The notes below the pieces were generated by a model. It worked only from the letters and a program-made list of their open reading frames with translations, was not told the DNA's origin and did no database searches. Positions 1-64,000 of a stretch of 64,000 nucleotides of DNA are shown piece after piece (the first letter of the stretch is position 1; each line of letters opens with the position of its first letter). Source of the stretch: Hericium rajendrae (taxonomy: Eukaryota; Basidiomycota; Agaricomycetes; Russulales; Hericiaceae); contig CM065879.1 in the NCBI GenBank assembly GCA_033439255.1, forward strand, positions 1,468,501 through 1,532,500, read 5' to 3'. A program made the translations under genes and the position numbers.

Positions 1-690
1 CATGACTATAAGTCAGCCAGACGAAGCAGAACATACTGTGATTTGACCGGTGCAGTGCCGAGAGGGTATGGATTTGCAGTTCCCGGCATAGTGCTCGCAC
101 CTGACTTTTGCATCAGAAAACCAAAAGCAAACAAGTGTAGTAACTTACTGTAACTTGGAGATTGACCGTAAATATTGATCTGCTTTAGCAAAGGCAAAGC
201 ATGCCGGCTCGGGCACGGCTCGGGGATCGCGAGCCGGCAACTACCGGATTGATCAGCCCGAGCCGGCGACGCTAGTGATTCCGACTCGCTGATGTCTAAG
301 TTCGTCCGGCGTGCTCAACTTGTCGAGTTTTCATCGACCTTGACATGGACACGCGGACGAAGCCAGCCCGAGCATTTTGGCCCAGCTGGATAAAGTAGCT
401 GGCTGCGCGCATATCTCTAGGCGAGGATGTCCAGTGAAGTTGAAGGTCGGTCAGACTATTCATCCCGGAAGGTGAGCTCAGGTTTTCGACTGTTTTCGAC
501 ATATGGAAGCTCCGTCTTGCCCGCATTTCAATATCCCCCCGCTATAAGTAGGTACCACTTGGGGCATTAGCCAATTCAGCCTGGTTACATCGCCAAAATG
601 GTTTTGTGCCAACTAATTTCAGCCAACTCATCGTCCGTAGCTGCAATTCCCTCAAGAAGCTGAAGTTGATCTAGAATTCGTGTCCGGCAG
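1..690. other. No gene recognised at left edge
   Basis: I see no reading frame with family resemblance or a plausible intron/exon pattern here. Short open frames on both strands have no coherent composition. The right limit is set by an apparent intron acceptor (ending at 690) in front of the old-yellow-enzyme fragment, so the last bases may be intron remnant. Confidence 0.5.
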
Positions 691-1153
691 TTGGCAAGTG
701 CTTGAACGACCCGATGGTGACGTTTAGCGAATTCGTGCGTCGCCTGCGCGCGAACCACCCCGACTTTGCGTATCTCCACGTCGTCGAGCCACGCATCAAC
801 GGCGAGGACTTCCAGGCCGTCGTAACGGAGACCAACGAGCCACTGCGCCAGATCTGGGCGCCAAAGCCGTTCATCGCGACCGGCGGATTCACGCGTGAGG
901 AAGTGATCAAAGTTGCGGACGAGAAGGACGTCCTGGTCGGATCCGGGCACCCATATATCTGCAACGTGAGTCTACTTTGTATGGGAGTCAGCAACGGTTG
1001 CTGATGTTTTTTATATCCGCAGCCCGACCTGCCGCTTCGCTTGAAGGCGGGCCGCCCTTTGACGAAATAAAACCGAGCCACCATCTACACGGGCGGGCCT
1101 GATGCCATTGAGGGCTACACCGACTATCCGTTCTTTACTGAGATTCAGGCTTA
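691..1153 (+). pseudogene. Truncated old yellow enzyme (NADH:flavin oxidoreductase) fragment
   Basis: Only the C-terminal third of an old-yellow-enzyme (OYE) flavoprotein remains, with motifs such as TFSEFVRRLRANHPDFAY and APKPFIATGGFTRE. It aligns with the last two exons of the intact paralogue at 1776-3074, including the acceptor at 690 and the intron near 967-1021. After that intron the frame reads PDLPLRLKAGRPLTK and then a TAA where the paralogue has the tyrosine of NKYDR; beyond it the frame resumes (TIYTGGPDAIEGYTDYPFF) to a normal stop. The FMN-binding N-terminal two thirds are absent. I infer a partial duplication or a decayed tandem copy, not a working enzyme. Confidence 0.8.
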
Positions 1154-1775
1154 ATTTTACTCTACTTAGTGGTCAGAGTATGCGCTTTCAGTGTATAAGA
1201 ATATGAATATCAGAATATTGCCAGCCATCTGCATCGTTGCTCAATGGAAAGTTGCGTGAGGCCATCGTTCGGCCACGGCCAATGCGACGCCGCGTACCCA
1301 GATAGATCAGTCAGCCGTTTTCCCCAGAACGTTCTGTTCTCGCAGTCATTGGACAACACTTCAACGTGGAATCCGCGGTCTTGCTGTTCTCGAAGCCCAT
1401 GTGTGATTCAAACGCGAAATATGGACGATGACCTCGGACACACTAGGCCCTCGCTAGACGATGCCTGAACAATGGCGTTGTTACTATCCCTTGATTGCGA
1501 GTATTGCGATGGGGTTCGCGAACGGAGATGATGTGGTGGTGTCTTCCCCAATCTTTCGATAATGATGCTTCCCCAACGCAGCTGCTCCTTTCAATACGGT
1601 AATCTCCTTCATTAGAAGCTGCTGCATGCCCGACGACCGAGAGTCTGACTCAACAAGACAGACCCGGCAAGCTCTGCTCGCCGCAACCTCATCGCGTACG
1701 ACTTGTAATTCTATGGTCTCTACATAAGATGCGACTCAGTCATCCATCATTGACCCAACAAGCCCGTTTCACACC
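1154..1775. other. Intergenic, upstream of the intact OYE gene
   Basis: No supported gene. The stretch presumably holds the promoter of the OYE gene that starts at 1776. The missing N-terminal two thirds of the neighbouring OYE fragment are not here either. Confidence 0.5.
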
Positions 1776-3074
<1,299 letters not shown>

Positions 3075-3579
3075 TGCCTTGTGTAACACTCGACGCAGTC
3101 GCAGCGACGTTGACGTATTTTCATCGTAGATCCAGCGGTAGGAGAGTATAGAGGCTGAATTTACTTAACGTTCTCTATCCAATATCTTGAAGTATCACTC
3201 AGTGGGACCTAAGATGAAGACGAGAGCGATAAGCTATTGCGCTATACAGGAAAGCGTACCAGTTCTCCCCGACTGTTGCATGTTGACATGGTCGCAGAGT
3301 CACGATACCGTATCATCGCAAAAGTACTGCTGGCGGATGATAGAACGACTTTGAACGTGTCATATGCAGGGACTGAAGCAGAGATGATTTGATGAGTGTC
3401 GACGATGTCGACGTCGGCTAGCACCCCATCGTCTCAAGAGTAGTTGAGGGTAGGCGCCCGCGCAACTACTAAGCGCCCAACTTCACTTTACGGCAATTTC
3501 ATGAGTACGAGTGCGAGATCTAAACAGGTTACAGTCCTCGTTACAATTTTACAGATTTGCTGCTATACATCGACTTCAC
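3075..3579. other. Intergenic between convergent genes
   Basis: 3' ends of the OYE gene (+) and TYR1 (-) face each other here. No gene or repeat recognised. Confidence 0.5.
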
Positions 3580-5200
3580 TCATGAACTGCTCGCGATTAC
3601 ATTCAACATCTCCGACCCGACTTTCGTCGCCTCCGCAAACCTCGATTCAAAGAACCTCGCCGTCTCCTCAAACCGCGTCTTGTACAGCTCAAAACTCCCA
3701 AATGACACGCACTGGCTCCATCCCCGCGATGCGACTACGAATTCGACATCGTCGTACCGATGCGACACGTCGTGCAGTGCCGAATTGATTGCCGCGTCAA
3801 GGCGCTCCTCCGACCGGAACAGGTACTCCGAGACGCCAAACCACATGCGGAAGATCGGCGTCGCAGCGACGTCGAGATGCTCGGTAGGCTTGAGACCAAG
3901 CTGGGCCCAGCAGTCGACCATCGCGAGGAGCGACAGGTGCGAGTTGGCGGGCGGAGGGCTCCTGCTCCCGCCGATCCCATTGCTTGTTGACGGCCTCCGT
4001 CCGAGACTAAATCGATTTAGTACGTCCTCGGACAGCAAGACGGGCGCGCGTGTATTGCTCTGCTCGTCGCCGAACACGCGGCGCCGCGCGTCGTAGATGC
4101 GTGCGCGCAGGCCGGCTTCGTCTGCGGCAAGCATGAGCTTGAAGATGTCCGTCACGCTTTGCGCGTACTGCTTGATCTGGATGCGCGCCGACGGGTTCAG
4201 GATCGCCAGGCCTGCGTAGACGTGCCATTTATTGGAGAAGATGCGGAGCATGATGTTTACTTTGACGACCTCGATGCCGCTGATGTAGAGCCCGTGTTCC
4301 CAGGGGTAGGAGGCTGCGCTAGCCCATGCAGTGCCCATGCTGAAGTACCGTAATTTTAGAAGGGCTAAGACATCACAGCAGAAGGTCGTACCTCAAGAAA
4401 GCCGCGTGCGTCACAGCTTGAGTGTTGGCGGTGACGACGTCGTGCTCATCGTAGGACAGATAGACATAGCGAGATTGTAATGGTCTCAGGATACTTTCTA
4501 CCAAGTGTAGTGATTCGTCGGGCGCACGGTGTTGAATAAGGACCTGGACGACACTGATGAGCCCGGTATCTTTCCAGAAAGGAGAGTAATGACCAGTGGT
4601 TGGTCGCGTGTATCTACTGTCGGACCATGGAGTGAATGACATGAGACTATGTCGACGTCTTCCGGAAGGTGTTTCTCGAAGGCCTCGCGCTCTGGAGCTT
4701 TGACCGAAGTTTGCCCAGATACAATCGCTCCCACCTTTGTGGCTTGAGAGATGCAGATGAGGAATTAACGAGGATGTATCACAAGACAGACGCACATGGC
4801 CCATACTCTTTGACAACGCGGTCAATGAACTCGGCTTCGACCGAATACATGATGAAGTCGGACGTCCTCGAGACATAGTGGCCATCCTTGAGAACAGTGA
4901 TGCCTGGAACGCCTGTATATAAGAATAGTGTAAAAGTTACGAGCTGGCGTTAGATGAAGCACGATTCTTACTTTCATAGGATGCTTTAAGCGCTTCATAC
5001 TTTTCTGGGAGATCACAGACATGAATCCTGGCTCCTCTTGTCAAATCGAGCGCTTAGCACGAAGGGCACGGTGCTCACTTTTTCCACCCTGCCTGCGACA
5101 GACGGTTTGCATACAACCTTCCCATAGCCCCCATGCCAATGAGGCCGATCGTAGGCTGCTCCTCGATGGGAGCGTCAGGTGTCACATCTGGCGGTATCAT
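3580..5200 (-). CDS. TYR1: Prephenate dehydrogenase (NADP+), TYR1-like
   Basis: Converts prephenate to 4-hydroxyphenylpyruvate with NADP+ in tyrosine biosynthesis; cytosolic. The start at 5200 gives MIPPDVTPDAPIEEQPT followed by the Rossmann motif IGLIGMGAMG and YANRLSQAGW. I resolve six exons by GT..AG junctions. Exon 1 is 5079-5200, then RIHVCDLPEKYEALKASYE, then a segment with DGHYVSRTSDFI, then VGAIVSGQTSVKAPE with HSLHGP, then YDEHDVVTANTQAVTHAAFL, and a long last exon starting MGTAWASAASYPWEHGLY. The conserved HSLHGP and TQAVTHAAF segments match fungal TYR1. Every junction keeps frame with no internal stop, so I judge the gene intact. Its length agrees with the ~450-residue yeast enzyme. 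Confidence 0.9.
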
Positions 5201-5967
5201 GACTCTAGTCTAACTTGGTCCTAGTTAGCTTGTAAAAATGGTAAGAATTGAGCTAATTTATGGAAACATACTGTACAAGGGGCCCGTGGGTATAGTGACG
5301 TTCAGCAGAACTGCTTAGATGTTCTTGGAGGTCACCGAGTCATCGTGGCCGTCGGTGAGATATCGCTTCCTGTTTGATCTTATCTGCGGGTTGCGCTCGG
5401 CTAATGCTCGGCCCATCCCGGCGGAGCTACGCCGTTGCCACCGTGTCCGTTCACGACAACCTAAACTTGTTTCCAACATCGTCCTCGCCAGCAAGAACGA
5501 AATCCAAAGTTTGAGAACGTCGAAGACGTGCCTTGATATCGTTTGCTCAATATCTATCTCTTTGGTTCTTGATGCTGATCTGGTACGCAGCAAAGTACTG
5601 GATCCAAAGATGCAGTCATGAACCCGTCATGAGCCCCAGAGTCAAGCTAGCTTCAGCGCCCTCGACCACAATCGTGAATTAAAGCATAACGCCGAAAACA
5701 GCTTATCATAACCTAAAGGTGATCGCTACAAATGTTCTCAACTACAATCGTAACTACAGCCTTTTCCGTTTCGTATCATATGAGTCCTAGCTAAACTTAT
5801 AGTAACTTTCATACCGCCGTGCTTCTTCCCAAAAGCTCCGACACAATCATAAGATGTCCAAATCTCAACGGTTCACTAACCCAACAGTACCTCCAGACCA
5901 TCTTGTCCATCATACTCCGAACCTTCCGCACCGTTGTGAACCTGGAGTCTCCTAGCGCTTTTCTCTC
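5201..5967. other. Intergenic; no gene seen
   Basis: Contains the presumed TYR1 promoter. Two opposed ~90-codon frames at 5315-5621 mirror each other and show no family signal, so I treat them as chance. Confidence 0.5.
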
Positions 5968-6648
5968 CTAATCCATGCAACCCTCCGATGGCGCGAACAC
6001 GAGCGTGCTGCACTCATCGCCCGTCTCGTTCCTCATCCCAGGCGCAGTAAACTCGCTCCCACTGCTGCTGACCGGTGTCGCGCTCTCGCGGTCCAGCGCG
6101 GGTGTACTCGCGCCATAGCGCGCGAACAGCGACTTCCAATCCGTGTCGACCGAGACCGCCTCCGCACTGCCCTCCTTCCCCCTCTCCGCCTCCCTCCCTC
6201 CCTCCTGCAAATTTTCCTTCTTCGCGCGCTTATGGAGGCGCGACGCCTCGCTACGCACCCGGCGCAGCCGGACGTGCGCGTCGTCGCGCGCGAAGAGGTC
6301 GTCCGCCACGACGAGCGACGGCAGCACCGCGCGCCGTGCGCCGCTCTTGCGCACGCCGTTCGCACGGCCAAACAGCGGCTGGAGGATCGTGCTGAGGCCG
6401 CGCTCGAGCCCGCGCTGCACGTTGACGCGGAAGCCTGCGCGCCGCGCGCTTGTGGGGTGCAGCAGCGAGAGCATCTCCTCGTCGCGCGAGCCCGGGTCCG
6501 CGCGCACGATGGTGACGTCGAGCATGCGCGCGGCCTTCGCGTCCGAGCGGCGTTGTGCTGCGCGCTGGGAGGCGGTGAGGCGGTTGCTGGTGGGCGGCTT
6601 GCGCGGGGAGGGGGTGCGTGGTGTGCGGGGAGCGCGGGGGGTGTCCAT
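5968..6648 (-). CDS. Hypothetical basic, Arg/Ala-rich protein
   Basis: A single-exon frame of 226 codons with a clean ATG. The N-terminus is rich in Pro, Arg and Thr (MDTPRAPRTPRTPSPRKPP), followed by an Arg/Ala-rich stretch, a more ordered centre (residues ~85-130, with GLERGLSTILQPLFGRANGV) and a Ser/Glu-rich acidic tail. A short basic stretch (SRLHKRAKKE) could be a nuclear signal. No enzyme motif, signal peptide or membrane segment is visible. A TATA-like element lies about 135 nt upstream (6781-6790). Codon use is strongly GC3, like the other real genes here, which favours a true gene, but I do not recognise the family. Confidence 0.6.
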   Translation of the reverse strand: MDTPRAPRTPRTPSPRKPPTSNRLTASQRAAQRRSDAKAARMLDVTIVRADPGSRDEEMLSLLHPTSARRAGFRVNVQRGLERGLSTILQPLFGRANGVRKSGARRAVLPSLVVADDLFARDDAHVRLRRVRSEASRLHKRAKKENLQEGGREAERGKEGSAEAVSVDTDWKSLFARYGASTPALDRESATPVSSSGSEFTAPGMRNETGDECSTLVFAPSEGCMD

Positions 6649-6780
6649 CGGTCGACGAGGTGAAGGCGGTTATGGGGTATAAGGGAATAAGTTAGCGTAT
6701 GTTTTCGTGAGCAGATGTTCGTAAGTGTGATCCAGCCACGGGTGCGTCGAGCTCTTGAGGGTCAGCAGGGTCTCGCAGGT

Positions 6781-6790
6781 GCTTTTATAT
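6781..6790 (-). promoter_or_regulatory. TATA-like element upstream of 6648
   Basis: On the minus strand this reads ATATAAAAGC, about 135 nt upstream of the ATG at 6648. Position and sequence fit a core promoter TATA box for the hypothetical gene. Inference only. Confidence 0.35.
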
Positions 6791-7202
6791 GTCGAAGGCG
6801 TTGGGGACGGCGGGGACGGCATCATGCCACTCGGCGATAAAGGCGTTGTGGCTGCAGCTGCATAATGGCCTTTCACCATCGTCGTACCGCCACACGCCTT
6901 GTCCGGTCGTTCAAAAACCTTTGTTGGGTAACGCCCAACGCCCGTTTTATCTCTGTGAACCGGATGCAGTGCGACGACGTTCTTGGCGGTGGCACTGCAT
7001 TGTGGTCCCTGCAAATGTTCAATGCTAAAGCCCTTGTGTACGCACAATTTCATGCCGGCCGAGAGCGAGCAAAGACCACATAAATGACCTGCATTATGTC
7101 GAAAAAACGGGACGGATATCATAAAAGTCATCATCACAAGTCATCACCACATCAACCACCGTCGTATTCCTATTCGCGGTCACAGCCAGCATCAAGACGT
7201 CA
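6791..7202. other. Intergenic; no gene seen
   Basis: Lies between two minus-strand genes: 3' flank of the Arf-GAP gene and 5' flank of the hypothetical gene. Short frames on both strands lack coherent composition. Confidence 0.5.
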
Positions 7203-9197
7203 TCACATCGTCCCCCATTGTCCTGGCCCGGCCTGTCCTGCAAATCCGCCCTGCGTCGGACCAGAAGGCTGCTGCATCCAATTCGTGAACGGATTGGTAG
7301 CCTGTGTCTGCATAGGCTGGGCCTGAGCAGCAAACATCTGCTGTGGCTGTTGCGGCTGCTGTTGGAAAGATGTGCCCATCGCGAACGGCTGCGGTGATGG
7401 CGTAGTATGGAAAGGCATCTGCGGCTGCGCCATCAATCCTTGCCCTGCCCCGCCATTGAAGAACGGATTCAAGTTGGCATGTGGCTGAGAGGGATAGGGC
7501 TGCTGTTGTGGTCCCGAAGGTGTGAAGCCAGGCTGCTGCGGCGCAAAGCCAGTCTGCTGAGGCGCAAAGCCGGTCTGCTGAGGCGCAAAGCCGGTCTGCT
7601 GAGGCTGAAAGCCAGTTTGTTGGGATGCGAATGGGCCAGGTATCGGCGTTGTGAACGATCGCTGGGTGAGCTGCTGGGGCGGTGGTGATTGCGCCGACAT
7701 ATGTGCGAACGGGTTGCCGCCGGGCATCGCGGTGGGCGAATAAGTCGACTGGGGAGCGAAATCGGTGGGCTGTGACTGCATCTGGAAGGGCGACGATCCC
7801 ATCTGCATGTGAGACATCCCCGAATTCATGCCGCCGCCAGGGCTCGCGCCCAAGGGTGCACCGTACCCGCCCGGAGACAAACCACCTGTAGGGAAGGGGT
7901 TGGTTGGCGCGAGACTGTTACTTGACGCTGGCATGGACATGGTGGACTGATACTGAAGCGGTAATGTCGAGCTGCGAGAAGGGTCTTGCAGGGCGACTAG
8001 ATCATCCCAAACGCCGCCTGACGGAGAGTTCCGTGCGTGCTGTTGTGGTTGTGATTGTGGATGCGGCTGGGGTTGGCTCGGCCAGGATGGTCGAGGGGTA
8101 TAAGCAGCAGAAGATGCCTGAGGGGTAAAACTAGAAGGGGGTTGAGGTTGAGAAACTACGCGTGTGGGGAATGGATTCGATGTGGTCGAGGACGGCGCGC
8201 GCATGGACCCTGCGGGAGGCTGTGGAGGATGAAAAAAGGATGGCAGCTGCGATGAGGTCTGTGGTGCAGGAACAACCGGAGCAGTCGCAGAGCGTTGTTG
8301 TCCAGATGGCATTGCACCCGGTTTGTTTGACGACGCAGATCGAGACGGGCCTAAATGCTGAGCCACGATCGCTGACCGCGAGACAAACCTCTTATACTCA
8401 TATTTGTCTGAGACAAAAGTTCAATGTAGTCGTATGAATAGTCGTTTGATGGACTGACCGCGAATGAATTTCTCCAATTCACTGTCCCGTTCGGAGTCGA
8501 CCATATTGGTCGGTGGTGGATTGCGGACTTCGTCCGGATTATAATGTTGATTAGATTTGATATTTCCGTTCTGTCGCATATTCTTGAACACATCGTCAAT
8601 GACCAGGGAAAAAATCACAGAGGTAAGTGATGCACCGACTTCTACTTGTTCTTTGGTCCAGGTATCCAGCGTCAGGCTCTTGCTACGTACAGAGTTAAGG
8701 CTACAATTGAGAACAGCAGCTGATGAGACATACACTTTGGTGATATGGGTGCCAATTTTTCTATGAATGCTGGCGCAATTCACGCTGAACGAGGACAATG
8801 TTGAGCATGCTGTGGTCGTGTGGATTGAGCCTAAGACTACACACCAGATAAATATACCTAAGTTATGAGACGCCCATCGTGGGTTTCGTGTCTTGCAATC
8901 CGCACAGAAGTCTGCAAGCAACCATCAGCCTGTGGCCCAAAGATTTCAGATGCAGCTTGGCATGGAGCGAGGCAAAGTACGAGCAATATGGAACATCCAG
9001 AGCGCGATCTCCGACATTTCTTGGAGATCCTTGGCGTTCTGGCCCAAGGAATCAACGGCCACCTATCCAAGCTAGACCTCCGCAGCACTTGTTATGGCTT
9101 TAAGGATTAGACACTCACCGTTCCCCGGCTTCGTTGCGAGCTCCTGCACCGCCTTCTGATTGCGTTCAGCACTGATCTTGGCTAAACCCGAAGACAT
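7203..9197 (-). CDS. Arf GTPase-activating protein with NPF/QTGF tail
   Basis: Stimulates GTP hydrolysis by Arf GTPases in vesicle traffic. The start at 9197 gives MSSGLAKISAERNQKAVQEL; exon 1 is 9119-9197. Spliced exons rebuild a perfect CX2CX16CX2C Arf-GAP zinc finger: FCADC, 16 residues ending NLGIFI, then CVNC. The Arg-finger region IHRKIGTHITKV follows, then SLTLDTWTKEQVE, NPDEVRNPPPTN and KYEYKRFVSR. Five introns are needed in the first 700 bp. The remaining ~390 codons form one exon with a disordered Pro/Gln/Ser-rich tail holding several NPF motifs (EH-domain ligands), an acidic Trp motif (GVWDDL) and four consecutive QQTGF repeats near 7540-7620. Fungal Arf-GAPs of the Age2/Gts1 type have a similar layout. 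I cannot assign which orthologue it is. Confidence 0.88.
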
Positions 9198-9768
9198 CGA
9201 GTAGGGTGCCTGCTACTTGAGAGGGGTCGCGGCAGTATAGAAGGTTCCGATTAGGTTCGAAAGCTTGTTCGCAAGCAAACGTCGAAGCTTTTGGGTATGT
9301 TGTCGTGTTGAGCTCAGCGGCCAGCTCGAACTGGGTAACCTCGTCCCCGGGCCGAAGCGGGACCGCGAATCTTATCTTATCGAACAACGCTGGCGACCAG
9401 TGCCTTGCCAGTGCCACTATTTCCAGACGGCCTCGATAAGTTTATCTTTGTCGGTCCAAACTATGTATGCCCCCCTATAACTCGACTGCAGAGTTTTCGC
9501 ACTCACCGGAATGGAATCTTGAATGGAATCTTGGTAGAGCCGTCTAACCCTAGGTTGCCCCATGTGAAACTTAAAGCGGCTGCTGGAGCACAGGGTTTCA
9601 TTCCATTAATTCCGGCCGCTGCGAGAATTCTCTGATACCAATACTTAGGGTTCCTCCAGTGCCCACCTATACCTCGACTGCCCGTAGCCACTGATACAGG
9701 TACGTCCGAAGTCATACTTCTTTCCAGTCATCTCCACTCCCTTCGTCTCTACGTGCATCGCTGTCGCC
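9198..9768. other. Divergent promoter region with repeat copy 1
   Basis: Upstream of both the Arf-GAP gene (-) and the protease gene (+). It holds copy 1 of the ~100-bp direct repeat (9298-9401). No gene recognised. Confidence 0.5.
9298..9401 (+). repeat. ~100-bp direct repeat, copy 1
   Basis: Shares the core GGGCCGAAGCGGGACCGCGA and flanking blocks TCGAACTGGG.AACCTCG and CTGGCGACCAG with copy 2 at 12010-12115, in the same orientation and with roughly 90% identity over the central 75 bp. A weaker match (GT.GTGTTGAGC) extends the left side. The two copies bracket the protease gene. On the minus strand both read open as IRFAVPLRP, so a decayed gene fragment is possible; a short mobile repeat is the other reading. 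Confidence 0.7.
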
Positions 9769-11310
9769 ATGGCCACGCCCTGCCCTCCTTCCGAGATGGA
9801 GGCCAAGTATTACTACGCTGGCCTGCCCTCCGCCCCGCCCTTGGTCGCTCGCAGTAGCACCACTCCGTGGGAGGCACCCACGGGCCCGGAGGCGTACTCC
9901 CAGCTCAAGGAACTTAGGATCGTCGGCAACCATGCAATCACGGAAGTCTGGGTGGGCAACTTGGCTCCCAAGGTCCTCGCCCTCCTGGATTCGAAGCAGG
10001 TCAAGTGGACCAGCATGGACCTCGTTCGCATCGGCATCGTCGGAGAATCTCTTGCCCCTGTCATCCTCTGGATCGGCGTAATGCCCGCATCTCTCTCCCG
10101 CGAGGACGGCGTCGCCGTGGCCGTCAAGTGCCGAGAGCTTCTTGTAGAGCATGGTATCACCGACGTCGACGTCGAGATCCGCGAGTCGGTCGTCACCCGA
10201 TCCGCCCGTCCCAAGCTCGTCGAACCCACCTCCTCCAATCCAACTGTGAACGCTCGCGGGCCTCTTACCGCCACGCTCGGTCTCCCCATCTGTGCCCAGC
10301 TCACGCCTTGGGCTGAGGGCACCGGCGGCTTCTTTATCGCCGAAGGCGGCGACAGGAAGAGGCTGCTCCTCATCACCGCTCGCCATGTCGTCTTCACGCC
10401 GGACAAAAACGACAACAAGAAGTTCGAGCACAAGATAGATGGTCAGTTCCGTCATAACGTCATCCTTCTTGGCGGCGCGGTGTTTAAGAAGTTTCTCGAG
10501 TCCATTAAGGCCGAGATCGGAGGGAAGGCGCTCATCGCCCGGCACCAGGAAGGGCGTATTAGGGTGGTCGACGGGAGGGACGACCCGGCGGCTAACAGGG
10601 AGCGCCGGAATGCTCAGGATCTGTTGGATGAGGCGATGGAAGCGATGGAGGGTCTCAACACCTTCTACCAGGATGTCTCGACGCGCTGGGCCACCCCGGA
10701 GAGTCGCGTCTTGGGCCATGTAATCTTCTCCCCTCCCATTGACGTCGGTGCCGGTACCGAGAAGTACACCGAAGATTTCGCCATCATCGAGATGGACGCG
10801 AGCAACTTCAAGGACAACAACATCGACCTCGGCACCCAGATCCCGGCCGACGAGCTCACTCGCATAATGTACCCCAATCTCCAGAATGCTCGTAGCTTCA
10901 CGTACCCGGACAGCGATACCATCTCGGATGAGGAGATGCGTCGCCCGACCATGCTCGACCAGAATGGCGACCCGTGTCTCACGGTGTTCAAGCACGGCAA
11001 CGCCACCGGCCTGACCATTGGCCGCGCCAATGACATTGTCTCCTACGCCCGCAACTACGACGACGGCTCCCCCCAGACCTCCAAGGAATGGGCCATCCTG
11101 CCTCTTGACACCAAGTCCGGTGCCTTCTCCGCTAAGGGCGATTCCGGCTCCGTCATCGTCGACGGCCTCGGACGTATTGGCGGCCTCCTCACCGGCAGTG
11201 CTGGCGCCACGTCTTCCTCGGACGTCACATACGCCACGCCCATCAGCTTCCTCCTGAAGCGCATCCAAGGCTACGGGTTCCGCAATGTCAACCCGGTATT
11301 CGCCGCCTAG
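9769..11310 (+). CDS. Trypsin-like serine protease, intronless, cytosolic type
   Basis: A single uninterrupted frame of 513 codons. The C-terminal half carries a chymotrypsin-fold catalytic triad: His206 in LLITARHVV, Asp336 in EDFAIIEMD and Ser459 in AKGDSGSVIVDG. The spacing between His and Asp is unusually long and includes a helical insert (RNAQDLLDEAMEAMEGL). The N-terminal ~170 residues look like an independent domain (ELRIVGNHAITEVWVG, DLVRIGIVGESLAPVILW). There is no signal peptide, so secretion is not indicated. Proteases of this build are multicopy in Agaricomycetes. It is intronless, unlike its neighbours, and lies between two copies of a direct repeat, which suggests mobility or retro-copy origin. 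Substrate unknown. Confidence 0.82.
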   Translation: MATPCPPSEMEAKYYYAGLPSAPPLVARSSTTPWEAPTGPEAYSQLKELRIVGNHAITEVWVGNLAPKVLALLDSKQVKWTSMDLVRIGIVGESLAPVILWIGVMPASLSREDGVAVAVKCRELLVEHGITDVDVEIRESVVTRSARPKLVEPTSSNPTVNARGPLTATLGLPICAQLTPWAEGTGGFFIAEGGDRKRLLLITARHVVFTPDKNDNKKFEHKIDGQFRHNVILLGGAVFKKFLESIKAEIGGKALIARHQEGRIRVVDGRDDPAANRERRNAQDLLDEAMEAMEGLNTFYQDVSTRWATPESRVLGHVIFSPPIDVGAGTEKYTEDFAIIEMDASNFKDNNIDLGTQIPADELTRIMYPNLQNARSFTYPDSDTISDEEMRRPTMLDQNGDPCLTVFKHGNATGLTIGRANDIVSYARNYDDGSPQTSKEWAILPLDTKSGAFSAKGDSGSVIVDGLGRIGGLLTGSAGATSSSDVTYATPISFLLKRIQGYGFRNVNPVFAA

Positions 11311-12009
11311 GCGTCGCCATGAGTTGAATTCACAACGAATTATCTCAGTCGCTCGGTTTTTAGCTGAGAGACTAGTTGTTTGAGTTCGTCTTCTTTCTTT
11401 GTTCTCCTTTCCCCTTCACGCGCTGATGGCCTTTTTCAATGTCCAGTGCGGCCTTCGGTTCATGCGGGATGTGGCAGATGCAAGCACTCGACTAGTCTTT
11501 GTTTATCAGGTCGGTGGCCGCGGAGTTGTTGAAAATCGTATTCCTCGACTTCACCGTTACTACACTTCAGGCTTCACGGCTTTGTATTTTACTAGTTTTA
11601 CACTTCTCCACAGTATCTACTGTTCTAACACTATTCCAATGACTTGCTTAGTGAAGTATCTTATAATGGACTACAACTACGATAAGTCACAAAGCCTAAT
11701 CAATGATTACAAGTTGTACCACCATTGGCTTTGGGTCTTAAGTCAAGTACTCCACTGACTCCGAGCCTAGCGATTAGTATGTTCTGTGCACGACTCGCTT
11801 GGCCGTTCTTAAGCTCGAGCGCGAGACTCGATGCTCGAGTAGCCGTTCTCGCACAGCTGACACCGCGTCACCCGTTTGCGCGTTTATCCACTTAGATCCT
11901 CAATATTCCCTAAGGCCGTGGAAGCGTCTCTGACGCGTCTGTCGTGCGTCTATGACTGTCATAATCATTGGTCAATTTCCTGGTTACACCTCGGAGGTGT
12001 CTAGAGTAC
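11311..12009. other. Intergenic, AT-richer; no gene seen
   Basis: Downstream of the protease gene. A 119-codon frame at 11399-11758 has no coherent composition and I treat it as chance. Confidence 0.5.
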
Positions 12010-12115
12010 GGGTGTCGTTGTGTTGAGCCAGTGTTCCGGTTTCGAACTGGGGAACCTCGCCCTCGGGCCGAAGCGGGACCGCGAATCTAATCTTATCACA
12101 CACCCTGGCGACCAG
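12010..12115 (+). repeat. ~100-bp direct repeat, copy 2
   Basis: Second copy of the repeat at 9298-9401, same strand, sharing GGGCCGAAGCGGGACCGCGA and CTGGCGACCAG. It ends 25 bp before the start codon of the PEX39-like gene, so it lies in that gene's proximal promoter or 5' UTR. Confidence 0.7.
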
Positions 12116-12139
12116 AACACTCACAGTGTAACTTTACTC

Positions 12140-12818
12140 ATGGCCGCATCGACCGCCGAGACAGATCCCGTCAAGGTATATGCCAGCTATCCCTTCGAGT
12201 CCGACGAAGTTTTCCAGGTGACCTTGTCTGTTCTGTCTGCCATAATTGCGGAGTCTCATCTGTTTCCGCAATCGCAAGCAAGGTCTTTCGAGTCTCCTAT
12301 CAAGTGGCGTATTGAGCAGGAATGACGACGACAGCAAAGAAAGCCATTTGAGAAGAGCGAAGATATTCTATTTCAAGAGGTACGATACCAAGTCAATGTC
12401 GTACACACTATATCTTACTTGCATGCTAGAGTCACTGGGCACGACATTTCAGAAGCCGACGCACAAAAGGCAGAAGGTGAGCGACATCGTGTCGGCCTGT
12501 TCACACAACTCATCGCTTCCGAAGCGTCTATCCCTCAAATTACACCTGGCCCATCTGACGTCGCTATGGAGAATGATACTCCGTCGCTTACATTCGCACA
12601 GCTGAAGGAGCTCATCGAACAAGGGAAGACAGATCAGATACCCAACAACAAGCGCATCCCGGAGGCTTTCAATGTTTGTTCGAACACATCTTTCCAATTC
12701 TTCTTTATTCACTTACGGATACCTGCAGGACGCACCACCAACGGAGTCCAAAGCACATCCAAGGATGAAGCCCTGGGAAGTAGCGGCGCCTGTAAGCGAT
12801 ACAGATGTCCAGAGCTGA
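12140..12818 (+). CDS. PEX39: KPWE-motif peroxin, PEX39-like
   Basis: Small protein of the family containing yeast Yjr012c and human C6ORF226, recently named Pex39, which assists Pex7-dependent import of PTS2 proteins into peroxisomes. Start MAASTAETDPVKVYASYPF at 12140. Introns 12218-12278, ~12380-12429, ~12478-12531 and 12674-12728 join SDEVFQ, QGLSSLLSSGVLSRNDDDS, LRRAKIFYFKR, VTGHDISEADAQKAE, then LTFAQLKELIEQGKTDQIP and the C-terminal PRMKPWEVAAP. The [KR]PWE motif close to the C-terminus and the QLKELIEQGK..IPNN block are the family hallmarks. The spliced length is about 150 residues. Copy 2 of a direct repeat ends just upstream. I am confident of the family and moderately so of the third intron. 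Confidence 0.8.
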
Positions 12819-13739
12819 AGTGCCTGCAGCGTGCGGCATTGGTGTCTCACGCGTCTCGGTCATGGTAGCCGCGACCCAGCACTAGCCATCGCCTTGATCC
12901 GATGCCGAGATACCTGGAGCTAGAACAAGAATCAGTGCATCGGACGAGTAATCTCTGTCCTGACGACGGTAGTCATATAGCGCCCCCATTCTTGTCGCTC
13001 CCTCGCGCAATAGACTTCAATTCATTGATGGCTCCCCTGATCACTAACTACATGTGTTGGGCGTATGTTTCCTTGCTTTCGCCGATGTGTTGGGCCGTCC
13101 TCTCCTCTGCGGCTGTCTAAAGTTCTGTCCTGCCGTTTCTATAAATTACCGCGAGCGCCACGCACAGCGTAGCCACAGCCGTTATTCAGCTTTCGATTTG
13201 ATTTCTGAGTATACTCACCGTCTAACTTTCATCATAGAGAACGATAGGAGGAATTACAGCACGGCAAGCAGGACCATACGGGACGAATTCTCCCCTCTAC
13301 TGCATACCCATCAAGGAGGCAGAAAATCAAGCGATTCAAAGTGCATCGACAAAGCGACAGCAAGCGGAAGCGTCTGCCCTGCAGGTAGTGCTGAGTACTG
13401 GGCACGCTTCCTTCACGTTATCCACCTACATTATATGTCTGACGAATCATGCAGAGACATTGCACGTGTTCACCGCCTCCGTCTTTGCGATTCTTCGCAC
13501 TGCGATTTGACAAGTTACAGAGGTAAGCGACGCCATGCTCCACTCATGCAATATCGCTCATGGATGATCGCTCTATGCAGCTGGCAGGCTGAATGGTGTT
13601 GGACTCCCAGCGGTTGCTCTGGGTGTGACGTACATGGCTTGGTGATTGATTGCCATCACTTCGATGGATAAGTCTCCACACAGCTGGAGCCAGCTCAATC
13701 AAGCACCAGGCCCGATTTTTGCGGCTTCAGTTGCTCCAA
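12819..13739 (+). other. Possible small multi-exon gene, unresolved
   Basis: One exon-like block stands out: 13238-13384, between an ATAG acceptor and a GT donor, reads RTIGGITARQAGPYG and then SPLYCIPIKEAENQAIQ, which looks like real protein. A later block near 13570-13635 could end the gene as a hydrophobic tail (LPAVALGVTYMAW) at a TGA. I could not find a consistent first exon or a phase-compatible chain between the blocks, so start, stop and product remain open. It might be a small membrane or mitochondrial protein; that is a guess. Confidence 0.3.
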
Positions 13740-16068
13740 TGCCGTCCACCCAAGCTATCCTAGCTGCCATTGCAGCCACTCTAGCCTCAGTGCTCGTATA
13801 CGCGCTCGTGCCACTGATTCTCAGCTTTTACAGAGCATCGAAGTCTTCCTTGCGTGACTTGCGAGGCCCGCCATCACTCAGCTGGAAGAGTGGTAGCGTC
13901 ATGGATATTTGGGAACTCGACGCCCCGGAGTTCTTTGAGAGCATCATCGAAGAATACGGACCCACGCTCAAGTACCATTCATTCTTTAATGTAAGGATTC
14001 TACTATTTATAGAGCCCACGAGTACTCGTCTAATCTTATCGGTTGGCATTTAGATGGACAAGTTGCTCACCGTGGACCTGAAAGCTGTGAATTACATCCT
14101 CAATCACTCGATGGAATCTACAAAAGCAACGAGGTCCGTCACTCATTGGAAGAAATCTTAGGAAATGGTCAGATCTATTCCCATATACTTTATGGACTGT
14201 GGCTTATTCTTTCAACGCGTTAGGGTTGTTGGTCGTGGAAGGTTCGCTTCCATATGTGAAAAGTCTCATTCGCTTCTGACTGAACGCATCCCAGGCCAGC
14301 AGCACAAGCAGCAGGTCCGTCCCGTTATTACATAGACTACTTCCGATCTCAATTGGAATTTGTCCTTTATATGACGCAACGTAGGATATTCGTATGAACC
14401 ATCTCGTTCACACCTTCATTTACCTACTTAGGATGACTGGCAACTACAGAATCCGGCCTTTGGTCTTCCGCAGCTTCGCGAACTAACGAGTATATTCGTG
14501 GATAAGTCTATCGAGGTATTGCACTATTTCCAATGACCATCATTCGAAAAGATATTCACATTTCGACAGCTCCGAGCTGTTTTGACGGCGCAGATCGCTC
14601 CAAATTCCGTCCACGAGGACAAATACGGTCCGGTTGACATATTCGGCTGGCTTAGCAAGGCCTCGCTTGACATGATAGGCTTAGCTGGTTCGGCGCTACG
14701 ACACCTCTGGAATCTACGTTTTAATCTCGTTGACTTCTTTTGACGACATTCAGGTTTCGATTATCTTTTCTCGTGCCGCTCATGTTCCCACCTGCGCGAT
14801 ACATCGTATGTTGCCTTGCTTCTACGCTTCTTCATGCGCTGAACCGCCCATACGTAGCCGACAGAACGTTACCGCAAAATGGCCAAATGCCTCGCGACGA
14901 TCCGCCGCATAGGCACACAGATCGTTGCGGAGAAGAAGGCTGCCGTCTTGGCCAGTCTGGGAATTTACGAAAAAGGGTTCCAGAGGCAAGGCTTCGCGGG
15001 CCGCGATCTCATAAGTCTGTTCATCGTGGCGAATCTCGCTGTTGACCTCTCTGAGTCTGCGAGGCTCAGCGATGAGGATATTGTTTCTCATGCGTATGTT
15101 CCTCATTGCACGAACAGAAGCTCGCCTCATCATAGTTACGGCCATACAGAAATTCCCACATTTATTATTGCTGGGCATGAAACGAGCAGGTATGCATCTT
15201 CAATTACTGGTTGATATCTCCGACTTACGGCCAACTTATTCCACGTGAATAGCGCCTTATTGGCCTGGACGCTTTATCACCTATGCATCAACACCCAAGC
15301 TCAAGACAAACTGCGCGCTGAGGTGACCGCCCTTCATACTGATACACCAACTATGGACGAGCTCAACACGCTGCACTACCTCGATGCTGTTGTGCGAGAG
15401 GGTTTGCGCGTCGACAGCCCGGTCACAGCAAGCGAGCGCGTCGCATGCGAGGACTGCGTCATCCCCGTGGATAATGAGTATCTCGACAAGCATGGAAGGA
15501 TCCGGCGGGAGATCAGGTCCGTCGTCGTTGAACGTAGCACGTCGCTGCATTTCTTATGAGGTATCATCTGGTCAGGCTGGACAAAGGCGATGCGATCTTC
15601 ATTGCCGCCCGCGAGATCAATCAGTCGAAAGAGCTGTGGGGCAAAAATGCCGCGGAGTTCATGTCAGTGCTTGTGCCCATCTTTGTATCGTCCTGCACAG
15701 TGAATTGACTGTCCTGTTTCCATCTAGCCCGGAGCGGTGGGAACACCCACCCGAAGCCTCAAAGAACATCCTGGCACCTACAACAATCTCCTCTCATTCA
15801 TGTCTGGCCACACGGCTGCATCGGCTACCGCTTTGCCATTGTCGAGTGCGTCGTTCATCCTTCCTTGCCTCTAATTCACTCGTCTGATCGATGTCACAGA
15901 GCTAAAGCTATCTTATTCACTCTGATTCGTTCGTTCGAGTTCGCGCTGGCGCTTCCGAAAGAGGACATCACACGGAAAACTATGGTCGTCGGGCGTCCGC
16001 ACGTGGCTCATGAGATGTTCAAGGGGCCACAGATGCCCTTGCTCATACGGCCTATGAACTCGGGGTAA
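13740..16068 (+). pseudogene. Cytochrome P450 pseudogene (tandem copy 1)
   Basis: Parallels the intact copy at 16758-19167 exon by exon: N-terminal membrane anchor, LRDLRGPPSLSWKSGSV, PAFGLPQLRELTSIFVDKSI, I-helix FIIAGHETS, and the C-terminal [19 protein letters not shown]. Lesions relative to copy 2 are a 1-nt loss near 14115 (after NHSME), a lost acceptor before the RRIF micro-exon (CAA at 14377-14379 where copy 2 has TAG), a ~90-nt deletion near 14765 removing the segment after GFDY, a 1-nt loss near 15772, and a 1-nt loss near 15808 inside the haem-binding loop ([12 protein letters not shown]). The haem cysteine is thereby out of frame. I judge it non-functional as P450, although transcription is possible. 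Confidence 0.85.
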
Positions 16069-16757
16069 AAGCAGGGCTACCATGTAACAACAATGACTTC
16101 AAGATCTATGGACGGAAACGGACCATTGAACTTAGTATGTACGACTACAAAAAGGAAAATCGCATCAATGCGACTTTCGCAAGCAGCCAGGAGTTTGATG
16201 AATATCAGATGCGTATAACGCTGTCTGCAACGTATCACCAGATGTGGCACCAATGCGGCACGAAGACTCCCTTCCACATCTGTCCAAACGTAGTGTGAAG
16301 ACCTACGTGATTGAAGACGCGCGTTTCCTTGCATTTCATGGGCAGTTCACGGAGCCGTCGCAAAGCGGAGTGATCTATTTTCGCTCAATTCCCCTTATAT
16401 CACTCACGAATGGTGGCTCCTTACAAACGGTGCACTGAGCTGTGCCCAACACTCGAAGCCGCAGCAGATCATGTTCGGGGTCATATCATCTCCGCCCATG
16501 GGCAATCGCTGGATTGCATTACTCGCAGTAATTTCTATATTTTCTCTGTCATGCCCGAAGAATCATGTTGCTCGTCTTTTCCGACTTCGCTGACCCTGAC
16601 TTACCGCCGGTCGCTGGATCGACACGCTGTGAATTGGTGATCGAGATATCATCATCCGAATTTGAATTGATCACGACCGACTGCGCAAGGCCGTCGAGTC
16701 TCGACAGCTCAACGGTCATATATAAGCGTAGCATCAGCTTGGACCTCCCCAATTGCA
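16069..16757. other. Intergenic between P450 copies
   Basis: Contains the promoter of P450 copy 2, with a TATA-like CATATATAAG about 40 bp before its ATG (near 16717). No gene recognised. Confidence 0.5.
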
Positions 16758-19167
16758 ATGGCGTCCGCCCAAACTGTTTCAACTGCCGTTGCAGCTGTGC
16801 TGATTTCGCTGCTCGTGTATCTGCTCGCGCCGCTGGTTCTCAAGATTTACAGGGCGTCGATATCTCCCCTGCGCGATTTGCGAGGACCGCCATCACTCAG
16901 CTGGAAGAGTGGTAGCGTCAAAGATGTCTGGGAACCCGATGCTCCGGAGTTCTTTGAGCGATCCATCAAAGAATATGGACCCACTTTCAAATACCATTCG
17001 TTCATGAACGTAAGGATCCCACTCTTTGCGAAGCCTGCCATGTCCTGACCTATCTTATAATATGGCCTTTAGATGGACAAGTTGTTCACGGTGGACCTGA
17101 AAGCCGTGAATCACATTCTGAATCACTCAATGGATTTTTACAAGACTGAGGAAGTTCGCTATGTGCTAGAAGGGATATTAGGAAATGGTCAGGCTTTTTC
17201 CTGTTTAAATTCGCGAAACTCTGCTCACCTTTTCCGACCGTATAGGGCTACTGGCCGTGGAAGGTGCGCTTCTCGGTATGAACGATTTCGCTCCCTGCTG
17301 AACGCATCTAAGGCCAGCAGCACAAACAGCAGGTTTGTCCCATTGATTTGAATCAGCCGTTTTTCAATCTGAATTGCAACGTGTTGCTGGAGTAGCGAAG
17401 GATCTTGGTAAGCGTCCTCTCGTAGACATCTTCATTCACGAACTCAGTATGGCTGGAAAATATAGACCCCAGCCTTCGGTCTTCCGCAGGTTCGTGAACT
17501 CACGAATATATTTGTGGATAAGTCTATCCAGGTATACCGCATCCATTTATTGCCTTCGGTCGAGACCGATATTCACATTTCGATAGCTTCGAGACGTTCT
17601 GACGGGGAAGATCGCTGATGCTCCCGTCCGCGAGGATAAATACGCCCTGATTGACATGTACGGCTGGCTTAGCAAAGCCTCGCTCGACATGATAGGCCTG
17701 GCCGGTTCGACGATCCAATACTTCGGAAGTCTAAGCCCGAGTTCGATTGACTTTCTTAATCATTTATAGGTTTCGATTATCCTTTCAACGCGCTGGAGGC
17801 TCCAGACGATCGCCCCAACGAGCTTTACGAAGCCGTTCGCACCATGATGGGCTTCGACCTGTTCACATTGAGTTTCCTCGTGCCGCTAGTCTTCCCTCCC
17901 GCACGACACATCGTATGTTGGAACTTTCCTACGTCTCCTTTCGTGCTGAACGGGCCGTGCACAGCCAACGGAACGTTCCCGCAAGACGGCCAAATCGCTT
18001 GCGATGATCCGGCGCGTGAGCACACAGATCGTTGCGGAGAGGAAGGCGGCTGTCTTGGCTAGCCTGGGAAAGCAGGAGATGGGGTTCGAGAAGCAGGACT
18101 TTGCAGGCCGCGATCTTATGAGTCTGCTCATCAAGGCGAATCTCGCTGTCGACCTCCCGGAGTCTGCGCGGCTCAGCGATGACGATCTGGTTTCTCGTGC
18201 GTATATTTCTCGCCATACAAAGGAGAGCTTACCTGTGTATCCTCATACAGAGATTCCCACATTTATTGTTGCTGGGCATGAAACCACCAGGTATGTCTCT
18301 TCAATTACTATCTACTATGTCCGGCTCATAGTCAGCGCTTGTGTATAGCGTCTCCTTGTCCTGGACGCTCTTCCAGTTATGCCTCAATACCAAAGCCCAG
18401 GACAAACTGCGCGCTGAAGTGACCGCTTTCCACACGGACGCACCGACCATGGACGAGCTCAATACGCTGTCTTACCTCGACGCTGTCGTGCGAGAGGCTT
18501 TGCGCGTCGACGGCCCGGTCTCTGGAAGCGAGCGCGTCGCGTGCGAGGACTGCGTCATCCCCGTGGACAGTGAATATCTCGATAAGCATGGGAAGGTCAG
18601 GCGGGAGATCAGGTTCGTCATTGTCGGACGACGCGTGCTGTGTATTCCTCATGGGCTGTGATTATCTGCAGGCTGAACAAAGGAGATCCTATCTCGATTC
18701 CCGCTCGAGAGATCAACAAGTCGAAAGAGCTATGGGGCGAGGACGCCACGGAATTCATGTCAGTGCTTGTGTCCTTATGTGAACCCCTCACGGCTGACCT
18801 GTCTGTCCTGTTCTCTATGTAGCCCGGAACGCTGGGAGCATCCACCTGAGGTGACGAAGAACATTCCGAGCACCTACAGCAACCTTCTCTCGTTCCTTGC
18901 TGGCCCACATGGCTGCATAGGCTACCGCTTTTCCATTGTCGAGTGCGTTGCTCATCCGTTCGTACTCTATCTCTGACCCTTACTGAACAATGTCACAGAG
19001 CCAAAGCGGTGCTGTTCACCCTGATCCGTTCGTTCAAGTTCGCACTGGCGCTTCCGAAGGAGGAGATTATACGGAAGACGATGGTCGTCGGGCGTCCACA
19101 TGTGGCTCGCGAGATTTTCAAGGGGCCGCAGATGCCGTTGCTTATACGGTCTGTGAGCACGGAGTAA
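16758..19167 (+). CDS. Cytochrome P450 monooxygenase (tandem copy 2, intact)
   Basis: Haem-thiolate monooxygenase anchored in the ER by an N-terminal helix (residues ~5-30, VSTAVAAVLISLLVYLLAPL), then the proline hinge RGPPSLSWKSG. The I-helix motif is FIVAGHETT, the ExxR helix is YLDAVVREALRVDGP, and the haem loop is [13 protein letters not shown] with the axial cysteine. About 13 introns are required. Around the C-helix the gene uses three consecutive micro-exons, 17246-17263, 17313-17332 and 17396-17407, which join to GLLAVEGQQHKQQRRIL and run into TPAFGLPQ. All junctions keep frame. Basidiomycete P450s of this layout often oxidise hydrophobic or xenobiotic compounds; substrate unknown. 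The preceding tandem copy is dead. Confidence 0.88.
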
Positions 19168-19702
19168 AAGCAGTACTGCGTATCATGTATGTCTCAACTT
19201 ATCATCGGACAATCTATTGCACGCAGAGGACAAATTATAAAAGGGTTTGCGCCATGGAAGACACTGGGGAAGTCGATGCATGCACATCATGGCGTACAAG
19301 GCAGCCAACGTTACAGCGCGACGCTTAGTCTAACGTCTGTTACAACATGGTGGTCTTATGAGATGGCTTATATATATATTCATTGGTTCTATAAAGTAGT
19401 TACTCGAGATGAGAGTCCTCGAAGCGACAGCGGAAACATGGGCCTCCCATCGCGCTCAGAAACGTAGACCCTTTGACACGGAATTGAATTGACCACGGAG
19501 CGCGCGCAAAAAAGGCCGCATTCGGTCAAATCGGCGAACGTAATTGGCGCCAATCAGGGTGAAAAGGAGATCCCCGCAACACGTGCCGATACGCGTTAGT
19601 GGCGCGTGTTGACAGCTTGTCGCGAACCTCCAAGTCGCGTAAGTTCACTCCAACGTGCCCACATCCTTTGTCTTTCTCCTTGCTCCTTCAACACCACCTA
19701 CT
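19168..19702. other. Intergenic
   Basis: 3' flank of the P450 and promoter of the SNF2 gene. A short TA-repeat lies near 19369-19378. No gene seen. Confidence 0.5.
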
Positions 19703-22700
19703 ATGGAAGACCTGTATGTCATCTCTACTGCACATTTCGAGTTAATCTTACGCGACGTATCCAGACGCAAGCGAGTGAATCTCATGCCCCAGCCTGTGAA
19801 CAGCTTCAAGCCGGGCGCTAAGAAACCACCGATTTCCGTCTCGTCGCAGTCTGCCATCGTAAGTCCTTTCGCCTGTATCACGTTTCTTTGTATAGGCCCC
19901 GCATTTTGACGCGTCCGGAAGTCTGTTTCCTCGACTAGCACTGCATCAACGACATCACCAGTCGCAGCGCCCCGTCAAAGCCGTCAAGTTTACGAACTAT
20001 CGGACTCCGATGACGGCGTAGAGTTTGTCCGGTAAGCCTTCTTGAATGACTCGCGCGGGACATTTCTGACTTGATAACTATGCCAGCGTCGCACAAGCCG
20101 CAAAATCAGCCCAACCCACGCCAAACCCTCCCACTCAACGCACCATGGAATTCCGCGCCCCGACTTTGCCCATTCGTCCTCCAGCACAAGCGATACGCAT
20201 CCCGTCTAACTCCGACCGCGCCACACCCGCGAATCCCGTGGCCGCGCACAACGCGCTCTGGGAGACGTTCACCGAACCGCAAGACGGCGGGCTCTACGAC
20301 CCGCGCAAGAGTGCCACTGAGGCGGAGAAGGACCTGAAAGACCTCTTGCAGCAGACGTTCGATGGGCGCGAGGAAGGCGAGGACGGCGCAGGGCCCGAGA
20401 TCGACGAGAGCGAGGCAATTGTAGAGGGCTTCCGTGAGGGCATCAAACTCCTGCCGCACCAAATCCTCGGGCGCAAGTGGATGGCGGAGCGCGAGTCAGG
20501 GAAGAAGACGGGCGGTATTCTCGCAGACGATATGGGGCTGGGTAAGACGATACAAACACTGACGCGGATCGTCGATGGCAAGCCTCGGCGGTCGGACAAG
20601 GACGATGGCTGGTCCGCAGCGACGCTGTAAGTCTCTCAATCTTGTTCATGAGGCATGGTGCTAAATCGGTCACAGCGTTGTGGCCCCTGTGGGTCTCGTC
20701 GGGCAATGGGCCAGCGAGATCGCGAAGATGGCTGTCGGCCTTCGTGTGGTGCAACACCATGGACCGTCTCGGACAACAGGTATGCACTCTTGTTTCATTC
20801 TGCTTGAGCTGGGCTGACAGTGGCTCGTGTAGACCCAGCAGTGCTGGAACGCGCACATGTCGTTGTCTCTTCGTACAATACCGTAGCATCTGAATTCGCA
20901 TCTTGGAAGCCAGACGCGAAAGATGAATCGGCACCGAAGAAGAAGGCCAGCAAGAAGAAACAGGTCAATTCCGAGTCCGAATCAGACGAGTTGGATGAAG
21001 GCTTCGGGCGTACGATCAAGAAGAAGAGTACTGCGTCCAAGAGAAATACTAAGGACGCCCTCTTCCGGGTCAAGTGGTGGCGAATCGTGTTGGGTATGTT
21101 TTCTATCGCTCCTCTCGAAGGGCCATGACTAACCACGATATCGAATAGACGAGGCACACAACATTCGCAATAGGAACACGAAGGCATCGCAAGCCTGCTG
21201 CGCCCTCGACAGCAAGTATAAATGGTGCCTCTCCGGCACGCCACTGTAAGTCCGGCCTCCTCCAAGCATGGCTCTTGCTCAGATCGCGTTTCAGTCAAAA
21301 CAGCGTCGAGGACATCTTTGCGTTCCTCAAGTTCCTCCGCATCCGACCATTGAACGAATGGCAAACTTTCAACGAGCAGATTTTCAAGCCCGTGAAGAGT
21401 GGAAAGTCCGTGCGCGCGATGAAGCGCCTGCATGTGCGTATTTCTATCGCTGCCTCGTCAGTCCGTACCTGATTTTCTTTATATGAAGGTCGTTCTGAAA
21501 GCGATCATGCTGCGGCGCCGCAAGACAGATATGATCAACGGCAAGCCGCTGATCGAGCTCCCGGCACGAAGCGTTGAGGTGCTCCAGTGCGAGTTCGACG
21601 ACGACGAGCGCGCGTTCTACCATTCGGTGGAGAACCGCATCGAGGAGCAGATGAACAAACTGCTCAAGAGCGGCGATGTCATGAAGAACTATACCCACGT
21701 GCTGGTGCTCCTGCTTCGCTTGCGTCAAGGTAAACGGACTGTTATAATTCTCGCGGATGTGCTGCTGATACCGCCTATCAGCGTGCAACCACCCGTCGCT
21801 AGTGTCGAAGGACTACAAGGCGGACCGGGACGCTGTCGAGTCCCGTCCGGCCACCAACAACAAGGACGACGATGACGCGGACGATCTCGCCAACCTTCTC
21901 GGCGCCACGACCATCTCGAACAGCAAGAAGTGCCAAGTCTGCCAGACCCCGTGCGTCTCCGCATCACGCCTCCCTCCTCTTACCAATGCTGACCGTGTAC
22001 ACACAGGCTTTCAGAGTCGAACACGTCTGAGGACGACGAGCACTGCACGGCGTGCCTCGCCGTCGTGCGCAGGGCGGAGCGGCTCGCGGCCGCGCGCGCG
22101 TCGGGGCTGCCCGCGGACTCTGCGAAGATCCGCAAGATCCTCGAGCTGCTGCAGGCAATTGAAGCACGCGGGGAGGGCGAGAAGACGATCGTGTTCTCGC
22201 AGTTTACGTCGATGCTCGATTTGATCGAGCAGTTCCTCGCGTACGAGGGCATTAAATTTGTGCGCTGTGAGTGGTGGTATGCGCTGTGACCAAGTGTGCG
22301 CTTGCTGATCGGGATTTAGATGATGGGTCGATGACGAAGGATAAGCGCGAGGCGAGTCTCGAGAAGATCAGGAATAGCAAGAGCACGAATGTCATCTTGA
22401 TCTCGTTCAAGGCTGGCGGTGTTGGTACGTGACCTCATCGCGTTCTCTAGTCTCGTTTGGCTCACACTTGAACGTCCAGGGCTTAACTTGACTGCGTGCA
22501 ACAACGTCATCCTCACAGACTTATGGTGGAACCCCGCGCTCGAGGTATGCGCTCAGCTCGCTGCACACCGTCACACACTGTATTAACACCGCCCGATACC
22601 CTACAGGAGCAAGCCTTCGATCGCGCGCATCGCTTCGGACAGGAGCGCGACGTCAATATCTACAAGTTGACAATCGACAAGACGGTCGAGGAGCGCATCC

Positions 22701-22837
22701 TCGCGCTGCAGGACACCAAGCGCGCGCTCGCGGACGCGGCACTCAGCGGCGATAAGCTCAAGAATAACAAACTGGACCTCAACGACCTCATGGCGCTCTT
22801 CCGGCCGGGTCGGGATGAAGACGAGGAGGAGGATTAG
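19703..22837 (+). CDS. SNF2-family DNA-dependent ATPase (Rad5/Rad16/ULS1 group)
   Basis: Nuclear ATP-dependent DNA translocase. A start at 19703 (MEDL..RKRVNLMPQPVNSF) leads into a Ser/Pro-rich N-terminus with an acidic patch (YELSDSDDGVEFV). ATPase motifs follow in order: LLPHQILGRKWM, Walker A DDMGLGKTIQTL, VVAPVGLVGQWASEI, the DEAH box in VLDEAHNIRN, CLSGTPL, and IMLRRRKTDMINGKP. The helicase C lobe has KTIVFSQFTSMLDLIEQF, the ISFKAGGVGLNLT segment and DLWWNPALEEQAFDRAHRFG. Between the lobes there is no full RING but a four-cysteine motif, KKCQVCQTP followed by EHCTACLAV. A long Lys/Ser-rich insert (SKKKQVNSESESDELDEG) precedes the DEAH box. At least ten short introns. This resembles fission-yeast Rrp1/Rrp2 or ULS1 more than Rad5; a SUMO-directed role is possible but unproven. 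Confidence 0.85.
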
Positions 22838-23128
22838 AGATTAGAGCTCTGTTAGATCCCTTTCGTGCTCATCTTTTCTTGGAGTTTGATACCTTACATC
22901 TGTTAATACCCTGTCTTGGATATGCTCTCGACCATATAGAATGTAGCTTGCTTTGCTTTACTAGAAACCAAGAATCTGCAAGATCTGCCGACCTTCCGCC
23001 AGGTATTATGATGGCCGTATGCTCGATGACTGCATGTAATTGCTCGAATCCAAAGAACTCTATCCGATGATATCTAGCAAGTGCTATGCCTCAGACGGAC
23101 ACATGCTTCAAAATATCCAGCTGGCACC
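22838..23128. other. Intergenic between convergent genes
   Basis: Short 3' flanks; nothing recognised. Confidence 0.5.
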
Positions 23129-24006
23129 TCAAATAGGCTTTAATCCCAGCTCAACCTGCCAAGTTCCCCTCGAGACACGGTAGAAGCTAACGAGAACGAT
23201 CTGGCGCGATATGTCCGAGATGTGCTGCAGCTGCGCCCACTCGCGCGCGGACGGGCTCTGCTACAGAGTCAGCTGGTGGAATGGTGCGACAATGCATTAC
23301 GCACCCCGAAAAAGCTGTAGAGCCTCCTTCTGAGCTGGCAGGCGAGGTTCTCGACGGTGATAGGAGAGGCACGGTCTTTGGACAGAGTGCGGATCCTGGT
23401 CTTGTACATGGTGCACCCGGGGATCTTGAAGCCGTCAGCAGACGCGATACGACGAACGTTGGTGCAAAGCATTACCTCGATGCAGAGCGTGATTACTCTG
23501 GCCATGTCCGTACAATGTACCAGGCTGTCAGCGCCGATTAGGCCGTGCGAGCTCGAGCGGATGGCGTTGAGAGTAATGCCGGGCTGCATTGTGCCCTGCA
23601 TCTGGAACGCGATGCTGTGGGGCACGAAGTCCGCGGGATAGCGCAACTTGCTGTATGTCGTGCTGTACTTGAACGACACTTGATGGATGGGGACGTATCC
23701 ACTGTGTGTCGGGGAATCAGATGCCGCGCTGTACGACGATTGTCCGGTGTTGCTGAAGTTTGCTCCTGCAAATGCGACGCTGAGAGCTTCGCTCTCAGGC
23801 CCATTGTAAGGTAGATCGAACGGCACATCCACGAGCGGCGCCGAGGTACGCGAGGGATAGTCATCGAGGCTGTACGAGTACATGCCGCTGTCATAATTCG
23901 CGACGGTTTGAAAGTGGCCGCGAGGGTCAAAAACACCTGTTGAGACTATATCAGAGGCATGAAACAATGGTAGATGAGCAACATACCAAAGAAACCTGCG
24001 TTCCAC
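23129..24006 (-). CDS. Conserved basidiomycete hypothetical protein (5' end unresolved)
   Basis: The main exon reads GVFDPRGHFQTVANYDSGMY, then VDVPFDLPYNGPESEALSVA, VSFKYSTTYSKLRYPADF and MQGTMQPGITLNAIRS. Two more exons follow by GT..AG junctions: PGCTMYKTRIRTLSKDR to RRRLYSFFG, then QSPSAREWAQLQHISDIS ending WQVELGLKPI and a stop at 23129. This layout matches a family of uncharacterised Agaricomycete proteins that I recognise by pattern only; no function is known to me. The first exon is uncertain: protein-like sequence continues upstream to about 24230 (FVNLTDLLVIVDNARA, then KMYKIMVHLLP), but I could not join it in phase, so an N-terminal lesion or missed micro-exon is possible. Confidence 0.6.
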
Positions 24007-24406
24007 GTTGTTTGCATAGTTGTCAACCGGACAATGGGTGAGGACACTTACCTGGGCAGCAGGTGGACCATTATCTTATACATCTTCATGCCCGAGATAA
24101 TTACTTGTCGCCGCACATCGTGTCGCGGCGTCGTGCTCGGTGCGGCGCGTGCATTGTCGACAATTACCAGCAGGTCTGTCAAGTTCACGAACAAGACGGC
24201 GGCCCAACCTGAGTGATTGAATGGATCCTTCCAAAATCGGGTTGTGCCGGTTTGTGCCGATGCTGTTAACCCTGATCTGGGGTGACGTGGGATGAACGCC
24301 GCACGAAGCAAATTGTGTGCAGATCATTCCCAGATATGGTTAAGATCTCGGCAACTCTTGGAAATCATATATAAACTTTGTGTGCTTCCCAGCCAAAATT
24401 CATTGA
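24007..24406. other. Possible 5' exon remnants, otherwise empty
   Basis: 24048-24230 on the minus strand may hold an upstream exon of the hypothetical gene at 23129-24006. Nothing else seen. Confidence 0.35.
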
Positions 24407-24407
24407 G

Positions 24408-24437
<30 letters not shown>
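24407..24437. repeat. (AGC)n microsatellite
   Basis: About ten perfect AGC/CAG units (GAGCAGCAGCAG...), reading poly-Gln in one plus frame. No gene can be built around it, so it is treated as a simple repeat. It sits 12 bp before a long hairpin. Confidence 0.9.
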
Positions 24438-24439
<2 letters not shown>

Positions 24440-24449
24440 ACATGGGGAT

Positions 24450-24553
24450 CCCAGGTCCAAACAGGTTGTCCTTCCTCTGTGGAACTCACCCAAGCAATCT
24501 TTATTGCTTGGGGATTTTCACAGGGGAAAGTACAACCTGGACTTGGACCTGGG
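24450..24553. repeat. 104-bp near-perfect inverted repeat (hairpin)
   Basis: The left arm starts CCCAGGTCCAAACAGGTTGT and ends CACCCAAGCAA; the right arm starts TTGCTTGGGGATTTTCACAG and ends ACTTGGACCTGGG. The arms are about 49 nt, pair with a few mismatches and 1-2 nt bulges, and leave a loop of about 6 nt (TCTTTA). Transcribed, it would fold into a single long stem. It could be a small-RNA precursor, a MITE or a fixed cruciform. Confidence 0.85.
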
Positions 24554-25933
24554 TCTACTGTTTCTTTGCTGCAGTAGCCCAGACCTTCCTTCCCAAAGTT
24601 CTGATCTTCGCGAACTAGACGGCATTCTAAGATTTCGGTGCTAAGCGGTCTCGACATTTACGAGGCATGCCGCCACTAGTCGCATCGGAATCATGTTGTA
24701 TGCCCCACTAAGTAGCATGCGATCGGACTCGGTTTTATGGTATCTACGACATTTAGATTTAGTGCTTCTGCTTATTTAATAGTATGCCCGAAACGAAGGC
24801 TGCAGGTCAAGAGGTCAACTTTTCCTAGTCGACGTGAAACTGAAGTTTGTGCTAAGACTGAGAACAATACCATTGAAGAGAAAGTTGGGGGATCGCAGGG
24901 GAGTCCACTGTCGCCGTTCTACTCACGGATATTTACCGTTACTGTCTTCACATCGCCACAAAGCCCGAAAATTGTCACTCCGTCCTGATTAACCTGACTC
25001 ACTGCATCGGGAACATATCTCTACTCGAGCTTCGTCCTCTCACCGGTTCGCCTGCCGCGTGCCGCGGTATCCGGTATCATATCCATCGTCGCAACGTGCG
25101 CCGCCTGCAGCGCTCTGCGCAATCGAGCTACAGATGTCGGCATACCCTGCAGAAAATAAGTAGTAACTTCGGCTCGATGTCACGCACGACGTGCAGGCGT
25201 ACCGAAGCTCGAGCCGCAGACACGAGCGCTGTATCCTGGCCTCGGCCGATGGCTGCCGGGACGTTCATGCAGCCCTCGTCTTCGACTAGTAGGTGTCTGG
25301 CTGAGCGGGATACTAGCTCAATATCATTCCGGGATGGATGCGGAAATCTAGACAGTCGAGCCTGACACGGTCACAGGGCATTGAGCTAAGGGGGACGCGT
25401 CGGGCCGTTGAGGACACGAAGCATCTGGTTGGGACCGTCGATCTGTCCAGGATACTGAAGGGTCTATTCCGTAGACATCATCATCCTGCGCGAGTATGAG
25501 GTCAATCTCGAGGCCTAAAGATGCACTTACCTGAAGGATTTCCACAAACACTTATGTACTTTCTTACCTACTCAGTGTGCCGAGTCGCCTTGCCGAAATG
25601 ACTTCGCTTGTTGTGTATCGAGCAGTGTTGCGATCCTCGAAAATAATCAATGATCATGACGGGTGTATAACACTAGATGTCTGCGTTTCGAGCACTAGAG
25701 CACTGGTAGCCGTGCAGTCGAAGTCAAGAATTCGACTTCTGATGGTGGGTGGAAAGATGTGACGTGACTGGGAGTCACAATAGCGGCCGGCAGTGAGGCG
25801 CTCAGGCAGCAGACTGCTCGACGTCCTGAACGTCGCCGACGCTGGCTGCATTGCCAGAATACCACGACCTCAACAACGAATCATGAACTCGCACTAGCAT
25901 TGCCCTCCACACTCTTCTTACCAATCTCAAAAC
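24554..25933. other. Long intergenic stretch, no gene seen
   Basis: About 1.4 kb without coherent coding signal on either strand. The last part is presumably the promoter of the EST1/SMG7-like gene starting at 25934. Confidence 0.5.
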
Positions 25934-28900
25934 ATGTCGGACGAAGCGTCTGCCATCGCCAAGTACGTCTCGAAATATGATCATCCATCTCGAGACGCTT
26001 ATTGACGCTTACCACTCTTCAGAGAGGCCAAAGGTCTTCAACAAGGTCTGAAGGAGTTTCTGACGGCAAAGTCTCGAGATCCATGGGACAAGGAAGTTGA
26101 GTTCCAGCGCAAAAAGTATGTGATTACCCATGCTCCATTTCAATGTACATCTAATCTCTATCTTAGCCTGCAGAAACAGTATCTTCTCCTTCTGCTCGCC
26201 CATCCTTATTCCAAAGAGTCCAAAGACACGGAAACACATCTATGGATGCAGACATCATATGCTCTTATCTCAGTGTACAAGCAGCGCATCGCTACCGTCG
26301 AGCGTGCCCTGCGCGAATCCGGCGCGCAGAAGCAGCAGGGCCGCGGGCCTCGGCACGGACCCGTCGAGCAGCGCAAACTCCTGCAGAGCTTCAAGCAATT
26401 CCTCGCGAACGAGGAGAAGTTCTGGACGCAGCTCGTCGTGCGCTACCAGCGCCAATTCGCGCTCACCGAAGCCCGTCCCGCCCTCCTCGCGCTCGGCATC
26501 CTCTCCCCCACCGACACGGCGGCAGCCGAGCCCGATGTAGCAGACGATGCGAGCGGCGCACGCCAAAGTCACTTTCGCTTCCCGCCTGAAGGCGATGAGC
26601 CGGAGCCTCCGCCGACGCAGGCCCAGCGCGCCAGCCGGCTCACGACGCTCAGCAAGGCGCTCATCTGCCTCGGTGACCTCGCACGCTACCGCGAGCAGTA
26701 CAGCGAGGGCGGAGGCCGTGCGCGCGAGGACGGCGGGCGGCGTGGCGGTCGGAATAGGCGCCAGAATGCTGCAGAGCGCAAGGAGAGGGACAAGGACTAT
26801 TACAAAGCGAAGGCCTGCTATGAACGCGCTCGCGATCTCGTGCCGGACGAGGGAAACGCGTCGCATCAGCTCGCGATCCTTGCGTCATACCAGCGGGATA
26901 CGTTCGAGAGCCTGGTGAACTACTACCGGGCGCTGTGCGCGCGGGTCTCGTATGATCCCGCGGCGGAGAACATGGGGACGGTGCTGACGAAGGTTTTGGA
27001 GTCGTGGAAAGGCAAGGTGAGGGCTAGGGTTGTCCCTGAGGAACCTGTCGACGAGGCAACCAGTGGGAGAGCCAGATATAGGGCTTTCAGAGAAAGGGTT
27101 GTCCTGATCCATGCCCTCTGGAGGCTGACGCCCGCAGAGTATGTATCCAATTCTCTGCATTATCCCTGAGTGCCGCAGTTTTAACGCTCTCTAGAATGGA
27201 CAAACTTTCGCCAAACCACGCGGAGCAAGTACTACAAGACTTTTCAAGCCTGGTGTCAGAGCGCTCATTGCCTATTGACACGATCACGAAAGTTTTCGTC
27301 CTTGCTGAGGGAGCCTTGTGGAAGCATCGGATGGTCCGCGCCCCTTCGACCACTACTTCCAGGCGCTCTGGCGCCGTCGTCTCACCCGCATCGCTTGCTA
27401 CCATGGAGTCCCGTATCGCGTCGCATATCGTTGCTTTGCACCATGCCCTCATCAAGTGTGCTGACGCCGAACTCGACGAATCCGCCAAAATCGCCGAAGA
27501 TGATCTCGCGATGCGTATCACCGCCACCCTGCGGCGCATGCTTCCCGCCCTACGCGTCGCGGGAAAATGGCTTCTTACGAATGCGGACTACGTTTTCAAC
27601 AACTCGAGCTCGAGAAGCACAGAGAGCGAGAAGCCAACTGTGCAGATCAACGGTGTTCAGGCCCTGTTCGAAGCTTACAAGGCGTTTGCTCTTCGACTTT
27701 CTTCGATATTCCCGCCTGACGATCTTCCAAAGCTGACGCGTCCGCTGGAAGAGGACATGGATCTGCAGGGGTTTCTTCCGCTGCGTGGCCTGCGTAACGA
27801 TGGAGCGCTCGACAATGGAATTGGATCTCAGGTCCCTGGGAGCGACAGCTCGCGCTCGCTTGAGCAAGTGCACCCAAACGAGGAGCAACTGATGCGGATA
27901 TGGGATCTTTGGCGCAATGCATCGACTTTGGCGGAGCTCAGAGGCTCGCCGATCAAGGCAGTGACGCCGCCCTCGAGGCAGGCGGATCAGCGCAGCGGAA
28001 ATGGTAATGCTCAGATGCAGCGCAGCGGAGAGGTGGTGACTGGTGTATCAGGGTCGCCAGACTGGTCTGCCCAACAACGCTGGTCGAAAAGGCGCATGCC
28101 AAAGGAAGTCGAGGAGGACGCGAGGACGGAGGTGACGAGAATGGATGACGACCCTGTGGGCGATGCTTTCCGCCAAGCGTTGAATATCTCAGACGAGGAA
28201 GAGGATGACGAGATCGTATGGGATCCAAGGTAATGATAGAATGATACCATTGAAAAGTCGGTTCACTGACACGTCTGGCAGAGCACAAATATCTCCGTCT
28301 GGACAGCCCGCGGCGCCTGCTCAGCACCTTGCGCATATTCGGACGGCCCCCGGTATAAGCCCAACGAGCCCTCTCAGCCCCGTCAAGGCAAGCCCCGCGT
28401 ACAGTCCCATCTCTCCGATACATCCGACGTCATCGACAATCTCCCCAGTCTCGCGTCCAACATCTGGTCCCGCACCTCTCATCTCGCCAAAAACCACAGC
28501 GCAAGACCTTCTGAACAACGTGATGGCTCCTAAGCAAGCGCTCCCTGGATCTCACCTTGGCCCTCGTGTACCAACACATCGAGGACATCTTGCACAGCCA
28601 TCTTTGAACTCGCCGCTGTCCCCACAACACGTGGGTTCACCCTTGCCTCCGCAGCTTCTATTCGGAGGTCCGCAGGCTGGATCTGGCGCAGCGCATTCTA
28701 TCTGGGCTGCAGGCCCTGGCGAGGGATCGCTCCTCCAACATCACCGTCAGTCATCAGGCTCGATTCCGTTATCATCTCCGCCTGCAGGCGTGCATGCTTC
28801 AAGCCAGTCCATGAGTCAGGCCTCGTGGCCATCCTCATTCGACCGATCCAGTCAGGCGGCACATCCGCAGCACTTCGGCGTCCCGACCATGGACACGTTT

Positions 28901-29257
28901 GCGCTTGCACCTGGGCAGAACGCGCATCGTCGTGTGCCTAGTGCCGCACTTCCCATGTCAAACAATTATCTCGCCGCCGGCCATAACGAGCCGGCCTCCT
29001 ACTTGCCTTACGCCCAGTCACCTGCTGGCTTCAATCCACAGGTTCCCTTTTCCAGGAATGGAATGGACGTAAACGCTGGTCCAGGTCTGAGCAGCGATAT
29101 GTTCTCTGATCCCGCACTTGCGACTGTTGCAGGCCAGCCGCCGCAGCTGCCGTATTCGCATCCAAATAACCACCATGCTTTCAACACATTCGACATGTCC
29201 GGTTATCCCGGCGACCGCCAGCAAAATGTCGGTGGCCTCTGGGGGAGAGTAGGCTAG
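25934..29257 (+). CDS. EST1/SMG7-family nonsense-mediated decay protein
   Basis: Member of the EST1/EBS1/SMG5-7 family, which binds phosphorylated Upf1 or telomerase RNP through a 14-3-3-like TPR domain. Start MSDEASAIAK at 25934 with exon 1 ending 25962; exon 2 reads GLQQGLKEFLTAKSRDPW. The 14-3-3-like region has KQYLLLLLAHPYSKESKDTE and LISVYKQRIATVERAL, followed by LICLGDLARYREQY, YYKAKACYERARDLVPDEG and ASYQRDTFESLVNYYRALC, the classic EST1 helical hairpins. A low-complexity basic insert (GGGRAREDGGRRGGRNRRQ) splits two helices. The C-terminal ~340 residues are disordered and Pro/Ser-rich (TSPLSPVKASPAYSPISPI). There is no PIN nuclease domain, so it is SMG7/EBS1-like rather than SMG6-like. 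Four introns, including one near 28232-28281. Confidence 0.85.
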
Positions 29258-29833
29258 TTGTGGCGACCGGAATCGTCGTGTTCACTTCTGCCATAGGCCA
29301 CTGTCGCCCCATATCGGGTGTGGCCTGCTCGTCTCGAGTCCAGCTCATTGCTTCGCCTTGCAGCTCATAGGATGTGTTTCGGCATGGGGACTCTGCACAT
29401 CGGCGTGCGTATCCTTTATCTATGATAAACCACGTACGGTTCGTCGATCCGGGTCGAAACATGGGCGCCCAGGCATTGCGGCCTCCCGTCTTCTTGTCTC
29501 TTACAATTATGTGTCTTTACCTTCCCGTCAGATTAGCAGCGTTTGTCTGTCGCTGTGGTCATTTCTTGTCGCGATGACGAGCCTTTCGGCGTCATATTGT
29601 CCGTTCTTGTTCGTTTGCGTTGATAGTCTAGTCTGAACTATTTTGAAGAGCGCACCACGTTGTCCGAGCACTGTCTTTTTGGGGCAGGTTGCGGCTGCAG
29701 GCCATGATGCAGAACAATGAGGTAAATTGATCAGATACAGTACTCCCCTCCTCCACCCACCGTCAAGCTGCAACAACAAATGTGAGTACATACGACTACA
29801 AGCTCGTACTGCTAACCGTCTCTGAATCTGCAG
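29258..29833. other. Intergenic with a possible leader intron
   Basis: A GT..AG interval at 29780-29833 (donor GTGAGTAC, acceptor CTGCAG) ends exactly at the next ATG, consistent with an intron in the 5' UTR of the following gene. No other feature. Confidence 0.4.
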
Positions 29834-31120
29834 ATGCCGAATTCCAAGAACCAACCGCCGTTCAAGACTGGCATGTCCGGCGAAACGATGTTCCCCAAGA
29901 CCGCAGACATGCCCGACCGCGACGGGGCCCCGCGCTGCGAGGTGCACTACGAGGACGAGGGCCCGCTCGTCCGCGTGCTCATCCTCGACACGGAGGGCCA
30001 GGCACACGAGTGCCTCCTCCCGCGCGTGTACGCGTCCCCGCTCGCGCTGCTCAACAAGCAGCTCGCGTTCCTCGAGGCGCTGCGCCTCCCGAGCGGCCTC
30101 GCGGCGCCCGGCGCGCGCAGGCTGACGCACCAGGACACGCTGCTGTACACGTACCTCTGGCGCCTGCGGATCAAGTTCCTCGTCGCGGTGCACGACGCGA
30201 ACTATGAGGCCCGCTTTGACGAGGGCTGGCGGTGGGACCTGATGCGCGGGTATCTGTGCCGGGAGTACGCGGGGTTCGAGCACGATGCCGCCGGGCGGAG
30301 GGCGTACTGGGAGGACGAGCTCAGCCACGACCGGAAGCCGTACAAAGACTCGGCCGTCGACAGTATGGGTGCGCGTCCTCTCCCCGATTGACATGACGGA
30401 AATGGCGAAAGGCTGACCGACGGGTGTGTAGATTGGGCAGCGTTCTTGGAGAAGGACCGTGCGACGCGCGGCTGGCGCGCCTTCCTCTGGCGGCACGTCG
30501 GCCAGGGGTACGACTGCACGAAGCAGGCGGACGCGCAGCGCTGGCTCGCGTGGTGCAGCGGCGCGCTGAGCACCGCGCCCGACGCCGCGCGGGGGTACGA
30601 GCACTTCAACCTCCCGGTGAAAGGGGAGCCCGCGCCCGCGCCTGCCCCTGCCCCGAGGAGCAGGAGCGACAGCCTGAGGCCGCGGATCCGCGAGATCGTG
30701 GGCCGCTTCCGCGTGGCGGCGCGCGGCAGACAGCCTGCGGAGATGGGCGAGAGCGAGGCGCCTGCGTCGTCGAGGGCGTTGACGGTGCGGCCGCATACGC
30801 CTCTGGGCGGTGCTGCGAACTCCGTCGTTACCGGCCCCTCGAAAGAGGCGGGGAAGGGGAGACAGGCGGGGACCCCAGATGGCGACGAGGACTTACTTGT
30901 CGTCGTGCATTGTGCTGGCGCTTCGAATCAGGGCCAGTCGTCCGCCTCGGCGTCGCGAAAGAGGAAGCGCATAGAGGAGGCAGGGTCGGTGTCTAGGCCG
31001 AGGAAGTGGCAGAGAATGACTTACCATGTGTTGGTGCCGGCCGACATAGACTGTAAACTAAAGAGGATGGACGCAGTTTTCGAGCTGAGGAAGAAGGGGT
31101 ACCAGAACCGTTCTACGTGA
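29834..31120 (+). CDS. Hypothetical GC-rich protein with C-terminal basic signal
   Basis: Two exons joined by an intron near 30370-30431 (phase 1, giving DSMDWAAF). The N-terminal ~180 residues look globular: EVHYEDEGPLVRVLILDTEG, then LLNKQLAFLEALRLP and TYLWRLRIKFLVAVHDANYE. After the intron come KDRATRGWRAFLWRHVGQGY and WLAWCSGAL, then an Ala/Pro-rich linker (GEPAPAPAPAPRSRS) and a tail with a nuclear-signal-like SRKRKRIEE. The protein is about 400 residues. Third positions are very GC-rich, which produces a long antisense frame at 29528-30796 that I reject. I do not recognise the family. Confidence 0.65.
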
Positions 31121-31425
31121 TGGGTGTCTCGGGACGCAGATGGGTGTACGATAGTGGTTTCGCAGACTGTAACTGTATCACTACTCTGAATCCAATGCAG
31201 CGATAGAATTTGATCTTGATTTTTCAAAAGAAAGCAGCCCCGCCGCGTGCATTAAATAAATGCTATAAGTATATACCGCGAAAGACATACGGAGCTCCAG
31301 CACTCTGTGCAAGTTCTCAACTGGTTTCTTCATAAATAAAATAGCAGACGCGTAACGTAGTGTGGTATGGTGCCAGTAGATAGTTCCGTTCATTGGCACG
31401 CAGGTAGGTAAGAAGTAGCCTACGC
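31121..31425. other. Intergenic between convergent genes
   Basis: 3' flanks of the hypothetical gene (+) and LCB2 (-). Nothing recognised. Confidence 0.5.
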
Positions 31426-33727
31426 CTACTGCATGTTCACAAGCTCGACCGCGTTCTCCATGATGCGCTTGAGCGGCCACCGCTCGCCGGGGTGGTGCTT
31501 CAAATCCAGCACGTCGCCGATCTCGTCGCACGCGCGCAGAACGATATCGATGTCCTCCTTTGTGTGCGCGGCGCTGAGGCAAAAGCGTACGCGCGACGTC
31601 ACGAGCGGCGTCGCGGGGTACGCGACGACGACGACGACGATCGGCGTCGCGCGCGTGCGCATCATGCGCGCGAAGACGGCCATCTTGCCCGGGTTGAACA
31701 GCAGCAGCGGCACGATCGGCGAGTCGCTGTGCCCGTACGTGATGAAGCCGAGCTTCTCGAGCCCGCGCGAGAGGTAGCGCGAGTTGAAGGCGAGGCGCCG
31801 CAAACGCGTGAGGCCCTGCGAACCATCGCGCAGATTCAGCGGCAGGTCCATCCAGGCGGGGAGCTGCGAGGGATTGGCAGGCCCGGGGTACTTGTACTGC
31901 TCGGCCATGTCCTGGCGAAGGGTAATGGTGGAGTCGGAAGAGCGCGTGGAGTGTTTCAGTGCCGGAGCGGAGGGTAACGCGGCGGGGCCGACGCCCATGA
32001 TGCTGGCCATGCTGGCAAGGATCTGGATCAAGACGGGCGGCGAGATCGACTCGGCATAAGGACCACCGTGTCCGCGCAGGCGGAGGCGGTCAGTGAGCGC
32101 CTTGTCACCGGAGACGTAACCGCCAGCAGCGCCGAATGACTTGGTGAAAGTGCCCATCAGGATGTCGATTGAGCGCGGGTTGACGTTGAAGTAATCAGCC
32201 ACACCACGTCCATGGGGGCCAAGAGCTCCGATGGAATGAGCCTCATCGACGAACAGGTAGAACTGCGCAAGCAGTCAGAAACCAGTGCTACAGTACAGAT
32301 CGGAAAACGGACCTTGTACTTCTTCTTTAGCTGAAGCAGACCGGGCAAATTGACCATAGTACCCTCCATGCTGTACAGACCCTCAACAATGATCATGATC
32401 TTCTTCCATGGCCGGTGGGTCTTGGGCTGTCCCTGACTGATGACTTCGCGCAAAAGTCCCTCAAGCGCGTCCATGTCGTTATGCTTGAACATACGGACAT
32501 TTGCACCGCTGAGACGCACGCCAAAACGGATCGACGCGTGGTTAAGCTCGTCAGAGATGACAAGACAGCCCTTGTTGACAAGTGCGGGAATAATGGTGGA
32601 GTTCGTCGCGAAACCCATGGAGCTGATGAGCGCATCCTCCTGGCCGACGAAGCTGGCGACCAATGCTTCCGCGGTGTGATGCAGCTCAGACGTGCCGCCC
32701 TCAAGCCGCGTACCACAGCTGGAAATGCCGTACCGCCGCAGACCTTCCTCAACGGCGTCGGCGACGCCTCCGCGTGCCTGGGCGAAACCGAGGTAGTTAT
32801 AGGAGGAGATGTTGAGAGCGCGAGTTTTGCCACCAGTCAGAATCTGCGTGAGATTGTGATCCGGGGAATAACGGTCGAGCAGTGCGATGGTGCGGCCGGG
32901 GACGCCAGTGACAGGATAGGAGAAGCAATCGTCAATGCGGGCCTTCAGCCTGCGGGTATAGAAGGAATCGAAATCCGAGTTTAAAGGGGCGTGTCCCTAT
33001 TTGAACATAGGCGTCAATAAACATCCCACTCAGAGATAAGACGTAAAAGGTGAACGAGCGACTTCCACCGACGGGGGGGGAAGACATAAAGGGGTTCTCT
33101 ATGATAAACCCGCTTGGAAAACGGCTGCGACACCATCTGATGGCGACCAACTGGCAGCCACAGACGCGTTGGCACCTCCAAGCGCTCGAACAGAGAAAAA
33201 CGAGTACTCACGTCGTACGGCAGCAAGTGCCTATAGAACTGAGACCTGAAACGCTTGCCCAGGAAGTCCCGCATGTGCCCGAGACAGATAAGGAAGATGT
33301 AGCTGAGGTAGGTGGTGATGAGGATGTAATAGGGCGGCTCCTTCTCCTCCCATGGCTTGATCTCTGCGCCCTGGGGGTGCATTGACGTGTACCGATAGTT
33401 ATCATCCGCGCAATGCCCAAACTCGGAATGGAGCGTGTCGAAGACCTGCTCAGACGTGGGCGGGTTGCGCGGGAAACTGAGACCGTCCGCGTAGTCCTCC
33501 GACTCGTCCAGCACGGTGTCCTCTGAGGACGAGGTGATGGAGGACGAGAGCGACAGGGCCGGGGTGGAGGTCGGGGTGGTGCCATGGGCTCTGGCGCGTG
33601 CATCCGCCTGCGAGACTGCGGACAGGTACGAGGCGGCAGAGGCCATGGCTGTTATGGATTGCGTGGAGCGTTTTTTGAACATAGACGGGACAGGGGAGGT
33701 GGGGTTGATAGCTATGTTCGACGGCAT
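31426..33727 (-). CDS. LCB2: Serine palmitoyltransferase subunit 2 (LCB2)
   Basis: Catalytic PLP subunit of serine palmitoyltransferase, condensing serine with palmitoyl-CoA to 3-ketosphinganine, the first step of sphingolipid synthesis, in the ER membrane with LCB1. Three exons: 33212-33727, 32313-32996 and 31426-32262, giving about 678 residues. The N-terminus has a Ser-rich leader, then an ER membrane helix (PPYYILITTYLSYIFLICLG). Core motifs are SDFDSFYTRRLKAR, PVTGVPGRTIALLDRYS, NISSYNYLGFAQ, FVDEAHSIGALGPHGRGV and the PLP-lysine motif GTFTKSFGAAGGYVSG. The C-terminus includes VTSRVRFCLSAAHTKEDID. I start at the ATG at 33727 (MPSNIAINPTSP); an open extension upstream has poor composition. 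A GAC repeat encodes a run of Val before AYPATPL, as seen in orthologues. It appears intact. Confidence 0.95.
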
Positions 33728-34597
33728 CGTCTGGGGTGAAGATGTCGGCCCTGGGTGCTTCGTCGTCGTGGGGGACGGCGACGACGAATGAACGGAGGAG
33801 GGAGGGCAGTTTCGGATCCCTCTCAATTTGACCCGCATATCCGTGCGAACCACCTGCCCCATTCGGTGTCTGCCGTGCATACCCTGGAGTCGCCCAGATC
33901 TTGGTTTGCTTCCATCCGTTGCCAAGGTCGTTGTCCCCGTTCTCACATTTCGTTATATTCTGACAGATCATGGCCTGCTAAGCACTCGTCGGCGCCCTCA
34001 GAGTAATCAGAGATTGTTCTCGCAGCGACTTTGTAAGGCGCAACGCAGCGGCCGCGGTCCAGTCCGCGTTTTGAGACATGATATCCTTCTCCCGAGTCTA
34101 TCCTCGCCAAAAAGGTGCCTATCTGCTTCCGTGAGTCCATTCTGCCAATACTTATTGCTTTTGATATTGCCGTTCCACATAACTCGGAGCTACAGCTCGA
34201 CGTCGACGTCAACACCATCCGAATTCGGGAGATTGCGGTGGTACCAAGCTCACACTCCTATCCGTACCCGTACTGCCCGACTGACGTAGTGGCGGCCGTC
34301 CGCTCCGCGGTCTAGACACCACGTCCCACTCCTCTGTACAGTGTATCATTGTCTCTCATCTCTCTGTTTCTGCCGGGCGTCGGCCTGCATTCTGCACATT
34401 CGCCACCAGACCCGCGCAATGCTATTCGACTTTACACCTTTCAGCGCAGGCCCAGACAAACTGTCAGTCAAACCCATCTCGAGTCCCTCCGAAGTCCAGG
34501 TTCGTATGTCCCGATACCACACCGGCGCTCCGCCTTGAGCAGCCCGACCTGCCGTCGGTCCGCCATGTCTGGTGCTCGCGCTCGTGCTGCCCGCTAG
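33728..34597. other. Divergent promoter region; first exon of next gene unresolved
   Basis: Holds the promoters of LCB2 (-) and of the coiled-coil gene (+). A short frame from 34419 (MLFDFTPFSAGPDKL) could be its first exon, but the phase does not match the acceptor at 34597. A 66-codon frame at 34115-34315 is of unknown status. Confidence 0.4.
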
Positions 34598-35155
34598 ACA
34601 CGAAGAACGCTCACGCAGAAACCCAGGAGCTGCGCCACGAAGTCCAGCTGCTGCGGACCGACATGCAGCGCATGGACCGCGACCGGCAGCAGGACCGCCT
34701 CCACCAGCAGGATGCGCTCGACGGCGGGCTGCAGCAGCTCCAACTCGAGCTGCACCTCGACCTCCACGAGGAGCTCGCGCACGAACGTGCGCGCCTCCGC
34801 AGGGAGATCTGCCGGGAACTGCGCCATGAAGTATGCCAGGAGGTCCGGGACGAGCTCTGTGCGGGCCTGCGCCCGAAACATAACCAGGAGTCCGCCCAGC
34901 TGTCAGTGCAGGCGTCACGCGTCGAGGGCCGGCGGGACGCGTTGCAGGAAAAGCGCGCGCGAGAGGAGCTGTGGCCGGAGCGGCGGGGCGGGCTCGTGGG
35001 GCACTTGTGCTACATTGTGCTGCAATGGTTTGCAACGCGCTGTCTAATCGTTTGTGTTGACGATACTCACGTCATGACTGTTTAGCTTTGTGATTGTGTA
35101 CGTTGTGATATTGGCCATATGGTGCTACCTTGCTTCTTGGATATCGGTACAGTAG
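34598..35155 (+). CDS. Tail-anchored coiled-coil protein (5' end uncertain)
   Basis: After an acceptor at 34597 the frame reads DTKNAHAETQELRHEVQLLR and continues as a long, highly charged helix (RLHQQDALDGGLQQLQLELH, EICRELRHEVCQEVRDEL), typical of a coiled coil. The first in-frame ATG is at 34663. An intron at 35028-35085 joins the helix to a final exon coding a strong membrane segment, FVIVYVVILAIWCYLASWI, four residues before the stop. Unspliced, the frame ends at 35085 without that segment. I therefore infer a C-terminally tail-anchored protein of the ER or another organelle. The first exon and function are unknown, and retention of the last intron would give a soluble form. Confidence 0.55.
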
Positions 35156-35548
35156 CCAGAGGCATTGCGGCTACTTTCTTCCCTTTCCATGGGCCGTCTC
35201 TGGGTTTTCATCTGGGTATACGGGGCGATGGTCTCTTTCGCACGGACAACGTCTTATACGCATTTGTAGCATTATTCAGGAACCTGATTCTTCTGCTTGT
35301 CCCTCTACCTTGGTCAACTGCCGACATTAAACAGGTCACACCCCGAAATGAAAGTCAAAAACACAGAACAAGCAGTTCTAGATTACAGATTTTATAGTTA
35401 TATATGTCTGTGAGTCCCCCCGGCGGACGCCAAGATCCCGAGGACAGCCCAAACCAAGGAGCAGCGAACGGGTATGTATAGGTGTAGCACGTAAATCGTC
35501 CGTCCTTGAGTCTATTCTCAACCTTGTATCAGTATCCATCCACGACGT
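35156..35548. other. Intergenic between convergent genes
   Basis: 3' flanks only; nothing recognised. Confidence 0.5.
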
Positions 35549-37323
35549 CTATATCTTCTGCCCACGGCCGATGGTCTTGACCTAGCGTGAACACATCAGT
35601 GCCTATCGAAGTGCAGAGATGGATGAAGGGGACTCACATTGAAGCCGAGCGCGCGGAGCTTGTCGGCGTCGAGGATCATGCGCCCGTCGAACACGAACGC
35701 GGGCTTGTTCATCGTATCGTAGATCGCAGACCAGTCGATCTGGCGGAACTCGTTCCACTCGGTCGCGATCACGACCGCCTCGCTGCTCTTCGCAGCCGCG
35801 AGCGCGCTCGGTGCGAGCGTCACCTGCTTCTGGACTAATCGCGCACGCCATCAGCGGGGCCCGCGGCCGGACAGGACGGGCATAGCGGAAAACGCACTCT
35901 GCTCGAGCGTGAGATCGGGCAGGGCCTCCTGCAGGTCGAGCCAGATCTGGGCCGCGGAGACCTGCGGGTCGTAGATGGTAACGCGCGCGCGCTCGAGGAG
36001 GAAGTCGCGCACGAGCGCGATCGCGGGCGACTCGCGCGTGTCGCCGGTGTCGGCCTTGAACGCGAAGCCGAGCACGGCGATGTTCTTGCCCGTGATGGTG
36101 TTGAAGAGCGTGTCAACGACGGTCTTGGAGAAGCGGCGCTTCTGGTAGTCGTTCATGATGACGACCTGGCGCCAGTACGCGGCGACCTCGGGCAGGTGCA
36201 GGCTCTCGGAGAGGTACACGAGGTTCAGGATGTCCTTCTGGAAGCACGAGCCGCCGAAGCCGACCGACGCGCGCAGGAACTTGGGGCCCACGCGCGAGTC
36301 GCGCCCGACGGCGTGCGCGACCTCGTCGATGTTCGCGCCGGTCGCTTCGCAGATCGCGCTGAGCGCGTTGATGCTTGAGATGCGCTGCGCGAGCATCGCG
36401 TTCGCGGCGAGCTTTGAGAGCTCGGAGGACCACAGCCCGACGGTCAGGATGCGCTCCTTGCTGTGGCCGAGGCGTCAGATATGAAGACATGCGCGGAGGT
36501 CGTGTCAGGACACTTACGGCACCCAGTTCGCGTAGACGTTCGCAAGGGCTTGGCAGGCATCCTTGCCCGCCTCGCTCTGGAGCGATCCGATCAGGACGCG
36601 GTCCGGCGCGAACAGGTCCTGAATGGCCGTGCCCTCCGCGAGGAACTCGGGATTCGAGAGGATGTCGAAGCGGCAGCCGTTCTTGGAGTTCGCCTCGAGG
36701 ATGGTGCGCATCGACTCGGCGGTGCGGCACGGCACGGTCGACTTCTCGACCACGATCTTGGACGAGGTGGCGACGGCGGCGATGCGGCGCGTGGCCGACT
36801 CCACGTAGCTGCGCAGAACATGTCAATTATCGACGAGAGGCTGTCATTGCGGGATAGACGCGTACTTGAGGTCGGCAGCGAAGCCCGCGCCGACACCGCT
36901 CTTCTTCGTGGGGGTGTTCACACTGACGAAGATGAGATCAGCCTCCTGGATCGCAGTGTCCACATCCGTCGAGAAGAAGAGGTTGCGGCCGCGCGCCTGC
37001 TTGACAACGTCGACTAGGCCAGGCTCATAGATCGGTAGGGCAAAGTCGGCGCTGTTCCACGCATCGATTCGCGACTGGTTCAGATCGACGATGGTCACAA
37101 TAACGTTCGGGCACCTCAGCGCAATAACAGCGCACGTCGGGCCACCTGTCAGGTGTGATGAGAATTATGCGTAGGAAACAGGCACCGCGTGGGACACGCA
37201 CCGACATAACCAGCACCGACTGTGAGTTGGATGAGACCAGATTAGCTCATACGGCACGGAAATGAGTTAGACTTGTACGGATCACGCACTACAACAGATT
37301 TTCTTGACGGTGACGGGTGCCAT
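35549..37323 (-). CDS. UGD1: UDP-glucose 6-dehydrogenase
   Basis: Oxidises UDP-glucose to UDP-glucuronate with two NAD+, supplying UDP-GlcA and UDP-xylose for polysaccharides; cytosolic. The start at 37323 reads [11 protein letters not shown] and is joined through two short introns to [20 protein letters not shown], an intact Rossmann motif. Next come [67 protein letters not shown] (with the catalytic cysteine) and [19 protein letters not shown] small last exon, reached by an intron near 35587-35632, gives [10 protein letters not shown] and the stop at 35549, the usual C-terminus. At least six introns; no lesion seen. It lies about 8 kb from the epimerase-glycosyltransferase fusion and could feed the same sugar-nucleotide economy, but that link is only positional. 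Confidence 0.93.
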
Positions 37324-40300
37324 GGGTGGTATCAGGAGGAAGAAAAGGTATGGAGGGGTATGGACGTTAAAGAGAGGAAATTTGAGTGCTGCTGCTGCTA
37401 TATAGACGCCTCGAAACGCACCCCGTATCACCATCGGCCCACCGTTCTTGGCCGCCGTCCTTACCTAACTCGTGCAAAGGTCCGGCCTCAATGAAGGGCT
37501 TGGCGTCCTTTAGGTCAGGACGGTTCAGCCAAATCTCCGTCCACTCTTCACCTTACTCCATCGTTCTTGAGCCTCGCGCACTGCATGGGCCACGCAACAG
37601 TTAACCTGACTCTGCTCAGGTGAACCATGCCTTTTTCTGCAATTTCTGTGTCTTTCTGGAGGTATATCGATGTGCCCGTGCGGCATGTGCACTCCCCGGC
37701 GCGGCCGTCTCGCCCCGTCGTGTCTGGCCTCGACATAATCCGTCTGTTCTGACACAATCAATCTTCACAACCATCTCGATCATGCCACGAATGCGCGCCT
37801 TTTGAGGCACTTTTCCAGTGGTGCGATATTTAGATGTCTGGCACGTTGGTGGGTCGCGTCGGACATCGATAGACGCGGTAGACCCTGTAACAGCCTGTAA
37901 CCAGGCGAGCCTAGTGCTAGCCAGGTGCTCGCAGTTTGCTTTCCTGTAAATTGTGAGTGCAATTGCATCTACGTGCAGTGACAACGGTAAACTAATATCT
38001 ACATGGATCATTGGACTTGCGGCTTTCGAAGCAGCATAAATGGCCGAGCGCGACGGTCATTGACACTCGATAAGCTTAAACTTGAGCCCATGGTCGTCGG
38101 CCGCAAGATGCGCCCGACGCTGAGTTATATCAGTCATCGTCCTGCGTATGATCCATCTTTCCGACAAAGGCGGCGACATGATATCAATCTCGACAAAGTG
38201 GACTATAAACGCGGATGCGCTGCCGACCTTCCAGCTTGAAATCCAAGAAGATTCCACATATTTAAATATTTAAATTTGAAAGGTTGGGAATCTTCATTGC
38301 CAGATGAATTGACCTTCTGAAGGGCTTGCCTTGCGTTATAGCCGCCAATCAGGCACATCCGACTTGGACGAGGTTTGTATTTCGGTGATCCGGGATATGC
38401 CTCGATAACTCCGTGATTCGCTGTGTTCCGGAGATGGCGGATTGGCGTCTGCCGAAGGGACATGCTTGTCTTTATAAGCAGTGCCATCGGTTTGTTGTTG
38501 GCATGTTTGTGTTACGATCTGCTTGTCAAAGCTGATGCTAACTTCACGCGGTGAGTGTCTTCCATTCCTCTATGACGGTGCGAGTCTCAGGATGGTTTCT
38601 AGGCATAGATTACCTTTGCACGCTACGTTAGAAGCAATGTTTGGGTGTAGCGGAAGTCTGGACCTTCCAGTCAGCACATCCTTGTATGTCTACACCGTTA
38701 CACAACCCATCCTTCCCTGCGCGGCCGTGACTTATCGCAAAGATGTTTGTGCACCAGCATGTTTTTCGAATCATCCTTATGCACTACACAAGGTTAGATC
38801 GGAGTCGATCAGCCAGATTAATCCACAGGCCATGTGTCATCTCAGTACACCGTGGAATCGAGCCGTAAGTCTTCTCCATGACTTTGAGGGTACATGGCGT
38901 ATGATACTTGCCCACAGATATTGGCCTAGTTCTTGTACCCATATTTTAGATCGAAGCGCCGTAGTACATAAGTCACAAGTGCGCGATCACAAGTGCGCGA
39001 GTACGACATACCATCCCCTTTCGGCGCCAGCGTCCATCTCCAGACACCCTCACTTCTTTTTTTTTTTGTGGATTTCTGTCTTCCACTGCGGGGTTGTGTA
39101 CTTAACCATCTCCGTCCGAGAGATCCTCAGAGAGCGGCTCCTTCTGGGTATTGTTACGGACTCTCCACTGCTCGTCCATGGATAATTATGGTCATTCACG
39201 GTTTCTGCAAACTGCAGTGATGACTAGGTGGACCCTGCGACCGAGGCACTGCAGAAAACGATATTGACTGGACCTCTCCGGACGTTACATCCCAGGAAAG
39301 GGTACGTATCGGCCATAAGCGAAATAGAGCAGACCACGGGGGAAGGTAAGCACTGTGTACTGTCGTTTTCAAGAGCTGGTGCTGAAGCAGTTCAGGTCGC
39401 TGTCGTGATGGTTGGTTCTGAGGACGAGTGACGCTTACTTAGAACCGCGCCGTCATCGTTCTCATCAAGTCTGAATTAATAGCGGTAGTAAAAATCGAGC
39501 CTGCATGCCTAACTATCGTTGTTCATCACGATTCGCCGACGCCACTCGTCTATCACCAGCTCGGGAGTATGCGCGTTCCCGCGTACAGGTGTAATCGTCC
39601 GGGGTCAAGCCCTCACACGCACTGCTCAGGCAGGCATTATCGTCATAGCTGTCGAATGCCGGTGAATCCAGGTATGCAGCTGTCGCGATCCACGTCAGAC
39701 ATACGCCATCGTCATCCTCTAGACACCCGTCGGATGTGCTACATCTGTCGCATAAGATTTCCGCTCCAATTCCGAGGGTGATTGATCAATAGTACTCTCC
39801 CCATGGAGTAGCTAATCGCTATTTCCAGTAATGTCTTCATTGCGCCGACGCGGGTGCATATGCCTGCTCATGGAAGACGAAGCAGGCGAAAGTGAATTCT
39901 CTACGCCAATGGGGAGCAGCGGCTGAACTTACGGTCTATTGTTGAAGCAATTATAGTCACAAGTGAGCATACCTGGATTCTTGTATCCGCATTCGTTGAC
40001 ACCCCGTCTCCCAGATCCGGCATAATCTCTACGTCAGCGCAGCAGAAACTCCCCCACTGGCAGTCGCATTCGATGACACTTGGGAAAGGGTCGAAACGTG
40101 CCGGTACCTCGATAGATGGAAGCAACATTTCAGGAAAGGTTAATAGAGCTCGCCGATGGTCGTGGTACCTGACTTCCGAAAAGCATGAACAGGAGCGCAG
40201 CTATCACCGGCCTTCGACTTCTTTAATGGAGGAATGTCAAGCACCCGAATAGAAGCATGTAGCGCTTCTTCTCACGCAAGCTTCTTGTGAGTTTGCGATC

Positions 40301-40984
40301 ACTCGTGCCGCTATGGCCCCTGACTCAGAGACATCTATTCTGTTGAACAGTATATTTTGCTTGTTTTCTGTAAATGACCCAACCATACTCTTCAAGATGG
40401 TTCTTGTACCTCCAGAATATTGGCGGTACCCGGTATCAAGTCAACGACCGCCGAATTCGAGACGACCACGTTCAGTTGTTTTTACACGTGCTCAACAGCC
40501 ACATTATCCGGGCATCAATACACCCGGCCTCTGGCGTAGCATCGGTCCGCGGTCTCTACAGGGACTCAACGCACCTCTCCTTCCATACAATTTGAGAAAA
40601 CTATTGGGGAATGCGGTCACCGGTGATATTGCGCATTTAGACCTCGCCATATTGTAGGTGAGTCGCATCGCACGTTTCGCCGGAGCTACGTCTCGCTCTG
40701 TGAGAGCGCAGACTCTGTGGTCCCTGACAGTTGTATGGCAAGACGGCACGGCTGTATCTATTCTCAGAAAATATGGGCCGCTGGATCGACAAACCCTACA
40801 GCGTTTCTGGAAGTCGGTCGGTCGACTTAGCTCCGACTTTATCCACAGCAGGTCTACTTTAAAAGGGGACGTCTCTGCTGCGTAACGTCTCCATCTCACC
40901 ACCCTTGGCTGCAAGCACCTCCTTCCGCAGTCAAATCTACATTCCTTCCTATTATCTTCTCGCTCAATCATCTTCATCTCTACC
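37324..40984. other. 3.7-kb gene-poor stretch
   Basis: No gene could be supported. The candidates are weak. One is a short hydrophobic start MLVFISSAIGLLLACLCYD on + near 38463 followed by a donor-like GTGAGT; another is a 234-codon + frame (38481-39185) with mixed composition. A palindromic AT block (ATATTTAAATATTTAAAT) lies near 38258-38275. A T-run is at 39058-39067. CTTTAAAAGGGG near 40857 could be the TATA element for the large gene starting at 40985. A decayed membrane-protein gene at 38.4-39.2 kb is possible. Confidence 0.4.
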
Positions 40985-43900
40985 ATGTGTCTTGGTAACT
41001 TCGCTGAAGTCTCATCCGAATACATCAACAGCCAGCTTCGGACTCACTGGGAAAACTCTCAGCGATGCGTTCAGAAGCACAACAGGGAGGGCCTCAAGCC
41101 TCAGAGCCGCGAGCTCGAGTACGGGTTCGCCTTGAGCGAGTTCTACTACCGCAAGGCTGGCAACTATCAACGCTCCAAGGACGACATGACTTTCTGGGCT
41201 TCCTTCGGCTGTCCTCGTCTTGAGTTCGTCTGCAACCACGAGGCGATCCTCTACCTCGAGGTGAAGGAGGGCCATGTCTATCTCGAGAACGACAAGGGCA
41301 CCCACCCTGACGCGTATGTGCCTTATCAACCTTGTGCTTTTAATTCGCTGACGTCGCCTATAGAAAAGGGAAGCAACCCTTCAACGACAAGCTTATCGCT
41401 TTCCGCCTCAATTATTCTACCCACACACTGCGTAACGTCGTGTGCAAGGCCATTGGCAACGCCAATTCGTACGAGTTGACTCTGCTGGTCCTTGATATTG
41501 CATGTACGTCGCTTTCGTAATCCTGAAAACATCTCAGCCCTCATGATTTTGACCAGCTGCATCATTCTGCGACTACCTGTCGCGCGATCTGGCCCAGAAC
41601 CAAGGTTTCACTGAAGAACAAACGCAGGAGTGCGCCTCTCTTGTACGCTATCTTGGTCCGCAATACCTCGGGCTCCTCAAACGCGCTGGATATCACGTCC
41701 TTCATGCTCTTCCTGATTTCGACAACCTGTCGCGCTCTCGGGAAGTGGACTACTCTGTCGTTTCTAGAGGCCCGCTCATCATCAACGACATCTTCGGTAT
41801 CAGCGTCACAGAGGTCGACAATTATCTTCAGAAACTCTGGCTCGATGCGACCGCTTACATCGACGAGCACGGTGTGGGTGAAAGCTATAACGTGGCCACA
41901 CCCTTCCATCTCGCGGAGCACCGCTGCCGGTGGAACGATGAGAGCGTCGAAACCTACATTCATACCGTCTTCGGGCCCCTCAAGGTCGAGCCTTTGTGCG
42001 AGAGCGAGGTGATCTTGTGGCTGGACGTGCACGATGTTCATTTCTTCACAGGATGGTTTGTGGGGTATGTATGCTATCTTTCCCAGCTACTCAGATATTG
42101 ACGAAGCTATGGTCAGGGATTCACTTAGTTACCACGACTGGAAGATCGCGCTCATCGTCGACGTGGAATTGGAGGAGACCGAAGAGGGCCAAGTGAGGCG
42201 CTTGAAACTGGACCTCTCCTGTACGTGATTTCCATTCCTGCCGAATATATGCTCATCTGACCATGTCACAGCTGCGCGTTTCTGTGAACGCCTCTCGACC
42301 GTTATCGAAGACGTCAAAGTCCATGAACTCTTCTATGCTCTTGTCCAGTACATCACCATCCGCTACGTGAGGATCCTTGACGAGTCCAAACATCACTACG
42401 TCTACCATCACGACACACGGGTTGTCGTCTCCACGGTCGAAGAAGAGGATATCGACTGGTACGGCGGTGACGAAGACGAGGACCTCGGCTGCACGTGCGA
42501 AAGCGAGACAGAGTGCACCCATACCTATGTTTACAGCCATATCTACTGGGGCAAGATCTACCAGAAGATCATCAGTCATTCTTACGAGTACGACTACGAC
42601 TTGGTTACCTCGATCACACAAGGTGCCCTCAATAAGTATGGAAGCCTGCTCTGGGAGATGGCATCGCAGAAGCTCGAGACGTCCACAACCGAAGGCATGA
42701 AGACCGCCGGGACCTCCTCCGACGTTGCTCTGGCATATTATGCCTTGCAACTCGAGGGGCAGACCTATTTCACCGCGTCGTTCTCTGCTCCTCAGATCCA
42801 GCTTGTCTGCATGCCTGGTTCTAAAAAGGTCATTGTCTATTACCACGTCAAGGAGGGTTCCATCCGGAACTTGGGTCCAAACAAGAAACTCGATACAACG
42901 TATGTTCATTCATTTCCGTAAAATTGACTTATTCTTATTCGTGTCTCGTGCTTAGCTCTTCGTTGGAATACCACTTCGATCGTGTGACGGTGGCTTTCGA
43001 GATTGGCTTGAAGTTGCGTTCTTGCTCCGACACGTACAAGGTCCCTGAGAAGTTCAGGAAGTACCTCGATACCTGCAACGAGGGCGATTACCAGCAGCTC
43101 GTTTTGGACTTCTCCAGTGAGTCTCAATCTGATCTGAGTTACATGTAGTCTAACTTTCCCTTCTACTAAGCTGCGAGATACCTGGACTCCAAGTCTCATA
43201 CGTCTAGCTTGGCCAAGGACTGCAATTTCAGGCTGATCCGCAAGAGACGTGAGGCCTTGGTGGAGTACTTCACTCGTTACTATTTCTCTACTCTCGCACA
43301 AGGCGGCCTCGACATCCTATATACACTTCCAATCAGCGCGACCAGCGCATTCTCGATCACGTCGATCGACTTCCAGGTGTGCCCCTTCACCTTCGGGCCC
43401 GACGACGAGTATGTCGAGGGTATACGAGGCCGCCAACGTGCCATGTTCGAGCGTAACATGATCGTCTTCGTGGGGATGGCCGAGGGACGCTGGTTCACCA
43501 GACCGATCCCACGCTCGGGCACATGGGCGTTCGGCCTCAACCGCGAGATCACCCAGGGCACAGTCATTCTTTCTAGGGACGTCTTCCTCAAGAACAAGCT
43601 TCTTTCTCTGCTTTCATACATCAATGCTTCGACAACTGTCATCCCCACATTCTCAGGCGTCGATGAGGGCAAACTGGAGCTCACGCTCAAGACTTGGAAG
43701 GACAGCGCCAAGGCGGGTCGTGATTGTAGCTTCAAGCAATCAAGTTCCTCGGAGAGCGGACTGGAATTCGTCTGGCACAATGTCGACCGATGGGCCTACG
43801 AGCACGAAGGTGGAGTGGACAACAGCTGCACCTATCGCGTGTCTTGTAAGCACATTCGCTATCCTATTAACCAGAAGCGTCCTCATCTCACTACTCGTTT

Positions 43901-44765
43901 GCAGGCGAAACGACCAACAAGATCCTGGTCCCTACTGGTTTCAACAATGGCAGTGTTGCTATCCAAATTACTGGCAAGGTCGTCTTGAAGCTCGCACTCC
44001 AAGGGGTTTCGCATCAGTGGCAGTGAGTCTTCGGTCTTCGATAGTTAATTTTGAGCTCATGTCAGTACCGCAGAGCCGAGGAGTGTGCCGACTGGTCGAC
44101 GGCTCTCTCGTTCGTCTCCACCGGTGCCGGTGGCCTGAGCGTCCAGGCTTCCAGTGCTATCGTCCCTGAATTCACAGGCTTCGACTCCGACATCGACGAG
44201 TCCGGCTTCATCCTTTGCGGCGGAGGGCTTGAGGTTCAACTGCCTGCCAGCATCCAGATCGGAGATGTAGCAACCAAGTTGAAGGGATGCCTGGAGGGTC
44301 CATGGCACCTCTCGCCTCCCGGCCCTGGAGTGCTTTGTGCCTCTAGCCCCGTCTTGGACCAGCAGGGTGCTCTCTTGCTCGAGCTTCAGTCCTACACCGA
44401 CGTTACCTCTGACGTCAAGAGGGAAAACCCGTTCGCAGCCTCCGAGAACGGCAGATTGCGGAAGAGTCAGTGACACTATATTTCTGTAGCACGGTACTTT
44501 CTAAATACTGAAAATTCCTTTTCTTTCAGTCATTGAGGTGTACCACGATGCTGGATCCTACAACTCCCAGTTGTCGCCTCCACCCAACTACTCTCCGAAG
44601 CGTCCCTCCAGATATAGGCCCGGTTACTTCCCAGGCGATTCTGACATGAGCTTCTCTTCTGCAGACAACGAGGAGGATGTCGAGACGGAAGTGCTGACGG
44701 AGAGAAGTTCCTACCACCATTCGCTCAACCGTTCGCTTAACGGCTCAGTCCGACTTTCATACTAA
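40985..44765 (+). CDS. Large (>1,100 aa) protein of unknown function with repeated modules
   Basis: About ten exons, all joined by clear GT..AG introns, start MCLGNFAEVSSEYINSQL. No signal peptide or membrane segment. A module recurs: first half CNHEAILYLEVKEGHVYLEN (41.2 kb), CESEVILWLDVHDVHFFTG (42.0 kb), CMPGSKKVIVYYHVKEGS (42.8 kb). The matching second halves are LLVLDIASASFCDYLS, LKLDLSSARFCERLS and LVLDFSTARYLDSKS. In each, a phase-1 intron cuts at the same point inside the second half (41504-41556, 42221-42271, 43117-43170). A fourth phase-1 intron at 43846-43904 may mark a diverged copy. An acidic, Cys-containing insert (WYGGDEDEDLGCTCESETEC) separates modules 2 and 3. The C-terminus is a Ser/Pro/Tyr-rich disordered tail. 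I do not recognise the family; the strand-rich modules suggest tandem beta domains. Confidence 0.75.
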
Positions 44766-44914
44766 GTTTGATTTTGCATGTAATCTTTCTCTCTTTGTGT
44801 GCCCATTTGCAATATAACGTGCATTCCTTCGTGAGATTGGTAGTGACCGCACAAGATTAAGTCTTCATAGATGTCTATCTACAGGTATGCGTACTACAAC
44901 GTCGACTGTCGAGA

Positions 44915-47900
44915 TTACTGGGTCATCCTCAGTCCCTGCAGAATGCTTAGAATGATAATCGAGGTGACCGCTCTTTGCTGCGAATCCATTCTTTCTTCAT
45001 GCATAGGCCCATTTCCGACCTTTCCCGTGAACCAATCAAAGCGATGTCCAAGCAGCTGGACCTCCCTCCTCTCCAAAAGACCGGCAACCCGTCCCATTTC
45101 ACTGAACATACGGATCAACGAGCTCTCCATAACCGCGGCAACCCAGCGCACACCAGCAAGTGTGGACTTCATGTCGCGAACCCTCTCAGCATTCCTCCAG
45201 AGATGACGGTATAGGTCATGCGAGATGTTCGCTAAGATTACAGCTGCGATCATCTCAAGACCGAAGACTAGCAAAGAGATCCCTGCATTGCCGATCGCGA
45301 CGATGGCCCCAAGGAAGGTCATTGAAAAGGAAATGAGGAGGAGCTCTGCGCTGTTCGGAGCGCCGTCAATGTAAACGTGTTCGGGGTATAGCTTGATGAG
45401 CCCCCCATCTCCCTTTGACCACATGTAAAAGCGCCAATAGGACCGCTGACCGTTGTTCCACCACGGATGGGTAACTGTGGCATCGAGCGCGGCAGCAAAC
45501 CCTTTGCCACCATTGGCAAGAGAGTGAAGGCGCTTTTGCCGGACGAAGTCAATATCTTCTCCTCCGCCCGTCTTCGGAAACTGCAAGTGGAACTGAACTC
45601 CGTCCTTGAAGTCACGGCGTGCGATCAGATTAGCAGTGACACCCCATGGGAGGTCGCTACGGACATCTTCAGGGAGTTTCGGGGCGATATCCCAAAAATA
45701 CGTGACTCCCGCAAGATGGACAGCTGTCGTGAATACTGTATCGGCAGAGGGAAAACAAGAAGTCCCCACCAATCCGGCGGCCAGTGGGTTTGCTCGAATC
45801 GCTTTCTCCGCTTCAACGAGGAGATTAGGTTCTGGGGAGACATCGTCGTCCAGGAAATAAACCCATTCCGCTGAGGCCTCGGACATGCCTCTGTTCCGCG
45901 AGGCTGAAGCACCAAGGTTGCTCTTGTTGACACGTATGCGAACGTCGGGACGATGGCCGTAGCGATTCTCCAGATGAACAATGAACGGGGAAGAAGGGTT
46001 GTCAACGATGATGATGAACATCACTGTGCATGTAGGAGAAGGCTGAAGGGACAGAATGCCTTCCAGATACCGCAGCTGGACACGATAACATGGAACGATG
46101 ATGTCGATCGACAGCTTCCTAGTCGATGCTCCTAGATATCCCTCGACTGTCCTGGTTGCTGTGGTCAAAGTGTCAAATGTCCAATCGGGATTGTGCTGCT
46201 TCACGTATCGCGCGGTATTGGTGCCGCCCAACTTGTTTCGGATCCTGGACTCCATCATCCTCGAACATCCGAATCTGCGATACAGCTGGAAAAGAAACGG
46301 ATCTCCGTCCTGGTTCACGAAAGTGTCCGGAACCACTTCGCCCGCGAAGATATCCATATGTGAACGGTGAATAATAGGAAACGTTGGCATTCCAGGAAAG
46401 CTTGTATCTGTGAATGCGACACAGCCTGCGCCGTATGGGACTCGCTCCGCCTGTGCAATCTTGTGGAACTCGGCGACTGCGTCGCGCATCCAGCCTTCAT
46501 CTTGAATGATTATGTCGTCGCCTAACAGGATGAAATAGGCACAGCCGTCCTCCCAAGCACGCCGCGCGCAAGCCCTCCACAGACTGCAAATGTGGCCACG
46601 AGGATAATCGCAGATCAGGGTCACTATGCTGGAGAACCCATTGGCGCGCAAAACCTCTTCGGCTCTGTTCTTGTCACGGAGGTAGTGGTCGTCGGCATCG
46701 ATAGCCAGATAGATCTTGACCTCGAAGCGCTTCCCACCAAGCGCCCGTGTGTCTCTCCAGGTAGTCCTCTCCAGCGACTGGGCAAACTCGGCGAGGTTCT
46801 CCAGGCAGTCCTCTGGAGCGTTCGATCCGCGTGACGTGATGGGCAAGAGAATGGCGAAGGTCTCGCGTTCAGCCTTCATGTGCACCAATTTGCTTTCCTG
46901 TAGATCGCGCAAATATGCTGACCGTCGGTCGTCGTCCAACTCTTCAAGCTGACTCTCCAGTTCAGCTGCGATCCACAGACCTGTCTGCCTCACACCTTCC
47001 TCGAGGCTGACCTGTGGCTCCCAGCTCAGCCTACTTCGCACAAAGTCATTATTGGAATTGCGAGATGCAACGCCGACTGGCTTGTCAGGGTCCAACTGCA
47101 GGTGAAGAGACGCCATATCGATGCCGACGCTCCGTGCGGCCAGTCGAGCAAGATCGCCAATGGAGATGGCCTCCTCTGACCCGATATTGACCACGTCTGT
47201 ACAACCCGAGTCTAAAACGCGAATGATGGCGTCGACGCAATCGTTGATGAACAGAAAGCTGCGGCGCTGTTTGCCAGTTCCCCATATCTCGATCACCGCG
47301 GGGTCTTCGGCGCCGGCCTGCGGCAGTTTGGCGCAGAGGGCCTTGCGTATCATGGCCGCTGGAGCCTTCTCGCGACCATTTGACCATGCGCCTCGGGGAC
47401 CATAGACGTTGTGGAACCGAGCCATATGAAGCTGGATGCTAGAACCGAACTGCTGAAGAAGAATCTCGGAGTGCAGTTTCTCAAGACCATAAAGGCCTTG
47501 AGGGGTGGGCGGCAAGGAGGACCACGCATCACTCTCCTTGAGGGAAACATCGCTGTTTTCATCCTTCTGCAGTGTCTCGGGGTAGACGCAGGCCGAAGAT
47601 GCATAGAAGAACCTCTTGACGCCCGCTGTGATGCAGGCGCGAAGAACTTCGAGGGTCATGGTGTGGTTTTCGAGATAGATGTCGAAATCATTTTCTGGGT
47701 GGATTGTGCCCATGCCACCCATGGTGGCGGCGAAATGGAGAACAGTGTGAGCACCCCTCACAACCTGCTCGCAGAAAGGGCCGTCGCAAAGGTTGCCTTG
47801 GATGAATTCCGAGCAGATCTTAATATCACCAAACGCAGATGCTGGACTGATATCCACGACGCGGACGAAATGTCCGGCGTCATGCAGACGATGGGCGACG

Positions 47901-48020
47901 TGAGAGCCCTGTGAATGAGAGTCGATATCTGATCAGTAGATGCCTTCAAGGAAGATCAGTCAGACTGACGATGAAGCCATGACCGCCTGTCACGACGATG
48001 ATATCTTTGGGGTTTGCCAT
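44915..48020 (-). CDS. GDP-mannose-3,5-epimerase-like / glycosyltransferase / GT2 fusion
   Basis: About 1,014 residues with one intron (47909-47969). Exon 1 MANPKDIIVVTGGHGFI joins GSHVAHRLHDAGHFVR, completing the NAD-binding GGxGFIGSH motif of an extended SDR. Residues 1-330 match plant GDP-mannose 3,5-epimerase at signature sites: AATMGGMG, VKRFFYASSACVYPE (acid/base Cys124), YGLEK (Tyr157, Lys161), GREKAPAA (Lys198) and RSFLFINDCVDAIIRVL. Residues ~355-590 form a GT-A-like domain (AIDADDHYL, FILLGDDIII). Residues ~600-850 form a GT2 domain (DIIVPCYRV, SRNRGMSEASAEWVYFLDDD, PKTGGGEDIDFVRQ). One or two hydrophobic helices follow (~870-925), suggesting membrane attachment. I infer an enzyme that makes a rare GDP-hexose and transfers sugars. 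It is divergent from a methyltransferase-GT8 fusion. Confidence 0.85.
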
Positions 48021-48835
48021 AGTGAGCTGGCTGCCGGTTCTGTCTCCAACTACGCATCCTTTAAAGCGAGAATAGAAAAAATAAACGGTTACGCAGACGC
48101 CCGATGAAGTTAGCACCCCAGAAGAAACGAATTCTGAAGACGAGCCTCGGTCAGCCCGCCGCGACACATTCCCCGCTGCCAACTAGTTGCTGTCCTTTGG
48201 AGATGTTCTTCGGAAAATTTGTGCGAGGCCGTATGCAGCAATTCAGACTGCGGATAACGACAAGACATGCTGCGTTCCCGACGAGAAGGCCGAAAAGAGG
48301 AGAGCCGCAGGTGTTGGGTTGCCTTTCATAGCGCGATCCGCAAGGTTTCGACTTGGCTTGCTGTTGAAGTTGAAGACCGAACGTCCCCAGAGTGGATCAT
48401 CAATGCCTGTGTGACATCCAACCGACTGCGCAGAAGGTTCTCAAACGGCAAAGGAAGTGGTGATAATCTGTGTGCTGGAAGGTCCAGAAATGCAGATACT
48501 CGATACGGGTGATACGGCCCTTATCCGCAGCATGTCAGTCAACGAAACTTGATGGAAGAAAAGTGATGACAATTATTCGCAGAAGATCGTACTCACCGAA
48601 AATTTCAAGGATCCATCTCGCCCAATAAACCGAAGCATGCGCTGATGACCGCGGATCCGGCGCTCTGAATACAATGAAAGCAATCGTCAGTATCTCTCAG
48701 AGGGTTATATCATCCTACCTGTGAGGCTTGCAACGGATCTTCACCCATCCTCTATGGCATCTCCTACAGAAGCACCAGTGAGCAGCTTGTATAATCATCC
48801 ATTGATCTGGAATATGAACTGTGAGTTTACAGGAC
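48021..48835. promoter_or_regulatory. Bidirectional promoter of the two glyco-fusion genes
   Basis: An 815-bp gap separates the start codons of two head-to-head genes. Short frames inside show no family signal; 5' UTR introns may lie here (for example the acceptor TTTACAG just before 48831). A shared promoter would allow co-expression of the pair. No specific factor site is claimed. Confidence 0.5.
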
Positions 48836-50431
48836 ATGGTCACTGACAAAACGAGAAACTACCTTTTCACTCCAACGCAAGACTGGTTCTCCTTCAACAT
48901 GGAGACCTGGAGGAAACTCTTCCCTCTGGTCACGTCTAAGGTGCCGCGCGTGCTGGAGATTGGATCCTGGGAAGGCCGTTCAGCGACTTTTCTGTTGGAC
49001 GAACTTTGTCGGGAGGACGGAAGCATCGTCTGCATCGACCATTTCGACTTGATGCGCAGCGACGCCGGCCGAGAGCGTTATCGAAAGATTACGCACAATC
49101 TCGCCGAGACAGGGAAGACCCATCGCATCCTCGACCATTTCAGTTTTCCGGCGCTGATGATACTCCTGGAGGAAGAGATGTCGTCCGCAGAACCCGGATT
49201 CGACTGGGTATACGTTGACGGGTCCCACGAGGCGGACGATACGTTCCTGGATGGCGAGCTTGCATGGCGTCTCGCCAGGAAGGGCGCGGTCTTCATCTTC
49301 GACGACTACGATTGGAACGTCGAGCCTCATGACAGCAAGCACCATCCGAAACGAGGCATTGACGCATTCCTCTTCCTTCATGACGGAGAGTACACACGTC
49401 TTTCCAGCCCTTCGCAGTACCAGATGATTCTGCAGAAGACATCGGACATGCGCATCGGTTTCTTGGCGAAGGAGAAAGCGGACCAGGATCTCGCACATGC
49501 TCTTGGATACGGCATCAATGTCGTCTATGCGATCGATTCGGGATTCGCCATGCCTACAGCTGTGTCAATCCGCAGCATCTTGGAACATACAGAGGAAAGG
49601 CTCACCATCTATATCATCGACTGCGGCCTTGCCGATGATGATAAGTCGAAGTTACGGGATTCTCTGCCGCCGCGCGAGAATTTCGGAATGGTGTTCCTAG
49701 GCCTTCCGTCAGGATGCCTCACCAGGGATGCCGGCGTGGTATGGGCAAAGCTAGAGATTGCTACTGTTGTGCCCGTCGAGAGGGTGCTCTACCTGGATGG
49801 CGACACGCTTTTGCGTGCGGACATCAAGCGCTTGTGGGATGAAGACCTGCGAGGTAGTCCGCTTGCCGCAGTCAGGGATGTCGGGTATCCGATGGGCCAT
49901 GGGGCCGAGACCGCAAGGCCCTACTTTAATGCAGGTGTTCTGCTCATGGACCTGACAAAGATCCGGAAGACAAGCGCAGAGCTGAGGATATTAGGCGAGG
50001 CCATGACGAAAGCAAGATACAAGGACCAAGACGTACTGAACATACATTTCGCTGGAAAGTGGTACGAATTATCATTGAAGTGGAATGCACAAGGCCTGGG
50101 GACGTATTCACAGTCACCTACGCCGGAGCGCAACATGTTGCATCTGGAACAAATGGGAGAACCGTGTCTCGTTCACTTCACCGGGCCGGTGCATCCCGCG
50201 TTGGAGATCGTGCTCAATCCCTGGGTGCAACCTTATACCGCGAAGCCATGGGGGTATGCAGGTGCACCAGGGCATCCGTTTGCCGAAGAATGGTGGCAGG
50301 TGTTGAATAAGACTGCTTGGAAAGGATACCGCGATTCTATCATTTTTAGGTCCTGCCGTAATCAGTCCATCGAGAACGCGATACAGCAGGCTAGCATCCA
50401 GCTCAAGCAGAAGGTGGATACAGCAGTCTGA
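48836..50431 (+). CDS. Methyltransferase - GT8 glycosyltransferase fusion
   Basis: Intronless, about 531 residues, ATG at 48836 (MVTDKTRNYLFTPTQDWF); the frame is open upstream only with non-ATG starts. The N-terminal ~200 residues are a class I SAM methyltransferase of the Methyltransf_24 type: VLEIGSWEGRSATFLL (SAM site), SIVCIDHFD, FDWVYVDGSHEADDTFLDGE, AVFIFDDYDW. The C-terminal ~300 residues are GT8 (LgtC/glycogenin-like): INVVYAIDSGFAMPTAVSIR, the metal-binding DxD in RVLYLDGDTLLRADI, RPYFNAGVLLMDL, KDQDVLNIHFAG and HFTGPVHP. There is no signal peptide or membrane helix. GT8 enzymes transfer from UDP-sugars with retention; the methyltransferase may cap the product by O-methylation. Head-to-head with the epimerase-glycosyltransferase fusion, implying a joint pathway. 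Confidence 0.88.
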   Translation: MVTDKTRNYLFTPTQDWFSFNMETWRKLFPLVTSKVPRVLEIGSWEGRSATFLLDELCREDGSIVCIDHFDLMRSDAGRERYRKITHNLAETGKTHRILDHFSFPALMILLEEEMSSAEPGFDWVYVDGSHEADDTFLDGELAWRLARKGAVFIFDDYDWNVEPHDSKHHPKRGIDAFLFLHDGEYTRLSSPSQYQMILQKTSDMRIGFLAKEKADQDLAHALGYGINVVYAIDSGFAMPTAVSIRSILEHTEERLTIYIIDCGLADDDKSKLRDSLPPRENFGMVFLGLPSGCLTRDAGVVWAKLEIATVVPVERVLYLDGDTLLRADIKRLWDEDLRGSPLAAVRDVGYPMGHGAETARPYFNAGVLLMDLTKIRKTSAELRILGEAMTKARYKDQDVLNIHFAGKWYELSLKWNAQGLGTYSQSPTPERNMLHLEQMGEPCLVHFTGPVHPALEIVLNPWVQPYTAKPWGYAGAPGHPFAEEWWQVLNKTAWKGYRDSIIFRSCRNQSIENAIQQASIQLKQKVDTAV

Positions 50432-50874
50432 CGGTCTCAATATGTACATGCTGAAGTACGTCGAGACTAGTCATGATGAGTTGACTTTGAACTAGTAATT
50501 TACGCACATAGCTCGCCAAGTTCTTCAGAAGCTACGCTTGTCTTAGCGTAAAGAGTTGTACTATCATACTGTATCAAAGAAGGATTTATCCATCATCTCC
50601 GAAGTTGGCCATCGGACCTGATAGCGACACAAAATGACCGTAAAGCTCTTCCACTAAGTAAGTACTTGAACAAGACCGGGACAAGACTGGATGAAAACGT
50701 ATGAAATTCAAGTGCCGCCTCATAAACGAACCTAACCCAACCCAACCCATTCACCCGACCCATACGGTCCTATCCAATGGGACTTCGTCATAGAATATCA
50801 AGATTCTTCGAATTCTCTGAGCTATTCATCTGTAAAAGAGTAGCATACTCCACCAATACATGTGTAAAGACCTT
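50432..50874. other. Intergenic; short AACCC tract
   Basis: Convergent 3' flanks. A short (AACCC)n-like tract lies at about 50730-50750. Nothing else. Confidence 0.5.
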
Positions 50875-52587
50875 TCATTTGCCGATTCGAACCTGTCGAA
50901 GAGCTATAAAGTCGTCCGGCTCGGCGCATGGCAACGATCTATGGTCCACAGTAAGCTTCCGTAGCACCAAACCATTCCTTTGGCGTATCTCCAAAACGTG
51001 CGCGAGTAGATCGAAGAAATCTCCGGTCACTGATGCTTTATAAGGTATACGTCCAAAATGTAGCTCGCGCAGCCTGGGACAAGGCAAAAGATATTTTCCA
51101 CAGCCATCCAGTGTGCCGAGCAAGGCGGCAACAATCTCTGGGAACGAGTCGACAATGGGAACGTGGAGGTATTGGACGGCGTCCATCTGCTGCAGCAAAG
51201 GCACCCAGGCGACCGGATTGTTCTCGCCCGACCAGCAGTGGAACGGAGGCGAAATATACCACGACAAACACAGCTTCTCGATCGTGTTCAGCGGAAATTG
51301 GGAGCAGAGGGCAAGGACTCCATCATAAGCCTTAGCGCCGGCTTGCAGAATCGTCGCAGAGAAGGATGCGGGCGTCTTGTTCCACCTGCCATCGTCCGTC
51401 TCGACGTCGAGCGTGCGCCAGCCTTCAACGGAGAATATCCTGGCATCCCAACTAAAGATACGGAGCGAAGTGAGACGTGGCACCACACCTGGGATGCTAG
51501 AGGTTGTGACCTGAGCGGGTAGAAGTTGGACAGTGCGGCCCTCCCGCATCGAGAGCATCGTAGTCATGTCTAGTTTCAGCGATGTCCAGTTGCATTCCAA
51601 CATGAAAATGAAAGCGCAATAATTGAGAACCCAAGGACTGTATATCTCCAACCTCTCCAGGTGAGGTAGTATGACATGTGAAGACTGGTCCAGCGTTGTC
51701 AGAAGCGAATGCGAGTTCCCGGGAGCAGTGAGGATATCGTGCGCCTTAAGCACCCTCAGGCTCGGCATGCGACGGAGGACCCCGAGAAAGTCGAGGAGAG
51801 AGAAGTATTCTGGGCAAGGCAGACGCCCGCGAGCTGGACCTCTTCCCAGAGACAGATGGGTCAAGTTCGCCGATAGCAAAGGCGAGCTGAAATCCACGGG
51901 GATATCCCACAGAGTGAGTTCGCGCAACGCGGGAACTACGCCCGCGAAAACGTCGGAAGGAATGACGAAGTGCCGTTGATACTTCCGATACTTCCTCCCC
52001 GGCTCCTGGATGCTCAGAGATAGACTCCGCAGATACGGCGCCGGGACGATGGCATGCTGTAAAAACCAATATACTTGATAACCGCTGTGAGTGAAGGACT
52101 CCAAGCGATGGAGATTGGCGACGAGTTGATCTACATCGCGCAGCTGGCGGAGCGGCTTGCGTATGCCAGAGCTCGTAGTGAAGGTGACATGACGGAGGTG
52201 CTGGTCGCCTGAACGTCGCATGAACTCCTGGGGCCACCCTCCGGACTGAAGGGAGATATGTGTCCAGAGCCATGGCATGTCAAAAATGAGGAGACGCCAG
52301 CGGCGACAGACATGACTGAGCACGATCCATCCTAGTCTCTCGTGCGGATCAGAAGGATTCCAGCAAGGTTCCCATATCTCCCTCACTTGCTCGAAGATCG
52401 ACATAAGTAGGTCCGTCGGTAAGCGCGCCCCCGGGGAGAGTGGCCCAGGTTCGGCGTCAGCTCTGCATGGGTCGCTTGACGAAGATATCTTGGGTAAAGT
52501 AAAGTTGGTCAGCGCCTATAAACAACTCAGGTTTGACTGACACGCTCGTACCTTCTTCAGCATCCTCTGGAACGCCTGTCGTCCCAT
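50875..52587 (-). CDS. F-box/LRR-type protein
   Basis: Two exons: 52552-52587 (MGRQAFQRMLKK) and a long exon beginning ALTNFTLPKISSSS. An F-box follows at residues ~45-95: GARLPTDLLMSIFEQVREIW, then ERLGWIVLSHVCRRWRLLIF and DMPWLWTHISL, the pattern of many basidiomycete SCF adaptor proteins. The remaining ~400 residues have irregular leucine-rich segments (LRSLSLSIQEPG, ALRELTLWDIPVDFSSPLL, LPHLERLEIYSPW, RLTSLRIFSWDARIFS). The role would be substrate recruitment to a Skp1-Cullin ubiquitin ligase. Such genes are highly expanded in Agaricomycetes and rarely have known targets. The frame continues upstream of the chosen ATG by splicing, but only to a GTG at 52752, so I keep 52587. Confidence 0.8.
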
Positions 52588-53589
52588 TCTATGAGAAGAA
52601 GGCTTGAAAAGTGCTAGAGAAATCCAATAAGATGGGAGACCCAAGCCCAGGACGTGATGCTCGTACCTTCCATAACAAAGGTTGAAGATGGCAAATCGCG
52701 ATTTGTGACCAGAGTCAAGAGCGTCGTTGGAGGCTGAGGAAGGCGACGCCACCTCCCTTCATTTATACAGGACCGCGCAGAAGACACCCGACACGTATGA
52801 CGACCACGAATTGTCGCCTTGCCACTATAGGGCATAGTACGTATCCCACGTATACGTACCCTTGCAGGTCCCGAAGCAGAAGCATATTATGGCGTTCCGA
52901 GTGTCGCAAAAAGAATTTGTATAAGTGTAGGGAGGTCTGTACATACGTGTCGCCTCTCGTATATATAAAATCTGTACACGTCCAAATTAGGAAGGTCACA
53001 AATTTTGTATACGTCCCCTCCTCCTCTGTTTTCGCTAAGTCCCTCCTTCCTTGAGGGCCTCTATCTTATATATACCCCTTCCCTCCCTTCATCTCCATCG
53101 TCCTCATCCCCGTTTCCTTCGATTCTTAGTACTTTCTGTCCCAACTCGTCGTAGCGCTGCTGACTAAGCGTGACGCGGCGCCGCTGCCTACCGTAGCCTT
53201 CATCATAACTTGTAAGTCGTACTCCATGTCCGTCTCTAAAGTGCCTTCCTTCAAGCATCGGGCCTCGGTGCCATCGTCGGCGCGCAGCGTCAGCAACACG
53301 ACGACGTGTGATGGAACATTGTGACCCCGAAATGGCGGCCATCGGCGCAAGTACCACCTCCAGAGGCTCTAGCAGAGCTGTGCTGCAGACGGAACTGCAA
53401 GAATCAGGGGTTTCCTTCCATCGCGACTGCTTTACGTGCAAGTTTGACCCTTCCTACAGGCTGCTCAGCACCCTTGAGGACACAGAGGAGGGGAATGTGG
53501 GTGTGCGTGTTGTGAGGTGTGCACTGAAGGAGCTGCAGACTGTTTCGCCTGCAAGGTACGTCGCGCCTGGCTGCTCGCTCAACATCTGC
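52588..53589. other. Intergenic; no confident gene
   Basis: Upstream region of the F-box gene. It holds TATA-like TATATATAAAA near 52970 and TTATATATACCCC near 53069. A 112-codon + frame (53308-53646) and a 126-codon - frame (53061-53441) overlap each other and lack family signal. Confidence 0.4.
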
Positions 53590-54394
53590 TCATGCGCCTA
53601 CAGGGCTCTGCCTCTGCCGCGCCGCCTTGTCCGTGCTCATCGATGACCGCGGTGGCTCGGCGGACGGTTGCGCGCACGCCACGCCCGCGCTGACGTACGG
53701 CAGCACGAAGCCTGCGCCTTCGGCGACGTGCGGCGCGTCCAGTTCCCCGTACTTGCGCTTCATGCTCGTGTGGAGAGCGAGCCCGTCGCCCGTGCGCATG
53801 GCCTCCTCCTTGGCGCGGAGCGCCTCCGTGATGCGCACGGCTTCGCTCACGCATGGCGCCGCGCCGCAGTCGCGGTCGCGCCCCATCGCGATGCGCGTCG
53901 CCTTCATGCATGCCCGGCGCCCACGTCCGCGAGCGCGACGTCCGCCTTGGCGCCCGCGTGGCGCAGGATCACGGCATTCGCGGCCATGACCGCCGTGTGG
54001 AAGAGCGTGCGGCCGAAGGCATAGAACACGAACGCAGCGGGGCGGATGTGCTTCCAGACCGTGTGCAGGTGCCGGATCGCGGCGATGATGGCGTGCTCGG
54101 CGTCGATGATGCTCAAGATGACGCGCCGGGGGAGGAGATCCGAGTCGGGCTCCGCGACCGCCTTGAGGAAGGGCAAGAAGAGCTTGAGGATGCCCTGGTT
54201 TGCGACGATCGTGAACTCGCAGCTCTGCGCCTGCAGGTTCGGCGAGATGATGCCCGGCACGGGTGAGTCGTCAAGGCGGAAAGGCTCTCAGGTTTCACCT
54301 CGTCCTCGAACTGCTCGGCTTTCTCGAGCAGCTGCTCGGGCGTGGCGTCTTCTAATAGAGGGTCCTTAAATGACCGCTTCTTGACGTATACCAA
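53590..54394 (-). pseudogene. Fragment of a fungal transcription factor (C-terminal part)
   Basis: Reads in pieces as the C-terminal half of a Zn2Cys6-type regulator family known in Agaricomycetes: VYVKKRSFKDPLLEDATPEQ, then GIISPNLQAQSCEFTIVANQ, HLHTVWKHIRPAAFVFYAFG, RTLFHTAVMAANAVILRHAG, then EAVRITEALRAKEEAMRTGD and SMKRKYGELDAPHV. Two frameshifts break it, near 54283 (before FRLDDSPVPG) and near 53905 (DVGAGHA stops; MKATRIAMG continues in another frame). No DNA-binding N-terminus is found upstream. I call it a truncated, decayed copy; an unannotated intron could explain one shift but not both plus the missing half. Confidence 0.65.
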
Positions 54395-55029
54395 TTCTGG
54401 ACTTTTTTGAGCAACGGCTGCCCTTGGAAGAAGATGCTCCCGCTCCTGCTCAAGACGGACACATCCCCTCGGGCCTCACACCCTCGCTCGTCTATACGAG
54501 GCACTTATCTGCACCACCTGCATTGCAGGCATTCCTATCCCCATGTGTAATGCTGGTACTTCAGGCATGCTCGTGGTCGCTCCAGCCTCGCCGCGCCCTA
54601 CTCTATCCTTGACGGATCGTCCGCTGCCGCGTCTGTCGAACTGGATGCATTCGCAGATGATCGGGACGTACTCGCAGACGACTTGGACGCGCCAACGGGC
54701 AGCAAGCGCTCGCTGCCATAGCCAGAACCGGATGCAGGCCCTGCGAAGTGCCCGCACCCATCGCCCTCCTAGGACACAAAGCCCGCATGCGTCGCAGCGT
54801 CCGCAACTCCCATCGCACAGGAGATCGTCGCAGATCCTGCACGTGCGCGCGGGCAGGGCGATCTCTTCCTTGTGGATGAACTGACGTGTACATTGATACC
54901 GCTAGATCGTGCGTTGCCTTCATTCTTGTTACATACCTTCATTCTCATTGACGACGCGAAACAGTATCTCTCCGCACTCCCAGTGCATCCTCTATGATCA
55001 ACCACGGGCGGCATCTGCAGCGCTGCAAA
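54395..55029 (-). other. Cys-rich open stretch of unknown status
   Basis: On the minus strand about 54780-54890 reads EEIALPARTCRICDDLLCDG, with closely spaced cysteines continuing (RCDACGLCVLGGRW), and then a Ser/Ala-rich stretch in another frame. It may be the remnant of a small zinc-binding domain. I could not connect it to a gene. Confidence 0.3.
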
Positions 55030-55635
55030 TGCATCCCACCGGCTACGCACTTGTGAAGACGTATTTGTACGAATTCATGTGGATCAGCCGCACAGTGCAG
55101 GTCAAGGTGCTTGCGCACATGCTGTTGCTGGAGTTCGTGGAGGGCATGGGGTCGAGCGGGCGCTTCATCCGCCGGCTGCACATCGAGATACCAGTCCACG
55201 AGCGCCAGCGGACCTGTACATCATCTCATCCTGGAGTACTTGCCGCAACTGACGATTTACACGGACCACCAGTCGATCCAGCGGAACCGGCACGAGACAG
55301 TGCTGGACCCGCGGTGCAGCCCCGAGTGGCTGCTGTCGCTGCTCGCGCACCTGCAGTGCGATCTGCAGTGGCTGACGTGGACGAGCTACGATGACATGCC
55401 ATTCCACCAGCGGATGTCGCCGCTGTTGGAGATGCGGGCGATGCGACTGGAGTACCTGGAGCTGTTGTCGTGCTCGCCAAACTGCGACGCACTGTTCGCT
55501 GAGTCATTGGACCTGGGGGCGGCGATGCAGGTGTCGCTGCCGGTGCTGCGGAACCTGAAGGTGAACCTGGACAATGGGATGTTCGCGGTGCTGGCGTCGT
55601 GGGAGCTGCCAGCACTGCGGAACATGGGCAGGTGA
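55030..55635 (+). pseudogene. F-box-family protein fragment
   Basis: Matches the middle of a common Agaricomycete F-box protein family: YLYEFMWISRTVQVKVLAHM, SSGRFIRRLHIEIPVHE, then in a different frame HHLILEYLPQLTIYTDHQSI, LDPRCSPEWLLSLLAHLQCD and MQVSLPVLRNLKVNLDNGMF. A frameshift lies near 55205-55215. The N-terminal F-box and the C-terminal third are missing; the frame stops at 55635 (RNMGR). Confidence 0.65.
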
Positions 55636-56080
55636 TGACCTCCTAGTCGATGAGATAATGCAACTAGTATTTTCTTATCCAAGAAGGGTGCCGCGCACCT
55701 ACACTGACCTTCCGTGCTTTCCATCCAGGTTTCTTTTTACCTAAGTCTTGCAAGTCTGCGCCGAGACGCGCTCCTTTTCTTGACGCCAAGCGTTGCACGT
55801 GGACCACGCGGCGGCATCTGCAGTGCATATAGGTTCTGTAGCGAGGGCTATGGACGCTGCGAGTCAGATTGCATGGGTCACGAAATTCGATTGCAAGTAC
55901 TGCGTAATAAGACGTGTGCGTTCATCTACCGTATTATGTATTCCTGTTTCTATCCTATCTACAATATCACTTACATATGTTCCATGAATGTGATCGTGTG
56001 TCAACTTCGGCAGCCGGCAGACTGACTTAAAAAGCAGCCAACACTCTCCTGTCTGGCTGCAATCCACTATCTGATGCCCC
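55636..56080. other. Intergenic; no gene seen
   Basis: Between the F-box fragment and the integrase gene. No coherent coding signal. Confidence 0.5.
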
Positions 56081-58110
56081 ATGCAGCACAAGGCCTTTCC
56101 TCCACTCCCTGCTAGTACTGCAGGACCCTGGCCACATGGTGTCCGGGCTGCGCACAAGTTGCTCGAAGAGGCATGCCAGCATGCAAGACAGCTTCTCCGA
56201 CAGGATGACTCGGATCCTTTGCGGCTTCGCATTGTCGCTGCAAGACTTCATTCGATGGTCCCGCTGCTCACTCAGCTCGCCACTGAAGTGAAAAACAGAC
56301 TGTGGGCTGAGCTCTGCGCGCAGGATCTAGGCCGCCTCATCGGCCAATTGCGTCGTACGGCTAGCGCAGTCCGAGATGAGTGAGTGAACTGCGAAGACTC
56401 AAGTTGGAGCCCGTGCTAACATCATATATTCACAGTGCATGTGACAGATATATGATAGTCCGTCCCATGGCTGTTGTGTCCAACGGTTCTCGTGGTCGAC
56501 CGCAGAAAGTCATCGATGACAGATGGTTGAGAGACGTGACCGCAGCAAAGCGCAAGCTCCCGTTCACACAGCTATCGCGTACTGCTCATGTCCACAGAAG
56601 CACGTTTTACCGTGCTTTGAAACGCGCCGGCCTTCCAACATCAAAATTTTCGAACCTATCAGATGAACAACTTGACACGTTAGTCCGTGCATTCAAGATA
56701 CAGAAGCCAACCTCTGGTTACAAATTTGCTGACGCATTCTTGCGGGTCCAATGCGATACTCGTGTACCACGGAGCCGGATCTGCGGATCAATGCGACGAG
56801 TGGATGCCCTCGGGCAGGCTCTTCGCCATAATGGTATGATTCAGCGGCGACGTTACGAGGTTCCCAGGCCCAACCACCTCTGGCATTGCGATGGGCATCA
56901 CAAATTGATCAAATGGGGTATCGTAATTCATGGTTTCATTGATGGTTATTGTCGCACAGTATGTTTGCATTCTTTCCTCACGGTTCTGTCGTGCTCAACA
57001 TCTGCGCATTCTGATAGGTCACCGGCCTTCGTGCAAGCACAAACAATTTGCCTGAGACAGTTCTTGATGTCTTCAAACACGCGATTAATGACTTCGGACT
57101 TCCTTCACGCATGCGGGGAGATCGAGGAGGTGAGAATGTCCAGGTATCGGTCTACATGATCATGCATCGTGGGCAGAATCGAGGCTCATTCTTGTGGGGA
57201 TCGTGAGTCTACCATCTGCTTTTCTGACCTGGACTGATGTCAAATTTGCAGCTCGACTCATAATTCTCGGATCGAGAGACTTTGGGTTGACATCGGTGTT
57301 CAATTTGCATGGCGCTGGCGTGCATTCTTCTTGCGATTGGAGCACTATCACGAGCTCGATCGCAAGAACCCAACCCATTTATGGCTGCTTCATTCACTCT
57401 TCCTAGCCGATATCAACACGGAGTGCAAGACATTTCAAGACCAGTGGAATCATCATTCTGTGAGCGGATCAAACATGCACAACCGGACACCATCAGTAAG
57501 TCCTTTTTTCAACAGCACATGGCACTCAGTAATAGATAATATTCTTCAGGACATGCGTCTTCTGGCTTCTACAGAACAAGGTATCTACCCAGATGAAGAC
57601 AATCTTGCGCAAGTTGAGCCAGCGCTACTTCAAGAGCATTATGGTGTTGACGGACCGCCGGCACATAGGCAAAGAGGTCAGACAGGTGCTGGTCATCCCC
57701 TTGACGAAGAGGATGCTGATGAAGATGATGCTGAGGAGCCTTTGAGGGCACAGTCAGCCAACAATTTAGCTGCACAGATTGCAGCTGATCAAGGGCCAAA
57801 TGTACAGCATGAGCCTATTGAAGTTAGCCGCCATGCCAATCCTTTCCCGACTTTTAATGTGGAGCAGCTTTTTTGGGCCGCATTTCAGAAAGCGCAAGCA
57901 GCTCATATTGTGCCGGATGCAATGATGCTCACTGATGCTGAATGGGGGTTCGATGGTTATCCTACCCAGGAAGATATCCCTCTCGGTACTCGCAATCGGC
58001 GTGCACTGACTGTAGCTCTTCCCATTGAGGTGTGGTATCCCAGGGCTGTCGCTTGGAGTCAGGCATTATACTTACTCACTGCATTTCTGACGGAATTAGG
58101 TACCCTATAG
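56081..58110 (+). CDS. RVE/DDE integrase-domain protein (transposase-derived?)
   Basis: Five or six exons, start MQHKAFPPLPASTAGP. An intron near 56379-56435 leads to MAVVSNGSRGRPQKVIDD. A helix-turn-helix-like region follows (FTQLSRTAHVHRSTFYRALK), then the RNase-H-like integrase core: first Asp in NHLWHCDGHHKLIKWGI, second in RGDRGGENVQVSVYM, and the Glu in THNSRIERLWVDIGVQF. Downstream are HELDRKNPTHLWLLHSLFL and an acidic linker, ending at 58110. The catalytic D-D-E is intact and no stop breaks the spliced frame. Similar intron-bearing integrase genes occur widely in Agaricomycetes without terminal repeats and may be domesticated or belong to an unclassified DNA transposon. I saw no obvious flanking inverted repeats. 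Confidence 0.8.
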
Positions 58111-58202
58111 CTGTGCTCGACTTATTTTGGCTTTGATTCTATCTGCGCTCTAACTTAGACATGAAGTGACTCTCTCATTGTGATAGTACATCCTACACTA
58201 CA

Positions 58203-58600
58203 CTAGAGCAATTTCATGATCGCATCCTCCATGATGCTTAGCTCCAACATGAGCACGGGGAATACCTGTTGACCGCACAGACCCATGAAGAATAGCCGTC
58301 GGAGGCGCTTGAGCATGTTCGCAACAAATGACACATCATCGGTCGAGCTAGCGACACATATAGCCACGATAAGGCCCTGCAAATGGCCTGTCGCACCCGC
58401 GATAAGTTGGCAGAGATCTGCGGGACCAAGCCTGCCGATGCGAGACATGATGAGGTAGTGTGCACGAGCTGGGCAAGTCTAATAAGCAGGAATGAGACCC
58501 AAATGGAAGCGAAGTGGGACACGGGCAGATGCGACGTAGCACCTGTCAACCACGACAAGACATTCAATCTATGGTTGTAGTATGATGTTTCCTGGTGCAC
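58203..58600 (-). pseudogene. Fatty acid synthase beta-subunit fragment (acetyltransferase region)
   Basis: Reads in two frames. The first half has SHFASIWVSFLLIRLAQLVH; the second has RIGRLGPADLCQLIAGATGH followed by LQGLIVAICVASS and KRLRRLFFMGLCGQQVFPVL. This matches the acetyltransferase region of fungal FAS beta. The motif there is GTTGHSQG with an active-site serine; here it reads GATGHLQG, so the serine is replaced by leucine. There is a frameshift near 58440 and no continuation on either side. A dead, isolated fragment. Confidence 0.65.
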
Positions 58601-59840
58601 TCTGCAAGAGGCTTGAGCAGGTCAGAAATTGTGCCCGCACCCAGACGCGTGCGCCAGGGAAGACGCATGTCTCCGACGGGTGGTCGCTGAGTGCGCCGAC
58701 GTATACGCAGTGCAGCGGCGCGCTCCGATGCATACGGCACTTGGAGCTGTCAGCTCACCTCGAGTTGGGCACGAGGAAGCAGGTGGAGGAGGGGCTATCA
58801 GGGTCCAGGATGCTGCAGAGGATGGGGAGCATGGATGGACGCAGGTGGATCTGCGTGATGTTCGCGACGATTTTGTATCCTGTGAGGGTGCTCTTTGGTT
58901 CCGTTCAGAAGGTGCGGAGTGGTCGAACGTGTTTTCCAGCTTGAACTGTTCGGATACTGCCCGCCTTGTGTCTGTGAATTCCCACTCAATTATCCACGCA
59001 CGATCTATGTTCCGAACTGACCCGCATGACGCCTCATCCATCATGCCAGCCCTCTCCCGCGTCGCGACACATCCAGCACCTCAGGCACGAAGCGTGTCTA
59101 TGAGCTCAAGGACTTCAAGTGGCACGGCACATACGTACTGACGACTGGTCGCGCACCACGTCTCTGCATGCACAGGATCGCATCAACACCAGGAGATGCG
59201 TGTGCGAGGATGCAAAGAAGCTGCGAGGCGAGCATCAAGTTAGAGCAGAGAGGAGCGGGAGGTGGAGCAGGCGTATGCACCTTTCGCAGCCACGTCCCAA
59301 GCCGTGTGATAAGCGTGCCCGCCGCCGCTCCCTTGTGCTCACATCTTGTGCTCGCACAGGCCGGCCCGCCGCAGTTTGAGCAGCAGCTGGGCGGTGAGCC
59401 GGCGCCGCTCAGTGCACCCACTGGCACCTGCCGTGCACCTCGCTCTTCGCTGTGATCGAGCACGAAAGCGGAGAAAGCGGCGCGCACAGAGCGGCACTGC
59501 GCATGGCCGTATGCACAGTTGTCATCGTTTCGCCGTTTTGCTGTGGTGGGTTGTGCTTGCGTGAAGACGATGAGCAAGGTGGTGCGAAATCGGTCATAGC
59601 CAGTGTGATCGCCTGCCGCAGGCGGGCGAACGAGCTGCCAGGGTGATTTCGGGGCCGTCTCCGGTGGCTAGCCAGGGTTAGTCCGTGGTCGGGTCAAAAT
59701 CCTCGACTTTTGTGATGAGATCAAGTGCTTGACCAACCAATAGGCTCGTCGCTTCACATTCTTGACCATGTCTGTGGGTCGTAATTCTCAATATGTACTT
59801 AGATTGAACAAAATGTGACAGAATCTGTCTACAACATTGC
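58601..59840. other. Unresolved 1.2-kb stretch, probably decayed coding DNA
   Basis: GC-rich, with several 100-170-codon frames on both strands overlapping one another (58629-59141 +, 59098-59577 -, 59119-59455 +). None forms a recognisable domain or a consistent exon chain. I see no intact gene. Confidence 0.35.
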
Positions 59841-60182
59841 GTGTTAAATACCAAATTTGGTCACCGCGCTGCATTCAGTAAGTGCCGCGCTAATGATAGG
59901 AGTAGATATCTCGGACTTCTTCCTCACTACTTCATCGAGCGCACCGTGCTCAAGCAGCAGACCAGCAACGATTTCCCTTGCGAGCTCGTTGACTTATGTG
60001 CCTCGGTCATCACACACCTCGTCAAGGACCATCCCGATGGCCTCATCCTGTGGAGGCTTTATAATAACCTGGAGCTCGATCCCCCGATCGACACAGAGTA
60101 TATCATCCAATATCAGGGCACGCGGCACCTCCACCTTCACGCTAGCCTCTGGGCGATGGGCCCCAATGCTGAGGCATCCTAG
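59841..60182 (+). CDS. Small hypothetical ORF, possibly a fragment
   Basis: 113 codons. The second half reads as plausible protein (RYLGLLPHYFIERTVLKQQT, DLCASVITHLVKDHPDGLIL, WRLYNNLELDPPIDTEYI) and ends at TAG in 60182. The first part (MLNTKFGHRAAFS) is less convincing, and an intron or missing 5' end is possible. Family not recognised. It lies among decayed fragments, so it may be one itself. Confidence 0.35.
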   Translation: MLNTKFGHRAAFSKCRANDRSRYLGLLPHYFIERTVLKQQTSNDFPCELVDLCASVITHLVKDHPDGLILWRLYNNLELDPPIDTEYIIQYQGTRHLHLHASLWAMGPNAEAS

Positions 60183-60480
60183 CAACCCCATTTTTTTCTC
60201 TCGTTGTTCTACTTCCCTCTGGGCATTTTCTTCCACTCTGCATTGCTCTACTATAGTACAGACCCATGGCCACTAATATACATGATTTTTCTGTGCTCGA
60301 GTATGCCCGCCGCTGCCGCAGAAAGTCGTCGCCCGTCGCCTCCTCCCCCTGAAACCCGGCGCTGGGGTTGGTAGGGTTGGTAGGGTTGCAGATCTGCCGG
60401 GAGGGGGCCAGATCCAAAAAGGTCACGTGACGAGCTGCAGATGCTGCGGCATGTGCGTTTCCAACGGTCGAAAATCGGTC

Positions 60481-60508
60481 GGAACGGTCGACCGTTTCCG
60501 ACCGTTCC
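60481..60508. repeat. 28-bp perfect inverted repeat
   Basis: GGAACGGTCG and CGACCGTTCC form perfect 10-bp arms around an 8-bp loop. The sequence just upstream (AACGGTCGAAAATCGGTC) repeats the same CGGTC unit, so several overlapping palindromes exist here. Confidence 0.85.
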
Positions 60509-60562
60509 AATCCTGGCCATGACGCGGCTGCCCGAGGTGGTAGCGCATCTCGGTCACATGCA

Positions 60563-60589
60563 TTGACGCGTCGCGTCGCGACGCGTCAA
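60563..60589. promoter_or_regulatory. 27-bp palindrome with two ACGCGT boxes
   Basis: TTGACGCGTCGCG and its exact reverse complement flank a single central base. Each arm holds ACGCGT, the consensus of the MluI cell-cycle box bound by MBF in fungi. It lies 130 bp upstream of an ATG at 60719. A regulatory role is inferred. Confidence 0.5.
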
Positions 60590-60718
60590 CGTTGATCGCC
60601 GTCTATGAACGCCGCTAATGGTCAATTTCGAGCTGCTCGCTCGACCTTTTCTTCCAACCACCAATCTTCTCGCTGCTAACCCCCCTCCCCTCTTTTTCTT
60701 GCTGTCCCTCATCCGAAA

Positions 60719-61423
60719 ATGCCACGGCCTGATGAAGGTGAGTCCTCCTGCCGTTTAGCGCTCGCAGAGCGGTCGGCAGTTCCAGCAGGGCCTCCCCTCT
60801 GGAGCGAGAGAGCGTGCGTCTTCTCGCTCCTGGCCTCTGCAGGCCTTGTTTCGGACGTGCGGGGCACGTCCGCTGGGACTCTGATGGGACGCCGCAGCGG
60901 CCCAGATGACACCGCCGAGCCCAGCAGGGTCGGCGGTGGTTCCAGCGGCGCAACTCCGCGCGGCTCGTTTCGAGCCAGAGGGTGCATGTGCCCTCACTCT
61001 CTGGCTCTTCGGGACTCTGAGCTGCCCGTCTCCGTGCGCTTTGGCCAGGCGGGTGGTGGTTTCCGCCGCGCCTCCAGAGCTGAGCCATTTTCGCTTGTAT
61101 CCCGCACCTCATCGCGCCGCGCTGACTCTCACACATCTACAGGTCGCTTTGGCCAGGCGGGTGGTGGTTTCCGCCGCGCCTCCAGAGCTGAGCCATTTTC
61201 GCTTGTATCCCGCACCTCATCGCGCCGCGCTGACTCTCACACATCTACAGGTCGCACGCCGCCCGTTGCGGTGGAGAATTTTTATGCGGTACGTTCGCAG
61301 CGCCCTCGTCCCGCACTCAGGAGGCAGGTAAACAGCTCGCAGCTGTTTTCGTACAAGTGGAAGCGGTCATCGATGTTGGGCTGGAGGCGGAAGTACACAG
61401 GGCGGGAGTACAGCTCATGGTAG
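60719..61423 (+). CDS. Doubtful ORF containing a 108-bp tandem duplication
   Basis: 234 codons from [20 protein letters not shown], Arg/Ser/Gly-rich with no recognised domain. An intron donor GTGAGT sits 18 nt after the ATG (60737), so the true gene may be spliced differently. Two perfect tandem copies of a 108-bp unit (36 codons, beginning [16 protein letters not shown]) lie at 61037-61252. I am unsure it is translated. Confidence 0.3.
61037..61252 (+). repeat. Perfect 108-bp tandem duplication (2 copies)
   Basis: Copies 61037-61144 and 61145-61252 appear identical throughout, starting CGCTTTGGCCAGGCGGGTGG and ending CACACATCTACAGGT. The end resembles an intron acceptor (CTACAG), so the unit could be a duplicated intron plus exon edge. 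Perfect identity implies a recent event or an assembly artefact. Confidence 0.9.
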
Positions 61424-62814
61424 AGAATCAGGAAGAGCTAGTCTGCACATCCCACCGGTGTGAGCTCTAGCACTGTAGAAAATGGAGAAAAGTGGACTTA
61501 CCATCGTTGACAAGCAGCGCGACAATATTTGCCTCTGGCCACAGAGATTTGAGCCCACGGGATCGACGGGGTGCTCGTGAAGATACAGCAGGCAAGAGCT
61601 GATCGGAGACAGCAACGTGGACATTTCATTGCGCACATAGACTGGTGAGCAGAGAGCCCTCCAAGTTCAACAACGCGTCTCACCCAATTGTGATTACATA
61701 ATCACATTAGGTCGTTCATACTGACCTACTCACGAACTTCTGATTATCAACAGTGCGAGAATTGTCTAAGAAATTCTAACGTGATTATCTCGGATAAATA
61801 TATCTAAAGTCCCTGTAAACCAAATTTCAGCTAATTTAAAGCACATCTGATTACTCTACAGCAAACTTTTGGAGGGGTGCTTGAGTCTCGCATGATAGGC
61901 GCTCAATGGGCGCTTGCCGCGACGCGACACTGATGCGACTTCCGAGACTTGGTCCCCATGAGGCCGCGCGCATGTGAGGGATGAGATACTCCTGCTCAAT
62001 GTGAAGATCGACATCGAGCTCCTGTGCAACAAAAATCAGGCATCACTGCACATTGCCCAGCTCAAATGGGCACCACGATTGCAGCATCATTGAGTACGCT
62101 GCAGGATACTTGGTGAAGATGCTCGAATCCAAATCCCAATCCATCGTCAAGCAGCCCCTCGTACTAAGCCTCGCCCTCGTGCTGGGTGAACTCCTCATGA
62201 TCACGAAAAGGAAGATGCTGGCAAAATGGTGCATGCTTGGGCGCTGTGATAGGTGTGACTGGCTGACTGAGATGCACTGAGATACCCTAGACCCCGCACC
62301 GCTCCTTGGTCGCTTACAGTAGACCACCACGTCGAGTTCTTGCTGCCGGAAAATCAAGGCCCTGCACAGATCCTGATACTTATCCTTCAGATCCATACAC
62401 GGTGCTTTCAAACACACCATCTGCTGCTGAGATCTCACCTCATCACATACCCTTGCCTGATCATTAGAAAGGAATGTTGTCTCAAGGGCATAGTCCACGG
62501 TGCTTTGAAGTCGGTTACAATGACTCCATGGCACAGAATTCCAGGCGAGCATGTGTACGGTGAATGCTCCACAAAGGAACATCCCATCACCAGAGATGGC
62601 ACATGCTTGCAATGTTGCTCCGATTCTGATTCCCGTAGGTGACTTGATTTCTGACAGTGATAATTAGAGTTGTCCGAAGATGCCGAGAACAGTGACAGGT
62701 GTGAATCCTGCAAAGCTGTCGGCCGGAATGTCATGTTTCTGAATATAAATTGAAGTCTGATTCTGGGACATTATGCTGTGGTTCATCCTTGTCTGACTCT
62801 CGTTCTGCTCTGCC
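61424..62814. other. Intergenic or decayed; no confident gene
   Basis: An AT-rich part (61680-61870) includes the palindrome TGTGATTACATAATCACA at 61689-61706. A 189-codon minus frame (62043-62612) and plus frames at 62053 and 62340 have no recognised family. Confidence 0.4.
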
Positions 62815-63093
62815 ATGGCTGAATTGCGTCATTGCGCATTCTGCGATGAAGGAAGACCCTGCTACTGTGTTCAGTTCGCAGACGATGGCACATTGACCTG
62901 CAAGAACTGTCATCATCCCCACTACACCCACCCACGTGACTCAGCGATGCCGCCTCCTGCTGCCAGTGTTGCTGCTGACGAGCCGCCCAAATCTCTTGCT
63001 GTGCTTGTGTCGAGCTATGCATCTCAGTTATCTAGCTCCTGTCCAGACACGCCTCCGTCATCGCAGTATCGTGCTAGCGTCAGCGCCGTTGAT

Positions 63094-63101
63094 GTCTTGG
63101 A
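63094..63101. repeat. 8-bp target-site duplication, left
   Basis: GTCTTGGA, immediately before the left terminal inverted repeat; identical to 63970-63977. Confidence 0.85.
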
Positions 63102-63969
63102 TAAGGCTCCAACCATTTTATTTACATTTACTGAAAATTCTAAAAAAAAATGGTAAATAGTATATAGATAGTAAATAGATAGTAAATAAACAGTATAAAT
63201 GGTTGGAGAAGTGTTCAAATTATTTGAGTCTAAGCAAGGCTATATCTTAGTCTTTGCAGATACTAATAAGCTCATTTATTACTCAGAATTTAACAATTGA
63301 ATTTCAATAGATTCTAAGCATGCAAAATAGCAAGAGATTTGTATGCAAGATAAGCAATGACTAAAAAGTCTTGATGGTTGTTCTGCTTTGTGTATTAGAG
63401 GAGACTGCTTATCATCTTTTTAGTAACTAAGAAACCATCAATATGATAGATATGAGAATGTTTATATATTAAGGATATATGTAGACTATGAGAAATAAAA
63501 TTGAACAGAACAATATAAACACATTGATAGCAAGCAGATATCACATGTCATAATCAGCAAGAATATAGTGACTCAGAAAATCTTGCTACAATTTGAAATT
63601 GGAGCTCTTACAGTCACTTTGCTTCTCCTAGTGACAAGCATGAGAATGTCTATTAGATTGATCTTACTGCTGAATGTGTCCTGCAATCCAGACTATTAGT
63701 GCTCTTCAGAGTGTTTTTTATGTTCTTGAAATAAATGTGCTTAACAAAACACTAGACCTCTCTATATAAACACTGGAATTACAGAATATAGATGACTTAC
63801 ATGTTGATTTCTGACCATTCTAGCATCTCTTAAGCACTAATAACCAATATCATTTACTCTTTACTTTACTATATATTTTATGTTTTCAAGGCACCCTGTA
63901 AATAAATAGTAAAAAGAAATAGTAAAAACCATTTATACACAGTAAATAAACAAAATAGTTGGAGCCTTA
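63102..63969. mobile_element. 868-bp non-autonomous DNA transposon (hAT-like MITE)
   Basis: Ends in terminal inverted repeats: left TAAGGCTCCAACCATTTTAT, right (reverse complement) TAAGGCTCCAACTATTTTGT, with similarity over about 30 bp. It is flanked by a perfect 8-bp duplication GTCTTGGA, the size produced by hAT transposases. The interior is very AT-rich and codes for no transposase. Subterminal regions hold clustered AGTAAATA-type motifs and a second inverted pair (GTATAAATGG near 63193 and CCATTTATAC near 63929), as expected for transposase binding sites. It interrupts the Cys-rich frame at 62815. hAT assignment rests on duplication length and TIR form only. Confidence 0.85.
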
Positions 63970-63977
63970 GTCTTGGA
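63970..63977. repeat. 8-bp target-site duplication, right
   Basis: GTCTTGGA, immediately after the right terminal inverted repeat; identical to 63094-63101. Confidence 0.85.
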
Positions 63978-64000
63978 TGCCCAAAGGGAGACGAACCGCG

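Follow-up and report, generated by a model that had tools for sequence, protein, structure and literature searches.

A divergent pair of multidomain glyco-enzyme genes in Hericium rajendrae that looks like a built-in means of producing and using an unusual sugar

Two genes that stand head-to-head in a window of 64,000 nucleotides of the Hericium rajendrae genome, here called gene A and gene B, look from their domains like a built-in means by which this fungus could make and use an unusual sugar. Gene A encodes a GDP-mannose 3,5-epimerase (GME) domain fused to an orphan domain, a family 2 glycosyltransferase (GT2) and a transmembrane hairpin, while gene B joins a methyltransferase to a family 8 glycosyltransferase (GT8). 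The likeliest reading is that A both produces and uses GDP-L-galactose at a membrane, and the product may then be extended and methylated by B. The reading that A is a membrane-anchored make-and-transfer enzyme, with B likely acting on the same product, is given a probability of about 0.5. Coordinates are collected in Table 1.

Table 1. Features of the gene pair and the bacterial relatives of its GT2 domain
Feature	Position	Strand	Details
Gene A	44915..48020	-	1,014-aa protein: GME + orphan domain + GT2 + transmembrane hairpin
Gene A exons	exon 1 48020-47970; intron 47969-47909; exon 2 47908-44915	-	exon 2 includes the stop
GDP-mannose 3,5-epimerase domain	46925..48020	-	residues 1-345; intron inside span; PF01370 1.3e-33
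Orphan middle domain, possibly GT-A glycosyltransferase	46115..46897	-	261 aa; acidic motifs IDADD, LLGDD after strands
GT2 glycosyltransferase + C-terminal membrane part	44918..46129	-	PF00535 1.2e-13; motifs FLDDD, GGGEDIDF
Two predicted transmembrane helices	45230..45349	-	residues 871-889, 892-910; hydropathy only
Shared upstream region between the two start codons	48021..48753	.	733 bp; 815 bp if B starts at 48836
Gene B	48754..50431	+	~540 aa if the 24-nt exon 1 is used
Methyltransf_24 (class I SAM methyltransferase)	48953..49309	+	PF13578 9.4e-17; motifs LEIGSWEGRSA, DGSH...DDY
GT8 domain, LgtC type	49511..50233	+	PF01501 2.6e-30; YLDGDT (DXD), YFNAGVLL, DQDVLN
Bacteroidota GT2 relatives	L213:9274-10371, L220:9148-10263, L221:2323-3489

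Both genes are real. Their long stop-to-stop frames (A, 44915-47932 on the minus strand, 1005 codons; B, 48818-50431 on the plus strand, 537 codons) lie where a preliminary description of this DNA had placed the pair, and they are far beyond chance: when the window was shuffled 20 times at the mononucleotide level, the longest such frame had 275 codons. The single intron ascribed to A was located as well; it is a clear 61-nt intron (GTCAGT...CACAG) whose removal restores the Rossmann motif TGGHGFIG, encoded on both sides of the exon junction. Gene B had been described as intronless, which holds for its long exon, open by itself from 48818, but perhaps not for its 5' end, where a candidate 55-nt intron (48778-48832) is predicted between a 24-nt exon (48754-48777) and coding sequence from 48833 onward. 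Likewise, the spacing of 815 bp originally given would be right for a start at 48836 and would shrink with use of the short first exon. No RNA family scored above threshold between positions 43000 and 64000. The pair had also been called intron-poor relative to its neighbours; the introns are indeed few, but the contrast is weakened because the adjoining F-box gene is likewise one long frame (546 codons, 50875-52515). Across the window, stop-to-stop frames of 400 codons or more number seven and fall at six places; in four 10-kb samples taken elsewhere in the genome there are two, of 479 and 496 codons, and none exceeds 500.

Against PDB sequences the epimerase domain matches Arabidopsis GME (2c59) at 2.4e-64 and 220.7 bits, versus 72 bits for the next SDR and 1.9e-19 for the best GDP-fucose synthase, and it is identical to Arabidopsis GME (AtGME) at 129 of 302 aligned residues. 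Its NAD motif fits the extended-SDR pattern GxxGxxG (or GxxGxxA) used for GM35E in the accessible parts of PMC6678494. The catalytic triad is present as S122, Y157 and K161 (AtGME S143, Y174, K178), and the acid-base pair as C124 and K198 (AtGME C145, K217), with the Lys rather than His that PMC8787198, in its accessible parts, gives for GME. Finally, R300 supplies the Arg of GME position 306, where GDP-fucose synthase has Lys. Triad, Cys-Lys pair and the Arg separating the two enzymes make up the GME signature in what is accessible of PMC8787198 and PMC6678494, and both 2c59 and the bacterial MfGM35E share with A the NAD motif, the triad, the pair and the Cys-activating Arg. By the residues compared, then, the domain is a GDP-mannose 3,5-epimerase, which narrows the “epimerase” first proposed (borne out by PF01370) and makes the rare hexose proposed with it likely. 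Unlike the known plant and bacterial enzymes, this GME is fungal and very divergent, and whereas the solved plant GMEs are single-domain chains of 379-409 aa, that of A is fused to the orphan domain and a membrane GT2.

The GT2 domain of A scores 51.1 bits with PF00535 (cut-off 23.3), has a metal-binding DXD-type motif and is predicted to adopt a GT-A fold. It aligns to its very end, membrane part included, with a 365-aa bacterial protein (34% identity, E 6e-45). Its closest relatives among the matches listed come from three Bacteroidota genomes and are 28-35% identical over the full length, again including the membrane part; these proteins stand alone, in contrast to the GME-fused GT2 of A, and no GME, methyltransferase or GT8 hit occurs in the 5-20 kb around each of them. 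In a fold search with a model of the domain (mean pLDDT 54), GT2-type structures took the top places (E 1e-11 to 1e-9, query TM ~0.4); chondroitin polymerase (rank 1), GtrB and WrtF (rank 33) are among the matches. GtrB is a polyisoprenyl-phosphate transferase and WrtF a GDP-fucose enzyme.

Three glycosyltransferase domains had been counted in the pair, and two of them, GT2 and GT8, stand. The third, in the middle of A, has no relative in Pfam, NCBIfam, PDB sequences or elsewhere in the fungus's own genome, nor in pattern scans of genome and viral contig collections; a degenerate pattern for its motif hit only three unrelated proteins in viral contigs, and a profile comparison with the GT2 set gave no match. 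A single-sequence model suggests alternating strands and helices in a GT-A-like order, albeit weakly (mean pLDDT 54), and no glycosyltransferase appears among the listed matches of a fold search with this low-confidence model. Sequence, profile and fold comparisons matched the domain to no known glycosyltransferase, and it is kept as a possible one.

In gene B, the methyltransferase scores 62.3 bits with PF13578 (cut-off 26.3) and the GT8 domain 106.3 bits with PF01501 (cut-off 24.3), both as originally described. The best bacterial matches listed for the methyltransferase are 33-38% identical. The GT8 domain matches the α-1,4-galactosyltransferase LgtC (1g9r) at 3.5e-12 and keeps its DXD, NAG and DQD core motifs, but differs from LgtC in being fused to Methyltransf_24. 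With GME, GT2, Methyltransf_24 and GT8 all present, the locus is indeed a pair of glycan-type enzymes. Pairwise searches of the fungus's own genome found A and B in one copy each and no close paralogue of the GT2, GT8 or methyltransferase; with family models, GT8 turned up at five further places and Methyltransf_24 at one. For each of the four recognised domains, bacterial proteins are better matches than any other part of this genome, supporting the view that they are bacterial-type and not near copies of the fungus's own glycosyltransferases.

In plants, GME makes GDP-L-galactose, and this feeds cell-wall L-galactose. The GME domain of A would similarly convert GDP-D-mannose to GDP-L-galactose, with some GDP-L-gulose expected, and the fused, inverting GT2, held on the cytosolic face by the hairpin, would transfer the L-sugar to a lipid-linked or a membrane acceptor. 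Another GT-A transferase is one possibility for the middle domain; a module with an acceptor or structural role is another. The retaining GT8 of B would add a hexose and its methyltransferase would cap or mark what is likely the same product. The fungal GDP-fucose route (GMD and GDP-fucose synthase) also starts from GDP-mannose, but uses two separate enzymes to reach a 6-deoxy sugar, whereas A would yield a 6-hydroxy sugar with one. The contig that carries the pair also has a gene with a match to the GDP-mannose dehydratase family, which fits the existence of a GDP-mannose pool.

That A and B work together is likely, judging by their proximity and the kind of enzyme each encodes. They may instead be unrelated neighbours, with A building an L-sugar glycoconjugate and B glycosylating and methylating another acceptor, such as a small molecule; this is a real possibility, held at rather less than even odds. 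A-like and B-like genes were seen together in no related locus, and in the prokaryote genomes searched with B (at most three candidates scored per genome) its GT8 and methyltransferase matches are separate, none of those listed spanning both. Compact fungal genomes often have divergent neighbours this close together. Against this, both are single-copy, multidomain glyco-enzymes with bacterial-type domains, and their adjacency by chance seems unlikely.

Under the preferred reading, the fusion of bacterial-type parts would be old and would have taken place in this fungal lineage or in an ancestor of it. A more doubtful account is that of an old eukaryotic gene, passed on vertically in fungi, lost from many lineages and intron-poor by chance or retroposition. 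In two trees, the fungal GME joins plant GMEs and a few from Bacteroidota (SH-aLRT 86 in the first; bootstrap 84 and SH-aLRT 88 in the second), and a fungus-plus-plants clade, chosen after the first tree, is not rejected (AU p 0.226). Table 1 of Yin et al. 2011 (PMC3220709) also counts two fungal close homologues of plant GME, which are not named in the accessible parts of that paper. Yet with such weak support and an end branch of 2.4-4.1 changes per column across trees, the position may reflect long-branch attraction, and the close relatives of the fused GT2 are found in Bacteroidota.

The same long branch, in both trees, bears on whether the epimerase has changed function, making chiefly GDP-L-gulose or another GDP- or NDP-L-sugar, acting on another substrate, or serving as a non-catalytic scaffold. 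The residues at the positions of AtGME D78, D101 and R304 are altered, and because of these changes and the extreme divergence, activity or specificity may differ. Such a change is nonetheless considered unlikely: the catalytic residues named in the accessible parts of PMC8787198 and PMC6678494 are kept, and the margin over the next SDR in PDB is wide.

The preliminary description had envisaged horizontal acquisition of a compact bacterial- or virus-like glycan cassette. The bacterial-type domains, the few introns and the presence of GME-like genes in phages speak for it, but recent transfer of a ready-made cassette is highly improbable, since GC and most comparisons of codon usage agree with host genes, the GME is very divergent (best identity ~43-45%), an intron interrupts the NAD motif of A, and no bacterial or viral locus or record with either fusion, or with the gene set together, was seen in the samples, pattern scans and matches listed. 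The two genes have GC3 values of 0.62 (A) and 0.65 (B); exons of the F-box, EST1 and arrestin-like genes range from 0.63 to 0.71, and integrase ORFs nearby from 0.42 to 0.51. In codon usage, A and B correlate at 0.79-0.88 with the sets F-box and EST1_a, and at 0.60-0.68 with those of the integrases, the exception being A with EST1_b (0.68, equal to A with integrase_a). Among 168 bacterial, viral-contig, phage and plasmid loci (167 with a GME hit), no match to GT8 or to the middle domain was seen, and matches to GT2, all weak, were limited to three. No phage or plasmid record covered 80% of A or of B; 126 of 50,697 phage records matched A at E 1e-5, of which the 30 listed are 38-41% identical over the epimerase part only and some of the others may be other SDRs. 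A viral origin was also considered and set aside: single-sequence pattern scans of viral contigs with A, B and the middle domain, which reach close relatives only, gave no relative and hence no support for giant-virus ancestry, and a GT2-alignment scan gave three weak hits.

According to the accessible parts of PMC4396506 and PMC8787198, plants pass through GDP-L-galactose on the way to vitamin C. Neither GME nor L-galactose is named in the corresponding parts of a survey of fungal nucleotide sugars across 491 taxa (PMC8092308), nor is a fungal GME mentioned in those of PMC6298397, PMC12929423 and PMC4396506. Titles and abstract openings, from a literature including few subscription journals, revealed neither a GME-glycosyltransferase fusion nor a characterised fungal GME. 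It is tentatively suggested that some fungi use a single-chain, membrane-anchored epimerase-transferase to make GDP-L-galactose for an L-galactose-bearing, O-methylated glycan or glycolipid. If true, fungi would be putting the plant precursor of vitamin C and cell wall to use outside ascorbate synthesis, and their repertoire would gain a sugar. A GME fused to its own transferase would also offer a natural model of nucleotide-sugar channelling and a fused biocatalyst for producing L-sugars, a use for which unstable plant GMEs are named as one obstacle (PMC6678494, accessible parts).

The find is a fungal gene, A, in which a GDP-mannose 3,5-epimerase (GME) is fused to a GT2 glycosyltransferase, and which adjoins a second fusion, gene B, of a methyltransferase (MT) and an LgtC-like GT8. 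The head-to-head pair reported in a preliminary description was confirmed, with corrections; its interpretation as an acquired bacterial- or virus-like glycan cassette was supported in part. In gene A, splicing of a 61-nt intron after the first exon yields a 1,014-aa protein with the N-terminus MANPKDIIVVTGGHGFIGSHVAHRL, in which Pfam recognizes Epimerase and Glycos_transf_2. In gene B, Methyltransf_24 and GT8 each exceed the cut-off, the GT8 part retains the LgtC motifs, and a 24-nt first exon is plausible. Introns, together with the EST1 and F-box genes nearby, are consistent with a fungal host.

Features of the pair and its surroundings (window positions; the window is C2:1468501-1532500, contig C2 measuring 4.87 Mb)
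Feature	Position	Strand	Remark
Gene A, long frame	44915-47932	-	1005 codons
Gene A, exon 1	48020-47970	-	17 aa
Gene B	48754-50431	+	
F-box protein gene	50875-52515	-	single frame
Overlapping long frames	9688-11415	both	540 and 567 codons
Integrase-like frames	56380-58110		parts of one core model (PF24764)
AT-rich stretch	63102-63969		~30% GC
GDP-mannose dehydratase family gene	C2:883957-885069		PF16363, E 1.9e-117

The epimerase domain is, by sequence, a GDP-mannose 3,5-epimerase. Its top PDB matches are five GME sequences (~1e-64); GDP-fucose synthase comes next, at 1.9e-19. Aligned with the Arabidopsis enzyme (AtGME), it is identical at 129 of 302 positions; S143, C145, Y174, K178, K217 and R306 are all conserved, and D78, D101 and R304 are replaced by N, T and A. 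A Cys-Lys pair and an Arg are described as markers separating GME from GDP-fucose synthase in the available portions of PMC8787198 and PMC6678494. The earlier label of "epimerase" was borne out and, through PDB ranking and catalytic residues, made specific. In the accessible text of PMC8787198, the words "fungi", "fungal" and "multidomain" do not appear, and "fusion" appears once, within a reference. A survey of 491 fungal taxa lists GMD, GER, UGE, UXS and others, with GME absent from those lists and "l-galactose" found 0 times in the portion available (PMC8092308). Two fungal close homologues of plant GME were counted by Yin 2011 (PMC3220709, in part), so fungal GME-like genes had already been counted before.

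In a quick tree of 171 rows, the fungal GME, on an end branch of 4.08, adjoins plants and four Bacteroidota GMEs (SH-aLRT 86). When 56 hand-picked rows were analysed more carefully, the resulting tree placed it beside plants and two of those four, with a bootstrap of 84 that had not settled, SH-aLRT 88 and a fungal branch of 2.37; in this tree a fungus-plus-plants clade, named after the first tree, was not rejected (AU p 0.226). Plant rows consist of fragments. The four Bacteroidota GMEs nearest those of plants in the first tree (L019, L039, L041 and L047) lie in frames of 526-538 codons, with 195-207 extra codons open ahead of the epimerase match, and perhaps represent another GME fusion.

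Two glycosyltransferases had been claimed for gene A, and the GT2 stands; the middle 261 aa lack a sequence, profile or fold match to support such a role. This domain has no match in Pfam (best E 0.18, irrelevant) or among PDB sequences (best E 0.99), and no relative in NCBIfam, elsewhere in the genome (46.8 Mb in 19 contigs) or by pattern scans of genome_contigs and viral_contigs. In a single-sequence model (mean pLDDT 54), strands and helices alternate over the first 160 residues and acidic motifs follow strands 2 and 4, an alternation that we take to resemble the nucleotide-binding half of GT-A enzymes. There was no glycosyltransferase among the fold matches listed, and a comparison with the GT2 set by hhalign yielded a probability of 0.3%.

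The C-terminal 404 aa of gene A are a whole GT2 enzyme. Its model (4 rows, mean pLDDT 54, with blocks of 72-92 in the first 120 residues) gave GT2-type matches to PDB structures at 5.6e-11 and weaker (query TM ~0.4), chondroitin polymerase first and RmlT, GtrB and the GDP-fucose enzyme WrtF among those that followed. Hydropathy predicts two hydrophobic helices within residues 871-910 and a borderline third at 634-652, inside the GT2 core. A 660-aa query of gene A matched 301 of 395 Bacteroidota genomes, nearly always through short generic GT2s. The outlier, in genome G704, is a stand-alone 365-aa protein co-linear with the fungal GT2 to its end (E 6e-45, 34% over query 252-636; next best 3.3e-10). 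A profile built from these two proteins, with up to 4 candidates scored per genome, found relatives at E 1e-20 in 3 of 390 genomes of that Bacteroidota class, G704 included, and in 0 of 398 Pseudomonadota genomes. A search at E 0.1 of the sequence around the three Bacteroidota GT2s (20, 20 and 5.2 kb) gave no hit to GME, the middle domain, MT or GT8; by sequence reading, the genes nearby resemble other transferases, sulfotransferases, acyltransferases and a radical-SAM protein, and one glycosyltransferase neighbour, in locus L213, is backed by NCBIfam.

Gene B matched 56 of 398 Pseudomonadota genomes (E 0.001) and 42 of 395 Bacteroidota genomes (E 1e-6), with up to 3 candidates scored per genome; none of the matches listed extended across the two domains, and a set of 8 further searched genomes gave no match. 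Family models place five other GT8s and one other Methyltransf_24 in the fungal genome, none matching gene B pairwise at E 0.001.

As for horizontal acquisition, an old bacterial origin is possible, and a recent one is unlikely, since GC3 and most codon comparisons are host-like. GC3 is 0.62 in gene A and 0.65 in gene B, 0.63-0.71 in F-box, EST1 and arrestin-like exons (the last label from reading the protein, without a family match) and 0.42-0.51 in integrase-like ORFs. Codon-usage correlations fall mostly on the host-gene side, gene A correlating at 0.68 with the EST1_b set, equal to integrase_a. The pair's long frames are real, and the proposed contrast with intron-rich neighbours is weakened by the F-box gene, whose one 546-codon frame makes such frames not peculiar to the pair.

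A ready-made bacterial or viral cassette was not seen in 168 loci of 3-17 kb selected by GME (80 of 572 confirmed bacterial and 80 of 585 viral-contig loci among the matches listed, plus 8 from phages and plasmids; 167 with a GME match, and L018 included for its MT); at E 0.01 these held 0 matches to the middle domain, C-terminus or GT8, 3 weak ones to GT2 and 1 to MT (L018). None of the plasmid and phage records covers 80% of either gene. At E 1e-5, the epimerase part of gene A had matches in 126 of 50,697 phage records, 89 of which bear the name Synechococcus or Prochlorococcus; cyanophage loci L015, L016 and L017 carry GME-like genes that lie no more than 3 kb from annotated glycosyltransferases and, in L015, phosphatases too.

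Elsewhere in the window, the integrase-like frames (GC3 0.51 and 0.42), ~6 kb from the pair, are a mobile-element remnant or gene, and the AT-rich stretch, flanked by 23-nt inverted ends that are 91% complementary (TAAGGCTCCAAC...), looks like a non-coding MITE-type transposon. For the minus-strand member of the overlapping frames, Pfam gave no match at E 0.01. The GDP-mannose dehydratase family gene, on the same contig as the pair, suggests that a GDP-fucose route is present as well.

Plant GME is cytosolic, and the donor of LgtC is UDP-galactose. The analysis establishes domain content, catalytic residues, a single copy of each gene and, by hydropathy, membrane helices. In the proposed mechanism, the GME domain of gene A would convert GDP-mannose to GDP-L-galactose, which the fused GT2 would use directly at the cytosolic face, and gene B may then extend and methylate the product.
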